DNA from: Sphingobacterium sp.
GTDB lineage: Bacteria; Bacteroidota; Bacteroidia; Sphingobacteriales; Sphingobacteriaceae
DNA length: 64,000 nucleotides
Direction of reading: 5' to 3'
NCBI GenBank assembly: GCA_031253985.1
Contig: JAIRVH010000223.1
Location: forward strand, 46,232 to 110,231
Shown here: piece after piece, positions 1 to 64,000 of the stretch
How the letters are laid out: each line of letters opens with the position of its first letter
How positions within the stretch are numbered: the first letter of the stretch is position 1
Program-made: the position numbers and the translations under genes
Notes under the pieces: generated by a model
Database searches by the model: none
Told to the model about the DNA's origin: nothing
Seen by the model: the letters and a program-made list of their open reading frames with translations, nothing else

Positions 1-1
1 G

Positions 2-85
2 GAAGAAATTGATCGCGTATATAGCGATTACCCCGACTTAAACGATGATGAATTTGTCAAAGATTTCCTAAAATCGAGATCCTGA
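2..85 (+). CDS. C-terminal tail of a CDS starting outside the window (…EEIDRVYSDYPDLNDDEFVKDFLKSRS*)
   Basis: Open frame from base 2 to TGA at 83-85, followed directly by a strong terminator. Confidence 0.6.
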   Translation, partial: EEIDRVYSDYPDLNDDEFVKDFLKSRS

Positions 86-105
86 TCCGTCTCTCCCGTT
101 CATCG

Positions 106-157
106 GGTCCCATCGCCCGCCTAATTTTGGCTACGGGGCGATGGGACCTTTCTTTTT
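106..157 (+). terminator. Intrinsic terminator
   Basis: 13-bp perfect stem GGTCCCATCGCCC/GGGCGATGGGACC (106-118/136-148) followed by TTTCTTTTT. Confidence 0.85.
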
Positions 158-242
158 GCTCCAATTTATATTTTACGAATCAATGACTGACCGGGAGGAA
201 TCGTGCGCATAACAAAAGGTTTGATTTTTATAACTTTGCGTC

Positions 243-1151
243 ATGACAACTTCTGAAAATATTATCGATTTCTATCAACGGGTATTTCGAGACTCCAATT
301 ACCCCATTGGCTCCTCGCCCGAGCAGATTTCTCATTTTAATATATTTTCCCGTGAGCACTGTCCCCTAAAATCGCCGTATAACCGAAAAGATTATTTCAA
401 GATATCACTGATGATCGGTCAGGGCCAGCTGCACTATGGCGATCAATGGATTCCCATCGACCGTCCCGCACTTGTATTTTCCAGTCCACTCGTTCCGTAT
501 TCCTGGGAAACAGACAATCCGGATCAGAAGGGATGGTTCTGCCTTTTTACGCAAAAGTTCATTCAGGAAGACAAACATTATAATCATAATATCCTCGAAA
601 GTCATTTTTTCAACCCGAGCGGCAGCCCGGTGTATTTCTTAACGAAAGAACAGGTCCATCTTTTCGACCGCATTTTTCGGCGTATGGAGACCGAGCTCCA
701 CTCCGATTTTGTCTACAAGTATGAAATTATCCGAAATCAATTACAGTTACTGGTTTTAGAAACATTAAAATTAGTGCCAAATCAGGGCATATCACCCTAC
801 CAAAATGCAAACCAGCGCATTTCTCATCTTTTTTTAGAACTGTTGGAGCGCCAGTTCCCGATTGATACCGAAAATTTACTCCGCTTCAAGAATGCGACGG
901 ATTATGCACAACAGCTCAACATCCATGTCAATTCCTTAAACAGGGCTCTGAAGCAAAATACAGGAAAAACAACGCAAGAACTGATCGCACTGCGCATCAC
1001 ACAGGAGGCGAAGGCCCTGTTGCAGCATAGCAGTTGGAATATCAATGAAATCGCTTATGCCCTGGGTTTTGAAGAACCCGCAAACTTCAGTAATTATTTC
1101 AAAAAGCATGCAGGTGTACCACCTTTAGCTTTCCGCAACAGACCTGTTTGA
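243..1151 (+). CDS. AraC family transcriptional regulator
   Basis: C-terminal double HTH (…WNINEIAYALGFEEPANFSNYFKKHAGVPPLAFR). Confidence 0.9.
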   Translation: MTTSENIIDFYQRVFRDSNYPIGSSPEQISHFNIFSREHCPLKSPYNRKDYFKISLMIGQGQLHYGDQWIPIDRPALVFSSPLVPYSWETDNPDQKGWFCLFTQKFIQEDKHYNHNILESHFFNPSGSPVYFLTKEQVHLFDRIFRRMETELHSDFVYKYEIIRNQLQLLVLETLKLVPNQGISPYQNANQRISHLFLELLERQFPIDTENLLRFKNATDYAQQLNIHVNSLNRALKQNTGKTTQELIALRITQEAKALLQHSSWNINEIAYALGFEEPANFSNYFKKHAGVPPLAFRNRPV

Positions 1152-1338
1152 TTTTCACAATAATTTGTTTGAATTGTATATCTTTCGAAACAGGCAATGA
1201 AGCTACTTTTGTCGACATCATATTTACATGACGAAAGAGAAAAAGCCGTTTAGGCGAATAAAACATCTCCCGTCACAATGGGCGGTCGTTGACAGCCTGA
1301 ACGTCTATGGAGACGCGTAATTAAAAAAAATATAGAGG

Positions 1339-2532
1339 ATGGAAAAAAACACTAAACCGCAGCAATCTTTTATCCCGACGATACTTGCATTTGCACTTGT
1401 TCCGATTACGGGGCTTGCCACTGATATCTACCTCCCCTCGATGCCACAAATGGCACAGGAACTTGGCTTAAATGAAAGTAAGATCCAGTTAACACTTTCG
1501 CTTTTTCTAATCAGCTATGGTGTTGCCCAGTTCTTCACAGGAGCATTGGTGGATGCCTGGGGACGATATCGCATCAACCTGATCTCGCTTTTCCTTTTCG
1601 TTGTCAGCTTCTGGATCACAGCAAGCACGCAGGATATCTGGGTTATTTACCTCATGCGGATACTTCAGGGAATCTTATCGGCATTTGTGGTCATCTCCAA
1701 AAGAGCCTATTTCGTGGATGTCTATGAAGGTGAACAGCGTAAGCACTACCTCAGTATTATGACCATCGTCTGGTCCATCGGGCCAATTGTTGCTCCTTTT
1801 ATTGGCGGTTATCTCCAGACTCAATTTGGTTGGCGTTCTAACTTTATGGTCTTGGCGGTTTACAGTGCTGTACTGTTCGTGCTTGAACTTATCTTTTCCA
1901 GCGAAACGATCAAACAGAAAAAACCGCTCCATATGAACTACCTGATCGGGGAATTTAAAATGATGCTAAAAAGCAATGATTTTACGTTTGGCATTTTCAT
2001 GTGCGGTATCTCTTATGGTCTTGTGATGTTCTATAATCTCAGCGGTCCATTTTTTATTGAACATCAACTCGGATACAGTGCGATCACAACGGGCTATACC
2101 TCGCTTATTATGGGCTTAGCGTGGATGTGTGGTGGTTTTATTGGCAAAGCGCTGATCAAGAAAGCATTGATACCCAAATTGAGAATTGCCAACTTTATTC
2201 AAATTCTGCTGATCGTATGTATGCTTATTGTATCGCTCTATCAGGCGAATTTATATACGTTAACTTTCTTTGCTTTCGCTGTCCACTGTACTGCGGGATT
2301 TGTCTTTAATAATTATTTCAGCTATTGCCTGGGTAGATTTCCCCTATCGGCCGGTATCGCTGGCGGATTGGTCGGCGGAATTACCTACCTGCTGACATCT
2401 TCACTGAGCTATATCACTGTAAGCCTGGTAAACCCTTCTTCCCAGTTTCAAATTGGATTAGGATATGGGATATTTGCCCTATTAGGATTAATCACTTTGT
2501 ATGTTATTAATAAGCTGGTCAAAAGCATATAA
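1339..2532 (+). CDS. MFS transporter, Bcr/CflA-like drug resistance family
   Basis: 12-TM protein; TDIYLPSMPQMAQEL N-terminus and DAWGRYR loop typical of Bcr/CflA. Confidence 0.85.
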   Translation: MEKNTKPQQSFIPTILAFALVPITGLATDIYLPSMPQMAQELGLNESKIQLTLSLFLISYGVAQFFTGALVDAWGRYRINLISLFLFVVSFWITASTQDIWVIYLMRILQGILSAFVVISKRAYFVDVYEGEQRKHYLSIMTIVWSIGPIVAPFIGGYLQTQFGWRSNFMVLAVYSAVLFVLELIFSSETIKQKKPLHMNYLIGEFKMMLKSNDFTFGIFMCGISYGLVMFYNLSGPFFIEHQLGYSAITTGYTSLIMGLAWMCGGFIGKALIKKALIPKLRIANFIQILLIVCMLIVSLYQANLYTLTFFAFAVHCTAGFVFNNYFSYCLGRFPLSAGIAGGLVGGITYLLTSSLSYITVSLVNPSSQFQIGLGYGIFALLGLITLYVINKLVKSI

Positions 2533-2639
2533 CCTATGACCAAATCTTTCAAACAGGAAAGCAGCAATCAGTTGTAGCTATCGAGCTACAAAATCGATGA
2601 TAAAAAGTGAATTATTTTTTAAATAGTATTTAAAACAAC

Positions 2640-2647
2640 TACATTTG
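2640..2647 (+). promoter_or_regulatory. Bacteroidota -7 element TACATTTG (TAnnTTTG) of sRNA copy A
   Basis: Exact match to TAnnTTTG just upstream of the duplicated RNA unit. Confidence 0.6.
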
Positions 2648-2719
2648 TACCATCATAATTTAGGTTTATAATTGGTTATTGAAGGTTTTCATTCTCCCCG
2701 TTTGAAAACCTTTTTTTTT
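2648..2719 (+). ncRNA. Putative small RNA, copy A
   Basis: About 70-nt intergenic unit identical to 51973-52044 except for 2 positions; ends in a 10-bp hairpin AAGGTTTTCA/TGAAAACCTT (2682-2691/2703-2712) with loop TTCTCCCCGTT and a T-tract. Confidence 0.75.
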
Positions 2720-2793
2720 GACCAGAAAAAACTCCGTTCTGCTTTCATGGCTGCTGAAGCTTACCAAATCACCAAGCCTCTTGCTTATTTTTC

Positions 2794-5700
2794 TTAATTG
2801 CTGCTTTCTTTGATACCAAATTTTTCTACATAGGTGCGTGGACTCTCTTTATAGAATTTCTTGAATGTTTTGCTAAAATACTTTGGATCGTTAAATCCGA
2901 CCTGATAAGCGACCTCGCTGATGCTCGAACCCGTATCGTTCACCAAAATATAGGCAGCCTTCTTCAGACGTACCATATTTATAAATTCAATCAGGTTCAG
3001 TCCAGTCTGCTGCTTAATCTTGCGATACAACACCGAGCGGCTTACACCAATCGCTTTTGTGAGATCCTGCACACCAAAATCTTCGCAGCCTAGATTTTCC
3101 TCCACAATCTTCAGTACCTGATCCAGGAAACGGGTTCTTTCGGGCAAGTCGGCCCCCTGGGCACCGAGCAGATAATCCTGCACAAATTTCTCTTCCAATC
3201 GTTTCCGTGTCTGGATGATGTTTGAAATTTTTTGAATCAGGTGCGGCATACTAAAGGGTTTCGTAATATAGTCATCCGTACCAATTTCAAATGCCTCTGT
3301 AATATAAGGATCAGCTGTCCGCGCCGTCAAAAGAATCACAGGAATATGATTCGAACTGCTGTCACTTTTAATCCGCTGCAGTAACGTGATTCCGTCACAG
3401 TTAGGCATGGTGACATCCGAGATGATAATATCGGGCTGCCGCGCCTGTACCAGTCCCAGGGCTTCATTCCCATCATTAGCCTCTAGAACAATGTATTTCT
3501 TTCTTAAATTTTCACATAGAAAACACCGGAGCTCCACATTGTCCTCGGCAACAAGTATGACAGGTTTGTCTTCATCGGCAACAGGACTCTCCACTGCTGT
3601 TTCTCTACATTCAGCATTCGAAATAAGAGCGTTTGCTGGTTCTGTATTTACAGCCACGGCAGTAGCGTCTAGGGCCAATAGATCTTCGATCACCATATCC
3701 CGTTGCGGCAGACTGATCCGAAATACCGTATTGAAGTCGGCCGGATCATGTGCCATATTACTTTCAACAGTGAGTGTTCCACCGTGTAAATTGATAATTG
3801 AACGGGAAAGCGCCAAACCTATCCCACCACTGGTTGCCGAAAGTCCTTTTGCATTGGCTTGATAAAACTGTTCAAATACAAAAGGTATATCTTTTGCCGG
3901 AATCCCACGCCCGGAATCCCACACGGAAACAAGCAATCTCTCCAATTCTCCTGCCCCTTCCACAGCAACCTGTATCATTATTTTGCCACCATTGTCTGTG
4001 AATTTAAAAGCGTTATAGATCAAATTGACAAGAACTTTTTCAAATTGTTCGGGATCTAAACCCGCCACATAATCATCGCTTACCTTATTGTCAAGAAAGA
4101 ACTGAATATTATTTTTCTCAGCAATAAAGTGGAAATTCGAGCGAATGTTTTCCAGATACGTAGCAACGTGAACCTTCTGGCAAAACAATTTCATCTTGCC
4201 GCCTTCATGTTTTCTGAAATCAAGCAACTGGTTGACCAGATTCATCAACCGATCTGCATTTCGCGTTGCATAACCTAGATGCTCCTGAGCGTAGGCTGAA
4301 AGCGAGTGATCGCCCTTCAATTGATTTAAGGGACCAATTATGAGTGAGAGTGGCGTACGGAATTCATGGGAAATATTGGTAAAGAAATTCAGTTTCGCTT
4401 CATGAAGCTCCTCTTGTTTTTCAGCATCCAGCTGCTGAATCAAAAGATCTCTTTTCAATTTATTCCGACCATGGAAAAAGCGGACAACCAAAAAGACAGC
4501 CCCTGCAAAAAGAAGAAAATAGCAGCTATAGGCCCACCAGGTTTTCCAGGGGGCAGGCCGTACTTTAATCTTTAAAACTGTTGCTTTTTCATTCCAAACC
4601 CCATCGTTATTGGTACCCTTCACCCAAAGCTCGTAAGTGCCCGGATCTAAATTGGTATAGGTCGCAACAGGATTGCTCACATAATTCCATTCCTGGTCGA
4701 AGCCCTTGAGGTAATAAGCATACTGATTTTTCTCAGGATGGACATAATTCAACACACTGAATTCCAGGCTAAAAACATTCTGATTGTGATCAAGCACCAA
4801 TTCATCCATCAGGGATATATCTTTTTGGATAACACCATCAAGGCCGGGGCGGACCGTTTTATTGAACAGCTTCAAATCAGTAAATCGAATGGGCGGAATA
4901 TAATTATTGACACTTAAACTGTCCGGATTAAAAAGCGTAAATCCCGAAAAACTTCCAAAAGCAAGTTTTCCGTCCCGCAACATCGCAGCTGCATTCTGTA
5001 TATATTCATTACCGGGCAGCCCGTCGATTTTGGTATAGGTACGTACATTGCCAGACTGGGGATCGAAACAGGAGATACCGGTATTTGTACTCAGCCACAA
5101 TTTATTTTTTAGATCACTCAGAATAGCAAACACGTTGTTGATCGGTAATCCATTCCGCTCATTATACCTTTTGAACGCTTTCTTTTCGGGGAGATAGCGA
5201 TTTAACCCGCCCATATAAGTACCGATCCAAATTTGTCCTTTTCGATCCTCATGGATGCTCACGATATCATTTCCGCTAATGGAAAGCGAATCTTTCTTGT
5301 CATTTAGAAAGGAAACAAATTTATCGGTCCCTGCTAATTTAAGATTCAATCCATTTGAAGTACCGATCCATAGGTTACCCTTTGAATCCTCCAATAATGC
5401 CCGCACCATATTCGAGCTTAATTGCTTCTTTGCAACATCAAATGTCTGAAAAGATCCTGTTTTTTGATTTTTACGGAGCACCTGTAACCCGCCACCAAAA
5501 GTACCTATCCACATGTCACCATGACGATCCTCCAGGATGGCATAAACATTATTATTCGCCAGCCCATTGCTATTATTAGGGTCAAAGCGAAAATGTTCGT
5601 ATCCCTGCTGCCCCTTCCGTCTTAAATTCAACCCACCATCATAGGTCCCTACCCATAGATTCCCTTCCCTATCCAGACAGATAGACTTCACGTTATTGTG

Positions 5701-6969
5701 GCTTAAGCCATTCAGGTTATTTTTATCGTGACGTTCACTAAAAAACGAATTCGTACGCCGATTAAAATAATTCAGTCCTCCACCCTCAGTTCCAATCACA
5801 AGTTCGCCCATCGCGTTTTCAACAAAGGCACTGACCACATTGTAACTTAAACCATTCCGTTTAGACTGATGGGTAAAATTTTGAAAATTAGGTATATCCT
5901 TATCATAGATATTGACACCGCCAAAATAAGTTCCAATCCAAACAGATCCCCGCTTGTCCTGAAATATTGGACGAATGGAATTATTACTTAAGCTATTGGG
6001 ATTTCCATCGTCGGCCTGAATAAAAAGCAATTTTCCATTTTGATAGACATATAGACCATTGAATGTTCCGATCCAGATCTTTCCGTCATCCGTTTTCTTT
6101 AAAGACCGTACATCCTGGCTGGCTAAACCGGTATGATTGCTATCTTCTGTTAACGAGGATATTTGGCCTGTATTCTCATTGATAATCCGGATGCCATTAT
6201 ATTTCGTTCCTACCCAAAATACACCTGGACTAACTTCCAGTACAGATTGAAACCGTTGATTAACTTTATTATCGGCCGATTTTTCCTTAAAATAGGTCCG
6301 TAAAACCTTTAAGCTATTTCCATCTTTCGATGCGGCCTGCATCAATACAATGGCATCATCTGTACAAAACCAAAGCCGCTTTCTTCGATCCTCATAAATA
6401 GTCCGAAAGTTACGATAGTATTCTTTTCCCTGGCTTCTTTCCACGGTGATCTCATTGAAGACCAATTCAGCTTCGAGGTGCCTTCCCTCCTTGATTTTAT
6501 ACAGGCCTATATTTGTCGCAATCCAGATCTTTCCGTTGGAGTCCTGAAAAATCTGATGCACATTGACATCCATTTTTCCACTGCTGCTTTCCACTGTAGG
6601 CAGCGGAATGCGGGTAAAATTATCTGACTCACGATTATATAAATTCAGGCCAGTCATGGTGCCTATCCAAAGCCGCCTTTTGTTATCTTCCGTAATCGCC
6701 TGAATAAAGTTGTGCTCCAGGGAAAGACTATCCTGCGGATTGCTTCGATAGATTGTAAACTTTCGGGCGTCATATTTATTTAAGCCGTCGCGGGTACCGA
6801 TCCACATAAAACCCAAATGATCTTGGGCTATGGCGAAAACACTGCCCTGAGACAGACCTTCGTTGACGTCCAAATGTAAAAAACGGTAGTTTTTTTCCTG
6901 TGCATGCAAAACGGAAAGCAAGGCTATCGCACAGCAAAAACAGCGCATAAAAAGACGTACTGGCATCAT
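2794..6969 (-). CDS. Hybrid two-component system (HTCS) regulator: Reg_prop propeller, Y_Y_Y, HisKA, HATPase, receiver, AraC HTH
   Basis: Repeated DxxGxxWIGT motifs, H-box NISHEFRTPLSLIIGPL, receiver IISDVTMPNCDG, C-terminal AraC HTH. Confidence 0.95.
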   Translation of the reverse strand: MMPVRLFMRCFCCAIALLSVLHAQEKNYRFLHLDVNEGLSQGSVFAIAQDHLGFMWIGTRDGLNKYDARKFTIYRSNPQDSLSLEHNFIQAITEDNKRRLWIGTMTGLNLYNRESDNFTRIPLPTVESSSGKMDVNVHQIFQDSNGKIWIATNIGLYKIKEGRHLEAELVFNEITVERSQGKEYYRNFRTIYEDRRKRLWFCTDDAIVLMQAASKDGNSLKVLRTYFKEKSADNKVNQRFQSVLEVSPGVFWVGTKYNGIRIINENTGQISSLTEDSNHTGLASQDVRSLKKTDDGKIWIGTFNGLYVYQNGKLLFIQADDGNPNSLSNNSIRPIFQDKRGSVWIGTYFGGVNIYDKDIPNFQNFTHQSKRNGLSYNVVSAFVENAMGELVIGTEGGGLNYFNRRTNSFFSERHDKNNLNGLSHNNVKSICLDREGNLWVGTYDGGLNLRRKGQQGYEHFRFDPNNSNGLANNNVYAILEDRHGDMWIGTFGGGLQVLRKNQKTGSFQTFDVAKKQLSSNMVRALLEDSKGNLWIGTSNGLNLKLAGTDKFVSFLNDKKDSLSISGNDIVSIHEDRKGQIWIGTYMGGLNRYLPEKKAFKRYNERNGLPINNVFAILSDLKNKLWLSTNTGISCFDPQSGNVRTYTKIDGLPGNEYIQNAAAMLRDGKLAFGSFSGFTLFNPDSLSVNNYIPPIRFTDLKLFNKTVRPGLDGVIQKDISLMDELVLDHNQNVFSLEFSVLNYVHPEKNQYAYYLKGFDQEWNYVSNPVATYTNLDPGTYELWVKGTNNDGVWNEKATVLKIKVRPAPWKTWWAYSCYFLLFAGAVFLVVRFFHGRNKLKRDLLIQQLDAEKQEELHEAKLNFFTNISHEFRTPLSLIIGPLNQLKGDHSLSAYAQEHLGYATRNADRLMNLVNQLLDFRKHEGGKMKLFCQKVHVATYLENIRSNFHFIAEKNNIQFFLDNKVSDDYVAGLDPEQFEKVLVNLIYNAFKFTDNGGKIMIQVAVEGAGELERLLVSVWDSGRGIPAKDIPFVFEQFYQANAKGLSATSGGIGLALSRSIINLHGGTLTVESNMAHDPADFNTVFRISLPQRDMVIEDLLALDATAVAVNTEPANALISNAECRETAVESPVADEDKPVILVAEDNVELRCFLCENLRKKYIVLEANDGNEALGLVQARQPDIIISDVTMPNCDGITLLQRIKSDSSSNHIPVILLTARTADPYITEAFEIGTDDYITKPFSMPHLIQKISNIIQTRKRLEEKFVQDYLLGAQGADLPERTRFLDQVLKIVEENLGCEDFGVQDLTKAIGVSRSVLYRKIKQQTGLNLIEFINMVRLKKAAYILVNDTGSSISEVAYQVGFNDPKYFSKTFKKFYKESPRTYVEKFGIKESSN

Positions 6970-7031
6970 AAGGTATATAATTGAAATGGAAGATAAAAGT
7001 AATCATTCCATTTAATAAACACGAAGAGGAA

Positions 7032-9731
7032 TCACTTTAATCGATCATTTAATTGTTGCTCATAAAGTGATCCTATCGACATTTTTCTATTTTGATTTTC
7101 CCAATAACCGGTATTTCTATTTTTCAGCCTTCCAGCGCTTTTTTCACCTTTTACCCCTATCGCAAAGTTTTGTCCGGAAACCCATGGTTTTTGTACGGCA
7201 GCACTTTTGACTTTGCAATTCCATAAGACTTGCGTCACTCCGGCCCAGCCATGTCCACTCCCCCAGTTACCTCGATCCTGCACATTAATTTCACCATCCG
7301 TTACAATCTCATCGTAGAGCGTTCCAACGGCCCACCGATGGTGCGGACCGATATCGGCATGTGTTCTCTGCGCACTGGAATGGCTAAAAACGTTCGGTCC
7401 AAGGGTCCTTGCTCCAGTTACGTAATCATGCCGGCCTTCCGTTGTATAAAGATCTTTAAATAAATTAAGCTGACCGTCGTTATTGAATGAATACCTACGA
7501 CCGCCAGTAATCTGAGATTTTCCATCGAGGCATTTTGATGTCGTCACGGTAACTTGTTTGGCAAAAGCCCCAAGACTCACTGCCGCATAACCAAAATAGC
7601 GGGCGGTGATATTTCTGACCCAGGCATTCTCTATTTTATCCATATCAACAGCTATCCAGCCATGATTTTCGTCTTCATCACGCACAAAATCAGATTCGAA
7701 ACGTATATTTTCGATTCCGACTTCACGTATACGTCCGTCAAAGGTGTAAGGAATGACCGCAACCTTTCCGTACCTTGGATCAATCGCCATAACTAAAGGG
7801 TTATCAAAAAAGATGGAATCACCTTTAATGGCCAAAATCGTACGTTCAAAATTCAATTTGTATTCTCGCGCTGTCCACTGCTTGGTACCTTCTCTTTTTT
7901 CGATTTGATTCATCTGAAGTCCCTCAATCCAGGCATCATTCATTTCATAAGAAAGCAGTATTTGATCACCGGCTTTCAGCATGTTATGCTGATCGACAAC
8001 GACATATTTAACTCCGACAGGTGCATAGCTTTCCTTAACATACTGTTTTCTGGCTTTGTCCTCGGTATAGTTGCCCATCCCTGCAATCTTTAGCAAGCTC
8101 CGTTGATGCGTGCCCGTTGCTTTGAGCAAGGTTTGTCCCTCGGCATCGCCCTCACCTCTCAACACAACGCCGCTAGCATGAATTTCTAGGCTCCCCGGTA
8201 TCCCGTAAATTCCTTTTCTTAGCAAAACAGCACCTCTATAACCACTTTTATCAAGCGGTTTTGCCGATACGGCATCAATTGCTTCCTGGATGACCTGCTG
8301 GTCGTGACCAGTTCCTGAAGGCTTCACCGCTACAACAACAGGTATATCGGGCAGCTTTTTATCCCCCTGATGATAACCTACATGACTAAAATCTGGGATA
8401 ATATTCCCTTGGGCATCAGGAAAGTAAACCAGCTTTCCAGCTGGATTTTTCCTGACCAGATCCGATTGCACTTTTCCTGACTGTAGCTCTTCTTGCCGGT
8501 GCAATGCTTCCAAAAAATAATAATCTGCGTAACTCAAGGGTTTATCCACTTCAGTATTGGAAGGTTTTGATCCTGTACTGTGCAACAATATAAAACCTTT
8601 ATTCTTATTTGGTGCCGACATGTAGCCGTCTATCAGGTTAGACAATATGGTCTGTGCCTTCATCAGATAATCTTTACCCTGATTGCTAAAAGTACTTAAT
8701 TCCAAAAGTCCCGATGCAATTACTGCCGCTGCCGATACATCACGAGGTTCATTTGGAATATTGGGCGCATCGAAATCCCAGTAAGGGATCAGGTCTTTCG
8801 GCATATGGGGGTGCGTGAATAGCCAATGTGCAACTTTTTCAGCTTGCTGTAAATATTTGGGATCTCCCGTTTCTCTGTAACACATGGTGTAGCCATACAG
8901 TGCCCAGGCTTCGCCGCGGGACCAGGTAGATTCATCGCTCAGACCCTGATGTGTATTTCTGTGCTGTACAGCGCCAGTTTTCGGATTATAATCGATCACG
9001 TGATAGGTACTGTAATCGGGTCTGAAATGATTTTTGAGCGTCGTGTTGGCATGGCTCACGGCAATATGGTAATACGTTGAGTCACCTGTTAGCCTGGTTG
9101 CTTCAAACAGTAATTCTAGATTAAGCATATTATCAATGATAACCGGAAAATCCCAGCGATGGCTATTGTGATCCCAAGAACGTATACAGCCGACAGTCGG
9201 ATTAAAGCGTGTTGCCAGCGTTTTGGCAGCCTGAACAATCACGTCCCGATAGTGTGGATCTGCAGTTAACCGGTAACCATTTCCAACGCTGCAATAGATC
9301 TTAAAGCCCATATCATGGGTCTTTCCATTAAATTGTTCCGCTTCTATCGACTTAGTTGTTTCAGAAGCCAGCTCTTTCCATTTGCCCTTTCCGGTTTTTT
9401 CGTAGAGATACCATAGCACACCAGGAAAGAAACCGCTGGTCCAGTCGCCCCTTTTTACAGCAACCAGTTCATTATTTTCAGAAAGCGTCCGTGGAGAAAC
9501 CAATGATGAATCGCTTTTTTTCAATAGCTGCAATTCCCGATAAAGAAGCTGAGATTGTTGATCGGCGAGGCTCCAGGCTTTTTGCAGCTGCTTTGGACGC
9601 TGTGCCTCTGCATAGTGAAAAGTGCACAAAACTCCGATCAAAACAATTGTTTTGGCAATAGATGGCTTTTTAAAATTCCGAAAGCGCAAAAAGAGGGTAT
9701 ATCTTCGCAAAGACGTAGCATTAACATTCAT
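7032..9731 (-). CDS. GH88 unsaturated glucuronyl hydrolase fused to a C-terminal beta-helix-like domain
   Basis: N-terminal half has KTHDMGFKIYCSVGNGYRL and IDNMLNLELLFEA (GH88 catalytic Asp contexts); C-terminal ~470 aa has pectin-lyase-like features (DQQVIQEAIDAV…GAVLLRKGIYGIPGSLEIHASGVVLRGEG). Confidence 0.85.
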   Translation of the reverse strand: MNVNATSLRRYTLFLRFRNFKKPSIAKTIVLIGVLCTFHYAEAQRPKQLQKAWSLADQQSQLLYRELQLLKKSDSSLVSPRTLSENNELVAVKRGDWTSGFFPGVLWYLYEKTGKGKWKELASETTKSIEAEQFNGKTHDMGFKIYCSVGNGYRLTADPHYRDVIVQAAKTLATRFNPTVGCIRSWDHNSHRWDFPVIIDNMLNLELLFEATRLTGDSTYYHIAVSHANTTLKNHFRPDYSTYHVIDYNPKTGAVQHRNTHQGLSDESTWSRGEAWALYGYTMCYRETGDPKYLQQAEKVAHWLFTHPHMPKDLIPYWDFDAPNIPNEPRDVSAAAVIASGLLELSTFSNQGKDYLMKAQTILSNLIDGYMSAPNKNKGFILLHSTGSKPSNTEVDKPLSYADYYFLEALHRQEELQSGKVQSDLVRKNPAGKLVYFPDAQGNIIPDFSHVGYHQGDKKLPDIPVVVAVKPSGTGHDQQVIQEAIDAVSAKPLDKSGYRGAVLLRKGIYGIPGSLEIHASGVVLRGEGDAEGQTLLKATGTHQRSLLKIAGMGNYTEDKARKQYVKESYAPVGVKYVVVDQHNMLKAGDQILLSYEMNDAWIEGLQMNQIEKREGTKQWTAREYKLNFERTILAIKGDSIFFDNPLVMAIDPRYGKVAVIPYTFDGRIREVGIENIRFESDFVRDEDENHGWIAVDMDKIENAWVRNITARYFGYAAVSLGAFAKQVTVTTSKCLDGKSQITGGRRYSFNNDGQLNLFKDLYTTEGRHDYVTGARTLGPNVFSHSSAQRTHADIGPHHRWAVGTLYDEIVTDGEINVQDRGNWGSGHGWAGVTQVLWNCKVKSAAVQKPWVSGQNFAIGVKGEKSAGRLKNRNTGYWENQNRKMSIGSLYEQQLNDRLK

Positions 9732-9790
9732 GTTATCTGTAGGTTTTTAAGGTGAACTGGTTAAATTATTTGATCAGGAGACAAGGAAAA

Positions 9791-10978
9791 TCACAACCAT
9801 ATCAGCGGGTTGCGAATGGGCAAATTGCGGATCACCTCATCCTCCTGTGGGTCATGATCGAGGTCGATCCAGAGCTGCAGGTAATCTTTATTCCGGAAGG
9901 CTGCTGCCGAAAATACAAGTGCCGGATGCGCAATCGGCCACTGCTCCCAATACATGACATCTTTCTGATAAGGCCATTTCTGTTTATCTGCAATATAGGG
10001 AATCATAAAATCGACTCCTTTTTGTATAGTACGTCCATCGGGTAGTGCATACTGCCAAAGGGATTTATTGGCCTTGGAAAGAATCTGGCAAATCATGGTC
10101 ATCGCATCCAGATTGAACAGCGAATAGCCATAGGGTTTTGTACGCTGCAGCTCTCTCGGGAAACTCCCGTTGCTTTCCATTTGATTCGGCAGCAATACAT
10201 CTTCATAGCGATCTGCACATTTATTGAGCAACAGGGTATCTTGTACCAAACTTGAAAATGCGGCAACCTGCATCACCCAACAGGTCCCGTGGTTATTGGC
10301 CGCATTCATCTCGTCCATCCCATATTGATGTGTTGTAAGCCAGCGTAAATAGGCCGCAAACCAGCGATGTATGGCCTCTTTGGCTGACGCGGGAAAATTC
10401 GGATCATTTTGAAATATCTTTACGCCCTGCGCCACCTCCATCAGATGAATGGTATCAATGATACCTATACCTCGCCCTGTAAAACGTCCTTGTATAGCCT
10501 GCGCATAAAGAAGATTGGGATTCATCATGGTCTCTGCATCCACAAACCAAGCCTTTAAATGGCGAAGCGCCTGCTGTACATATTTTTTATCCGGATTCAA
10601 ACGATAAGCTGAGGCCAGTGCCCCCACAATTCTGCTGAACCGGATCATCGCTTTCCGATGTTCGACGAAATTAGCCGGATTGCTCATACCATCCCTTTGT
10701 ATATAGGGGGCAGCGGGATCTTTGGGATCGGGCCACCAATAATCGCCTTCGGAATAAAAATCATGTATACCACCGGTACTCCGAACGGCTCTGTACGCAG
10801 TCACCGTCAATGGTTTCTGCTTCATCGCCCATTTCGACTGCTTTGTAATAACGGGACGCAGCACATGGATGATCTCCTGATCAAAAACACCTTCTTTACC
10901 TTTAGCCTTCAGTAATATTGGGGAAATTATAATCCCAAGAAGACAGCTTACAATGCTAACAATTGATGTTGATTTCAT
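9791..10978 (-). CDS. Alginate lyase superfamily protein (PF05426-type, PL38-like)
   Basis: DFYSEGDYWWPDPKDPAAPYIQRDG, NNHGTCW and GSFPRELQRTKPYGYSLFNLDAM motifs. Confidence 0.8.
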   Translation of the reverse strand: MKSTSIVSIVSCLLGIIISPILLKAKGKEGVFDQEIIHVLRPVITKQSKWAMKQKPLTVTAYRAVRSTGGIHDFYSEGDYWWPDPKDPAAPYIQRDGMSNPANFVEHRKAMIRFSRIVGALASAYRLNPDKKYVQQALRHLKAWFVDAETMMNPNLLYAQAIQGRFTGRGIGIIDTIHLMEVAQGVKIFQNDPNFPASAKEAIHRWFAAYLRWLTTHQYGMDEMNAANNHGTCWVMQVAAFSSLVQDTLLLNKCADRYEDVLLPNQMESNGSFPRELQRTKPYGYSLFNLDAMTMICQILSKANKSLWQYALPDGRTIQKGVDFMIPYIADKQKWPYQKDVMYWEQWPIAHPALVFSAAAFRNKDYLQLWIDLDHDPQEDEVIRNLPIRNPLIWL

Positions 10979-10995
10979 TTTTCCTCGATTTTGAT

Positions 10996-13566
10996 TTATA
11001 GGGGAACAATCCGATACCGCTTACCTTTTACCGTCTCAAATTGCACTTCGAACGTTTTCGTCGATCCTAACGATGGCAATTTGGACGGGTCCGCTATAGT
11101 AGACGGCAGCTGTTCCGGCTTGTATAGCAGGGCATTTTCTGTTACAGTGTCTGGATTGGATTCGATGCCGACAACTTTAACGGGCAGCGGTGTACGCAAA
11201 CGGCAGACACCACCGATATTGGACACGATAGCTGCTTCGGTCAGCGTCTTATTTTTCCAGGTCATATCGACAGTAAAGTTTCCTCTGGCCTTAATCCCTT
11301 TAATTGTGCCCGCAGCCCATTCATCCGGTAAAGCCGGTAATAAATGAACAGCACCATCATGACTTTGCAGCAGCATCTCTGTCATTCCTGCCGTAGCACC
11401 AAAGTTACCGTCAATTTGAAAAGGTGGATGGGCATCAAAAAGATTCGGATACGCTCCCCCACCGCTCATCTGCGCACGATCCAATTTAGGATCGATAAAA
11501 TTTAAGGCATCCTGAAGGATTTTATAAGCGTGATTTCCATCTTGAAGCCTTGCCCACCAATTTGTCTTCCAGGCCATCGACCAGCCGGTACTGACATCGC
11601 CTCTTAAAAGCAATGAACGCTTGGAGGCTGCAGCCAAAGCTTTGTTTTCTGCCAAGCTGATCTGATTGCCCGGATACAGTCCAAAAAGATGAGAAATATG
11701 GCGATGCTGATCTTTTGGATCATCCCAGTCTTTAAACCACTCTTGTAACTGCCCATATTGGCCTACCTGATAGGGATAAAGCTTTCCCTTCGCCTGTTCT
11801 AAAGCTGATCTAAACTCGGGGTCAACCTGCAGGATATTACTGGAGCGGATAACAGCTGTAAAGAGCTCACGAATGATTGCCATATCCATTGTAGAAGCCA
11901 TGGTCAACTGGTATTCTTTGCCCGCTATTTTAACCGTATTTTCAGGCGAAGTAGAAGGGTTCGTGATCAAGTATTTATTTTCGGGATCCGCGATCAGCCA
12001 TTGCAGCATAAATTGGGCCGCACCCTTCATCAAGGGATAGGCTTTCTCCTTCAAGAAAGTCCGGTCGCCCGTAAAGCGGTAGTGCTCCCAGAGATGTGTG
12101 CTCAACCATGCACCCGCCATAGGCCAGGCCGACCAACGTGGCATTCCTTTGGGATCCCAGTCATATCCCCCCGGCGGGGAAGTTTTGGCCCAGAGATCGG
12201 AATTATGGTGAACAACCCAACCTTGGTTGATATTATAATTTATCGATGCCGTTTTAGCCCCATTGACGGCCAGCTCATTCATAAAATCAAACAGAGGTTG
12301 ATGACATTCCGCAAGATTGGTATTCTCCGCTAGCCAATAATTCATCTCTGTATTGATATTGGTCGTATAATTACTACCCCAGGGCGGCTGTACATGATCG
12401 TTCCAAATACCCTGTAAATTGGCAGGCCTTCCACCTTGCCTCGAACTGGCAATCAGCAGATATCGGCCATAATGATAATACAGTGTCAAAAGTCCCAGAT
12501 CTGCTTTTTCGTTGGAAAACTGCATGATACGCTGGTCTGTCGGCAATTTATCGTGAGGCGAACTGCCATTCAGCTCAAAAGCAACACGATTGAATAGCGC
12601 CTGATAGTCTTTTTGATGACTTGAAGACAAGGTCTGAAAACTCTTTTTTGAGACATTATTCGAAAGATTTCTTGCGAGCAACCGGGCATCTTTCCCCTCC
12701 CGGCTCGGTGATTTATCAAAACCGTTAAAACTTGTCGCTTCCGTCAAAAATAAAAGTACCTCGTCAGCACCTACGATTTTAAGCTTATCCTGATCTTTTT
12801 GAACCCTGCCACCGGTTGTTTTTACCCTTACTTGCATCGCAAAGCTCATCCCTTTTCCGTTAATGCTATCATACACTACTTGCTGAGGTTCGTAATCTCT
12901 ATTCGCCACAAAACTGGGTGCTTTCCCCAAAAGGACCAGCTGATTATTGCCCTCAGCCGACACATGATAATTAAGCTTACTGGTCAGGGAAAGATCCAAT
13001 GTAAGTGATTTTTTCCGGTCTGCTTTCAATCGGACAACCAAGGCTTTGTCGGGAAAGCTGATAAAACTCTCCCGTTGATATTGAACCCCTTCGTAGGAAT
13101 AGCTGACCAGGTTAATAGCCCGCGCGAGATCCAGCTCCCTTTTATAGTCTTTAACCTTTTTTTCATCCTGACGAAAATCCAGCCAGAGATCTCCCATCGG
13201 CAGATAGCGCGCCGAATATGGTCCCTGCATTTTCTTCCAGAGAACGGCTGCATCGTCATACTTTCCGGTAAAAATAGCTTCGCGCACCTGAGGTAGGACC
13301 TGAGGGCCCTTTGGATTATTGCCCGCATCGGGTTCACCCGACCACAACGTATTATCGTTAATCTGGAACCTATCTTTACGCACCCCGCCAAAGACCATGG
13401 CGCCTGTTGTGCCATTACCGAGCGGCAGCGCCTCTTCCCAAAGCGATGCCGGCTGATTATACCAAAGCTTAAGCTGCTGCGAATTGCTTTGTGCACGGCA
13501 GGGCGAAATCGTCCCTAGTACGCCAAGCAGTAAAAAGAGGTTCAAATGATTTGTTACTTTTAACAT
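10996..13566 (-). CDS. Glycoside hydrolase family 95 (alpha-L-fucosidase/galactosidase)
   Basis: [74 protein letters not shown]. Confidence 0.93.
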
Positions 13567-13573
13567 CTTGTAC

Positions 13574-16045
13574 TTATTTTTCTATTGTTAACAAGGTACT
13601 TGCAGATCCTTCCATCCGACCGGATACCACAGCCCTTCCCGAAGGCAGCTGAAGTTTAATCAGTGCACGGCCATTATACGCCTGTACTTTTTTCGATCCC
13701 GTAGAAGTCCCTTGATCGACAATCAACTGACCATCGCCGGTTGAACCGAAATAAATCCAATCTTTCGCATCCAGACAGGGGGTATTCGTTTCATCCACAA
13801 TCTGAGCCTGCACAGTAATCATATCACCTTTCGCAGCAACCTGCTCGACAAGCAGCTTTGCTGGCTTACCCCATTTTTTTGTCTGATATTGCTGTTCAAT
13901 TTCATCCACGAGCATGTCGCGGCCATTTTTCGCAATAGCTTTAATCTGATTGTTTCCTTCTTTCAATTTCACCATCCACCTTAAGCCCGCGGCTGGAAAA
14001 TCCTGACTGTTTCTTTTCTTTATTCCCTGACTTTCTCCATTGACAAAAAGCTCCACCTCCTTGGCATTGGAATACACCTTGATCATTTTTGACTCCTCCT
14101 TTTCACCCCAACGAACCGGCCAGCTATGTCCATAAATATGCAGCATTGGCTTCGCTGTCCAATATGACTGGAATACGTAGTAAGATTCCTTTTTGGTAAA
14201 ATCACGCTCTACAACACCCTTCTGATTGACATAGGGCACAGGATTGTCTGGCCGCACCGGAGTCGAAAAATCTTTAAATGGCCAATAGGCAGTCCCTGTG
14301 AGCCAAGGCATGGTTTCCTGTTCTTTTAAGTGCCAGTCGATGAGATTACAGATATAACTCTCACTCCAGTCTCCATCCTTGGAAACCCGGGCTGCACCAC
14401 CAATAAGTGAGGCATCGCCTGCCCGCTCATCTGTCGTACCGTCGCCTTTGATTTTCGCCAAAGCGCGATCAGGATCCTCGGCATGTCTTCTCGCATGGCT
14501 ATCTCCCCCCCATTCCACATGAAGAAAATGTTTTACCTTTTTCATTTCTTCTTCTGAAGCGGCTTTGTAATCGGTATAAACACCCCTGTACCAACCGGCC
14601 CAAATGGATGGCGAATAGATATCAACTATATCTTTACAGAAATCACAGCGCCGTATCGCTGTTTTTCTGTTCGGATCCAATTGATGAGACAAGGTATTGA
14701 GTTCACTCATAAAAGCTCTGATCTTCGCCTGATCGAATTCCGTAAAATCCCCCGGCCAATCATTTTCGTTGCCGAGCCCCCAGATAATGACCGATGGATG
14801 GTTGTAATGCTGTTCAATCATATTGGTCAGCATCCGTTTTCCCTGACGCTGGTAGACTTCTCCTCCCAGCCCGCCCCTGCACCATGGAATCTCCTCCCAA
14901 ACCAAGATACCCAGGCTATCACAGGCTTCAAGCACTTTACGGCTCTGCTGGTAATGTCCCAAACGTATAAAGTTTACACCCATCTCTTTCATCAGGGTCA
15001 TCTCTTGCAGGATTTGTTCATCAGTCATGGCGGCAGCCACACCGGCATGATCCTCATGACGGTGCGTACCACGAAGCAAAAGCCTTTTGCCGTTCAGCAG
15101 AAAAGGACCTTTTTCTTTAAATTCTACATGTCTAAAGCCAAATACGCTCTCTTCTTTATAGACCTGTCCATTACTTTTGACCGTTGTGACCAGACGGTAT
15201 AAAGCGGGTTGCTCTGGACTCCAAAGCTGCGGCTTCTTGACCAGGAATTGTCCAAATTCAAGGTTTAACGCGCCCCTATTCACCTGCGGCTTCTGCGTTT
15301 GCACCATTTTTCCCGTAGGGTCGTAGAGTTGTGTTTCGACTTCAAAATCTGTCTGGGCTGAAGATGGCATCAGCCGTCCATGAATATGGACTACTCCCTG
15401 CTTACCATCGGCTCCGACTGTCGCATCGACAAATACACGCTCCAAGGCTGTCTGCGGGACATATTTCAAGTTAAGGTGCCTATAAATGCCGCCATAGATG
15501 TTAAAATCAGACAGATCAGAAGGAATCATTTCTAAATCACGTGAATTATCAACCCGGATTGAAAGCGGAATTTTACCTTTAAATTGTTTCTTAAAAGCAT
15601 CTGTGTTTTTAAACTTCTCAACCGCATCCGTAATGTCCACAGTCCATTCGTCATAGCCGCCGACATGCTCACCAACTTTAACCGTATGGATATAAACGGA
15701 TGTCTTTTGCCCAGCCCCTTCAAAATGAAGCAGGGTACGACCATGTAAATATGGGTTGTCTATAGCCAGCGATTTTCTATACCAGCTTGGCCCCTGATAA
15801 TAATTTACAGCAGGATCTACGGCATCCAGGGCATTATAACAATGTGGCAGATCCACCTGCTGCCATAAGGGAACAGACTCGGGATTACCGGCTCCCACAG
15901 GTCTTACGGCCTCCCAGATGCCACCAAGATCACTCTTCAAAAAATCCCAGCCTTGATCAATCCGCCTGACTTCCTGAGCGTGGAGCTGCGAAACTCCAAA
16001 AGTCAACAACAACGCAATTATTTTATTCAATCTACTTTTCTTCAT
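13574..16045 (-). CDS. Glycoside hydrolase family 2 (beta-galactosidase/glucuronidase type)
   Basis: [45 protein letters not shown]; likely start is [14 protein letters not shown] (signal peptide) rather than the longest ORF start at 16090. Confidence 0.9.
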
Positions 16046-16082
16046 TATGCTATTTGAGTATCTGCTTTCCATCTTATCGGCC

Positions 16083-17528
16083 TTACTCATCCAGAGCTCC
16101 GGTTTTCATTTTCTTTGCTCCTGACGGTGTATTTCCCTTAAATTTCCCGGCTATTTCGACCTTAATTACATTGGCAACTGCATCAATTGCCTGTTCTGGT
16201 ACGCTGATCCCGATCCCCGCGGCATTCTTTTTCACCTTTAACACCCGGCCATCAGCTAGAAGACTGGCTTTTAACACTTTGTTTGTAACAGGAAGTTCAA
16301 CTATTCCATTTTTCGGCCAGTCAAATACGGATATATATAAATAAGTTCGGTTTCCGTCTTCCTTCATGGTACATCTCCCCCATTCAAATGGTTGTAAGGG
16401 ACTGCTCTTGGTCGCATAGATGGCTTCACTATTTGTTTTCATCCATTTACCAATGACAGCCAAACGCGCTATACTTTCCTGCGGAAATGATCCGTCTGGT
16501 TTTGGACCAACGTTCAGTAAATAGTTTCCACCCTTGGAAGCGATGTCAACAAGATTGCGGATTAAGGTCTCCGCTGACTTCCATTTCTGATCGGATGTAC
16601 GATAACCCCAGGTACCATTCATCGTCATACAGGTTTCCCAGTGTTTACCTTCAAGTTCACTCCAATCCGGAATTTTCTGCTCGGGTGTTTTTGTATCGCC
16701 CGGAAAATTAGGCCGTTTCAATCGATCATTGGTAATAATATTTGGCTGCAAAGCCAATTGTTCCTGAAGCATATTTGCCGCTTCATCGGTCATATTGGTC
16801 GGTGTATCCCACCACAACACGGCAATATCACCATAGTTACTTAGCAATTCTTTGACCTGTGGCACCGATACGTTTTTGATATAATCGTTGAAACTGGCTG
16901 TTTCTTGTTTTGGATCCCAATGACCATGATGTGCTAAGGTGTAGGCATCAATACGCGTTGAATCTGGATTAGGCCAACCTTCCCGCATTAATTTACGGGC
17001 AGCAGATCCCCCGGGATTATTCCAATCCTGTGCCTGTGAGTAATAAAAGCCAAGTTTAACACCATATTTCCGGCAGGCTTCCGCCAAAGGTTTCAGCACG
17101 TCCTTTCCGTAAGGAGTAGCATCAACGATGTTCCACTTGCTCGCTTTTGTTTCGAAGAGTGCGAAACCATCGTGATGCTTTGCGGTGATAATCAGATATT
17201 TCATCCCGGCATCTTTGGCCATGCGTACCCATTCATCTGGATTATAGGCTGTGGGATTAAATTGTTGGGCCATGGCCTGATACTCATCAACCGGGATTTT
17301 AGATCGGTTCATGATCCATTCTGCTCCACCGCGTGCTTGTTCGTGCCCTCTATAAACACCGCCAAACTGGGCATAGACTCCCCAATGGATAAACATGCCA
17401 AACCGGGCTTCCTCCCACCATTTCATGCGTACACTATCAGGCATGCGACTTACTTGCGCATACAATACCCCCTTACTCATACCCATGATGAGGACAAGTG
17501 CCAGCAACATTTTATATATAGCTTTCAT
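16083..17528 (-). CDS. Glycoside hydrolase family 29 alpha-L-fucosidase
   Basis: WWEEARFGMFIHWGVYAQ, YLIITAKHHDGFALF, DIAVLWWDTP; likely start is MKAIYKMLLALV (17528). Confidence 0.93.
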   Translation of the reverse strand: MKAIYKMLLALVLIMGMSKGVLYAQVSRMPDSVRMKWWEEARFGMFIHWGVYAQFGGVYRGHEQARGGAEWIMNRSKIPVDEYQAMAQQFNPTAYNPDEWVRMAKDAGMKYLIITAKHHDGFALFETKASKWNIVDATPYGKDVLKPLAEACRKYGVKLGFYYSQAQDWNNPGGSAARKLMREGWPNPDSTRIDAYTLAHHGHWDPKQETASFNDYIKNVSVPQVKELLSNYGDIAVLWWDTPTNMTDEAANMLQEQLALQPNIITNDRLKRPNFPGDTKTPEQKIPDWSELEGKHWETCMTMNGTWGYRTSDQKWKSAETLIRNLVDIASKGGNYLLNVGPKPDGSFPQESIARLAVIGKWMKTNSEAIYATKSSPLQPFEWGRCTMKEDGNRTYLYISVFDWPKNGIVELPVTNKVLKASLLADGRVLKVKKNAAGIGISVPEQAIDAVANVIKVEIAGKFKGNTPSGAKKMKTGALDE

Positions 17529-17553
17529 ACCTAAATTTTTCACAGTCCTTAAT

Positions 17554-19122
17554 TTAGAAACCTGGTGTTTGCTTAAAATTGTCATTACCTAAACTTTTGG
17601 CCATATCTACCTCAGACTGAGGCACAGGCCATAAGGTATCTCTTGCCATAAATAATCTTGACGCGCCATCTGGATCCTTGATTTTATCCATCACCTCTTT
17701 GATCAGTCCCCAGCGTTTCAGATCAAAATAACGCTGTCCCTCCAGCGCCAGTTCAATCCTGCGCTCATGACGGATAATATCGCGAAATTCACTTTTTGTC
17801 AAGGAGCCACCAAACTGCAATAAAGGCATTTTCACATCATCTCTGGAACGTACTTTATTCAATGCATCGACAGCTGTTTGGTCGGGTCCCACACTTTCAT
17901 TCTTTGCTTCCGCATACATCAACAAAATATCAGCATAACGTAAGAACACCCAGTCCTGATCACTCTGCGTGGCATAACTTGTCGGCCATTTTGATTCGTT
18001 GATATATTTTCTGGGCAAAAACCCGCCCAATACGCCCTCAGCGACAGGATCGAAAGCGGAAGAGGCTGTAGTGCCGCGCCAAACACCGCGGTACATAATG
18101 GTCGACTTCAAACGTGGATCTCTATTTTCGTAGGGATTTTTAGCATCGTAAACTGACGATTCTTTAATATCCTTACCATCGATAGCATAATAGGAATCCA
18201 CCAGATAACCCAAAGGCTGTATCGTTTTTAGATAGGAATACATCATATCTGCCGGACTGTACATATTGGGTGGTAAAAATCGTGCTGAAAACATGATTTC
18301 GGGATTACCATTTTGCCCAGGCTTTCTGAAGAGATCACGGTATCCCCCCTGGTAGATCGAAAACTTGTTTTCGTCCATAATTATCTTCGCTGTTACAGCC
18401 GCCTCTGCCCACTTCTTAGCTGTCAGCAACACCTTTGTTTTGTATCCGAGTGCAGATCCTCTTACAGCATGCCCCTTATAGCTTGTATTTGGCAGTTTTT
18501 CACTCGCATAGTCTAGATCTGCTAAAATCGCGTCCACAACGTTATTTTTGGGTGTTCTACCCAGCCGAATACTCGCATCGTCCATGCCCAGAGGTTCTAA
18601 AGTCAATGGCACATCGCCGTACAGATTGGTCAATAGAAAGTAGTAATGGGCGCGGATAAAACGAGCTTCCGCTTTATATCGGTCACGGTCCTGCTGGCTC
18701 ATACTTGTAATACGGTCAATATTGGCAATCAATTTATTGCATGCCGCAATGGCCTGATAAGAAATCTCATATCCCTCCGATTGCATCCCGCCTGTTGTCG
18801 AGGAGATTCCTGACCGCGAGATAATATTGAAATTATTGGATGTACTGGACACAAAGGCATCGTCTGAAAGTCCATCCCAAAACATGCTGGTTCCGCCCCA
18901 TCCACCACGCGCATTGGATGAAGATGTCGAATTATACCCCCGGCAAAGGAATTCATAACAACCTGATAAGGCCAAATCAGCATCAGCCTGCGTTTTCCAA
19001 AAGTTTGATTCGGAAATTTTATCTGTTGGATTTTTATTTAAAAAATCTTTTGTACAGCTTCCTAAGGCCATTAGAGCGGCCAAGCTCAGCGATAGATATG
19101 TTTTTTTTACGTTATTTTTCAT
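17554..19122 (-). CDS. SusD/RagB family outer membrane lipoprotein
   Basis: Lipobox LMALGSCTKDFLN, SusD fold motifs, C-terminal RHERRIELALEGQRYFDLKRWG. Confidence 0.95.
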   Translation of the reverse strand: MKNNVKKTYLSLSLAALMALGSCTKDFLNKNPTDKISESNFWKTQADADLALSGCYEFLCRGYNSTSSSNARGGWGGTSMFWDGLSDDAFVSSTSNNFNIISRSGISSTTGGMQSEGYEISYQAIAACNKLIANIDRITSMSQQDRDRYKAEARFIRAHYYFLLTNLYGDVPLTLEPLGMDDASIRLGRTPKNNVVDAILADLDYASEKLPNTSYKGHAVRGSALGYKTKVLLTAKKWAEAAVTAKIIMDENKFSIYQGGYRDLFRKPGQNGNPEIMFSARFLPPNMYSPADMMYSYLKTIQPLGYLVDSYYAIDGKDIKESSVYDAKNPYENRDPRLKSTIMYRGVWRGTTASSAFDPVAEGVLGGFLPRKYINESKWPTSYATQSDQDWVFLRYADILLMYAEAKNESVGPDQTAVDALNKVRSRDDVKMPLLQFGGSLTKSEFRDIIRHERRIELALEGQRYFDLKRWGLIKEVMDKIKDPDGASRLFMARDTLWPVPQSEVDMAKSLGNDNFKQTPGF

Positions 19123-19149
19123 CTGTAAATATTTTTTTGTTACCCGATA

Positions 19150-22100
19150 TTAGAAGGTGATATTGGCTCCAAATGCAAACACTTTATTCTGAGGATGAGT
19201 TACATAGCGTCCAGATGTTGCACCACCGCTTGAAGACACTCCCCGCTCAGGATCTAAACCCGGAAACTTGGAGAACGTCAGCAGGTTGTCCGCTGCAAAA
19301 TAGATCCGAAGGCCCGAAATACCCGCTTTGGACAAACTGCTCTGCGGGATAGAGTAACCTACCTGAATATTTTTAAGACGCAAAAACGATCCGTCCTTTA
19401 AAAAGAAAGTGGATGCGGTCCTGACATTGTTCGCTGCAGGCGTATTTTCAGCACCTACAATCGGCAAGGATGCATTCGGATTCTCCGGAGTCCAGGCATC
19501 CATCCAGTCGCGGGTAAATGTGCCCCCCTGTCTGAATGGTACTATCCCCCACTCACTCACAAATATTTTTTGTCCCTGGGATCCGAAGAAAAAGGCCGTA
19601 AAGTCAAAGTTCTTCCATACTGCAGTCGCATTAAAGGAGTAATCGAAATCTGGATAGGCGCCTGCCACGACAACACGATCGTTATTGTCGACAACTTTAT
19701 CTCCATTCACGTCGGCGAATTTCAGATAACCCGGTTGCGCTGGAATCTGTTGCACCGGAGAGGCTGCCACCTCTTCCTTCGAGCGGAATATGCCAGTATT
19801 CTCCAGAAGATAAAAACTTCCGTACGGCAAACCTTCCCGAATAATGGTATTGCCCGAGATACGCTCAGCACCATACTTCATCACCTTGTTGCGATTGGCC
19901 TGAATATTTCCATTGAGCGTCAACGAGACCTCTCCAATTTTATCGCGATACTGAAGACCTAGTTCAATACCTCTATTGCGCAACTCCCCATAATTTACCG
20001 TCGGTGCTGTCAGGCCAATATAAGACGGGAAAGCCGTAGAAGCGGATAAAATATCAGAAGTTACCTTATTATACCAATCGAAAGAAGCCGTCAACTTGTT
20101 GTTCCATAAACCGATATCCACACCGAAATCCAGGACTTTGGTACTTTCCCACTTGATCCGGTCATTGGCCATGGCGACCTGACGAGCCCCCTGCTGCAGC
20201 GTTTCATCAAAAGGGTAAGCGAAAGAAGAGTTGTATACAATCTGATACGGATAATTACCGATATTCTGATTACCCAATGTTCCGATTGAAGCTCTTAATT
20301 TTAGCTCATTCACGACCTCTTTCATTTTTGCTCCATAAAAAGCTTCATCCGAGACTTTCCAACCTCCGGATAGGGAAGGGAAAAATGCCCATTTTCTATT
20401 TTCAGGAAAACGTGAAGATGCGTCATAACGTGCATTACCTTCCAATAGATACTTGCCTTTGTAGTCATAGTTTAAGCGACCATAATAAGACCTTAATGAC
20501 CATTCATTGGTTACACCATTATTCGACTGTTGTCCGGCTCCGCCACCATCAAGCTCAAGCAAGTCATTGTTGGGAAATTGCAGCCTGCTTCCGAACAATT
20601 TTTGCGTTTTATTATATTCGGCCTGTGTTCCTGCCAGTACTTTGATATTGTGATTTCCGAAGGACTTATCGTACGTCAGTTGGGTATACCCCACTGGATA
20701 CACATTGTTGTCGTCCGTTACTTCAAGCCCCTGTCCTCCAACATCAAGTTGTCTGGCGGGCAGATCATCAGGTTTAGCAAACCACATATACTGGTTAATC
20801 ACAGGTTTATTGGTATAGTTTTTTGTAAAACCATAGGTTAAACCGCCGCTTGTCTTCCAATCCAGTCCATCCAATATTTTCACATTGAGGAAGATATTGC
20901 CCTGCATAAAATAATTGTTCAGTCTGGTAAATGCATTTTCAGCGACTGCAACCGGGTTTTTATTTGGGGATTGAAAAGGATATGCCCTAGAAGTATAACG
21001 GCCACTGCCATCGGGTAATATGGGTCCATATAACGGTGATTGGCTAATTGTGGACAAAAATTGATCTTCACTTCCGTTTCTAGGATATTTTCGATCGCCA
21101 TAGTTCAGGGTAATACTTGACCCAAAACTGATCCGCTCATTGATTTTAGAACCCAGATTCAGCTGCAGATTATACTTTTTAAAGGAAGTCCCGATCATAA
21201 TATCAGGTTGATTGACATAGCCCAATATGACGTTGTAATTTGTTCCTCCTGCCCCGCCACTTAAACTTAAATTGTGTGTCTGTACAGGAACAGTTCTAAA
21301 TACAGCGTCTAACCAGTTAAAATCGGGGTATAATGTTTTATCTGTTGCATTTTTGTAGGCATCGATCATCTCCTGGCTAAAAGAAGCATTTGGATTCGTT
21401 ACACCCGAGTTTTTATTTGCCTGATTATACAGGTTCATATAATCCACGGAATTATAGACCAGATCTGGCAGCGCAGAGGCTTTGGTAATTCCCACATTGT
21501 AATCATAACTAAGCTGTGTCTTTCCTGCCTTGCCCTGCTTTGTCGTCACGAGGATCACACCATTTGCTGCCCTTGCGCCATAAATAGCGGCTGAGGCAGC
21601 ATCTTTCAATACCGTTATATTCTCGATCGCCTGGGGATTTAAATTTTCCAGGCTTCCCGGAATACCGTCCACAATAACCAATGGTGCAGAAGAAGCCCCA
21701 TACGACCCCAATCCGCGGACCTGTAGATTTACATTTTCATTACCCGCTTCACCCGATCCTTGGGTAACACGAAGTCCGGGCATGCGGCCCTGAAGCAATT
21801 GTGTGGGATTCGTAGCGATACGCTTGTTGAGGACCTTTCCTTCGACGGCAGCAACCGCGCCTGTTAAATTACTTTTTTTCTGGGTACCGTAGCCGACGAC
21901 GACCACTTCGTCAATCAGACTACTGGACTCCTGCAATACAAGGTTAATATGATTCTTCTTGTCGACAGCAACCTCAGCTTTCTCTCTGCCCACCAAAGAG
22001 AAAATCAGCACATCAACGTCCCGTGCAAGAATCTGATAATTGCCGGCGCCGTCGGTTACCGTTCCGGTTTTCACCCCTTTTATCTGTACTGTGACCCCTG

Positions 22101-22239
22101 CAAGAGGCTCTCCTCCCGGGGAGGTTACTTTTCCGGATACTTTTAATTGTGACTGAGCCAGCACCACCGGTGCGGACATACTCATCAATGAAAATAAAAG
22201 TAACCCCTTCCCTACCGTTTTGGTTATCGGTGTTATCAT
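19150..22239 (-). CDS. SusC/RagA family TonB-dependent receptor
   Basis: CarboxypepD_reg N-domain, DEVVVVGYGTQKKSNLTGAV, NGVILVTTKQGK. Confidence 0.97.
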   Translation of the reverse strand: MITPITKTVGKGLLLFSLMSMSAPVVLAQSQLKVSGKVTSPGGEPLAGVTVQIKGVKTGTVTDGAGNYQILARDVDVLIFSLVGREKAEVAVDKKNHINLVLQESSSLIDEVVVVGYGTQKKSNLTGAVAAVEGKVLNKRIATNPTQLLQGRMPGLRVTQGSGEAGNENVNLQVRGLGSYGASSAPLVIVDGIPGSLENLNPQAIENITVLKDAASAAIYGARAANGVILVTTKQGKAGKTQLSYDYNVGITKASALPDLVYNSVDYMNLYNQANKNSGVTNPNASFSQEMIDAYKNATDKTLYPDFNWLDAVFRTVPVQTHNLSLSGGAGGTNYNVILGYVNQPDIMIGTSFKKYNLQLNLGSKINERISFGSSITLNYGDRKYPRNGSEDQFLSTISQSPLYGPILPDGSGRYTSRAYPFQSPNKNPVAVAENAFTRLNNYFMQGNIFLNVKILDGLDWKTSGGLTYGFTKNYTNKPVINQYMWFAKPDDLPARQLDVGGQGLEVTDDNNVYPVGYTQLTYDKSFGNHNIKVLAGTQAEYNKTQKLFGSRLQFPNNDLLELDGGGAGQQSNNGVTNEWSLRSYYGRLNYDYKGKYLLEGNARYDASSRFPENRKWAFFPSLSGGWKVSDEAFYGAKMKEVVNELKLRASIGTLGNQNIGNYPYQIVYNSSFAYPFDETLQQGARQVAMANDRIKWESTKVLDFGVDIGLWNNKLTASFDWYNKVTSDILSASTAFPSYIGLTAPTVNYGELRNRGIELGLQYRDKIGEVSLTLNGNIQANRNKVMKYGAERISGNTIIREGLPYGSFYLLENTGIFRSKEEVAASPVQQIPAQPGYLKFADVNGDKVVDNNDRVVVAGAYPDFDYSFNATAVWKNFDFTAFFFGSQGQKIFVSEWGIVPFRQGGTFTRDWMDAWTPENPNASLPIVGAENTPAANNVRTASTFFLKDGSFLRLKNIQVGYSIPQSSLSKAGISGLRIYFAADNLLTFSKFPGLDPERGVSSSGGATSGRYVTHPQNKVFAFGANITF

Positions 22240-22248
22240 AGTTGTTTT

Positions 22249-22267
22249 GGTTTATTTGGTTATTTAA
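22249..22267 (-). promoter_or_regulatory. Candidate sRNA pairing site in the first susC leader
   Basis: Plus strand GGTTTAT-TTGGTTATTTAA equals sRNA copy B segment 51988-52008 minus 2 nt, so the minus-strand susC mRNA is complementary to the sRNA 10-28 nt upstream of AUG. Confidence 0.4.
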
Positions 22268-22553
22268 CGAAGTAAATGAACCCAAATATCAAAAATCGCG
22301 AACAGCAAAAGGAGGAGTTTTTGTTCAAATAGGTGGAAAAAACAGCTTCATTCCTGATTTTCAGTGCGATTAAATGGATTTTAAAAAAAATACAAACCTA
22401 CCTCCCGGCATCCTCTGATTTTTCTTCGGGTCGACGACCATTTCAGCGCGAAAATAAAGTGGAGATCTGAAAAACTTGTGAGAGCCCCCTACCGCCCGGA
22501 AGATTATCAATTCTGCAATAAAATCGATATATTGTCCCCAAATCAAATTAAAA

Positions 22554-25451
22554 GTGAGGGAGTCGATGACAACAAAAAAATATAGTAACGTCTATATCTT
22601 TTGGTTTTGCACCATTTTATTTGTTTTGCTGCACAGGGGCTATTGCCAGACAATCATACCTACTGGAACACCTTTTGTAAAACAATACAAAAAAGGCCAG
22701 TATAAAGCCGGCAATCAGAACTGGTCATTGGCAGTAGATAAAGATGGCCGTATTTATAGCGCAAATACCGAAGGCCTGCTGCAATTTGACGGCCAATACT
22801 GGCGTGTATTTCCACTTCCCAATCATTCAACAGTCCGGAGTGTTGCGATCGGCAAAGATGGGAAGATCTACACGGGCGGAAGAGGAGAATTTGGTTATTG
22901 GACTTCCAAATCTTTTGGCAACTTGACCTACCATAGCCTCTCTAAGCTAGTGCAGGACAAAACCTATTTTCCAAATGAAGAAATATGGAAAATCATCGTG
23001 GAAGGCCAGCGGGTATTTTTCCATACTTTTTCCAAATCCTACATCTGGGAAAACAATACCATAAGACAGCTAACAGCAAAAGGAGAACCTTTTTTATTTC
23101 CGCATCAGCTGAATGACAAGTTATTTTTTGAACAGTTGCCAAGTGGTCTGCACGAATTTAAACAGGGTAAATTGATTCCCGTAAAGGGAAAAGATGTCCT
23201 GAAAGATAAAAATGTGCTCGCCCTATTGCCTTTCGATACAAATACGTCGCTTATTGCCACCTCACGAAATGGTCTTTACCTGATGAAAGCCGACGGAACG
23301 ATCATACCCTGGTCCGTTCCGGCAAACCAGCTCTTAAGTCAATCCCAGATAAACAACGGTATATACCTGTATGATGGACAGTATGCCTTTGGTACCATTC
23401 AAAACGGTGTTATTGTCATCAACAAAAATGGGCAGGTCATTCAGCATATCAATAAAAACAATGGGCTCCAGAACAACACAGTGCTCAGTATCGTCAAAGA
23501 CAATCAAAAAAATATCTGGGTGGGACTGGATAATGGCATTGACCGCATTGAAATTAACTCCCCCCTATCATTTTATACTGACTTTGTCGGAAAAATTGGT
23601 ACCGTTTATACATCGATTATCTATCAGGGAAAAATCTATCTTGGAACCAACAAGGGATTATTTTCGAGTGAATGGAAAGGTTTAAACAATTACAATTCAC
23701 TAAATTTTGCCCAGATTCCCAATTCAAACGGTCAAGTTTGGACTTTGGCTATATTTGGGGATGAGCTCATCTGCGGGCATAATGATGGAACCTTCAAACT
23801 GGTTAATGGCCGACTTGAGAAGATTTCGAAGATCACAGGTGGATGGGTTTTCAAGCCTATATTCGGCACAAAAAATATCCTTCAGGGGAACTATACGGGC
23901 TTATCGAAGTTTACCTTTGATGGTGTAACTTTACGGTTTGTCCAGCAGTTTTCAGGGATTAAGGAGCCGATCCGATTTTTGGCACAAAAGGATAGCCATG
24001 CTTTTTGGATCGGAGACTGGGGGCAGATACAGCTTCTTGGACTTGATCCAAGTTTCCAGCAAGGTAGTATTTTGTTTTCCTCCAAACAGGACAGCATCGC
24101 CTCCAAGAGGCAATTTACTGGAATTTATACCTTAGAAAATAATATTGTATTCGCCACAGATAGCGGATTTCTCCAATTCGACAATATCGTAAAAAAATTC
24201 AGTTATGCGGATGAATTAAATACCGCATTAGGCAGCTATAAAAATTCAAATAAGGTCATTCCGATCAATACAAACAGCTACTGGTTTATTCAAAAAACCA
24301 AAATTGCGAAAGTTGATTTTGACAGCAAAGGCAAGTTGCACATTGACTCCAATCTGCTCAGTCCCTTGCAGGACCGGATGATGAATAATTATGAAAACAT
24401 CCTTCCCATTGAAAATCAATACTATCTCATTGGTTTAGATGATGGATTTGCGATCTATCGTCATTCCGATAAAGCACAAAAACATACCTTGCCGCTTCCG
24501 CAAATATCGCAACTCGTCAACTTGACAACAGGACAGGCTATTATTCCAGATTCTTCTTTAAAATTATCGTCGTCAGACAATAACCTTAGAATCAGTTTTT
24601 CATGCCCTTACTATTCATCTTCGCCGCTTCAATATCAATATTATCTCGAAGGTCACTCAGACGATTGGTCGGAATGGAACGAAATTGCCTATCAAGATTT
24701 CACGAACCTGCCCTATGGAAAATTTCAGATTAAAATAAGGGCGAAAAACAATACTGGACTGATTTCGGAAGTCCAGGTATTTTCCTTTACCATTCGGTAT
24801 CCATGGTACCTCTCCTGGTGGGCAAAGGCATTTTATGCACTGGCTATGCTAGCGCTCATCTATTTAGCTTATCAGCTTAATCTTCAACGGGAGCGCAAGC
24901 GTCAATTTCAGATACGTCGAAAATGGCTGGAAGAAAAGAAGATTGCCCTGGAACGGGAAAACGAACAAAAAGAAAAAGACTGGATCAAACTTAAAAATCA
25001 GCAATTGGAGGACCAGCTTCAGTTAAAGAACAAAGAATTGGCTAATGCAGCACTCAATATTGTTTATAAGAATGAGATGTTGAACAACCTGCACGACGAA
25101 CTCAAGCAACTTAAGGATGCCGAGGGAAACAAACTGAGTTCTGATGAGCTGAAAAAAATCAACAAACTCATCGATGACGCCCATAATGACGATCGTGACT
25201 GGCATATCTTTGAACGAAGTTTTAACGAATCACATGAGAATTTCTTCAAGAAATTGAAACAGGAGTTTCCGGACCTAGTCCCCAATGATCTAAAACTATG
25301 TGCCTATTTAAGGCTTAATATGTCAAGTAAAGAAATCGCCTCATTGCTTAATATCAGTACGCGTGGTGTCGAGATCAGACGCTATCGGTTGCGCAAGAAA
25401 CTAGGCCTCCCAACAGACAAAAACCTGTCCGAATTCCTAATGGAACGTTAA
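22554..25451 (+). CDS. Propeller/Y_Y_Y sensor with C-terminal LuxR-type HTH transcriptional regulator
   Basis: Reg_prop-like repeats, Y_Y_Y region, single TM, coiled coil, C-terminal LNISTRGVEIRRYRLRKKLGL. Confidence 0.9.
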   Translation: MRESMTTKKYSNVYIFWFCTILFVLLHRGYCQTIIPTGTPFVKQYKKGQYKAGNQNWSLAVDKDGRIYSANTEGLLQFDGQYWRVFPLPNHSTVRSVAIGKDGKIYTGGRGEFGYWTSKSFGNLTYHSLSKLVQDKTYFPNEEIWKIIVEGQRVFFHTFSKSYIWENNTIRQLTAKGEPFLFPHQLNDKLFFEQLPSGLHEFKQGKLIPVKGKDVLKDKNVLALLPFDTNTSLIATSRNGLYLMKADGTIIPWSVPANQLLSQSQINNGIYLYDGQYAFGTIQNGVIVINKNGQVIQHINKNNGLQNNTVLSIVKDNQKNIWVGLDNGIDRIEINSPLSFYTDFVGKIGTVYTSIIYQGKIYLGTNKGLFSSEWKGLNNYNSLNFAQIPNSNGQVWTLAIFGDELICGHNDGTFKLVNGRLEKISKITGGWVFKPIFGTKNILQGNYTGLSKFTFDGVTLRFVQQFSGIKEPIRFLAQKDSHAFWIGDWGQIQLLGLDPSFQQGSILFSSKQDSIASKRQFTGIYTLENNIVFATDSGFLQFDNIVKKFSYADELNTALGSYKNSNKVIPINTNSYWFIQKTKIAKVDFDSKGKLHIDSNLLSPLQDRMMNNYENILPIENQYYLIGLDDGFAIYRHSDKAQKHTLPLPQISQLVNLTTGQAIIPDSSLKLSSSDNNLRISFSCPYYSSSPLQYQYYLEGHSDDWSEWNEIAYQDFTNLPYGKFQIKIRAKNNTGLISEVQVFSFTIRYPWYLSWWAKAFYALAMLALIYLAYQLNLQRERKRQFQIRRKWLEEKKIALERENEQKEKDWIKLKNQQLEDQLQLKNKELANAALNIVYKNEMLNNLHDELKQLKDAEGNKLSSDELKKINKLIDDAHNDDRDWHIFERSFNESHENFFKKLKQEFPDLVPNDLKLCAYLRLNMSSKEIASLLNISTRGVEIRRYRLRKKLGLPTDKNLSEFLMER

Positions 25452-25482
25452 ATTTCCCTTGCAAACACTACATCATTACCAC

Positions 25483-25528
25483 ACACGAGCTTTAGTGTAT
25501 AAAACACACTAAAGCTCGTGTTATTTTA
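25483..25528 (+). terminator. Intrinsic terminator after the Y_Y_Y/LuxR regulator
   Basis: 16-bp perfect stem ACACGAGCTTTAGTGT/ACACTAAAGCTCGTGT (25483-25498/25506-25521), then TATTTT. Confidence 0.8.
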
Positions 25529-25716
25529 CGAAAAACACACCTATAAAAATCTAGCTATCAAATCGATAATATAAAAACAAAATCAAGTTGAGCAGGCGGA
25601 AATTTCGTGTAGTAGTGATGTGCAAATGTTAAATTTTGGCAAAGTTGTACTACATCAACATATTTGCTTCAGGGAAATAACCAAAACATTTTAAACAAAC
25701 ACCAAAAATTTACGAT

Positions 25717-28700
25717 ATGAGGAATCTATCCGCATTATTTTTGACATCCATGGTCGTCTCGGTTGCCTATGGACAAACTTCTATACAAGGAGTGGTCAAA
25801 GATGGCTCAAGCATGATATCCATGCCTGGGGTCACCATTAGCATCAAAGGGAAGGCAGTATCTACAAAAACCGACGCAACGGGGAAATTTCAAATCAACG
25901 CCTCTCCTACCGATTCACTGGTCTTTAATTTTCTGGGTTATCGCACACAAACCGTCTACATTGGCAATCAAACGCAACTCAATGTTTTCCTAGAGAATCA
26001 AAATCAAGCATTGGAAGAGGTCGTTGTTATCGGTTACGGTACGCAAAAGAAAGCTGATCTGACCGGATCGATCAGTTCATTGAAATCGTCCGATATCACA
26101 AAACAACCAGCAATGTCGGCCATGCAGTCCATACAGGGTAAAGCTGCCGGTATTAATATCATTGCCAACGAAGCGCCTGGGTCTTCACCCAACGTTATTG
26201 TCAGAGGTCTGGGAACAGCTCTAGGCGGAAGAAATCCACTCTATATTGTGGACGGTATCGCACAGATGGACATCAATAATATCAATCCGTCCGATATCGA
26301 ATCCATGGATGTTTTGAAAGACGCCTCTTCGGCTTCAATTTATGGTCTAAGAGCAGCAAATGGTGTTATTATCGTGACCACCAAGAAAGGCAAAACTGGA
26401 ACTCTTAGTATTAATTATGAAAGTTATGCTGGATTAAAGACCGTCCTGAATAAAGTAAAAATGGCGAATGCTTCTCAATTTTCGCAGTATGCAAATGAAT
26501 ACTGGGCGTCCACTGGCGAAAAATTTAGTTTAGCTCCCCAACAAACCTACGATACGGATTGGTACGACGAACTATTAAAAACGGGTTCGGTCTTTAACAA
26601 TGCTGTAAATATTTCCGGCGGTACCGAAAAAATTGACTATTTCGTATCGGCCAACAATTTTACGGAAAACGGTATTTTAGATGGCTCGAAATATGTTCGA
26701 AATACCATACGAAACAATAATGTATACAAATTTCTAAATAACCGTCTGAAATTTAGTCAAAATGTAAACTTAACATTAACAAACTCTACACCAAAACCTT
26801 ACAGTGCATTTAATACGGCATACCGACAAGCCCCTATTATGCCTATTCTTTATGACAATGGTAGATACGCAACGGGCTACTATAATCAAACTACGGGACT
26901 AGGCGGTTTAACTGGCGCTCCTAACGATATTATGGCCAAATTAAATGATGAAGGCAATCCGTTATACGAGGTTCTTCGTCAAAACGAAAAAATAAATACA
27001 CTTCGTCTTCAAGGTAGCTTCGAAGGAGAATTTAAAATCACCGATTATCTAAAAGTCAATTCACGTATTGGTGGAAATAAATTTTATTCTAAACAACGTG
27101 TTTTTACAAATATAAAAGACCGTTGGTTAAATGCTAATCCACAGAAAACTGACCAAGACTTCGCGGCAAATAAGGCAGCATCTTCCGATGACATTCAGTT
27201 TGCCAACAATAGTTTGAATTATGTTGATCTAGAACAGTTCCGTTGGTCATGGGAAAACTTTTTAACATTTAACAAGAGTTTTGACAAACATCATATCGAA
27301 GCGGTATTAGGTATGTCCCGCGAAAAGTATGACATCAATAGTATGAGCAGTATGACGGGTTACGATGTTCCGGAAAAAGAGCAATATTGGAATATCAATC
27401 TCGCGAATAGTACCCAAGGTGCAGATTACGACCGTATTGCCCTTCAGACTTATTATACCCCGCGTGCATTGGCATCTTATTTTGGGCGAGTTCAATATAA
27501 TTACGATAGTAAATACTATTTAACAGCAACATTACGCCGGGATGGTTCTAGTGTATTTCGTAATACGGGCAAATACTGGGGCACATTCCCTTCCGTAGGA
27601 TTAGGCTGGACAGTAACCAACGAAGATTTTATGAAGGATGCCACTTGGATCAATCTCTTGAAAGTACGCGGAAACTGGGGAAAACTTGGTAACCAAGATA
27701 TTCCACTCAATGTTTCCACAATTTTACAAAGCCCAGAAAGTTCCAACTACAATTATGTATTTGGCCCAGAACAAAACATGGTGTTTGGTAGTGCCTATGG
27801 GACCCCTGCTAAAAATTTAAGCTGGGAGGTTACAGAGGAAACTGGCGCCGGACTGGATTTCGCATTTCTTAACAACCAACTGTCAGGTTCCATAGATTAT
27901 TATCATAAGATGAATACCAATGCGATCTTGTTGGTTACACCGACATATACTTCTGCTTATGAAGAAAAATTTTATGACCATGGAGCAAAAATCCTGAATC
28001 AGGGGGTTGAGCTTGCTTTAAACTGGAATAAATCAATCTCCTCAGATTTCAGCTATAATGTAGGTATAAATTATGCCTACAACAAAAACACTGTTAAGGA
28101 AGTAAAAGCTGCTTATGATGGCGATCAAGGTGGTAGTTTGAACAATGGCGAATTAACAAAACAGCTCCGGGTAGGTCAGCCTATTTATGGCTGGTGGATG
28201 TATGAAACAAACGGCGTATTCCAGGATGACAACGATGTCAAAAATTACCCATCAAACGGTCCCGCCAGGCCAGGATATCTGAAATTTAAAGATCAGAATG
28301 AGGATGGTATCATTGACACCCGTGATCGTGTTTTCTTTGGTTCATTCTTACCTTCTTCCACTTATGGAATTAATTTAGGGATCAACTATAAAGCGATAGA
28401 TTTTAATTTATCTGGATATGGGGTTTCTGGCAACAAAGTATACAATGGATTAAGAAGTGCGCGCATGAACGCAGGTCAAAATGTTGACCTAGAGACTTTT
28501 GAAAACCGCTGGACACCAGAGAACCATACGAATGCACATCCCGGAGCAGATAGGTCATATCTACCTTCCAACTATTACTTAGAGTCAGGTAGTTATTTCC
28601 GTATCAACAATATAACGCTAGGTTATACATTTAATAATTTATATAGTTCAAAATCTAAATTGAGGTTGTATGTAACAGCTCAAAATCCTTTTATGTTTAC

Positions 28701-28824
28701 GAAGTATAGTGGCTTCTCTCCTGAACTGGCCGGAGATGGAAGCCCAAATCTAACATCCGGGATAGAGCTCTCAGCTTATCCAACCACACGTAATTTCCTT
28801 TTTGGACTTAACATGCAATTTTAA
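25717..28824 (+). CDS. SusC/RagA family TonB-dependent receptor
   Basis: EEVVVIGYGTQKKADLTGSI, NGVIIVTTKKGK. Confidence 0.97.
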   Translation: MRNLSALFLTSMVVSVAYGQTSIQGVVKDGSSMISMPGVTISIKGKAVSTKTDATGKFQINASPTDSLVFNFLGYRTQTVYIGNQTQLNVFLENQNQALEEVVVIGYGTQKKADLTGSISSLKSSDITKQPAMSAMQSIQGKAAGINIIANEAPGSSPNVIVRGLGTALGGRNPLYIVDGIAQMDINNINPSDIESMDVLKDASSASIYGLRAANGVIIVTTKKGKTGTLSINYESYAGLKTVLNKVKMANASQFSQYANEYWASTGEKFSLAPQQTYDTDWYDELLKTGSVFNNAVNISGGTEKIDYFVSANNFTENGILDGSKYVRNTIRNNNVYKFLNNRLKFSQNVNLTLTNSTPKPYSAFNTAYRQAPIMPILYDNGRYATGYYNQTTGLGGLTGAPNDIMAKLNDEGNPLYEVLRQNEKINTLRLQGSFEGEFKITDYLKVNSRIGGNKFYSKQRVFTNIKDRWLNANPQKTDQDFAANKAASSDDIQFANNSLNYVDLEQFRWSWENFLTFNKSFDKHHIEAVLGMSREKYDINSMSSMTGYDVPEKEQYWNINLANSTQGADYDRIALQTYYTPRALASYFGRVQYNYDSKYYLTATLRRDGSSVFRNTGKYWGTFPSVGLGWTVTNEDFMKDATWINLLKVRGNWGKLGNQDIPLNVSTILQSPESSNYNYVFGPEQNMVFGSAYGTPAKNLSWEVTEETGAGLDFAFLNNQLSGSIDYYHKMNTNAILLVTPTYTSAYEEKFYDHGAKILNQGVELALNWNKSISSDFSYNVGINYAYNKNTVKEVKAAYDGDQGGSLNNGELTKQLRVGQPIYGWWMYETNGVFQDDNDVKNYPSNGPARPGYLKFKDQNEDGIIDTRDRVFFGSFLPSSTYGINLGINYKAIDFNLSGYGVSGNKVYNGLRSARMNAGQNVDLETFENRWTPENHTNAHPGADRSYLPSNYYLESGSYFRINNITLGYTFNNLYSSKSKLRLYVTAQNPFMFTKYSGFSPELAGDGSPNLTSGIELSAYPTTRNFLFGLNMQF

Positions 28825-28835
28825 TCACCTTAGTT

Positions 28836-30275
28836 TTGAAGACAATGAAAATTAACAAACTTTATATAGCAATTCTTCTAAGTGGAGGCATTGCGCTGCA
28901 GTCTTGTAAAGACAATAGTTTTCTTGATGTTCCGTCAAAAGAACGTGTAGAAGCCGAAGATAGCGAAACTGTCAATACACCCGAACAATTCGTTAACGGC
29001 ATCTATGGCATGTTTACTGATTGGGATTACGCTTTTTCTTTTTTAGGCATAACAGAAATGATTTCTGACAACGCAGATAAAGGTAGTTCAGCAACCGACG
29101 CAGGAGGAGACAAATTATTATTAGACAATCTGACCTACACATCTACTGCAGGTTCATTCAAATCGATGTGGATCCGCTGGTACAAATCAATAGGCAGAGC
29201 AACACAGGCAATTGAATACACCGAAAAATTTGGATTGACGGACGAAACTTATAAAAACAGATTGATTGCTGAAGCCCGTTTTTTGCGTGCCCTGAATTAT
29301 TTCTACCTTGTACGTGGATGGGGTGATGTGCCTATCCAAGACCGTGATTTGATAAAGAGAGAACCCGCAGCTGAAGTATACGCCTATATTGAAGCTGATC
29401 TACAGTTTGCTATAGACAACTTACCTGTTAAATCTGCCTATGCGGCAAAAGATTTGGGTAGGGCAACGAAAGGTGCCGCGCAAGGGTTGCTATCTAAAGT
29501 ATATTTATACCAAAATAAATGGCAACAAGCTGCTGATATGGCAAAAGCGGTTATTAATTCTGGGGGCTATAGCCTAGAAACTGATTATGCAAAAATCTGG
29601 CGATTAGAAGGGGAAAATGGTCCTGAATCGCTCTTTGAATGGCAGGCCCGGGGTAGTTCAATTGCCCATGGTATTCAGCAATATAGTCAAGTGCAAGCGC
29701 CTCGTGGAGGAGCAGTCAATTTAGGCTGGGGTTTTAATATCCCAAGTCAAAACCTATTGGATGCCTTCAATGCCGAAAAAGATAATATCCGCCGTGATGC
29801 AACAATTATTTTCAGGGGTGAAACTCTGTACGATGGCCGTCTGATAGACAACGGTGTTGAAAATCCGATGTATAATGAAAAAGCGTATTCTTCTGCGAAC
29901 GGCGGAGCCGGTGACACAGATAAAAACGTGCGCTATCTCCGTCTAGGTGAAATTTATCTTATCCTGGCTGAAGCTGCAAATGAGGTTGGGAATAGCAGCG
30001 AGGCGCTGAATGCACTGAATACTGTCCGTACACGGGTGAAATTAGCCAATGTAACGACAACAGACCAAGCACAGCTACGCCAACTGATCTGGAAAGAAAG
30101 ACGGCTTGAATTAGCGTTTGAGCACGACCGATGGTTCGATCTGATCCGTACAAAACAGGCAAAAACAGCCATGGCTGCAAATGGAAAAACGTTCCAGGAT
30201 AAAATGATGCTTTTCCCGATTCCAGAAGATCAACGTATCCAGACACCTGACATGCCGCAAAATAGCGGTTGGTAA
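28836..30275 (+). CDS. SusD/RagB family outer membrane lipoprotein
   Basis: Lipobox GGIALQSCKDNSF, SusD repeats, WKERRLELAFEHDRWFDLIRT. Confidence 0.95.
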   Translation: MKTMKINKLYIAILLSGGIALQSCKDNSFLDVPSKERVEAEDSETVNTPEQFVNGIYGMFTDWDYAFSFLGITEMISDNADKGSSATDAGGDKLLLDNLTYTSTAGSFKSMWIRWYKSIGRATQAIEYTEKFGLTDETYKNRLIAEARFLRALNYFYLVRGWGDVPIQDRDLIKREPAAEVYAYIEADLQFAIDNLPVKSAYAAKDLGRATKGAAQGLLSKVYLYQNKWQQAADMAKAVINSGGYSLETDYAKIWRLEGENGPESLFEWQARGSSIAHGIQQYSQVQAPRGGAVNLGWGFNIPSQNLLDAFNAEKDNIRRDATIIFRGETLYDGRLIDNGVENPMYNEKAYSSANGGAGDTDKNVRYLRLGEIYLILAEAANEVGNSSEALNALNTVRTRVKLANVTTTDQAQLRQLIWKERRLELAFEHDRWFDLIRTKQAKTAMAANGKTFQDKMMLFPIPEDQRIQTPDMPQNSGW

Positions 30276-30296
30276 CTATTTATACAAAATAACTCC

Positions 30297-30330
30297 GTTC
30301 AAACGGCCTTTGGCCGTTTGAACATTTTTT
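30297..30330 (+). terminator. Intrinsic terminator between susD and the GH144-like gene
   Basis: 12-bp perfect stem GTTCAAACGGCC/GGCCGTTTGAAC (30297-30308/30312-30323) followed by ATTTTTT. Confidence 0.85.
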
Positions 30331-30351
30331 CAAGAATTAAACAACATATCC

Positions 30352-31737
30352 ATGAGAAAACGAATAGCATATCCTGCTCTTACCGGTATAGCTTTGGCGC
30401 TTATTCTCAGCAGTTCGTGCCAAAATACGACCACTGGTAGCCCAGACAGTCCCTCAAAAATTGATTCAACCAGCGGAAGCAAGATCAATGAAGATTCGCT
30501 ATTGACCAATATTCAGCAACATACATTTCAATATTTTTGGGAAGGTGCTGAACCTACTTCCGGCCTTGCTAGAGAACGCATCCATATGGATGGTGTTTAC
30601 ACCCAAAATGATCGTAATATCGTGACCATAGGTGGCAGTGGCTTCGGACTCATGGGTATGATCGTCGCGATGGAACGGGGTTTTATCAGTCAGGAACAAG
30701 GCCTTCAAAAGCTGGATCACATCATGGACTATCTTGGCAAAATCGAACGATTTAAAGGAGCTTGGGCACACTGGTACGATGGAGAACTGGGTACAGCGAA
30801 ACCGTTCAGTGAAAAAGATAACGGTGGCGACATTGTTGAAACGGCATTCTTAGCCCAAGGCCTAATCGCCATTCGGGAGTACCTAAAGGATAAAGGTGAT
30901 TCCGCTCAGCAGGTTGCCCAAAAAGCAGATAAACTATGGAAAGAAATCAATTGGAATCACTATACAAACGGACAAAATGTTATTTATTGGCATTGGAGTC
31001 CAAAATTTAACTTCCAGCAAAATCATCCCGTCAGAGGATATGATGAATGTCTGATCACCTATATCTTAGCCGCTTCCTCTCCTACTTATCCGATTGCACC
31101 CCAAGTGTATCATGAGGGTTGGGCAAGATCTGGAGCCATTAAAAGCTCCGCTAAAAAATATGACATTCCACTCGTGCTGAAGCACAATGCCAAAGAAGGT
31201 GAAGTGGGTCCGCTTTTCTGGGAACATTACTCCTATTTAGGATTGAGCCCTAAAGGATTAAAAGATCAATATGCAGATTATTGGGAAGCGGCAAGCAATC
31301 ATGTTAAGATCAATTTAGCATACGCAGATCTGAACCCGAAAGGTTACAAAGGTTATGGTTCAACGAAAGGCTGGGGCTGGACGGCCAGCTATTCCATCAA
31401 CGGCTACGATGCGCATCATCCAGACAACGACCCCGGTGTGATCTCACCGACAGCGGCTTTATCGTCTATGCCCTATACCCCACATGAAAGCATACAATTT
31501 GCACAATACTTAAACAATCAGCTCGGAAATAAAATCTGGGGTAAATATGGCTACTATGATGCCTACAGTGAAACCGCAAATTGGTATCCACAACGTTATC
31601 TAGCCATCGATCAGGGCACCATTATCGTCATGATCGAAAATTACAGAACAGGAAAAATCTGGGATCTATTTATGCAGGCCCCAGAAATTCAACAAGGACT
31701 AAAGAAACTCGGTTTTACCAGTCCTTATTTAAAGTAG
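30352..31737 (+). CDS. GH144-like endo-beta-1,2-glucanase (glucoamylase-type (alpha/alpha)6 fold), lipoprotein
   Basis: TFQYFWEGAEPTSGLARER, GGSGFGLMGMIVA, YDECLITYILAASSPTYP, SKGWGWTAS-like GSTKGWGWTASYSINGYDAHHPDND; SSSC lipobox; next to GH3. Confidence 0.85.
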   Translation: MRKRIAYPALTGIALALILSSSCQNTTTGSPDSPSKIDSTSGSKINEDSLLTNIQQHTFQYFWEGAEPTSGLARERIHMDGVYTQNDRNIVTIGGSGFGLMGMIVAMERGFISQEQGLQKLDHIMDYLGKIERFKGAWAHWYDGELGTAKPFSEKDNGGDIVETAFLAQGLIAIREYLKDKGDSAQQVAQKADKLWKEINWNHYTNGQNVIYWHWSPKFNFQQNHPVRGYDECLITYILAASSPTYPIAPQVYHEGWARSGAIKSSAKKYDIPLVLKHNAKEGEVGPLFWEHYSYLGLSPKGLKDQYADYWEAASNHVKINLAYADLNPKGYKGYGSTKGWGWTASYSINGYDAHHPDNDPGVISPTAALSSMPYTPHESIQFAQYLNNQLGNKIWGKYGYYDAYSETANWYPQRYLAIDQGTIIVMIENYRTGKIWDLFMQAPEIQQGLKKLGFTSPYLK

Positions 31738-31902
31738 TGGCCTATGGAATCATTTTCAATCCGTCACACGTTGAAAATGGTTCCTTCCACGAAAATGATA
31801 GGACATCCGATCAAGAAAGATCAAGGATCATCTTGAACGCTTGACATATACTTACCATGTAGCGCGGAAAGCAAAATCCATGCGCGCAAAAAAAATAATA
31901 CG

Positions 31903-34179
31903 ATGAAAAAAGTAGTAGGTACTTTCCTTCTTGCATTTCTCGCCTGGCATACAAGTCCGGCCCAGTCCAATCAGAAAATGGACCGATTCATTGATCAGCT
32001 TATGGCTAAGATGACTGTCGAAGAAAAGATTGGACAACTAAATCTGGTCACCGGCGGTGAAGCGACGACCGGTACGACTGTGTCCACCGATGTCGACGCA
32101 AAAATTAGAAATGGTCAAATCGGTGGTATTTTCAGCATGAGTACACCAGCGAAAATCCGCAAAACACAGGAAATAGCGATCAAACAATCCCGATTAAAAA
32201 TACCCATCATCTTTGGGATGGATGTCATTCACGGTTATCGCACGGTGTTCCCAATTCCCTTGGGACTTGCCGCGACCTGGGATATGAACCTGATTCGGCA
32301 ATCTGCACGTATAGCAGCAGAAGAAGCCACCGCCGATGGAATTAATTGGGCGTTTTCGCCCATGGTCGATATCTCACGCGATCCACGCTGGGGACGTATT
32401 TCCGAAGGTGCAGGTGAGGATACCTACCTGAGCTCGCGGGTTGCAGAAGCCATCGTTCATGGTTTCCAGGGTGATAATCTCGCTGCACACAACACCATGA
32501 TGGCCTGTGTCAAACATTTCGCCTTATATGGCGCTGCCGAAGGTGGCCGTGATTACAATAGCACGGACATGAGCCTTCACCGAATGTACAATGAATATTT
32601 ACCGCCTTACAAAGCGGCGTTAGATGCCGGAGCGGGAAGTATCATGACTTCTTTTAACGATATCAATGGTGTTCCTGCCTCAGCCAACAAATGGCTGATG
32701 ACGGATGTCTTACGCAAGCAGTGGGGCTTTAAAGGATTGGTCGTCACCGATTATACAGCCGTAAACGAATTAACGGCACACGGCCTCGGGGACCTTCAAC
32801 AGGTCTCTGCCTTAAGCCTGAATGCCGGGGTTGATATGGATATGGTCGGAGAAGGATTTCTGACAACGTTAAAAAAATCTTTGGATGCGGGAAAAGTCAA
32901 AATTGCAGATATTGACCGGGCTTGCCGTTTTGTTCTGGAAGCCAAGTATAAATTAGGCTTATTTGACGATCCCTATCGCTATTGCGATGAAAAGCGGGCC
33001 AAAACAGTGATCGGATCTGCTGCCAATCATGCCAAGGCCAGAGAAATTGCAGCAAAATCATTTGTCTTACTGAAAAATGAAAATCAGGCACTTCCATTAA
33101 AAAAATCCGGAACAGTGGCCGTTATTGGCCCATTAGCCAATTCGGGACCGAATATGCCGGGAACTTGGAGTGTCAGTGCTGAGCTAGACAAAACAGCTTC
33201 TTTAGTAGAGGGAATGAAGGCCGTATTAGGCAATCAGGTAAATATTCTCACCCACCTAGGAAGCAATCTGATGGAAGATCCCATTTACCAAAACCACGCA
33301 ACGATGTTTGGCCGTACAATCGCACGTGATTCCCGAAAAGAAGAAGAGATCATTGCCGATGCCGTAAAAGTTGCCCAACAGTCCGATGTGGTCATCGCTG
33401 CACTTGGTGAATCGTCAGAAATGTCAGGTGAAAGCTCCAGTCGCTCAGAACTGGACATTCCAAAAAATCAACAAAATCTGTTAAAAGCATTGTTGGCCAC
33501 AGGAAAACCAGTTGTACTTGTATTATTTACGGGTAGACCGCTCACGCTCGCCTGGGAAGATGCCCACGTACCGGCGATATTAAATGTCTGGTTTGGGGGA
33601 ACAGAAACCGGAAAAGCAGTAGCCGATGTGTTATTCGGAGATGTCGTTCCTTCGGGAAAGATTACCGCAACTTTCCCACGCAATGTTGGTCAGATTCCAA
33701 TTTATTATGCGCATAAAAACACCGGCAGACCTTATGGAAACTCGGGTGATTTTGAAAAATTCAAATCAAATTATCTCGATGTAAGCAATTCCCCACTCTA
33801 CCCTTTTGGTTATGGATTAAGTTATACGACGTTTACCTATGGTGAAATTCGTCTTGACCGCAACACAATTGACGATAAAGGTACGCTGCAAGCAAGTATC
33901 GACATCAGTAATACCGGAAATTATGATGCAGAAGAAACAGTGCAGCTGTATATCCAGGACTTGGTTGGCTCTGTCACCCGTCCCGTAAAAGAATTAAAAG
34001 GATTTCAAAAAATATTCCTCAAAAAAGGGGAGCAAAAAACCGTGACCTTTAAAATCAAGGTGGATGATCTCAAATTCTTCGACAACAACCTGAATTATGT
34101 GGCCGAACCCGGAAATTTCAAAGTCTACATAGGTCCCAACAGTCGCGATGTCAAAGAAAAAGCGTTTGAATTGCTTTAA
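31903..34179 (+). CDS. Glycoside hydrolase family 3 beta-glucosidase
   Basis: FGMDVIHGYRTVFPIPLGLAATWD, KGLVVTDYTAVNEL nucleophile context, C-terminal Fn3-like domain. Confidence 0.95.
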   Translation: MKKVVGTFLLAFLAWHTSPAQSNQKMDRFIDQLMAKMTVEEKIGQLNLVTGGEATTGTTVSTDVDAKIRNGQIGGIFSMSTPAKIRKTQEIAIKQSRLKIPIIFGMDVIHGYRTVFPIPLGLAATWDMNLIRQSARIAAEEATADGINWAFSPMVDISRDPRWGRISEGAGEDTYLSSRVAEAIVHGFQGDNLAAHNTMMACVKHFALYGAAEGGRDYNSTDMSLHRMYNEYLPPYKAALDAGAGSIMTSFNDINGVPASANKWLMTDVLRKQWGFKGLVVTDYTAVNELTAHGLGDLQQVSALSLNAGVDMDMVGEGFLTTLKKSLDAGKVKIADIDRACRFVLEAKYKLGLFDDPYRYCDEKRAKTVIGSAANHAKAREIAAKSFVLLKNENQALPLKKSGTVAVIGPLANSGPNMPGTWSVSAELDKTASLVEGMKAVLGNQVNILTHLGSNLMEDPIYQNHATMFGRTIARDSRKEEEIIADAVKVAQQSDVVIAALGESSEMSGESSSRSELDIPKNQQNLLKALLATGKPVVLVLFTGRPLTLAWEDAHVPAILNVWFGGTETGKAVADVLFGDVVPSGKITATFPRNVGQIPIYYAHKNTGRPYGNSGDFEKFKSNYLDVSNSPLYPFGYGLSYTTFTYGEIRLDRNTIDDKGTLQASIDISNTGNYDAEETVQLYIQDLVGSVTRPVKELKGFQKIFLKKGEQKTVTFKIKVDDLKFFDNNLNYVAEPGNFKVYIGPNSRDVKEKAFELL

Positions 34180-34200
34180 ATCTATCACATCTGTATACGA

Positions 34201-34234
34201 ACAAGGCGGCACTTAGAAATAAGTGCCGCCTTGT
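34201..34234. terminator. Convergent-gene terminator hairpin with GAAA tetraloop
   Basis: 15-bp perfect stem ACAAGGCGGCACTTA/TAAGTGCCGCCTTGT with loop GAAA between the GH3 gene (+) and the sulfatase gene (-). Confidence 0.75.
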
Positions 34235-34259
34235 TTATGATGAATGATTGTTAGTTCAC

Positions 34260-35624
34260 CTACTTCATATTCCCATCAAAGCTTTCAAACAGTAAACGTA
34301 GTTCGGCCGCTTTCTCCGGATAATACTTTAGAATATTAGTCCGTTCACTTGGGTCCCAGGCAATATTATGTAACTCTTCAATTGCATCATACGGCTTACC
34401 CGAAATTTGATTAACTCCGGCGGCTATCCGACGATATTTCCAGTCGCCCGATCTGACTGCTTCAACATGGCCATAATTCACTAAAAATATAGGCCTATGT
34501 GGCGTCTTTAAATCTTCCGTTTTACCATTCAGCAAAGAATCAATGGCCTGACCATCAATGGATTTTTTGGGCAATGATGCGCCAGTCCATTTGGCTATTG
34601 TGGGCAACACATCCAGGTTGCTGATTGCTTGCCGAATAACTTTCCCTTCTTGGGCATAGCCCTTTCCATAGACAATGAAAGGTACACGGACACCACCTTC
34701 TGTCGTTTCGGCTTTTGAACCTTTGAAGACACCTGCCGTGCCCACATGCCAATTTTTGGTGGCATGATCGTCAGACATCCGCGATGGATAGGCTATCCAG
34801 GGGCCATTATCACTTGAAAAAATTAAAATGGTATTATCGGCAAGGCCTTTTCGCTCAACAGTTTTCCAAAGCTCCGAAAAATTATGATCCAGTTCCTGCA
34901 TCACCGCACCAAGCGGGCCTGCATTTTGTTGATCGGCAAATCTGTTCTTTTTGTTGGCAAATGCCAAAGGGAGATGCGGGAAATTATGCGCATAGTATAA
35001 AAAGAATGGATGATCTTTATCTTGTTCTTCTATAAACTTCACTGTTTCTCTGTGATAAAGTGAGCTTAAGTCCGAATCATCGGGAGCAACAACTTCGGGT
35101 TTCCGATTCCGGAAGATCTTAATGACAGAATCGGTCTTTACATAGGGATCGCGGTAGTCATGGCTATACAGCATCCCATAAAAAGAATCGAAGCCCTGCT
35201 GATTGGGATGATGGTAGGACTGTTTGTCTCCGAGATGCCATTTTCCGACCAACGCTGTCCGATAGCCTACTTTTTTTAATAATTCGGCAATCGTTTCCTC
35301 CTCATCAGGTAAACCTAAATCGGAGCCTGGACCAATGGGTGCCGGGAGGTTATAACGTGAAGCATATCTTCCGGTTAGTAATGAAGCTCTCGAAGGCGTA
35401 CACGAAGGCGTAGAAACCATAAAGTTTGTTGCTCTCACACCCTTACTGGCGATCGAATCCAAAAAAGGGGTGGAAATATTCGGACTTCCGTAACAACCAA
35501 TGTCGCTATAACCGAGATCATCGGTCAGAATCAAGATAATGTTAGGCTTTTTTTGCTGGGCATTGGCCAAAGCCACCAGTAAAAATAAAGCCATAGAGGT
35601 CATCAGTTTAGTGTATCGCATCAT
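34260..35624 (-). CDS. S1-family (arylsulfatase-like) sulfatase
   Basis: [19 protein letters not shown]; formylglycine motif [22 protein letters not shown]. Confidence 0.93.
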
Positions 35625-35667
35625 ATGTATATGAGTTAATTGGATTTGTGTCACAAGATAACAATTT

Positions 35668-37278
35668 TTACCAATTTGGATTCTGTTTCAGATTCGGATT
35701 GAGATTGATTTCCCGTTGTGGAATAGGCCAGAGATAATGCTTTTTCGCATCAAAAACACGGCTTTCCGAAGCGGCCTCAACAACAGCTGTCTCCCCCTTG
35801 TTATTTTGATATGTGATGCCGTAAACTTTGCCCGGAACTATATTTTCGGCGGTTTTCCATCGTCTTATATCCGCAAGATGCAGTCCTTCGAAAGCCAGTT
35901 CCACCGTACGCTCCCGACGAACCAGCTGACGAAGCTGAGACTGATTGAGCTGGTTACTGACCGGCGGAAGTTTGACATCAGTACGCCCGCTTCTAACCTG
36001 ATTGATCGCATCATATACATTTGCATCAATTTCGCCAAGCTCAATCTTTGCCTCCGCATAGGTCAATAATACTTCCGCATAACGTAATAGTATAATATTC
36101 AAACCGCTCTTGGAAGGATTAGCCAGATCTTTTTTATCGATATATTTTTTGATGTTAAAGCCGGTTGTAGAAGCGATATAGGTACTCCCTACCGCATCAG
36201 CAGTACCACTGTTGGGTGCAGGATGAAAAATAGCCCCATTTGGAAGCGGATCGCCATCCAAAAAAATTGAAAGAGCAAGCCTGGAATCCCGATTTTTAGA
36301 GGGATTTTTGGGGTCATAACCACTATTGGCATCCGTAATGATCAGTCCACTGGAAGTTTCGTAAATATCTGTCAGCGCTTTGGTCGGCACATAGGTACTT
36401 TGCCCATTCTGCTGACTATAAGGTGCTAATAGGTTAAAAACACTTTGTGTGTATATATTCTCCAGAAATTGCTTATCTAACAACACCTCTTTATTATTTT
36501 CGGCCGCATACGTAAAAAGATTTGCATACAAGGGGTATAGCTCAAATCGTCTGCTATCGATAATGGCTTTTGCTGCTTTTGCGGAAGCGGCAAAACGTCC
36601 GGCATACAGATCTGCCCGGGCTTTCAGTCCCAAGGCTGCCCAACGGGTTATCCTTCCAACATCGTTGCTCGTATAGCTTTCAGGTAAACTCGCTGCAGCC
36701 TGATCCAGTTCGCTATCGATAAAATCATAGATTTCAGCGAGCGTCGCTTGTTGTACTTCCCTTCCTTCCTGTAGCGTCAATGTTGCCTTTACCAAGGGAA
36801 CTGCACCGAATAAATAGGCCAATTTGATGTATTGGTACGCACGCAATACACGTGCTTCGCCGATATATCGAGCAATCAGTGTTTCATCTTTGCTGCCCTC
36901 GATCTTGCCAACATTGGCTAAAAAATAATTGGCCGCTCCAATTCCTTTGTATGCATTGCTCCATGTATTGTACAAGCGGGAGCTTGAAGCGTCGTAGGTC
37001 CCAAGCTCGATATACGCGTCAACAGCGAATGGCTGATTGACATGGGCAATATCTGTCAATGCATCCAAAGAGAATATTTCCGCGCCATCAAGATCATTGT
37101 AAAGGGCATTGACAGCCAGTTCTGCATCAACTTGACTCTTCCAGAATATATTTTCCGACAACCGATCTGTCGGCACTGAATCCAACAGATTCTTATCGCA
37201 GCCAAATAGCGTGCAAGACAGGAGTCCAAGGCAAAAAAGCAGGTTTCTTTTATGGTATAGATATTTGTAAAAATTCAT
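35668..37278 (-). CDS. SusD/RagB family outer membrane lipoprotein
   Basis: Lipobox [34 protein letters not shown]. Confidence 0.94.
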
Positions 37279-37312
37279 TATTCTTCAATTATAAATGATA
37301 TAAACAATCACA

Positions 37313-40300
37313 TTATAGGGTCAAATTCACCCCCAGTGTATAGAGTCCAGTTTGTGGGTAGTAAACAGCTCTTCCAGACTCTGCTTCAGGATCCAGATTC
37401 CATTCGTTCAATTTTGAAATTGTCCATAAATTTGTCGCAGATAGATATATGCGCAGTTTATTGACTGTTGTTTTTCCGACGGCATGTAAAGGTATGGTAT
37501 ATCCAAATTGAATATTTTTCAGACGCAGATAAGATCCATTGACGACCAGGCGATCAGCAGTCGCCACATTACGCAGGTCATATTTGACAACACGCGGAAA
37601 ACGTGCATCTGTATGTGTTGGTGTCCAGTAATCAGCCGTAAATATTTCATGCGTAAATCCTTCCTGGTTTCCCATCTCTGCCAGTGCTCCTGACAATCGT
37701 GTATCGACTTTGGCGGCGCCCTGAAATAACAGATCAAGATCAAAATTCCTGAAGGTAAAATTACCATTGAGGCCGAACGTATATTTCGGGAAGGAGTTTC
37801 CAATAGCGGTCATATCATCGGCATTAATAACGCCGTCCCCGTTTAAGTCGACATATTTAACATCACCCGGTTTGGTATTTGTCGCATAGGTGGCTCCATA
37901 AGCTTTAATTTCCTCCGCAGATTGAAAAATACCATCGGTTTTATACCCCCACAAGGTGTTAACGGGAAGCCCTTTGGCAATAATATACCGTGGATCTATA
38001 TCCGAACCCGAGATATATGGGCCAGTACCTTTTAGATCCGTTACCTCATTATGGTTGATGCTAAAATTTGCGTTTAACTGGTAGGCAAAGGCTCCCGGAG
38101 CGCTTGGTTTTTTCTGATAATTGGCGCTGAATTCCCAACCCCGGTTAAGTACCGTTCCCGCATTCTGGGGTGATGGCTTCAATCCCAGGACCGCAGGAAT
38201 ATCTAAATTCAGCAGAATGTCATCCGTTACCTTATTATAATAATCCAGCGTAAACGTCAATTTATTATTCAGAAAAGAAGCATCCAGGCCTAAATCATAC
38301 TGCGTCGTCGATTCCCAGCCCAGTTGCTGATTGGCATAACTGTCCAGCCGATAGCCTTGTACCGATTTACCGCCGAAATTATAACCTGCAGCAATCAGTG
38401 CTGAATAATAGCTGTATAGATCCACCGACTGATTTCCGGTTTTACCCCATGAAGCTCTTAGCTTAAACTCGTTTAACCAGGTTTTTAGCGGGGTCCAAAA
38501 CTGTTCTTTCGATAAGAGCCAGCCAGCAGATGCGGAAGGGAAAAAACCATATTGCTTATTTCCGGTAAAACGGGAAGAACCATCGTATCTGCCATTCACC
38601 TCCAGGAGATAACGGCCATTCCAATCATAATTCACCCGCCCAAAGAAGGAGCGCAAACCATACTGTACATCATACCCGCCATTACTTTTTGTCGCATCAT
38701 CGGCTCCCTGTCCGATCGATGTAATGTCATTATTGTAAAATCGTTCGCGATAGGCACTCAGGTAATTTTGATCGTTATGGATCTGTGAATATCCAGCAAG
38801 TGCCTTGATATGATGGACACCTAGCTCCAGCTGATAAGTCAACAAATTGTTCCAGGTATATTCCTTGCTATTATCGCGAATTTCTGTCAGTGAATTGATG
38901 GGAAAACTCTTAACTATTCCCGTATTTCGATCCTTATTTTCAAATGCATTCAAAAATGTCTTGCTGTTATTAAAATTTATCCTTGCTCCAAATTGAGAGG
39001 TAAACAGCAAGTTTTTCAACAGCTGAATATCAGTTTTCACAATAGAACTCAGATAATTTTCATTGACGTTCTTAAAGCCGCTTTTTTCAATTAACATCAA
39101 TGGATTATTGCCCTGTGTGCTCAATCCATAGGTACCATCATCGTATTTAGGAACAACCCACATTGAGCCGTGAAAAAAGTTATTGATCGGATCACGTCCG
39201 GGTTCCGAAGCTTTGCTGTACCGGTAATTGATGCTCCCTGTAAAATTGAGCCAAGAAGTTGCTTTATAATCGTTGTTTAGCCGAATGTCAGCCAACTCGG
39301 AACCATAGTGCTCAATAATACCATCCTGCTTATTATAACGGACCGCCAGTCTGGACCGGAGAATCTCATTCCCGCCAGCAAATGACAATGAATGGTCTTG
39401 CTGTGGAGCCGTTTTCAACAGCGTGTCAAACCAGGTATTCGGTAAAGGATATTTTTCACGGTCTGTTGCTGTGCGATAGGCCGCAATGGATTCGTCGCTA
39501 AAGCGCGCCGGCACCGCTAGTCCTGCATTGCGGTAAGCATCCTGTTGTAATTGCAGATAAGATACAGCATCCATTTGCTTAGGCTTATTAATTGACTTCT
39601 GCAGGGCGTAATAGCCATTATAATCAATCACGACATGTCCCGATTTTGCACTTTTGGTGGTGACAATGATAACACCGTTGGTCGCGCGTGAACCATATAT
39701 CGCTGTGGAAGCGGCATCCTTTAGGACTGAAATTGAGGCGATGTCATTCGGATTGAGTTTGGACCAGGGCTGTTCGATTCCATCGACAATAACCAAAGCA
39801 TTATTCTTGCTGAGATCATATCCACTGGTGCTGCTCGAATTGGTATTAAATGTCGTCAAACCTCTGATTCGGATATTGGCCGCTGATTGCCCCGGTTTTC
39901 CACCAAGATCTTGAACAGTTACTCCCGGCAGCAGGCCCTGTAAAGCCTGCTGGGTATTAGAAACCGGCCTCTTGGTCAGTTTATCGCCTTCAATACTGGC
40001 AATTGAATTGGTCAGCGAAATTTTCTTCTGTGTTCCATAGCCAACAACGATCACCTCATCAAGGTCCTGTGTAAGGGGCTCCAATTCAATCTTCGTAGGA
40101 GACTCGGAAACCAACAAGGTCTTCTTTTTATAACCGATGCGCGAGAGCGTAATGGAGAACGGTAATTTCTGTCCGGTTACAATTTGAAAAAATCCTTTTT
40201 GGTCTGTTGTAACCGCATGAGTTACCGCTTCGAGCTGAATGGTTACACCTTCAAGTGGCTGCTTATGCTGGCTGTCATAGACATATCCTGATAAGGATGC

Positions 40301-40408
40301 ATTGATAATCGGTCTAACATCTGTTTGCGCATATGCCTGATGCCCAAGGCCCGATAATAGTAAACATAGCGACAAGGTAGAATACCGGAGTACCCTAAGA
40401 TTTTTCAT
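37313..40408 (-). CDS. SusC/RagA family TonB-dependent receptor
   Basis: DEVIVVGYGTQKKISLTNSI, NGVIIVTTKSAKSGH; likely start MKNLRVLRYSTL. Confidence 0.96.
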   Translation of the reverse strand: MKNLRVLRYSTLSLCLLLSGLGHQAYAQTDVRPIINASLSGYVYDSQHKQPLEGVTIQLEAVTHAVTTDQKGFFQIVTGQKLPFSITLSRIGYKKKTLLVSESPTKIELEPLTQDLDEVIVVGYGTQKKISLTNSIASIEGDKLTKRPVSNTQQALQGLLPGVTVQDLGGKPGQSAANIRIRGLTTFNTNSSSTSGYDLSKNNALVIVDGIEQPWSKLNPNDIASISVLKDAASTAIYGSRATNGVIIVTTKSAKSGHVVIDYNGYYALQKSINKPKQMDAVSYLQLQQDAYRNAGLAVPARFSDESIAAYRTATDREKYPLPNTWFDTLLKTAPQQDHSLSFAGGNEILRSRLAVRYNKQDGIIEHYGSELADIRLNNDYKATSWLNFTGSINYRYSKASEPGRDPINNFFHGSMWVVPKYDDGTYGLSTQGNNPLMLIEKSGFKNVNENYLSSIVKTDIQLLKNLLFTSQFGARINFNNSKTFLNAFENKDRNTGIVKSFPINSLTEIRDNSKEYTWNNLLTYQLELGVHHIKALAGYSQIHNDQNYLSAYRERFYNNDITSIGQGADDATKSNGGYDVQYGLRSFFGRVNYDWNGRYLLEVNGRYDGSSRFTGNKQYGFFPSASAGWLLSKEQFWTPLKTWLNEFKLRASWGKTGNQSVDLYSYYSALIAAGYNFGGKSVQGYRLDSYANQQLGWESTTQYDLGLDASFLNNKLTFTLDYYNKVTDDILLNLDIPAVLGLKPSPQNAGTVLNRGWEFSANYQKKPSAPGAFAYQLNANFSINHNEVTDLKGTGPYISGSDIDPRYIIAKGLPVNTLWGYKTDGIFQSAEEIKAYGATYATNTKPGDVKYVDLNGDGVINADDMTAIGNSFPKYTFGLNGNFTFRNFDLDLLFQGAAKVDTRLSGALAEMGNQEGFTHEIFTADYWTPTHTDARFPRVVKYDLRNVATADRLVVNGSYLRLKNIQFGYTIPLHAVGKTTVNKLRIYLSATNLWTISKLNEWNLDPEAESGRAVYYPQTGLYTLGVNLTL

Positions 40409-40846
40409 AGATAAAGTGTTAATGGTGAATACAAACAAGTGCCAACGCCAATCGAAAACCTGTTTTTATTTTGAAGACATCAGGGGAAGCGAGCGCCTCC
40501 CCTAGTGTCAGTTTGAGAAAAGATAAGGGAAATTATCCTATATAACACATTCGCATCTTTCTTACATCAGGGGATTTAGCCTTTAAAGACTTTGCAGTAA
40601 TACTTACGAAAAATGTGCTTTTACTAATATTGATATGTTCCATAATAATGTATTCATACGGTACGCTGAAAAAGTAACCCACTTCCAACAGCCACCTGTT
40701 ATCTCCTCACAAATATAGAAGTAATTTTAATATAATCTACTAATCCCATAGATTTTATTAAAATAAATATATAGGACATGCGGGCGCGTTATAAAAGCAA
40801 GCCGGTAAGCTTAAAGAATTGGCGATTGGGGTTAACCGCGGAGTTC

Positions 40847-41833
40847 TTATTTTAGCGTTTTTAAATAGGTTTTGATCAACAGTATTCCTTCATCATGCAA
40901 TACGGTGGTTCCTTTTTGAGGCATATGCATTTCTCCCAATGTAGACATCCTTCCAATAATCTTGGCTTGTTTCAACCAAATCCCAGTTTCATTCAGGGGG
41001 CTTTCATAACGAAGGTCCAGCATTGTCATATAAGCAGTACCCTTAGGATTATGACAATGGGCGCAATTAATTTCCAGATAAGCTCGTGCACGTTCTACAG
41101 TCGATTGTCCGGCATCATCATAAGCTGGCAAATGACTGAAGCCTTTCAAGGACCTCAGATCTAGGGCTTCTTGCTTCGCCAACAACATCAATTGCTGGAT
41201 GCTGTCGCGATCGTGAGCGATGATCCGGTTCAGGTTTCTGATCTTCGGGCCTATCGGGAGCAGGTGATTTCCTTGTCGATGGCATGCCATACAATCCTTT
41301 CGTGAAGGAATAATATAATTTGTTTGTCGCTCGACACCTTTGTTGTCCAAAAATGAAACCGGTACGGAAGCACTGTCTATCAACAGAAACGCTTCATCTT
41401 GGGCCGCATTCCATTGATAGGTAGCCGCGTTCCACTGTCCGTCTTTATGGATCAAAAGCCGCGTTTCAAGCAACTGCAGTTTTGAGTCCACTACCGTATC
41501 TCCCGGGGGATAAAAAAAAGTTTTGGCAATGATGGTACCATCCGGGAAGCTGGGTAAACCATCGTCTGAAGCAATCATTTTTTTTCCTTTCGGAAGAAAG
41601 ATGACACGCTTTTTATCGGTATAGTCTGTAAATAGGGCCGAAGCTAATTCATAAGAGAACCCCTGGTCATTTGGAACAAGATCAGCGATTTTGCCTTTGA
41701 ATAAATTGTAATCAGATAATTTATCCCTAAATACGATATTATCTTTAGCGACTGTTCCCCGCCCTATATTATTAAATACAATAAAAAGTATAGGTATCAA
41801 TAAAACACCCATCAAAATTAGCACTTTCTTCAT
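40847..41833 (-). CDS. Membrane-anchored diheme c-type cytochrome-like protein (SO2930-like)
   Basis: Two CXXCH motifs (DCMACHRQ and NCAHCHNPKG) and an N-terminal signal/anchor. Confidence 0.8.
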   Translation of the reverse strand: MKKVLILMGVLLIPILFIVFNNIGRGTVAKDNIVFRDKLSDYNLFKGKIADLVPNDQGFSYELASALFTDYTDKKRVIFLPKGKKMIASDDGLPSFPDGTIIAKTFFYPPGDTVVDSKLQLLETRLLIHKDGQWNAATYQWNAAQDEAFLLIDSASVPVSFLDNKGVERQTNYIIPSRKDCMACHRQGNHLLPIGPKIRNLNRIIAHDRDSIQQLMLLAKQEALDLRSLKGFSHLPAYDDAGQSTVERARAYLEINCAHCHNPKGTAYMTMLDLRYESPLNETGIWLKQAKIIGRMSTLGEMHMPQKGTTVLHDEGILLIKTYLKTLK

Positions 41834-42060
41834 TTCCCTAATGCTCTTTTCTCTCGTTCAAGTCCGCCTTAAATTCGGACGAAGATAAGATAAAAAAGAG
41901 ATTACGCTGATTGATGCCTTCTGTTGACTTTCAGATTTTACAATGCATACAGAAAACAATAAAAAACCAGTTATTTTATCAAAAAATAAAATAGTTTCAT
42001 GGATATATACGCAAATAAAATGGCTATATTTAACTGTCTTTTAACCAAAACTTCGGATCC

Positions 42061-43398
42061 ATGGAAGATATGATTCTCTATAATCGGCTTCAGTTCGCTT
42101 TTACAATTACATTCCATTATTTATTTCCTCAATTGACCATGGGTTTATCCCTCATGATCGTCTATTTCAAATGGAAATTTCTGCAGACACAAAACCAAGA
42201 TTACAACCAAGCGTCAAAATTCTGGATGAAAATCTTTGCGCTGAATTTCACCATGGGTGTTGTAACTGGCATTCCGATGGAGTTTCAATTTGGTACCAAC
42301 TGGGCCAAATTTTCTGAACTTACCGGTGGTATTATTGGCCAGACCTTAGCCATGGAAGGCATGTTTTCCTTTTTCCTGGAGTCTTCATTTCTAGGGATGT
42401 TTCTTTTTGGAGAAAAGTTACTGGGGCATAAGCTCCATTTTTTATCCGGACTCATGGTCTTTATTGGATCCTGGGCCAGCGGCTTTCTGATTATTGCCAC
42501 CCACTCCTGGATGCAGCATCCCGTTGGGTATGAAATACTCGAAAACGGCAAGTTTGTCCTCAACAACTTTAGTGCTCTGTTCAATAATCCTTGGCTATGG
42601 CCCTCCTATCTCCACAATCAAGCCGCATCGTTGGTGACCAGCTCCTTTTTCGTTGCTTCGATCGGCGCGTTTTATCTGCTCAGTGACCGGCATAGCAAAT
42701 TTGGAAAGATATTCGTTAAAAGCGGTGTCATCTTTGGTGCGATCTCGTCGGTGATGCTTGCATTTCCTACGGGAGACCTTGCCGCCAAAAATGTGGTTAA
42801 ATACCAGCCCGCAGCATTCGCTGGTATGGAAGGGATTTTCAAAACCGAGAAAGGGGGATCAGAGATTATTCTGATTGGTCAGCCGGACATGGAAAATAAA
42901 AAATTAGACAATAAGATAGCGGTACCGAATGTATTAAGTTTCCTCACTTATCAACGCTGGGATGCAGAAATTAAAGGACTAAATGAGTTTGATCAGTCTT
43001 TGCATCCAACCAACGTGCCCGGACTGTATTACAGTTATCACATCATGGTAGGTCTGGGGACGATATTTATCGGCATAATGGTCCTTGGAGCACTTTTGCT
43101 CTGGCGGAATAAACTCTATCAAACCAAGTGGTTGTTATGGATCATCATGTTTATGATCCCTTTTCCCTACATCGCCAATACCGCCGGATGGTATACAGCA
43201 GAGCTCGGACGGCAGCCCTGGCTCGTCTATAATTTAATGCGGATGGTCGACGGGGTCTCACCTACCGTCTCTTCCGGCAACACCTTATTTACCTTTCTGG
43301 GTTTCGTCGGATTATATATCCTGTTGGGACTGCTCTTCTTGATGTTAGTCTTAAAAATTATTAGAAAAGGTCCTGAAACAACAGTTGCATTAACCTAA
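42061..43398 (+). CDS. cydA: Cytochrome bd ubiquinol oxidase subunit I
   Basis: NRLQFAFTITFHYLFPQLTMGLS, MEFQFGTNW, GWYTAELGRQPW. Confidence 0.96.
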   Translation: MEDMILYNRLQFAFTITFHYLFPQLTMGLSLMIVYFKWKFLQTQNQDYNQASKFWMKIFALNFTMGVVTGIPMEFQFGTNWAKFSELTGGIIGQTLAMEGMFSFFLESSFLGMFLFGEKLLGHKLHFLSGLMVFIGSWASGFLIIATHSWMQHPVGYEILENGKFVLNNFSALFNNPWLWPSYLHNQAASLVTSSFFVASIGAFYLLSDRHSKFGKIFVKSGVIFGAISSVMLAFPTGDLAAKNVVKYQPAAFAGMEGIFKTEKGGSEIILIGQPDMENKKLDNKIAVPNVLSFLTYQRWDAEIKGLNEFDQSLHPTNVPGLYYSYHIMVGLGTIFIGIMVLGALLLWRNKLYQTKWLLWIIMFMIPFPYIANTAGWYTAELGRQPWLVYNLMRMVDGVSPTVSSGNTLFTFLGFVGLYILLGLLFLMLVLKIIRKGPETTVALT

Positions 43399-43404
43399 TT
43401 AGCT

Positions 43405-44481
43405 ATGGAAATATTCTGGTTTATCGTATTAACTTTCATGCTGGGAATTTATATCGTACTCGATGGGTACGATTTTGGGGCGGGAATTGTCCATCTGTTC
43501 TTCGCGAAGACCGAAGAGGAAAAAAAAGCTGTAACAAATTCCATTGGACCATTTTGGGATGCCAATGAAGTATGGCTTATTGCTTCCGGAGGGGTATTAT
43601 TTTTTGCTTTTCCTACACTCTACGCTTCTTCGTTCAGTGGATTTTACCTGCCACTCATGCTTGTATTATGGCTGCTTATTTTTAGAGCGATAAGTCTCGA
43701 GCTGCGGGGCCAGGTTCACCACCGCCTTTGGGAAGCGTTATGGGACAGAGCCTTTGGACTAGCAAGCTTATTGCTCGCGCTTTTCTTTGGCGCTGCCCTC
43801 GGAAATGTCGTCCGGGGAGTCAACCTGGGTATGGTAGAAAATGGTGTATCGACGCAAGAACCACATTATTTCTTCCTAGCACTTTGGAATCCGACATTTG
43901 ACCCTTTAGCCCAGCATCAAGGCATTATAGACTGGTTCACCATTCTATTAGGTCTGGTTGCCGTAGTTACCTTAACAATTCACGGTGCAGGATGGGTTAT
44001 CCTGAAAACATCCAGCACACTCAACGCTAGATTAAAAAATATTATTTTTAAACTCAACTTTGTTCTGCTTATTCTGGTCATCCTATCGGCCTACGTGTGG
44101 CACTATGTAAAACCGATCTCCTTGAACAATCTTCAAAATCATTATTGGCTTTGGATATTTCCGCTTATTGCAACAGTCGGCTTGCTTGGCCAATTTTGGA
44201 TCCGAACATTTAAAAGAGATGGTACTGGTTTTTTATTTTCATCACTTTTTATATTAGGCAGTTTTGCGACCACAGTTGCATCCATGTTCCCCATATTGTT
44301 ACCGTCAACGAATGGCGTAAATCCTTCCTTGACCATTCAAAATGCCGCAGCACATGAATATGGTCTTTCGGTCGGTTTAGGCTGGTTTATATTTGCAGCA
44401 ATTTTAGTGGTAGCCTATTTTATCATTCAATTCCGGGTATTCAAAGGTAAACTGGATGACGTGGGTTATGGCGAACACTAA
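43405..44481 (+). CDS. cydB: Cytochrome bd ubiquinol oxidase subunit II
   Basis: YIVLDGYDFGAGIVHLF, GPFWDANEVWLIASGG. Confidence 0.96.
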   Translation: MEIFWFIVLTFMLGIYIVLDGYDFGAGIVHLFFAKTEEEKKAVTNSIGPFWDANEVWLIASGGVLFFAFPTLYASSFSGFYLPLMLVLWLLIFRAISLELRGQVHHRLWEALWDRAFGLASLLLALFFGAALGNVVRGVNLGMVENGVSTQEPHYFFLALWNPTFDPLAQHQGIIDWFTILLGLVAVVTLTIHGAGWVILKTSSTLNARLKNIIFKLNFVLLILVILSAYVWHYVKPISLNNLQNHYWLWIFPLIATVGLLGQFWIRTFKRDGTGFLFSSLFILGSFATTVASMFPILLPSTNGVNPSLTIQNAAAHEYGLSVGLGWFIFAAILVVAYFIIQFRVFKGKLDDVGYGEH

Positions 44482-44495
44482 GTAATCGTTTTTTA

Positions 44496-45119
44496 TTAAA
44501 GTCCCAATAGTTTATGTTTCAGCGCAAGCTGAACAAGTTCTATCATGTTTTTTACTTTAAATTTAGTCAATAGATTGCGTCGATGTGTTTCCACTGTAAC
44601 CGGACTTAAAAACAGCTGTTCAGCGATCTGATTCGTCGTAAGACCATTTGAGATCAGGATCAAAATCTCCTTTTCACGCTGCGTAAGCCGCGGAAGGCTC
44701 TTCATCGTTGAAACTGCGCCGGTATATAATTCTTTTGCACGATCACAGATGGCTTCTCTGCCTTCGAGCCCCAGCTGTACACAGTCCAGAAACTCGCTGT
44801 TGGACACGTCCTTTAAAATATAACCATTTCCTCCAGCCTGCATAAACTGAAAAATAAGGTTGCCATCGGCCAGGTTACTCAACGCAACAATGGGAATCAA
44901 AGGAAACAGCTTACTTACCTGTGCACAGACCTCCACTCCGCTGGTATTCAGCAGCTGCATATCCATCAGCAATAGGTCAGCTTTGGTTGTATTTAGAAAT
45001 TCAATCAATGATACCTCTTCCAAAAAAGGATATACCCGATACCCATCCTGATTATTGAGAAAAGATACAACTCCTTCCAACAATAAGGGATGATCGTCTA
45101 ACACTGCAATTACCTTCAT
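44496..45119 (-). CDS. NarL/LuxR family response regulator
   Basis: Receiver domain LLLMDMQL plus LTQREKEILILISNGLTTNQIAEQLFLSPVTVETHR. Confidence 0.95.
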   Translation of the reverse strand: MKVIAVLDDHPLLLEGVVSFLNNQDGYRVYPFLEEVSLIEFLNTTKADLLLMDMQLLNTSGVEVCAQVSKLFPLIPIVALSNLADGNLIFQFMQAGGNGYILKDVSNSEFLDCVQLGLEGREAICDRAKELYTGAVSTMKSLPRLTQREKEILILISNGLTTNQIAEQLFLSPVTVETHRRNLLTKFKVKNMIELVQLALKHKLLGL

Positions 45120-45131
45120 GACTCCGCCTAT

Positions 45132-47099
45132 TTAAACAGTTACACCAATCTCGATTTGGGTTCCGGATCCGAGCTTACTCTGAATGTCAATTGATCCATT
45201 GATCCATTTAATCCTATTTACCATATTATTTAATCCCAATCCATAATTTAGCACGGAGGAATCGAAGCCTTTGCCATTATCCTCCACGAGTATATGCAAT
45301 ATTTCTTCCGATTTACTTACCTGAACAATAATCGAATCTGCATTGGCATACTTTAGTGCATTTGAAATAGCTTCCTGAACAATTCGGTATATGGCCAATC
45401 CTTTTTGAAAATCCACATTCAATTCAGGTTCGTAGTTTTCAAACTGAATCGAAACATGACTATTTTTCATCGCCACGCACAACTGCTCCAAGGCTGCTAT
45501 CAGCCCAAACTGACGCAACGATTCGGGCATCAGATTATGTGATATCCGCCTCACTTCCCCTAAAATGTCATTCAGCTTCTGAGGCACTTCATCCGTCAAG
45601 ATTGTACTCTTTGCGACGTCGCCGGCAATCTTAAATTTTAATCCCGTCAACATGCCACCTATGCTATCGTGCAGATCCTGAGCAATCCGCTGCCGCTCCT
45701 GCTCCTCCCCCTTAAGCATAGATTCTGAAATTTGCAGCTGCTTTTCCTTTTCCAGTTTCTCCAATACGATTTCGTGGTTGAGCTGTATCTGTGTATTGAG
45801 CTTCCGCTGTTTTCTATAGAAAAAAGCAACAAAAAGCACAATAAAGAAAAGCAAAATGGCAATACCCAAAACTAGAAAAATCCGAAATTGGTTCCGGTCC
45901 TTTTCTGCGCGCAGATTCAGAATCTCTTTTTCTTTTTCAACGGTCTTATACTTCGTCTCCATCTCATTCATTTTTTCCAGCAATTGGACCTTCTGAATGC
46001 TATCGGATAGTTTATTTGCCATATTGGACATCTTCAGTGCATCCTGATAATTCCCCATCAGCTCATTTACACCCGCCAGTTGACTATACACAATTTTACT
46101 ATTATAAAGATCTCGGGTCAATAAGCCATTTTTTACGATTTCCTCCAGCTGCAGTTTAGCATCGGCATACTTTTTCTGCAGGAGATACACATTAAACTTT
46201 CTGAACCGCATCATCTGGAATAATTTCCAATTGTTCATTTTCACCGACCAGTCCAAACCGATATCCAATAAGCGAAGTGCTTCATCAGTGTTCTGTTTTG
46301 TCGTAAAGTAAAGCGCCTCATTGTAATAGTAATTGGGCAACTGGGAAGAATTTGGGTAATCTTTCAACAGCTGTTTGACCTTATCCAATAAAACTCTAGC
46401 TTCTTTGGATTTGACTTGATAGCAATAATTACTGACTGCATTGAGATAAGCCACCACAAGTGCAGCACTCGGTGGTTGCTGTTCGAGCTGTTTGATCGCC
46501 AATTGATGGTATTCATCAGCTTTTGCAAGCTGGTTGGACGACATAAATGTCATGCCGATCATCGTATTTATACTACCTTCCATGATGGGATCATGTGCTT
46601 TGGCATATGGCAGGCACTTCCCATTGAGGATGTCCAGAAAATCAGCAAATCCTTTTTTAGGAAATCGAATCAGCCCTAGATTATACCATGCTTTGGCCAA
46701 AAGTCCCTGCTGAAAGGGCTTTTGCATATTTCCAAGCAGATCTACACATCTTTGGGCTTCAATTCCAGCGTTTTTACTATCCAAAAATTGTCCATAATAA
46801 AAGCTTTTATAAAGTGCCCCCATCGCCTGTAAGCTCCGGAATGGTTTGGCCAAATGCTCTCCCTGTCGCATATGATCCCAAAATTTGGTCGTATCCCCAA
46901 ATCTATAGTAATCTGCCAAATAAAAACATTGCATGGCTTTCACACTGTCGTCCGAACTTGTCATCAATAGTTTTTCTGCATCAGTTCGATATTTGCTCTC
47001 ATCCAATGGCAGAAAACTCTGGGCAGCTACAGCATGTACGGTAAAGTATACTATAAAAAACGCAATTATCCTCGTTAACTCTTTCAACTGAAACATCAT
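45132..47099 (-). CDS. TPR-containing sensor histidine kinase (HisKA_3)
   Basis: RIAQDLHDSIGGMLTGLKFKI and HATPase VEDNGKGFD…YGLGLNNM; TPR-like N-terminus. Confidence 0.93.
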   Translation of the reverse strand: MMFQLKELTRIIAFFIVYFTVHAVAAQSFLPLDESKYRTDAEKLLMTSSDDSVKAMQCFYLADYYRFGDTTKFWDHMRQGEHLAKPFRSLQAMGALYKSFYYGQFLDSKNAGIEAQRCVDLLGNMQKPFQQGLLAKAWYNLGLIRFPKKGFADFLDILNGKCLPYAKAHDPIMEGSINTMIGMTFMSSNQLAKADEYHQLAIKQLEQQPPSAALVVAYLNAVSNYCYQVKSKEARVLLDKVKQLLKDYPNSSQLPNYYYNEALYFTTKQNTDEALRLLDIGLDWSVKMNNWKLFQMMRFRKFNVYLLQKKYADAKLQLEEIVKNGLLTRDLYNSKIVYSQLAGVNELMGNYQDALKMSNMANKLSDSIQKVQLLEKMNEMETKYKTVEKEKEILNLRAEKDRNQFRIFLVLGIAILLFFIVLFVAFFYRKQRKLNTQIQLNHEIVLEKLEKEKQLQISESMLKGEEQERQRIAQDLHDSIGGMLTGLKFKIAGDVAKSTILTDEVPQKLNDILGEVRRISHNLMPESLRQFGLIAALEQLCVAMKNSHVSIQFENYEPELNVDFQKGLAIYRIVQEAISNALKYANADSIIVQVSKSEEILHILVEDNGKGFDSSVLNYGLGLNNMVNRIKWINGSIDIQSKLGSGTQIEIGVTV

Positions 47100-47416
47100 T
47101 AATCCAATATCTTATATCATTTAAACAATTAACTAAATGGGGCCTTTTCAGCCAATGGTTTCATACTATGTATACGGAAAGTCTTCTGGTAGTTCAAGAC
47201 TTCTATCTACGTCTAAATTCGCCGCCGATCAGACTTCATCAAAGCCGACAGTAGAAAATATAGGCCGGAAAACCGCATCATCAAATGGCGGGTCCAAAAA
47301 ACAAAGATATATCTCCGTGATGAATTGCTAAAGACATTCTTCTACTTTTTTAAAATTAATTGTCAACATAAGGATAGGCTAATCTATTTAAATACAGGCT
47401 AAATACTTCCATTGAA

Positions 47417-47450
47417 AAAAACGCCTCCCGATAGCTCGAGAGGCGTTTTT
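47417..47450. terminator. Bidirectional intrinsic terminator
   Basis: AAAAACGCCTC/GAGGCGTTTTT, 11-bp stem with A/T tracts on both sides. Confidence 0.8.
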
Positions 47451-47453
47451 GTT

Positions 47454-48008
47454 TTAACGATATGCGCCGCTCTTTTTCATCGCAATATCGACCAGCAAAT
47501 CCAGTTTACACTGATAGGCCGAAGAAAGCACACTTGGATTATCGGACTCAAAAAGGGCCGATTTCATGATAGGGACACTAAAGGGCAATGTCCAGGCGCG
47601 AAGTGATTTTGCGATCGCATCCATAGCGTTTATCCCTTGCAGCGCATGTACACCATCGGCCCAGCAAACCAGTCCAATATGTTTGTCCGTCAGATAAGCG
47701 GGTTTGTTCTGGGCACTCACTTCTAGCCAGTCCAGACAGTTTTTCATGACACCGGGAATACTTCCGTGATATAAAGGAGACAACCAAAAATGCACATCTG
47801 CCTCGAGAAAAAGATTATTCATAATCTTTACTGCATTAGGCACGCGGTTGAGACTCAGATCAAATAAAGGTATCCCGCTGTCAGCTAAATTAAAAATCGT
47901 ATTGTCGATGCCTATTTGGTTCAATTTTTCGGAAAAATAATTCGACAGTTTTCCCGACGTAGATTCTTGCCTTCTTTCCAAGGCACCGTTAAATATCAAT
48001 GCTTTCAT
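47454..48008 (-). CDS. NADPH-dependent FMN reductase family protein
   Basis: Flavodoxin-like fold with WLSPLYHGSIPGVMKNCLDWLE. Confidence 0.85.
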   Translation of the reverse strand: MKALIFNGALERRQESTSGKLSNYFSEKLNQIGIDNTIFNLADSGIPLFDLSLNRVPNAVKIMNNLFLEADVHFWLSPLYHGSIPGVMKNCLDWLEVSAQNKPAYLTDKHIGLVCWADGVHALQGINAMDAIAKSLRAWTLPFSVPIMKSALFESDNPSVLSSAYQCKLDLLVDIAMKKSGAYR

Positions 48009-48505
48009 TATACTTTACTTTTTTTAAAAATAACTTTAGGCATGCCCACCTCACCATACATCAACGTTTGTACGATCGGAACCAAACGTTCTGTTGCTAA
48101 CACATAAAGTGATGCCGGGATATCCGGACGGGCTCGTACGACAACTTTTTGGTTCTGAAAATGCGATAAATCCGTCGACCGCAAAGTCTGCCTCCATAGG
48201 TCAATGGCCAGTTCCTCGACATCCTTAAAATCGTAATAAGCTGCAATAGGATGAAGTTTCTCCGCCAGGGTCATGTAGACCCAAGGCGGAATAATCGCAT
48301 CAACAGAACAACTGATGGCAACGGCTTTATTCGCAAAAACGGACCAATCCACGGCGGCCAAAGCTTCTCTAAATTCCTTTTCTCTAACGATAGCCTCCTG
48401 ATAAAGCAATGCTTTGATATCAAAGCTTTCGATCGTCAGATCGGTCTTAAAATCGATCAGATCTAAGGCCAATATGCCCGTGTTTTCAACTTTATTTACA
48501 AACAT
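48008..48505 (-). CDS. DUF2480 family protein
   Basis: Overall resemblance to the small Bacteroidota DUF2480 family (AISCSVDAIIPPWVYM); 1-bp overlap with the FMN reductase gene. Confidence 0.7.
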   Translation of the reverse strand: MFVNKVENTGILALDLIDFKTDLTIESFDIKALLYQEAIVREKEFREALAAVDWSVFANKAVAISCSVDAIIPPWVYMTLAEKLHPIAAYYDFKDVEELAIDLWRQTLRSTDLSHFQNQKVVVRARPDIPASLYVLATERLVPIVQTLMYGEVGMPKVIFKKSKV

Positions 48506-48512
48506 GTCGTCT

Positions 48513-49139
48513 TTACACCAAACTAGTGACTACCGCCTCATATTTTTGTTCCACAACAGACCAATCCAAAACTGACCAAAATGCATCCAAATAATCCGCT
48601 CTTTTATTCTGATATTTCAAATAGTAAGCATGCTCCCAGACATCGACCCCCAAAATAGGAAAACCTCTGCTGGTCAGTTGCGTATCCATCAACGGATTAT
48701 CCTGATTTGGCGTAGCTGCTACATCCAACGCACCGGAGTGTTTCACATAAAGCCACGACCAGCCCGAACCAAATTGCCCAAGTCCTGCATTTTTTATCTG
48801 GGCTTTGAGCTGATCCAAAGAACCGAAGGCAGCGTTTATTTCATCCGCTAATTTTCCTGTGGGTACCGTTTTTGGATTGGGCGATAAAATTTCCCAAAAT
48901 AACGTGTGGTTAAAATGACCGCCGGCATTATTGCGGACCGCCGGACCGTATTCGCTAACCTTTACCAAAATATCCGATAATTCGCCGGCTTCGCTTTCCT
49001 TTCCTTCTAATGCCTTATTGAGGTTGTCGACATAAGCTTGATGATGCTTTTGATGATGAATCGTCATGGTCTCACGATCAAAATAAGGCTCAAGCGCCGC
49101 ATAGGCATATGGTAACTGGGGTAATTGAAATTTGTGCAT
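48513..49139 (-). CDS. sodA: Fe/Mn superoxide dismutase
   Basis: FQLPQLPYAYAALEPYFD, MTIHHQKHHQAYV, AGGHFNHTLFWE, DVWEHAYYLKYQNKR; start set at MHKFQLP rather than the longer ORF start. Confidence 0.95.
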   Translation of the reverse strand: MHKFQLPQLPYAYAALEPYFDRETMTIHHQKHHQAYVDNLNKALEGKESEAGELSDILVKVSEYGPAVRNNAGGHFNHTLFWEILSPNPKTVPTGKLADEINAAFGSLDQLKAQIKNAGLGQFGSGWSWLYVKHSGALDVAATPNQDNPLMDTQLTSRGFPILGVDVWEHAYYLKYQNKRADYLDAFWSVLDWSVVEQKYEAVVTSLV

Positions 49140-49316
49140 AGTTTTATTGTTTTTATGATAAGTCAAAACTAGAGAATCTATCTTAATAAAACAACCATTT
49201 AGTTGTTTTATTAAAGTCATAAAAATACCAAACCCTTGTTTTAAGCCTAACTTTAGAACAAAAAATAAAAACGCTATCTTTGTTGAAAGTCTATAAAACA
49301 ACTTTTTTATTGTCAA

Positions 49317-49943
49317 ATGCAGAAGAGTCCAGCTGATCGAATATTAATGTTCTTAAAAATGCGCCGGGAAGCCACAGCAGCTTTGATTGCAACAGAATTG
49401 GCGATAACAAAAGAAGGTGCCCGTAAACATCTATTGAACCTCGCAAATCAGAACCTGATTGTATCCAACAGCCGAAGCGAAGGTATAGGCCGTCCGTCGA
49501 CTTACTATAGTCTGTCTCCACAGGGCATGGCAAGATTTCCGGATAGTCACGCCGACATTACGGTACAGTTGTTACAATCGATTAAACAAGTGCTTGGCGA
49601 GAATGCTTTAGATCTACTGATCAGTGACCGGGAGTCTAAAGTATACCAGAAATATACCGAGGCATTATTGGATATAGATTCGATCGAAAAAAAACTTGAG
49701 GTTATCGCCGCTAAACGGACTGAGGAAGGCTATATGGCTGAATGGAGAAAAGAAAGTGACTATTATCTTCTCATTGAAAATCATTGCCCGATATGTGCAG
49801 CGGCAACTGAGTGTCAAGGATTTTGCCGTTCAGAACTGAATAATTTCCAACAATTGATCGGTCCGTCATACATTATCAGCAGAACGGAATACATGATCGA
49901 CAGTGCTCCGCGCTGTACGTATCGCATCATGAAGAAGAAATAA
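49317..49943 (+). CDS. HTH transcriptional regulator with C-terminal Cys cluster (SufR/DeoR-like)
   Basis: N-terminal winged HTH (AATLIATELAITKEGARKHLLNL-like) and CPICAAATECQGFC (CX2CX5CX3C). Confidence 0.8.
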   Translation: MQKSPADRILMFLKMRREATAALIATELAITKEGARKHLLNLANQNLIVSNSRSEGIGRPSTYYSLSPQGMARFPDSHADITVQLLQSIKQVLGENALDLLISDRESKVYQKYTEALLDIDSIEKKLEVIAAKRTEEGYMAEWRKESDYYLLIENHCPICAAATECQGFCRSELNNFQQLIGPSYIISRTEYMIDSAPRCTYRIMKKK

Positions 49944-50029
49944 AACAGCCCCAGCTAAAACACCCCAAATAAATTAATAATATACCAAAAAGTATTTTTT
50001 ATATTTGTATCAAAATACGCAGAATAATT

Positions 50030-50623
50030 ATGTCAAAAGCAGAGCAGACCCGACAGTTCATTATTGAAAAAACAGCACCGATCTTTAATAAAAAAGGTTA
50101 CTTTGCTACTTCCCTGTCAGATATTACCACGGCTACCGGTTTAACCAAGGGAAGTATCTATGGTAATTTTAAAGATAAGGACGACCTAGCCATTCATGTC
50201 TATAGTTATCAGAGTAAAAAAATAGCGGAAGCCGTTAATCAGCAGATTACACAGCAAAAAACAGCACTAAAAAAACTATTCTCCTTCCTGGATTTTTATA
50301 AAGACAACTTTAAATCCATTGCAGCTTCTGGGGGCTGTCCAATGATGAATGCTGCGGTTGAAGCTGATGATTCTTTATCTTTTCTAACGCCAAAAGTCAG
50401 ACGTTCATTCGACCTCTGGCGTCAGCGTTTAATCCTGATTCTGGAGGAAGGGATAACAACTGGAGAATTTAAGCAAGATGTTTCTGCTGAAAGTTACGCC
50501 ATTACATTTATGGCGATGATCGAGGGCGGAATTTTGCTATCAAAAATTACCGGAAGAGGAAAAGATTTAGCGATTGTCTTAGATAAAATGAGGGAAATGA
50601 TTGATCAACAGATCAAAAGCTAA
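50030..50623 (+). CDS. TetR/AcrR family transcriptional regulator
   Basis: FNKKGYFATSLSDITTATGLTKGSIYGNFKDKDDLA. Confidence 0.95.
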   Translation: MSKAEQTRQFIIEKTAPIFNKKGYFATSLSDITTATGLTKGSIYGNFKDKDDLAIHVYSYQSKKIAEAVNQQITQQKTALKKLFSFLDFYKDNFKSIAASGGCPMMNAAVEADDSLSFLTPKVRRSFDLWRQRLILILEEGITTGEFKQDVSAESYAITFMAMIEGGILLSKITGRGKDLAIVLDKMREMIDQQIKS

Positions 50624-50684
50624 TTTTTTCATAAAAACAAATACCAATAGGTATATTATTGGATTAATACTAAAATAAAAAGAG

Positions 50685-51923
50685 ATGAAAAGAGTTGTAG
50701 TTACCGGTATGGGAACCATAAACCCACTGGGAGAAAACATTGATATATTCTGGAACAACATTTTGCGCGGTGAAAACCGCACAGCAATGATCAGCCGTTT
50801 TGATGCTTCCTTATTTCGAACACAGATTGCGAGTGAAATTAAGCACTTTCAACCTGAAAAATACCTAGATAGAAATGAAATCAAAAGGAGCGATCTTTTC
50901 ACACAATATGCTTTATACAGTGCGGCTCAGGCACTGGAAGATTCGGGACTCGTACCTGAAAACATGGATCCTTTTGACATCGGTGTCATTTGGGGTGTTG
51001 GTCAGGGCGGAATGGAAACTTTCGAAAAAGAGGTAGAAGGCTACGTTATGGGAGATTACAAACCACGATTCAGCCCATTTTTCGTTCCCCGGCTTATCGT
51101 CAATATGGCTTCAGGAATGATATCGATGAAATATGGTTTAAAAGGAATCAATTACACAACAGTATCGGCCTGTGCGACATCCAATACTGCGTTTATGGAC
51201 GCTTTCAATTACATCCGATTAGGAAAAGCGAAAGTCTTTATCAGCGGCGGCTCAGAGGCCCCCATTACGCCCGCTTCCGTGGGTGGCTTTTCTGCCATGA
51301 AAGCCATGTCGAGCCGACATGACAGTCCACAGACTGCGAGCAGGCCATTTGACCGCGATCGTGACGGTTTTGTCATGGGCGAAGGTGCCGGCGCGCTCAT
51401 CCTGGAAGAATACGAACATGCAAAGAACAGAGGCGCAAAAATTTATGCAGAACTTGTAGGAGCTTCAATGACTGCCGATGCCTACCATATGACTTCCCCC
51501 CATCCAGAGGGAGTGGCGGCAGCAAAGGCAATGTCACTGGCTTTGGAGGAGGCTAAAATTGATACAAGTGAGCTCGACTATTTAAATCTTCACGCAACTT
51601 CAACTCCGGTTGGCGATATCGCTGAACTAAAAGCCATGCAACGTGCTTTTGGCAACTCCAGTAATCTTTGGGTCAGTTCTACCAAGTCAATGACAGGACA
51701 CCTGCTTGGTGCAGCCGGAGCTATTGAAGCAATCATTGCCATAAAATCGATCAATAACAATGTTATCCCTGCAACGATTAACATCGAAAATATAGATCCC
51801 GAGATTCCCGAAGGAGTTAATATTGTGATCAATCAGCCACTGGAAAAAACTGTAAACACTGCAATGAGCAATGCTTTTGGTTTCGGTGGGCACAATTCAA
51901 GTATCGTTTTCAAAAAAATATAA
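50685..51923 (+). CDS. fabF: Beta-ketoacyl-ACP synthase II (FabF-like)
   Basis: VSACATSNTAFMDA active-site Cys, LHATSTPVGD and KSMTGHLLGAAGA His motifs. Confidence 0.93.
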   Translation: MKRVVVTGMGTINPLGENIDIFWNNILRGENRTAMISRFDASLFRTQIASEIKHFQPEKYLDRNEIKRSDLFTQYALYSAAQALEDSGLVPENMDPFDIGVIWGVGQGGMETFEKEVEGYVMGDYKPRFSPFFVPRLIVNMASGMISMKYGLKGINYTTVSACATSNTAFMDAFNYIRLGKAKVFISGGSEAPITPASVGGFSAMKAMSSRHDSPQTASRPFDRDRDGFVMGEGAGALILEEYEHAKNRGAKIYAELVGASMTADAYHMTSPHPEGVAAAKAMSLALEEAKIDTSELDYLNLHATSTPVGDIAELKAMQRAFGNSSNLWVSSTKSMTGHLLGAAGAIEAIIAIKSINNNVIPATINIENIDPEIPEGVNIVINQPLEKTVNTAMSNAFGFGGHNSSIVFKKI

Positions 51924-51964
51924 TTTTTTTTGAAATAATACTTGACAGAGTGTAATAAACACAC

Positions 51965-51972
51965 TATCTTTG
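51965..51972 (+). promoter_or_regulatory. Bacteroidota -7 element TATCTTTG of sRNA copy B, with upstream TTG
   Basis: CTTGACAGAGTGTAATAAACACACTATCTTTG: TTG about 20 nt upstream of an exact TAnnTTTG. Confidence 0.7.
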
Positions 51973-52044
51973 TACTATCATAATTTAGGTTTATAATTGG
52001 TTATTTAAGGTTTTCATTCTCCCCGTTTGAAAACCTTTTTTTTT
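51973..52044 (+). ncRNA. Putative small RNA, copy B
   Basis: Identical to 2648-2719 except for 2 positions; terminator hairpin 52007-52016/52028-52037 with loop TTCTCCCCGTT and a T-tract. Confidence 0.78.
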
Positions 52045-52402
52045 ACTTCGTTATTCCAATTGATAGAAACCGACATCGCAATTCATTTGTCAATTTATCA
52101 GGGTCCAAATCAGTTCGGGCACCGACTAAATATCGTTACTATTGATTCATTCTTACCTTATGGCCAATTGATCGTTCCAACGAGCTATTATCCAATCCAT
52201 TATTTTACTGGGTAGCTTACCTCTGGAAAAAGTCGCATTTGATCTGATGTTTAGGCAGCTCGAATGAAACCGATTATTTCCTCAAAGTTAAACAAGACAA
52301 GTCGTTTATTTTAGCTAAAGTCGACCATTTTATACCGTTTTCAGAGACACATAAAGCCTGTTTAAAGCACTGTTATAGCACTAACCCCTAGTATGACTTT
52401 AG

Positions 52403-52457
52403 TACTATATCTGTACTATATCTGTACTATATCTGTGCTTTATCTATACTGGAGCTG
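52403..52457. repeat. Tandem 11-bp repeat, 5 units (3 perfect TACTATATCTG, 2 degenerate at 8/11)
   Basis: Direct reading: TACTATATCTG x3, TGCTTTATCTA, TACTGGAGCTG. Confidence 0.9.
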
Positions 52458-52600
52458 TAAAGTTGCCAAAAAGAACAGCTTTAAGAAGGTCCAATGAGAA
52501 AATTATAATTAATATTTAGTTAATATAAATTCGCTTATTATACCGACCAACCTGCCGGCATATTTACGGAGCCTGGAAAGGGTAATAATGGGGTGGAAAA

Positions 52601-52641
52601 ATTATAAAAAAACAGCGAGACAACCGAAATTGCCTCGCTGT
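52601..52641 (-). terminator. Intrinsic terminator downstream of the RagB-like susD
   Basis: Minus strand ACAGCGAG…CTCGCTGT followed by TTTTTTTATAATTTTT. Confidence 0.8.
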
Positions 52642-52661
52642 GTAAAAATAAACATATGAAA

Positions 52662-54146
52662 CTATTTTTTGCCATTGTCTTTTGCCCACCACAATCTTTT
52701 TCCCCAAACATGATCAACAACCCCTTTAGCTGCTGCCTCTGTATTAACTTTATTATATAAATATTCATTATTTGGGTAAGGAAGACGCCAGGGCTGATCA
52801 GTATGGTTATTTCCCCATTTAGAATTTAATGAAGGATAATTGGTACTAGGAATTCCAGTACGTCTATATAATGCCCAAGCTTCGTAATTCTCTTTAAATA
52901 AAGCGACCCACATATCCCACCAAATTCTTTCTTTAGTATTATCAAATTTGCCGGCATTAGCAAGATACTTCTTCACTTTATCTTCAGAAATACCATTGTC
53001 CTTCATAGAAATCGTTACAGCAGTATTGTAGGCTGTCTCCGCACTCATTCCAACATTGTATCCCATTAATGCTGCCTCAGCTAAAATATAATATGTTTCA
53101 CAAGATTTATAAAATGGTGTAAATCCAGCAGCATTGTGTATATAATCCCCACCTATCCAAGAAACAGATCTCAGAACCTTCGGTCCTCCAGCGGCTGGTC
53201 CATTAGGAAAACCAACATAAGTTCCAACATTTGTAGTATCCGCTATTGAAGCTATTCTTGGATCCTCCACACTTGTCATATAGTTAATGAAAATATCAAA
53301 CATTCCCCAATTATCAATTCTTCCTCCGTTTATACCAGACTTATACCATGGCTCCATATACGGTAATGTTCCTGGGTAATACAAATAACAGTTTTCTTCG
53401 CTACTTTCGAGAACCGGATACTTTGACTTATTACCTGCAATCTCTTCAATGGTAGATTTAGCTAGTGAAGGAGCTACAGCAGAGATACGCATTGCCATTC
53501 GTAAACGTAGGGAATTACAAAATTTCTGCCATTTTTTCATATCGCCATTATAAATAATATCAAAATCGCCTACGATATCACTACCTGTCCCTGCTGCCAT
53601 TTCGTCCGCAATTTTCTTTAAATCTGCTAAAACAGCGGGGAAAATATCCTCTTGCTTATCATATTTCGGTCTTAAAATATCTCCGTCTGCAGGGAGCCCT
53701 TTAAATGCCTCAGAATATGGGATATCCCCCCAACCATCCAACAAATAAGACCACATATAATTTTGCCATATGCGTGCTATCGCTCTGATATTTTTATAGG
53801 CAGCCTCCTTTTCGGCAGTCTTTGCGAGCAAATCATTAAGCTGCGTAATGTTGTAATAAGAAGCATACCACCTATTACCATAACCATTATTTGAGGGAGT
53901 TAGACCATCCAATTTATCAAGATACTGAATTTTCACAATGTACCCGGCGAACGTTCCATATCCATCTACATCGCCGCCGAATTGTTCTCCAGCGTAACGA
54001 AGTACATTGGTCAACATATTCTGTGGAGGGACATTACTAAGCGCGTCCGGATCTGTATTAATTTTTTCAAAGTCCTTAGTACACCCTACCAAAGAAATAA
54101 GGGCAAACAAGAAGATATATCTAATTTTAAATAATAATTTTTCCAT
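52662..54146 (-). CDS. SusD/RagB family lipoprotein (SusD-like type 2)
   Basis: Lipobox ISLVGCTKDFEKINTDPDALSNVPPQNMLTN. Confidence 0.93.
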   Translation of the reverse strand: MEKLLFKIRYIFLFALISLVGCTKDFEKINTDPDALSNVPPQNMLTNVLRYAGEQFGGDVDGYGTFAGYIVKIQYLDKLDGLTPSNNGYGNRWYASYYNITQLNDLLAKTAEKEAAYKNIRAIARIWQNYMWSYLLDGWGDIPYSEAFKGLPADGDILRPKYDKQEDIFPAVLADLKKIADEMAAGTGSDIVGDFDIIYNGDMKKWQKFCNSLRLRMAMRISAVAPSLAKSTIEEIAGNKSKYPVLESSEENCYLYYPGTLPYMEPWYKSGINGGRIDNWGMFDIFINYMTSVEDPRIASIADTTNVGTYVGFPNGPAAGGPKVLRSVSWIGGDYIHNAAGFTPFYKSCETYYILAEAALMGYNVGMSAETAYNTAVTISMKDNGISEDKVKKYLANAGKFDNTKERIWWDMWVALFKENYEAWALYRRTGIPSTNYPSLNSKWGNNHTDQPWRLPYPNNEYLYNKVNTEAAAKGVVDHVWGKRLWWAKDNGKK

Positions 54147-54190
54147 TTTTTTTAAGTTTGTGGCCGATTAATGCGTGACCATTTTTAACA

Positions 54191-57100
54191 TTAAAATGTA
54201 AATCCAACTTTTAGACCAATACTACGTGAAGTTGGAACTGAGGCCTGCTCAAATCCCATACCTCTGGAATCGCTCGAAACACCTCCAGTTTCTGGGTCCA
54301 AACGCATTGTGTTGGATTTATGCACCCATATTAATGCTAGATTTGAACCTATTAAAGAGACATTTGCCCTTTTTATACCTTTAATCTTGCTATATATATG
54401 CTGAGGTAGATTATAAGTTAAATAGGCTTCTCTCAACTTTAAAAATGAACCATCAAATACAAAAGCCTCATCTACATCTCCATTTTTAAACCAATCTTGT
54501 GCATTTGTTTGAATAGTATTTTGCACCCATTTCCCATTTTTGTCTTGCATCACAAATCGCTCATTTTTCATCACATCTTTACCTGCAACAATAGCATGCT
54601 CCCTTATACCGTTAGCTGCTGTAATTTCAGCTATACCTGTTGCATAGGCATGGGACATTGTTTGCGACCAAATATCTCCTCCTTTCCTAAAGTCCAACAT
54701 AAAGCCAAAACTAAAATCTTTATACTTGAAATCATTTCGCAAACTTGCCATAAAATCAGGAACGATATTACCTATTGGTTGTGTAGATTTTCCCATTGCC
54801 AACCCATCTTCCGTAACCTTTATCGCACCATCCTCCGTTCTATCATAAGCATTACCTATCAACGTTCCCCATGGTCTCCCTTTTGAAGCCATTGTCGGAA
54901 TACCCCAGGTCCATCCTATTTGATAATCATTTAGATCTAACTTAGGATATAACTCCAGAACTTTATTTTTGTCTTTTGAGAAATTCACCGTAGCAGTCCA
55001 ATTCAAACCATTTTCTCTTCGAAGAATATCGCCACGTAACTGCAACTCAACGCCCTTACTTTCTATATTTCCTGCATTTAAGAATAAACTAGTAAATCCG
55101 ACTGTGTTTGAAGTATTTACACTAATTAATTGATCTTTTGCATTTTTATGATAATAAGAAACATCAGCGTGTAGTCGATCTTTAAATAGGCCTACTTCTA
55201 CTCCTGTTTCCCACGTAAAAATAGACTCTGGCTTTAAGTCCCTTAATGCATAAGTCATACTCTTATACATCTGTGCAATATCTCTGAAAGCATCGTTCTG
55301 AGCATAATAATAATTTCCATTGGCATATGGGTTTGTAGCATTTCCTACTTCAGCCAAGTTAAGCCTTAGTTTTAAAAATGATAAAACATCACTTTTGATG
55401 CTCGTAAATGATGTCGTTGGAAGCCAGCTCAAACTCATCGAGGGATAAAAAAAAGATTTTGTCAAGGTAGATGACCAATCGTTTCGAGCTGTCAGATCTA
55501 CATATACCTGATCCTTCCAGCCAACTGACGCCTGTCCATATATAGAATTAGAACGATTGTGGGAATGGTCCATCAAGACATCGGCTGCACCAATCTTATT
55601 TGTAATCGTATAAACTCCCAGTACGGCTAATCCATTTGCTCCTAATGTGTTTGATTCAAACTGATTATCACGATAATTTGCTCCTATTGTTCCAAGTACA
55701 TTAAAATTTCCATATTGTTTATTAAAGTTCGCTAGGAAATCAAAGTTGAATTCGGTTGTACTATTCTTATTTTCGCTAAAGCTTCCATTTCTATGATCAA
55801 AATTGAAATAATTGCGCTCAAATCTATTTGTATTATAATAATCTAAACCAACTCTTCCTTCAAATTTTAAAAAATCAAAAGGTTGATAATAAAGGGAGGA
55901 CTTCCCAAAAACCCGGTTCATTTTCAATGAATTAATAGATTCATGCATAGAATAATAAGGATTCATATGATAAATTGAATTCCAATTATAATAGGTATAA
56001 TTACCCTGCGCATCACGTTGATCCCAATTTTTCTTCAGGTCTTTCATATCAACTTGACGGCCAAACCAGATTAATCCATTCATTGGATTTGCACCATCAT
56101 ACCCTTGCATAATTAAATTATCACTTTCCGTTCTTGTAAATGATGACATAATATCATAGGATACTTTTTCGCTAATCTTATAACTATTATTTACTTGAGC
56201 AGAATATTTCTTCTGATCGGTATTCGGCACGGTCCCTTTTTGGTCCCGAAAAGATAATGATGCTCTAGTAGACGAACGGTCTGTTTTTGACATCAAAGAA
56301 AGATTATGATTCATTGAATATCCGGTCTGAAAAAAATCTCTCACATTAGAAGGATGAGAAATCCACGGCGTCGCCTGTCGTACACCATTCACCATAGGAC
56401 TATTAAATTGAGGGAGCATCAAGCCTATATCTAATCTTGGTCCCCAGGATTCGTCAATCCCATCGTTTACCCCTCCACCTTTGCCATCAACATAATTAAA
56501 TACGCTATCCTGAGCATAAGATTGATAAGTTAACCCTTTCCCAAAAGTATTTAAACTATATTCGTCACCTCTTGTTCCCTGACCATAACTATTTTGATAT
56601 TTCGGAATTGTTGCAGCGCGATCTATAGTAAAATTGCCATCATAGGAAATTTGAACTCCATTGTTAGCTTTTTTCCCCGACTTAGTGGTTATCATAATTA
56701 CACCCTTACCTGCACGCATTCCGTAGAGTGCTGCTGAACCGCCTTTTAAAACAGTTACATTCTCTATATCCTCTGGATTGATATCATTTAATCCCGACCC
56801 ATAATCTACCCCAGAATATCTATTGTCTCCAGAACGCTGAGTGGTATTTGTAATGGGAACCCCATCTACAACGATTAGCGGCTGTTGATCAGCTGAAAAG
56901 GAAGTATTTCCACGAATAGAAATACGAGCTGACGATCCAACAGCTCCTCCAAATTGATTGACTTGAACCCCCGCAACTTTCCCTGATAAAGAACCCGTTA
57001 CACTCAATTGTCCAGCATCGGTCAAGTCTTTGGCTTTTACTTCTTGGATTGCATAACCAAGAGATTTCTTTTCACGTGTAATTCCCATCGCTGTGACGAT

Positions 57101-57406
57101 AACTTCATCCAGATTCCGTTCATCAGACTGTAAGGTAACCTGCAGTGTAGTTTGATTGGTTAAGTTTACTTCCTTACGACCATAACCAATAGCCGACACA
57201 CTTAAAGTACCTGCTTGCTTATAGTTAATCGTAAAGTCACCATTTTGTCCCGTCTGTGTTGCTGTTCCATCCCGAAGTGTGATGGTAACCCCGGGGATAG
57301 GTTTCCCGTCTTGGTCGACCACCTTCCCCTTTAAAACTGTTTGCGCATATACTGCCGAGCTTACCAAGACAGTAGCGGCTAGCATAGCAATGCTTTTTCT
57401 GTTCAT
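54191..57406 (-). CDS. SusC/RagA family TonB-dependent receptor
   Basis: CarboxypepD_reg domain, DEVIVTAMGITREKKSLGYAIQEV, KGVIMITTKSGKK. Confidence 0.96.
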   Translation of the reverse strand: MNRKSIAMLAATVLVSSAVYAQTVLKGKVVDQDGKPIPGVTITLRDGTATQTGQNGDFTINYKQAGTLSVSAIGYGRKEVNLTNQTTLQVTLQSDERNLDEVIVTAMGITREKKSLGYAIQEVKAKDLTDAGQLSVTGSLSGKVAGVQVNQFGGAVGSSARISIRGNTSFSADQQPLIVVDGVPITNTTQRSGDNRYSGVDYGSGLNDINPEDIENVTVLKGGSAALYGMRAGKGVIMITTKSGKKANNGVQISYDGNFTIDRAATIPKYQNSYGQGTRGDEYSLNTFGKGLTYQSYAQDSVFNYVDGKGGGVNDGIDESWGPRLDIGLMLPQFNSPMVNGVRQATPWISHPSNVRDFFQTGYSMNHNLSLMSKTDRSSTRASLSFRDQKGTVPNTDQKKYSAQVNNSYKISEKVSYDIMSSFTRTESDNLIMQGYDGANPMNGLIWFGRQVDMKDLKKNWDQRDAQGNYTYYNWNSIYHMNPYYSMHESINSLKMNRVFGKSSLYYQPFDFLKFEGRVGLDYYNTNRFERNYFNFDHRNGSFSENKNSTTEFNFDFLANFNKQYGNFNVLGTIGANYRDNQFESNTLGANGLAVLGVYTITNKIGAADVLMDHSHNRSNSIYGQASVGWKDQVYVDLTARNDWSSTLTKSFFYPSMSLSWLPTTSFTSIKSDVLSFLKLRLNLAEVGNATNPYANGNYYYAQNDAFRDIAQMYKSMTYALRDLKPESIFTWETGVEVGLFKDRLHADVSYYHKNAKDQLISVNTSNTVGFTSLFLNAGNIESKGVELQLRGDILRRENGLNWTATVNFSKDKNKVLELYPKLDLNDYQIGWTWGIPTMASKGRPWGTLIGNAYDRTEDGAIKVTEDGLAMGKSTQPIGNIVPDFMASLRNDFKYKDFSFGFMLDFRKGGDIWSQTMSHAYATGIAEITAANGIREHAIVAGKDVMKNERFVMQDKNGKWVQNTIQTNAQDWFKNGDVDEAFVFDGSFLKLREAYLTYNLPQHIYSKIKGIKRANVSLIGSNLALIWVHKSNTMRLDPETGGVSSDSRGMGFEQASVPTSRSIGLKVGFTF

Positions 57407-57520
57407 AAGTTTAGTTTCAGATGTGTTAGTTTATAGTGCTTTTTATAACAACTAAGTTATAGGTACGAAGCTTTCTTTGTTAACCGAATTTTGACAAGTA
57501 TTGCCCAGTTATTAACCCAA

Positions 57521-57540
57521 AGTGTTAAATATTTAACACT
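57521..57540. promoter_or_regulatory. 20-bp perfect palindrome AGTGTTAAATATTTAACACT (candidate operator)
   Basis: Direct reading; about 115-135 bp upstream of the RagA-like susC start. Confidence 0.55.
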
Positions 57541-57633
57541 GCGGTCCCGCCAAGAACTCTTCCTTTAAAATGCAGCTAAAACCTTAAACGTGAAATCTGC
57601 GGATTCTAAGAAATGGTCGTCTATTCCAAAAAA

Positions 57634-57692
57634 GTATCAGCGGCAAAATTGTAAAAAAGTATGATACTTATTTACAATTTTGCCGCTGATAC
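57634..57692. repeat. 59-bp near-perfect palindrome (29-bp arms, 28/29 paired, 1-nt centre)
   Basis: GTATCAGCGGCAAAATTGTAAAAAAGTAT G ATACTTATTTACAATTTTGCCGCTGATAC; flanked by AAAAAA on the left, i.e. a T-tract on the minus strand. Confidence 0.95.
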
Positions 57693-57811
57693 AATATATA
57701 TTCCAGCGCCTATAGAATCAGGTGGATCGCTAAATTGATTTGATCATCAGACTTATCTAATAGCGCGTTCCGACGTATTCCGCGATTTAAATCCCGATTT
57801 TAATTTCATCA

Positions 57812-58696
57812 CTAAATGACAGAATAGAGTGTCTGTTTATATTGTTGCACATATTCCTTTGGATTGCAGCCCACAACCTGCTTAAAAACCCGGTTAAAAT
57901 TAGTAATGCTATTAAATCCACTGTTATAGGCAATAAAAGAAACACTATCCAGGTGATCTTCATTTAACTGGTTACACACTTCCTTGACTCTTATTCTGTT
58001 GAGGTAGGTCACAAAAGTAACACCGCAATGCTTTTTAAAATAACGGCAAAATGCCTGTGGCGTAAGATTTGCATGATCAGCAACATCTTCTAAGGTAATT
58101 TCGTCCCTATAGTGTTCTTTAATATAATTGCAGATGAAATTAATGCGATTCGATCCCTGTATATGATCAAAAACCACTTCTCCCCTTTCATTACAAAGCG
58201 CTTCCGCCTCATGGGAAATATGGGCCAATGCTCTCAGTAAATAGAAAAAGTGCATCAGCTTATCCATCTGATCGGAAGATTTCAGTTGACAGACCCGTTC
58301 CGATATTTGCTCAAAATACTTTTCTGGAACCTTAAATCCCCTGGAGTTATTATAGATAAACTGATTCAGCGATTCAAACTCGTCCAAAGAAAATAGGGAT
58401 TTCAGCTTACCATTAGGATCAAAAAAGATAGAAACAGAACGCGATTCATTAGACAGACCATCTGGAGATGCTGACTTAAAAACATGAGGCTGATTGGCGC
58501 CTAAAAAGAAAATATCGTTTTCCTTAAAAGGATGGAGTGTATCTTCAACAATCAAAATTCCACTACCTTTTTTTATCCACATCAACTGAGCTTCCTGATG
58601 ACGGTGAAAATAGGGGTAGAAAGTTTCCAGAGCATCTTCTTGCACAGTTAAACTTTGCCCTCGGGTCGTTGGCACGTTAAATTGAAGCGTTTTCAT
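57812..58696 (-). CDS. AraC family transcriptional regulator with N-terminal cupin
   Basis: ITLEDVADHANLTPQAFCRYFKKHCGVTFVTYLNRIRV; YNSGFNSITNFNRVFKQVVGCNPKEY. Confidence 0.93.
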   Translation of the reverse strand: MKTLQFNVPTTRGQSLTVQEDALETFYPYFHRHQEAQLMWIKKGSGILIVEDTLHPFKENDIFFLGANQPHVFKSASPDGLSNESRSVSIFFDPNGKLKSLFSLDEFESLNQFIYNNSRGFKVPEKYFEQISERVCQLKSSDQMDKLMHFFYLLRALAHISHEAEALCNERGEVVFDHIQGSNRINFICNYIKEHYRDEITLEDVADHANLTPQAFCRYFKKHCGVTFVTYLNRIRVKEVCNQLNEDHLDSVSFIAYNSGFNSITNFNRVFKQVVGCNPKEYVQQYKQTLYSVI

Positions 58697-59204
58697 AAGT
58701 TTATTTAGTTTTATGTTTACTGTTTAGTAACATAAATATAACAACTCCAAAGCAACAACACGACCCGTAAATAAAACATAAAAAAACTATACTAAAATAT
58801 GTTTATAATTCGACAATATTTAATAATCCTTTAATAATAACACGGACAAAACATAGAATTCATAAAAAAAACAAGCTAATAGTGAAAAAATGGGTTAAAA
58901 TACAATTAGACTTTGATAAATTGTGATAATTATTATTCAATTGAAAGATTGAACTTTATTAAATTTCATTTTTGATTCTTTTTAGAGTAAAAACAGCGAT
59001 CACATTCATTTGTAACAATGACAAATCTTTCAGATGGAGGGTAGACCTTTTAAATAAATCATTTTGAAGCGCATAAATTTTACGATATTCGTATTAGGCA
59101 ATAAGTACCTAGGTAAACAATCCTATTTCAAACCGAATAGGGTTAAAAATAATTCATGGCTTTAGTACAACAAAAATCATTACTTCCTATAATTCCCAAA
59201 ACTT

Positions 59205-60593
59205 ATGTTCAAAAAAGAAATATATCTTAATCGTCGAAATCATCTGTTATCAACGTTCAGTTCTGGCAAAATTCTTTTGTTGGGCAACATTGAAAATCCG
59301 ATCAATTTTGAGCACAATACCTATCCTTTTCGCCAAGACAGCAGCTTTTTATATTATATAGGTATCAAAAGCCCTCGACTCGCCGCTATATTGGACATCG
59401 AACAAGGTGAGACCATACTATTTGGCGATGAAATGACAATCGATGATATTGTCTGGATGGGACAACAGCAGACTTTGGCTGAAAAGGCTGATCTTTCGGG
59501 TATCAGCAAGGTACTTCCTTTCAACCAGCTCTTCGACTACCTCCATAAGGAAACGCAGGAAACAATTCACTACCTCCCTCCTTATCAATCGCATAATAAA
59601 TTATTACTGGAGCAGCTAACTGGACGTTCTGCCAATCAGCTCCAGCCTTCCGTCGCATTAATTGAAGCTGTCGTGGCACAACGGAGCATCAAATCGGCCG
59701 AAGAAATTAGCGAATTAGAGAAAGCTGTAGATGTCGCGGTGGATATGCACCGCCTTGCTATGCGAATGACAAAACCTGATCGTTATGAATATCAGATCAG
59801 CAATGCCATGCAACATTTTGTACAAGATCAGGGAACGTCCTTTTCCTATCCGCCGATAGTCACAAAACGGGGTGAAATTCTGCACAATCATATGCAATTT
59901 CACCAGCTTTATGAAGGTGATCTCCTGCTCAATGATTCGGGCGTCGAAACTGCTATGGGCTATGCTTCGGATCTGACCAGAACCTTTCCTGTAGGAAGAC
60001 GTTTTACGGCTTTACAAGAGGAGATTTATCAGATTGTCTTACATGCGTTTAAATCAGCTGAGCAGCTGCTGGCGTCCGGAATACGCTTTAAAGACATCCA
60101 TTTAAAAGCCTGTGAAGCGCTTGTAGATGGACTTATACAAACAGGATTCATGAAAGGCAATGCGCAAGATGCGGTCATGAATCACGCGCATGCGCTTTTC
60201 TTTCAATGTGGACTCGGCCATATGCTCGGCCTCGATGTCCATGATATGGAGGATCTTGGTGAACAATATGTTGGATATACCGAAGCTGAGCCGAAAGATA
60301 CCAAGACCTTTGGAATCAAATCGCTGCGACTGGGCAAGAAATTGGAAGCTGGCCATGTGCTCACCGTTGAACCCGGAATCTATATCATTCCTGAATTAAC
60401 GCAGCTTTGGGAGCAACAGAATTTACACAGGGACTTTATTAATTATGATTTCTTAAAAAAACATCTCGATTTCGGTGGCGTTCGTATTGAAGATAATTAT
60501 CTTATTGAAACAGATGGATACCGTCGTTTAGGAAAATATCTTGAACGTGAAATCCAGGAAATCTATCAGCTTAAAGACAATCCAATTGATTAA
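59205..60593 (+). CDS. Xaa-Pro aminopeptidase (M24B, aminopeptidase P family)
   Basis: NDSGVETAMGYASDLTRTFPVG, GLGHMLGLDVHDMED, LTVEPGIYI. Confidence 0.92.
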   Translation: MFKKEIYLNRRNHLLSTFSSGKILLLGNIENPINFEHNTYPFRQDSSFLYYIGIKSPRLAAILDIEQGETILFGDEMTIDDIVWMGQQQTLAEKADLSGISKVLPFNQLFDYLHKETQETIHYLPPYQSHNKLLLEQLTGRSANQLQPSVALIEAVVAQRSIKSAEEISELEKAVDVAVDMHRLAMRMTKPDRYEYQISNAMQHFVQDQGTSFSYPPIVTKRGEILHNHMQFHQLYEGDLLLNDSGVETAMGYASDLTRTFPVGRRFTALQEEIYQIVLHAFKSAEQLLASGIRFKDIHLKACEALVDGLIQTGFMKGNAQDAVMNHAHALFFQCGLGHMLGLDVHDMEDLGEQYVGYTEAEPKDTKTFGIKSLRLGKKLEAGHVLTVEPGIYIIPELTQLWEQQNLHRDFINYDFLKKHLDFGGVRIEDNYLIETDGYRRLGKYLEREIQEIYQLKDNPID

Positions 60594-60628
60594 ATAACGA
60601 ACAACTAACATTGTGATAAACCCGAAAA

Positions 60629-62839
60629 GTGAACCTTTTGGGGTTAACTCAAACAGATAAACAAATGAACAGCATTAAACAGTCGATCTTTATTATTCTA
60701 ATACTGATTTTTCAGGTTCCGGCTTCCATTTTTGCACAGCGGCTTTGGACAGATCATGGTGATCAATATTATGAATTTTCTGACAAGGGAATAGAAACGG
60801 TCAACCCTAAAAATGGGACGCGCTCCATCTTCCTTTCACAACAATCGCTTATTCCACCAGGTACAACGACAGCGCTAAAGGTGGAAAATTTTTCCATTTC
60901 CCAAAACAGTGAACTGATTTTACTCTATACCAACAGCAAAAGAGTTTGGCGCGAGAATACCAGAGGTGATTATTGGGTGTATAATAAGAAGTCCAGTCAA
61001 TTACAGCAGCTGGGCAAAAAATTTCCAGCTTCGCAACTGATGTTTGCAAAGTTTAATCCGCAAGCAGATAAAGTAGCCTACGTCAATAAAGCCGACCACA
61101 ATGTTTACGTAGAAGATCTCGCCAATGGCAGCATTGTTGCCGTTACCAAAGATGGTACGGACCGTCTCATCAATGGTACTTTCGACTGGGTTTACGAGGA
61201 AGAGTTTGGCTGTAAAGATGGTTTCCGCTGGTCGCCGGACGGTAATTCCATTGCTTATTGGAAGCTTGATGCCCGCAACATCCGTAATTTTCTGATGATC
61301 AACAATACGGACAGCCTCTACTCCTACACCATTCCCGTGGAATATCCTAAAGTTGGACAGTCACCGAGTGCCTGTTCGATATGGACCTATGAACTCGCCA
61401 CTGGAAAAAGTACGATGCTGAATATCCCAGGAGATCCCAACCAACACTATATTCCCCGCATGGAATGGTGTCTCGATAGCAAGCAGGTCATCCTCGAGCA
61501 GCTCAACAGAAAACAAAATGAGAGCAAGATCTACACTGTCGCCCTCTCCGATAACAAAGCACAAAACATACATCAGGAACAAAGCGACTCGTGGATTGAT
61601 ATCAAAGCACGATGGAACAACAACGATCCTTCGGGATGGGACTGGGTTCAAGGTGGCAAAGCCTTTATCTGGGTATCTGAAAAAGACGGCTGGCGCAAAA
61701 TCTATCAGATTGATTTATCGGGCAACGAGAAGCTGGTTATGAAAGCGGACTATGATATGATCAATCTTGACTTTTTCGATCCTAAAAATGAAACGATTTA
61801 TTTTACCGCCTCGCCAAACAATGCAACGCAAAAGTATCTGTATAGTGTATCGACGAAAGGCGGAGTTCCAAAAAGACTGACTCCGGCCTCATACGAAGGT
61901 ACCTGCGATTATGATATTTCAAAGGACGGTAAAATTGCCATCTTCAGCTTTAGCAACCGGGCGACATTAAAACACAATGCCGTCATTGAATTACCGACAC
62001 ACAAAATACTCGTAGACTTTGATTTGAAACGTGAAAAGAAAGTCAGCGATGGTATTGCTGAGTTTTTTAAAGTTAAAACATCCGACGGTGTCGAATTGGA
62101 CGGCTGGATGGTGAAACCCCTGGATTTTGATCCAGCCAAAAAATATCCTGTCGTCTTTATGGTTTATGGTGAACCGGCATCACAAACTGTCATAGACAAT
62201 TTCGGTGCAGGATATAACAGTTTATATAAAGGCAACATGGCGCAGGATGGCTACATTTATATTTCTTTGGATAATCGCGGAACTCCTGCTCCTAAAGGCA
62301 GCTTGTGGCGAAAAAGCATCTACCGCAATATTGGACAGCTCAATATTCGCGACCAGGCTTTAGCGACGCAAGAAATCCTGAAATGGCCCTTTATCGACAA
62401 TTCACGTGTGGCCGTCTGGGGATGGAGCGGTGGCGGATCAAGCACGCTCAATCTACTGGGGCAATACCCGCAAATCTATAAAACGGGTATCGCCATTGCA
62501 GCGGTAGCCAATCAGTTACTATACGACAATGTATACCAAGAACGCTACATGGGCCTCCCCCAAGAAAATCTGGCAGACTTTGAAAACGGCTCGCCACTGA
62601 AATATGCAAAAAATATCAAAGGCAACCTACTCTACATCCATGGAACTGGAGACGACAATGTGCATTATCAAAATGCAGAAGTCCTGATCAATGAACTGGT
62701 CAAAAATAACGTGCAGTTCCAGTTGATGTCTTACCCCAACCGTAGCCATTCGATTAGTGAGGGACAAGGTACACATGAGCATCTAAAAACATTATTTACA
62801 AACTATCTAAAATTGCATTGCCCTCCGGGTGGAAGATAG
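60629..62839 (+). CDS. S9 family peptidase (dipeptidyl peptidase IV-like)
   Basis: DPPIV N-terminal motifs NGTFDWVYEEEFGCKDGFRWSPDG, catalytic AVWGWSGGGSSTLN, HGTGDDNVHYQN, NRSHSI. Confidence 0.95.
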   Translation: MNLLGLTQTDKQMNSIKQSIFIILILIFQVPASIFAQRLWTDHGDQYYEFSDKGIETVNPKNGTRSIFLSQQSLIPPGTTTALKVENFSISQNSELILLYTNSKRVWRENTRGDYWVYNKKSSQLQQLGKKFPASQLMFAKFNPQADKVAYVNKADHNVYVEDLANGSIVAVTKDGTDRLINGTFDWVYEEEFGCKDGFRWSPDGNSIAYWKLDARNIRNFLMINNTDSLYSYTIPVEYPKVGQSPSACSIWTYELATGKSTMLNIPGDPNQHYIPRMEWCLDSKQVILEQLNRKQNESKIYTVALSDNKAQNIHQEQSDSWIDIKARWNNNDPSGWDWVQGGKAFIWVSEKDGWRKIYQIDLSGNEKLVMKADYDMINLDFFDPKNETIYFTASPNNATQKYLYSVSTKGGVPKRLTPASYEGTCDYDISKDGKIAIFSFSNRATLKHNAVIELPTHKILVDFDLKREKKVSDGIAEFFKVKTSDGVELDGWMVKPLDFDPAKKYPVVFMVYGEPASQTVIDNFGAGYNSLYKGNMAQDGYIYISLDNRGTPAPKGSLWRKSIYRNIGQLNIRDQALATQEILKWPFIDNSRVAVWGWSGGGSSTLNLLGQYPQIYKTGIAIAAVANQLLYDNVYQERYMGLPQENLADFENGSPLKYAKNIKGNLLYIHGTGDDNVHYQNAEVLINELVKNNVQFQLMSYPNRSHSISEGQGTHEHLKTLFTNYLKLHCPPGGR

Positions 62840-62861
62840 ACTGAATAGCTATTATTTATAG

Positions 62862-64000
62862 ATGAAAAAAATACTATTATATGCATTGGGAACCTGCGGT
62901 CTATTGACCGCAGGTATACAGCAATCAGCAGCGCAGCTGATGAAAGAAAAAAATGAATTCACCAGAGCGGATTCACTGCGTGGATATCTGTCACCGCTGC
63001 GCACCTGCTACGACATCCAATACTATCATCTGGATGTTAAAGTGGATATAGACAATAAGTTTATTTCGGGTTCAAACCTTTTCCGTTTCAAGGCGACTAC
63101 AGATTTTAATCGCCTGCAATTTGATCTTTTTGCAAATCTTAAAGTAGACAAAGTCGTTTACAAGGGGAAAGAGCTTTCTTTTACCAGAGAACACAATGCT
63201 GTCTTTGTCGAATTTCCGTCGGCTGTAAAGAAAGGAACACAGGAAGAATTTACGGTATATTACGAAGGTCATCCTACAGAAGCGGTTAAAGCTCCTTGGG
63301 ACGGCGGCTTTGACTGGAAAAAAGACAGCAATGGAAAGCCTTGGGTAGCCACGGCCTGCCAGGGTATGGGTGCGAGTGTCTGGTGGCCAAACAAAGACCA
63401 TCAATCCGATGAAGTGGATAGTATGCTGATTTCAATCGCTGTCCCAAAAGAGGTGATGAATGTATCCAATGGTCGTTTGGTCAAGGTAGAAAAGATGAAG
63501 GATGGTTACACCAAATACCATTGGAAAGTCGCCAATCCGATCAACAACTACAATGTCGCTATCAATATCGGCGACTATGTTCATTTTAAGGAAAAATACA
63601 AAGGTGAAAAAGGACCATTGGATATAGACTACTATATTTTGCGCGAAAACGATACGGCAGAAAAGAAAGCCCATCTTCAAAAAAACGCCAACCAGACCTT
63701 AGAGGCTTTTGAACATTGGTTTGGTCCGTATCCATTTTATGAGGATGGCTATAAACTTGTTGAAACCTACCATACCGGCATGGAACACCAGAGTGCCATC
63801 GCCTACGGAAACCATTACCAAAATGGCTATCGTGGCGGGGATGCGTCGGGAACCGGCTGGGGACATAAATGGGATTTTATCGTGGTCCACGAATCTGGCC
63901 ACGAATGGTTTGGCAACAATATAACCTCCGCTGATCTGGCCGATATGTGGATCCATGAAAGCTTCACGAACTATTCTGAAGGTTTATTTATCGACTATTT
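62862..64000 (+). CDS. M1 family metallopeptidase, truncated at window end
   Basis: MKKILLYALGTCGLLTAG signal peptide; HTGMEHQSAIAYG and zinc site VVHESGHEWFGN…WIHESFTNYSEG; not in ORF track because it has no stop inside the window. Confidence 0.93.
   Translation, partial: MKKILLYALGTCGLLTAGIQQSAAQLMKEKNEFTRADSLRGYLSPLRTCYDIQYYHLDVKVDIDNKFISGSNLFRFKATTDFNRLQFDLFANLKVDKVVYKGKELSFTREHNAVFVEFPSAVKKGTQEEFTVYYEGHPTEAVKAPWDGGFDWKKDSNGKPWVATACQGMGASVWWPNKDHQSDEVDSMLISIAVPKEVMNVSNGRLVKVEKMKDGYTKYHWKVANPINNYNVAINIGDYVHFKEKYKGEKGPLDIDYYILRENDTAEKKAHLQKNANQTLEAFEHWFGPYPFYEDGYKLVETYHTGMEHQSAIAYGNHYQNGYRGGDASGTGWGHKWDFIVVHESGHEWFGNNITSADLADMWIHESFTNYSEGLFIDY

Follow-up and report, generated by a model that had tools for sequence, protein, structure and literature searches.

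In Bacteroides thetaiotaomicron, the small RNAs FopS and GibS are made from sigma-ABfr-type promoters and consist of a conserved unpaired 5′ stretch with an intrinsic terminator behind it, FopS being present in 12–15 copies per genome (PMC11697453; PMC7366714). They are also found in a phage and are tied to carbohydrate use; through the unpaired stretch they pair with mRNA start regions, among them those of susC-like mRNAs, and their partner RbpB is an RRM protein (PMC11697453; PMC7366714). Many Bacteroidota lack Hfq.

A unit of comparable layout occurs twice in the window, that is, in the whole stretch of 64,000 nucleotides analysed here, which belongs to a 5.98-Mb genome that is Sphingobacterium-like by its relatives. 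A first-pass annotation had placed a duplicated small-RNA gene at 2640-2719 (copy A) and 51965-52044 (copy B), and both copies are indeed found there. As it had also reported, they differ at 2 positions between the TTTG of the –7 element and the T-tract (2644-2719 versus 51969-52044), and the flanking DNA of the two sites is unrelated, the likeness being confined to the unit; two more differences fall in the initial four bases of the –7 element. A 25-nt core word has two exact matches in the window and none in 100 shuffles, and a scan of the window with this word at up to 3 mismatches returns copies A and B as the only places. The parts of the two copies are the following:

2640..2647, + strand: –7 element of copy A, Bacteroidota-type, TACATTTG (sequence; 14-nt spacing from TTTG to the core)
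2653..2719, + strand: putative small RNA of copy A, about 66-68 nt (predicted 5′ end; 3′ end at the T-tract)
2654..2679, + strand: invariant core of copy A, CATAATTTAGGTTTATAATTGGTTAT, predicted to be unpaired
2681..2713, + strand: terminator hairpin of copy A, loop region TTCTCCCCGTT, inner loop UCCCC (fold; covariation)
2711..2719, + strand: terminator T-tract of copy A (sequence)
51942..51947, + strand: possible –33 element of copy B, TTGACA (sequence)
51949..51965, + strand: operator-like palindrome of copy B, AGTGTAATAAACACACT, consensus AGTGTA-N5-TACACT (pattern at a fixed offset)
51965..51972, + strand: –7 element of copy B, TATCTTTG (sequence; shared promoter geometry)
51978..52044, + strand: putative small RNA of copy B (conserved unit; identity with the L140 ortholog)
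51979..52004, + strand: invariant core of copy B, unpaired (matches to the core word)
52006..52038, + strand: terminator hairpin of copy B, C-rich loop (copy A sequence; one base just before it differs)

The small RNA of copy A is assigned from the conservation of the unit across the six full copies of its own genome and in the ortholog of Sphingobacterium athyrii (L068), where the RNA body is 100% identical and the flanks have about 75-76% identity over the surrounding 1.3 kb. Copy B is identical to its ortholog in L140 from –60 to +60, with 85-98% identity outside this interval. A short tandem repeat of about 13 nt (CTATATCTGTACTATATCTGTACTATATCTGT) lies at 52395-52450 of the window, a few hundred bases past copy B.

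The word "duplicated" was right as to the repeat and understated its extent. BLAST of the host genome retrieves six full-length copies of the promoter plus the RNA of about 68 nt, the other five being 94-95% identical to copy A, together with eight further, shorter matches restricted to the core, and a profile search finds 25 module copies. A pattern search of the same genome at up to 3 mismatches yields 14 sites at 0-1 mismatch, against zero in the reversed control (the hits C51 and C191 fall at contig ends and probably represent a single locus), and additional variants with CATAAATTTAGGTTAATAATTGG emerged in a later search. By profile search, the module is present in 118 of 151 sampled Sphingobacteriaceae genomes and in 20 of 25 genera, with up to 32 copies. 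An exact 24-mer, in a scan that requires a perfect match and is no measure of conservation, is found in named genomes of Sphingobacterium, Parapedobacter, Mucilaginibacter, Olivibacter and Rhinopithecimicrobium. The module is carried by phages too: it occurs in 30 IMG/VR viral contigs, one of which (L320) is a clear phage region with terminase, portal and structural genes by reading of its ORFs, and has a tRNA-Asp whose end lies 12 nt ahead of the module. The plasmid and named-phage collections contained no module match. Among the phage loci (L312-L341, including L320:3061-3210) the module often has a tRNA or a small hairpin immediately in front of it, and in some phage versions the loop departs from CCC.

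In every copy the order of elements is the same: the core (CATAATTT)AGGTT[T/A]ATAATTGGTTAG is followed by a short spacer, then a hairpin and finally a T-rich tail. In an alignment of 29 diverse copies, 14 columns of the core are invariant. The hairpin sequences vary by copy type, with a CCC-containing loop in 173 of 178 copies, and the loop is kept as UCCCC or CCCAU while the changes in the stem are compensatory. In counts of base pairs anchored on the loop, all 45 distinct CCCAU hairpins are paired throughout the six innermost levels, with at least 2 pair types, and up to five or more, at five of these levels; of the 38 distinct UCCCC hairpins, 35-38 are paired at each level from 5 to 10, where several pair types are represented, and in a shifted register pairing is lost at most levels. 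These counts were used in place of RNAalifold, which found no structure in the mixed alignment because stems of different length were misaligned. Compensatory stem changes in further copies, which the first-pass annotation had named as support for its reading, are present in both hairpin types. The RNA of copy A folds at –12.7 kcal/mol (z = –2.4) with the core predicted to be unpaired. The first-pass annotation had recognised no named family, and the Rfam search that it proposed agrees: in Rfam 15 the module exceeds the gathering threshold of no family, nor is there any match up to an E-value of 5. No paper containing the module sequence or describing the family was found in the open-access papers searched. 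The module is a previously unlisted small-RNA family, and the comparative data make it highly probable that the family is a real one.

The upstream contexts of 204 non-redundant copies were classified by simple sequence patterns. A Bacteroidota-type –7 element (TAnnTTTG, sigma-ABfr-type) abuts 61 of them, and in 59 of these 61 the distance from TTTG to the AGG of the core is exactly 14 nt; sigma54-like –24/–12 elements lie within 160 nt of 15 copies, a T-arm-like sequence (GGTTCRAnnCC) precedes 52, and the rest have leaders matching none of these classes. The reading of the first-pass annotation, an independently transcribed RNA running from near the –7 element to a C-loop terminator, is supported by the fixed 14-nt spacing, the covariation of the stem and the lack of an Rfam match. 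As the promoter-type copies contain nothing else, the module itself appears to be the functional RNA, and the family is most likely transcribed. The mature RNA would consist of an unpaired invariant recognition stretch of about 18-26 nt followed by the intrinsic terminator with its C-rich loop; copies A and B would be expressed from their own housekeeping-type promoters, with the RNA beginning at the core, and other copies would yield an identical 3′ module via sigma54-like promoters. The Qrr small RNAs of Vibrio, likened here by description, offer a parallel in their several near-identical copies and in the sigma54-like promoters of some module members, but Qrr function needs Hfq, which the host family lacks.

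The number of copies per genome and the 30 viral contigs would also be expected of a mobile or REP-like repeat, one scattered by transposition or phages and devoid of regulatory function. The first-pass annotation had named the extension of the repeat into such a larger element as the outcome that would speak against a small RNA, and this is not what is seen: the repeat is confined to the RNA unit with no common extension past it, its stem changes are compensatory, its promoter geometry is fixed, and an ortholog is identical while its flanks have diverged. We regard the mobile repeat as a very remote alternative.

The tRNA-like contexts are more intricate. In the host genome a degenerate leucine-tRNA-like sequence lies upstream of one copy (C171), and in some genera (L191, L189, L181) a tRNA-like sequence and the module occur in tandem; at the chromosomal loci examined, neither ARAGORN nor Rfam called these tRNA-like sequences. 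In the tandem arrays of Mucilaginibacter and related genera (L191, L189, L181, L106), the unusual tRNA-like sequences have a Leu-like body and a long variable arm and end in GGTTCGAYTCCTTCYCCTACAG, with a copy of the module after each one, and in other Mucilaginibacter loci (L111, L146, L157, L163) short tRNA-like structures made of an acceptor-like stem and a T-arm are placed between promoter and module. The 3′ ends of tmRNA, RNase P RNA and 6S RNA were considered as hosts of the module and rejected, the Rfam matches beside non-promoter copies being to tRNAs only. In copies that follow a tRNA or tRNA-like structure, 3′ processing of the tRNA would free the module and, as we infer from this arrangement, release the identical short RNA. 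Short RNAs that lie directly after a tRNA and are freed by 3′ processing are familiar as tRNA-linked small RNAs or 3′ external transcribed spacers; the module differs from them in recurring behind many unusual tRNA-like sequences and in having stand-alone, promoter-driven versions as well. Since the core always stands directly upstream of the terminator hairpin, and the module often ends tRNA or tRNA-like units, in phages too, it might instead be a specialised terminator, in which the core acts as a termination or pausing signal where untranslated transcripts end, the short RNA arising only as a by-product. RNAs consisting of the module alone, made from dedicated promoters of fixed spacing with a common operator, would then be pointless; one full-length RNA also recurs in many copies per genome, and we consider this explanation improbable.

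The operator is a palindrome, AGTGTA-N5-TACACT, which at up to 2 mismatches is present in 42 of the 61 promoter-abutting copies (about 0 in shuffles) and in 41 of these 42 lies 16-17 nt upstream of the start of the –7 element. It is found in copy B and is not recognisable in copy A; 18 copies of the unassigned class, mostly from Mucilaginibacter, also have it. Elsewhere in the host genome, exact operators stand upstream of the fructose-bisphosphate aldolase gene (fba), between the 6-phosphofructokinase gene (pfkA) and a divergent gene whose Nudix product carries NrtR_WHD and AraR_C domains, and in the interval separating a sugar-porter transporter from a periplasmic-binding histidine kinase. 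SusC-like receptors are among the carbohydrate genes preceded by sites with one mismatch, a class of site that also arises by chance (8 per strand in the reversed control versus 19). Given operators at glycolysis and sugar genes and a Nudix protein divergent from pfkA, the controller is likely to be an NrtR/AraR-type repressor that responds to sugars; the passages of the AraR paper that were searched give no motif for comparison. In copy B and most other promoter-type copies, such a repressor of carbon metabolism would probably bind between the –33 and –7 elements. The palindrome marks a probable sugar or glycolysis regulon (L211:702-2536, L209, L212), which includes the NrtR/AraR-type Nudix regulator divergent from pfkA.

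As to partners, Hfq is absent above the PF17209 cut-off from all 151 Sphingobacteriaceae genomes, with five control genomes positive, and RRM_1 has no match in 19 sampled genomes of the same genus, so that a protein of either type is rejected as the common partner. The search for mRNA targets covered 1588 start regions: antisense matches to the core of 11 nt or longer numbered 6 (1.6 expected), and those of 12 nt or longer numbered 4 (0.5 expected). This early enrichment did not prove specific, as module-free control genomes behaved similarly: for 10-nt antisense words, 8 matches versus 4.7 expected and 5 versus 2.6 expected were counted in module-bearing and module-free stretches, respectively. 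The ratios being similar with and without the module, the antisense test does not support mRNA targeting. Complementarity to 14-mers elsewhere in the host genome is essentially limited to the modules themselves. An anti-phage dCTPase-like gene (PADLOC dCTPase; L090:1087-2686) has a leader that contains TAACCAATTATAAA, a 14-nt antisense match to the core, and was dropped as a predicted target because the match is not kept in orthologs. The suggestion that the C-rich loop could bind purine-rich sequences found no backing in mRNAs, its antisense words being rare, if anything, around start codons, and the loop as an anti-purine seed was set aside for want of enrichment there. Small RNAs of Staphylococcus with a C-rich loop (UCCC) pair with Shine-Dalgarno sequences; the module resembles them in its C-rich hairpin loop, but its loop antisense words are not enriched at start codons.

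These results bear on the main rival explanation, a serious one, in which the unpaired core and the C-rich pentaloop form a two-part site for an RNA-binding protein which, in a family without Hfq, stabilises various non-coding RNAs or loads them. Stem and spacer vary around a fixed core and loop, the module is joined to unrelated RNAs upstream, among them tRNAs and tRNA-like sequences, Sphingobacteriaceae have no Hfq, and the mRNAs carry no specific antisense signal; moreover, a core that is invariant over many genera, as this one is, is also expected of a protein site, which counts against pairing. Yet copies of the A and B type are the module alone, which must act alone, the genus has no RRM proteins, the type of partner known from Bacteroides, and the analysis yielded no candidate protein. 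We treat the protein site as a tentative explanation, and equally tentative is its corollary that targeting, where present, would reside in the variable upstream parts. Somewhat more speculative still is a role for the core and pentaloop as an RNA "address" for a protein that substitutes for Hfq in Sphingobacteriaceae, attached by host and phage to stand-alone small RNAs and, through tRNA-like devices that make 5′ ends, to other transcripts. The reading that we favour is that the unpaired core most likely pairs with mRNAs in the manner of Bacteroides FopS and GibS, and the whole statement, a multicopy family of trans-acting small RNAs including the pairing mechanism, has in our judgement about an even chance of being correct. 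The module is probably a regulatory RNA in bacteria without Hfq.

Its layout, copy number and presence in phages suggest that the module works most like FopS and GibS. Its order of parts, a conserved 5′ stretch free of pairing and then an intrinsic terminator, is the one known from FopS (PMC11697453), and it has in common with both RNAs many paralogs per genome, sigma-ABfr-type promoters, an occurrence in Bacteroidota, carriage by phages and a link to carbohydrates. On the other hand, an RbpB-type RRM partner is absent from the genus, and the module, compared with FopS by the latter's description, has no Rfam match; as the partner is absent and sequence homology could not be demonstrated, the module is not filed as a FopS/GibS member. 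The tRNA-like upstream parts, the sigma54-like promoters and the fixed C-rich loop are features that PMC11697453 and PMC7366714 do not mention. The resemblance suggests that multicopy FopS-like networks recur across the phylum and are not a speciality of Bacteroides. A repeated, sequence-rigid module common to chromosomes and phages, tied to sugar metabolism by its operator and to tRNA-like elements by its placement, also means that one probe or pull-down reaches the whole family.

Beyond Sphingobacteriaceae, 399 genomes of the phylum gave only four weak hits, and at 3 mismatches the core was not found outside the family, bar one unconvincing hit. Two of the four weak hits (L437, L439) resemble diverged members by eye. 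These two, from other families, and L436, from genus g21, look like diverged relatives of the module: L436 keeps the loop CATTCTCCCCGTCTG and AATTGGTTAGTTTGAAA, and L439 has a sigma54-like promoter, TCATAATTTAATTTTTTGGTTGGTTAG and the loop GCTCCTCGC.

Follow-up and report, generated by a model that had tools for sequence, protein, structure and literature searches.

A multicopy small RNA family of Sphingobacteriaceae whose near-invariant seed is complementary to susC translation starts

The stretch of DNA analyzed here (the window; 64,000 nucleotides from a Sphingobacterium sp.) contains a PUL headed by a susC homolog. This susC is the first gene after the leader considered below, and its transcript is the presumed target mRNA; a plausible signal peptide (MITPITKTVGKGLLLFSLMSMSAPVVLAQS) begins at its start. 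SusD follows, together with an alpha-L-fucosidase, GH2, GH95, alginate-lyase-domain and GH88-like proteins, and a hybrid two-component regulator forms the far end of the locus (Table 1). Divergent from susC, positions 22554-25451 of the plus strand (listed start GTG) encode a Reg_prop/Y_Y_Y sensor that carries a helix-turn-helix at its C terminus (sigma-70 r4/LuxR-like) and likely serves one of the two neighboring PULs as a local regulator.

The window also harbors two related sRNA genes, copies A and B; in each, a 5′ seed of ~30 nt, predicted to be unpaired, precedes a Rho-independent terminator. Their ends were placed from motifs, giving 68 nt for copy B. Housekeeping promoters of Bacteroidota follow a –33/–7 consensus of TTG and TAnnTTTG, and the spacing from TTGACA to TATCTTTG upstream of copy B is as expected of this promoter type; expression of the sRNA from this site is predicted. 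At gathering thresholds, Rfam returned no family in the window or at the sRNA loci except for one unrelated tRNA. We also considered an antisense reading of the sRNA genes, in which AACCAATTATAAACCTAAATTATG would be a susC leader followed by its coding sequence, and rejected it: nothing resembling a susC ORF comes after, and those copies of the pairing 12-mer (see below) that lie in sRNA genes are accompanied by short ORFs alone.

Table 1 Features of the susC leader, its PUL and the two sRNA genes in the window
Feature	Position	Strand	Remarks
–7 element of copy A, TACATTTG	2640..2647	+	Sequence
sRNA copy A, predicted ends	2652..2719	+	94% identity to copy B over 87 nt; one seed change, TTATTGAA
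SusD	17554-19122		After susC
susC homolog, 1029 aa	19150..22239	–	TIGR04056, 917 bits; Plug, CarbopepD_reg_2 and beta-barrel domains; ATG at 22239
Extra 6-bp block UAUGAU over the start codon	22235..22240	–	RNAduplex and cofold structure
Extra 3-bp leader block	22245..22247	–	RNAduplex structure
Leader pairing site UUAAAUAACCAAAUAAACC	22249..22267	–	12 + 7 bp with the sRNA
Promoter of copy B, TTGACA ... TATCTTTG	51942..51972	+	Matches Bacteroidota –33/–7 consensus
sRNA copy B, ~68 nt, predicted ends	51977..52044	+	Conserved 5′ AUCAUAAUUUAGGUUUAUAAUUGGUU
Seed, unpaired 5′ region of copy B	51977..52006	+	Near-invariant 24-nt core; predicted unpaired
Intrinsic terminator of copy B, hairpin and U tract	52007..52044	+	Sequence and fold

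A preliminary description of this DNA had proposed that the susC leader pairs with copy B through 12 bp, a 2-nt bulge in the sRNA and 7 bp, 10–28 nt before the AUG. The sequences it quoted are present where it placed them—GGTTTATTTGGTTATTTAA on the plus strand at 22249-22267 and GGTTTATAATTGGTTATTTAA at 51988-52008—and the geometry holds, as does the single mismatch in the corresponding 12-mer of copy A (TTGGTTATTGAA, 2672-2683). The extent of pairing had, however, been understated: a further 3 bp and 6 bp bring the predicted duplex to 28 bp, with the UAUGAU of the leader, which spans the start codon, pairing with AUCAUA at the 5′ end of the sRNA. The minimum-energy duplex of the susC leader scored –20.9 kcal/mol with copy B, compared with –18.7 kcal/mol when copy A was the partner.

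Since the sequences involved are AT-rich and low in complexity, chance complementarity had to be weighed, and the 12-mer taken by itself is weak evidence for pairing: across the 6 Mb of the genome it occurs exactly 13 times (five of these in sRNA genes), compared with five for a reversed control. The full leader tells a different story. Only one in 5000 dinucleotide shuffles paired as well, so that composition-matched leaders do not account for the match, and the window susC ranked first among 602 genomic leaders; the class-wide susC enrichment described below, moreover, outlasts both GC matching and removal of this very gene. Chance is therefore an extremely improbable explanation, and the complementarity between the susC leader and the sRNA is real and far above background. 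Of the eight exact 12-mers outside the sRNA genes, three are correctly oriented and precede a plausible start codon of a long ORF by 19–38 nt; these ORFs are the window susC, a 353-aa lipoprotein-like gene (C191:34724, L031) and a 473-aa secreted/Tat-type gene (C205:219117, L035), the latter two being candidate targets outside the susC class. In the closest SusC ortholog, 80% identical and from another genus, the site is only partially retained (TAACC..ATAAAC; –12.5 kcal/mol), implying that the exact site of the window susC is not deeply conserved.

While both sRNA copies recognized initially are indeed present, the family turned out to be far larger, with ~19 members in this genome. Allowing up to three mismatches, the 24-mer seed had 14 matches in the genome and none in the reversed control. 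A sequence model scored 20 strong places (E<1e-6), or 19 if two identical places at contig ends (C51 and C191) represent one copy, as they may; the model was built from sequence alone because RNAalifold found no base pairs in a MAFFT alignment of the unalignable stems. A whole-genome DNA search recovered six full-length or nearly full-length copies plus nine places sharing only the seed. All read in one direction, the seed copies are followed by a hairpin and T tract, and while the stems diverge among paralogs, the 24-nt unpaired 5′ seed is near-invariant across paralogs and genera—a pattern as would be expected for a target-binding region. Despite sharing little stem sequence, nearly all paralogs retain CCC in the terminator loop (UCCCCG, GCCCAUC, CUCCCAA), perhaps as a protein or RNA contact. 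At one locus (G000:C90:9142-9702, L022), three paralogs, each furnished with a separate terminator, are arranged in tandem within ~560 bp.

Among named genomes, at least 117 stretches contain the exact seed, CATAATTTAGGTTWATAATTGGTT; of the matches listed, nearly all records belong to Sphingobacterium, Parapedobacter, Olivibacter or Mucilaginibacter. In samples of 396 genomes of the phylum and 198–295 of the class, a multicopy seed signal was confined to Sphingobacteriaceae, matches elsewhere being few and weak; a relaxed gapped seed pattern run against 295 class genomes likewise gave a clear multicopy signal in this family alone. The exact 39-nt sRNA pattern had no match in viral contigs, and BLAST of the seed against phages and plasmids returned matches at chance level only. 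Seed matches in Tenacibaculum phage JQ and a Prevotella Lak phage were discarded, as no terminator-like hairpin directly follows them.

Upstream regions of the sRNA genes are diverse. TAnnTTTG sits at the expected place in 29 of 116 distinct regions, including both window copies. Another eight, all among the 87 copies lacking TAnnTTTG (L022, L131, L134, L168, L172, L179, L192 and L394), carry a sigma-54-type –24/–12 site, TGGCA-N7-TG[CAT], ending 13–15 nt before the seed; the chance expectation is 0.07 such sites, and the 29 TAnnTTTG copies have none. Near variants (GGCACGGAGATTGAA and similar) occur upstream of other copies. Other copies are preceded by tRNA-like elements (L112, L117, L149, L155, L160, L169, L176 and L180, and L020 at 1660-1850, minus strand): in several Mucilaginibacter copies, a conserved tRNA-Leu-like element ends ~8–12 nt before the seed, and the C171 copy of the present genome follows another tRNA-like element with an insert. 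These elements were missed by ARAGORN and Rfam at default settings; it is possible that tRNA processing enzymes release the sRNA from such precursors. At the level of motifs, the upstream regions point to several inputs that may feed one output seed.

To compare susC with other genes, leaders from –60 to +15 were collected for 55 susC, 47 susD and 500 other ORFs from ~1 Mb of genome, and duplex energies were computed against the 32-nt seed region. The most-upstream ATG was taken as the start, so some leaders will be misplaced, which should blur rather than create a signal. The susC leaders had a median duplex energy of –13.4 compared with –9.9 for the 500 others (p = 5.5e-10), a shift that was retained upon GC matching (p = 4.7e-9) or omission of the window susC (p = 1.5e-9). 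Neither susD nor lipoprotein-like leaders were enriched for seed complementarity, and enrichment among other signal-peptide leaders was marginal (p = 0.03). Relative to their own shuffles, susC leaders had a mean z of –1.59 (susD, 0.03), and the real seed separated the classes with an AUC of 0.75, compared with a mean of 0.52 and a maximum of 0.68 for 40 shuffled seeds. In an unbiased count, the top hexamer of susC leaders was AACCAA (17/55 versus 38/547), with which UUGGUU of the seed would pair; TATGAT (12/55 versus 29/547) and G-U-compatible motif variants (TAATCAAT, 8/55 versus 4/547) were enriched as well. We do not claim covariation, because some A-rich variants that cannot pair (AAACAA) are also enriched in susC leaders.

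This last point touches on a rival explanation, namely that an AACCAA/AAACC-type leader is an intrinsic feature of Bacteroidota susC initiation or transcription, in which case the window susC would not be targeted in vivo and the sRNA would match it solely through this shared leader sequence. The enrichment does not reach the whole class—40% of susC leaders outscore 95% of their own shuffles, and the two other window susC genes in the set were unremarkable (ranks 181 and 468 of 602)—and weak AACCAA and seed-complementarity enrichment also appears in two genomes from which no seed was recovered: G190, belonging to a family in which none was detected (p = 0.07), and G021, whose 15 susC and six other leaders are too few to judge. 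However, the shift repeats in two congeners (p = 2.6e-7 in G450 and 2.8e-4 in G002), and the signal is stronger in all three sRNA-carrying genomes (mean z of –1.59, –1.19 and –1.99) than in G190 and G021 (–0.63 and –1.01). The window leader is, furthermore, the best of 602 and has its start codon within the pairing, and a seed that had evolved to fit susC leaders would itself imply susC targeting. We hence regard a purely intrinsic leader feature as unlikely. That a trans-acting sRNA controls susC at the level of translation, as first suggested for the window gene, is the reading best supported by the shared paralog seed, the susC-leader enrichment, its recurrence in congeners and the parallel with FopS discussed below.

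DonS-type sRNAs of Bacteroides are cis-antisense RNAs that are encoded opposite their own PUL susC and lower the expression of susC-type genes. The present sRNA differs in lying ~30 kb (copy B) or 19.5 kb (copy A) from susC and in having many potential targets. GibS of B. thetaiotaomicron has two seeds and targets the glucan-branching enzyme BT_0771 and BT_3893 (PMC7366714); its seeds, too, bind translation initiation regions, yet it is a separate RNA with a different set of targets. The closest parallel is FopS, 14 paralogous sRNAs of ~65 and 70 nt in B. thetaiotaomicron that bind susC initiation regions, block translation in vitro and are antagonized by the RRM-1 protein RbpB (PMC11697453). 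Both families are multicopy (14 members versus ~19 here), have a 5′ seed followed by a hairpin (at a length of 68 nt here as predicted from motif-placed ends) and have seeds complementary to susC translation starts, including those of the first gene of PUL operons. FopS genes are reported with a canonical sigma-ABfr promoter (PMC11697453); some copies here share TAnnTTTG, whereas others have sigma-54-like –24/–12 sites or follow tRNA-like elements. FopS belongs to Bacteroidaceae, the present sRNAs to Sphingobacteriaceae, for which our search of open-licence papers yielded no comparable description. FopS is bound and antagonized by RbpB, whereas RRM_1 searches detected no RbpB-like protein in this genome (99% complete) or in congener G002; the domain is present in Bacteroides ihuae, in 106 of 198 class genomes and in other members of Sphingobacteriaceae. 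Because no RRM-1 domain was detected, and the two families were compared by description, we did not file the present sRNAs as FopS; they nevertheless probably work like FopS.

Seed complementarity to many susC start regions, as in FopS, suggests that the sRNAs probably switch importers off. In the mechanism we propose, the duplex would form in the cell such that the seed covers the leader 10–28 nt upstream together with the AUG and blocks 30S binding, occlusion of ribosome entry being the simplest consequence of start-codon pairing; polarity or decay would then lower the whole susC-susD-hydrolase operon. We consider it likely that multicopy trans-acting sRNAs mask susC translation starts in this manner and lower importer expression. 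The RNAs could instead pair to another end, with mRNA decay or stabilization, premature termination, activation or a leader that acts as an sRNA sponge as the outcome. The sign of regulation lies beyond the reach of sequence, and in B. thetaiotaomicron FopS alters mRNA levels as well as translation (PMC11697453); pairing across an AUG is, however, the usual geometry of repression, and FopS represses translation in vitro (PMC11697453), leaving such outcomes with a rather small probability. The likely purpose of masking susC starts would be to keep glycan importers low in the absence of substrate or under envelope stress.

More tentatively, and with somewhat less than even confidence, we envisage a susC-silencing hub across Sphingobacteriaceae that operates without an RbpB-type protein: one seed might lie under housekeeping sigma and sigma-54-like promoters, perhaps also ECF-type ones, and within tRNA-like precursors, and through these several inputs various stresses or nutrient states would converge on importer shutdown. 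Such a hub could share an ancient origin with FopS or have arisen independently. In the searchable literature, FopS control of PULs is described solely for gut Bacteroides and tied to RbpB. With 55 susC leaders ranked against a single seed, target prediction in Sphingobacteriaceae is readily testable and, if the model is true, sRNA control of SusC-type importers would be a wider strategy of Bacteroidota in which RbpB is optional.
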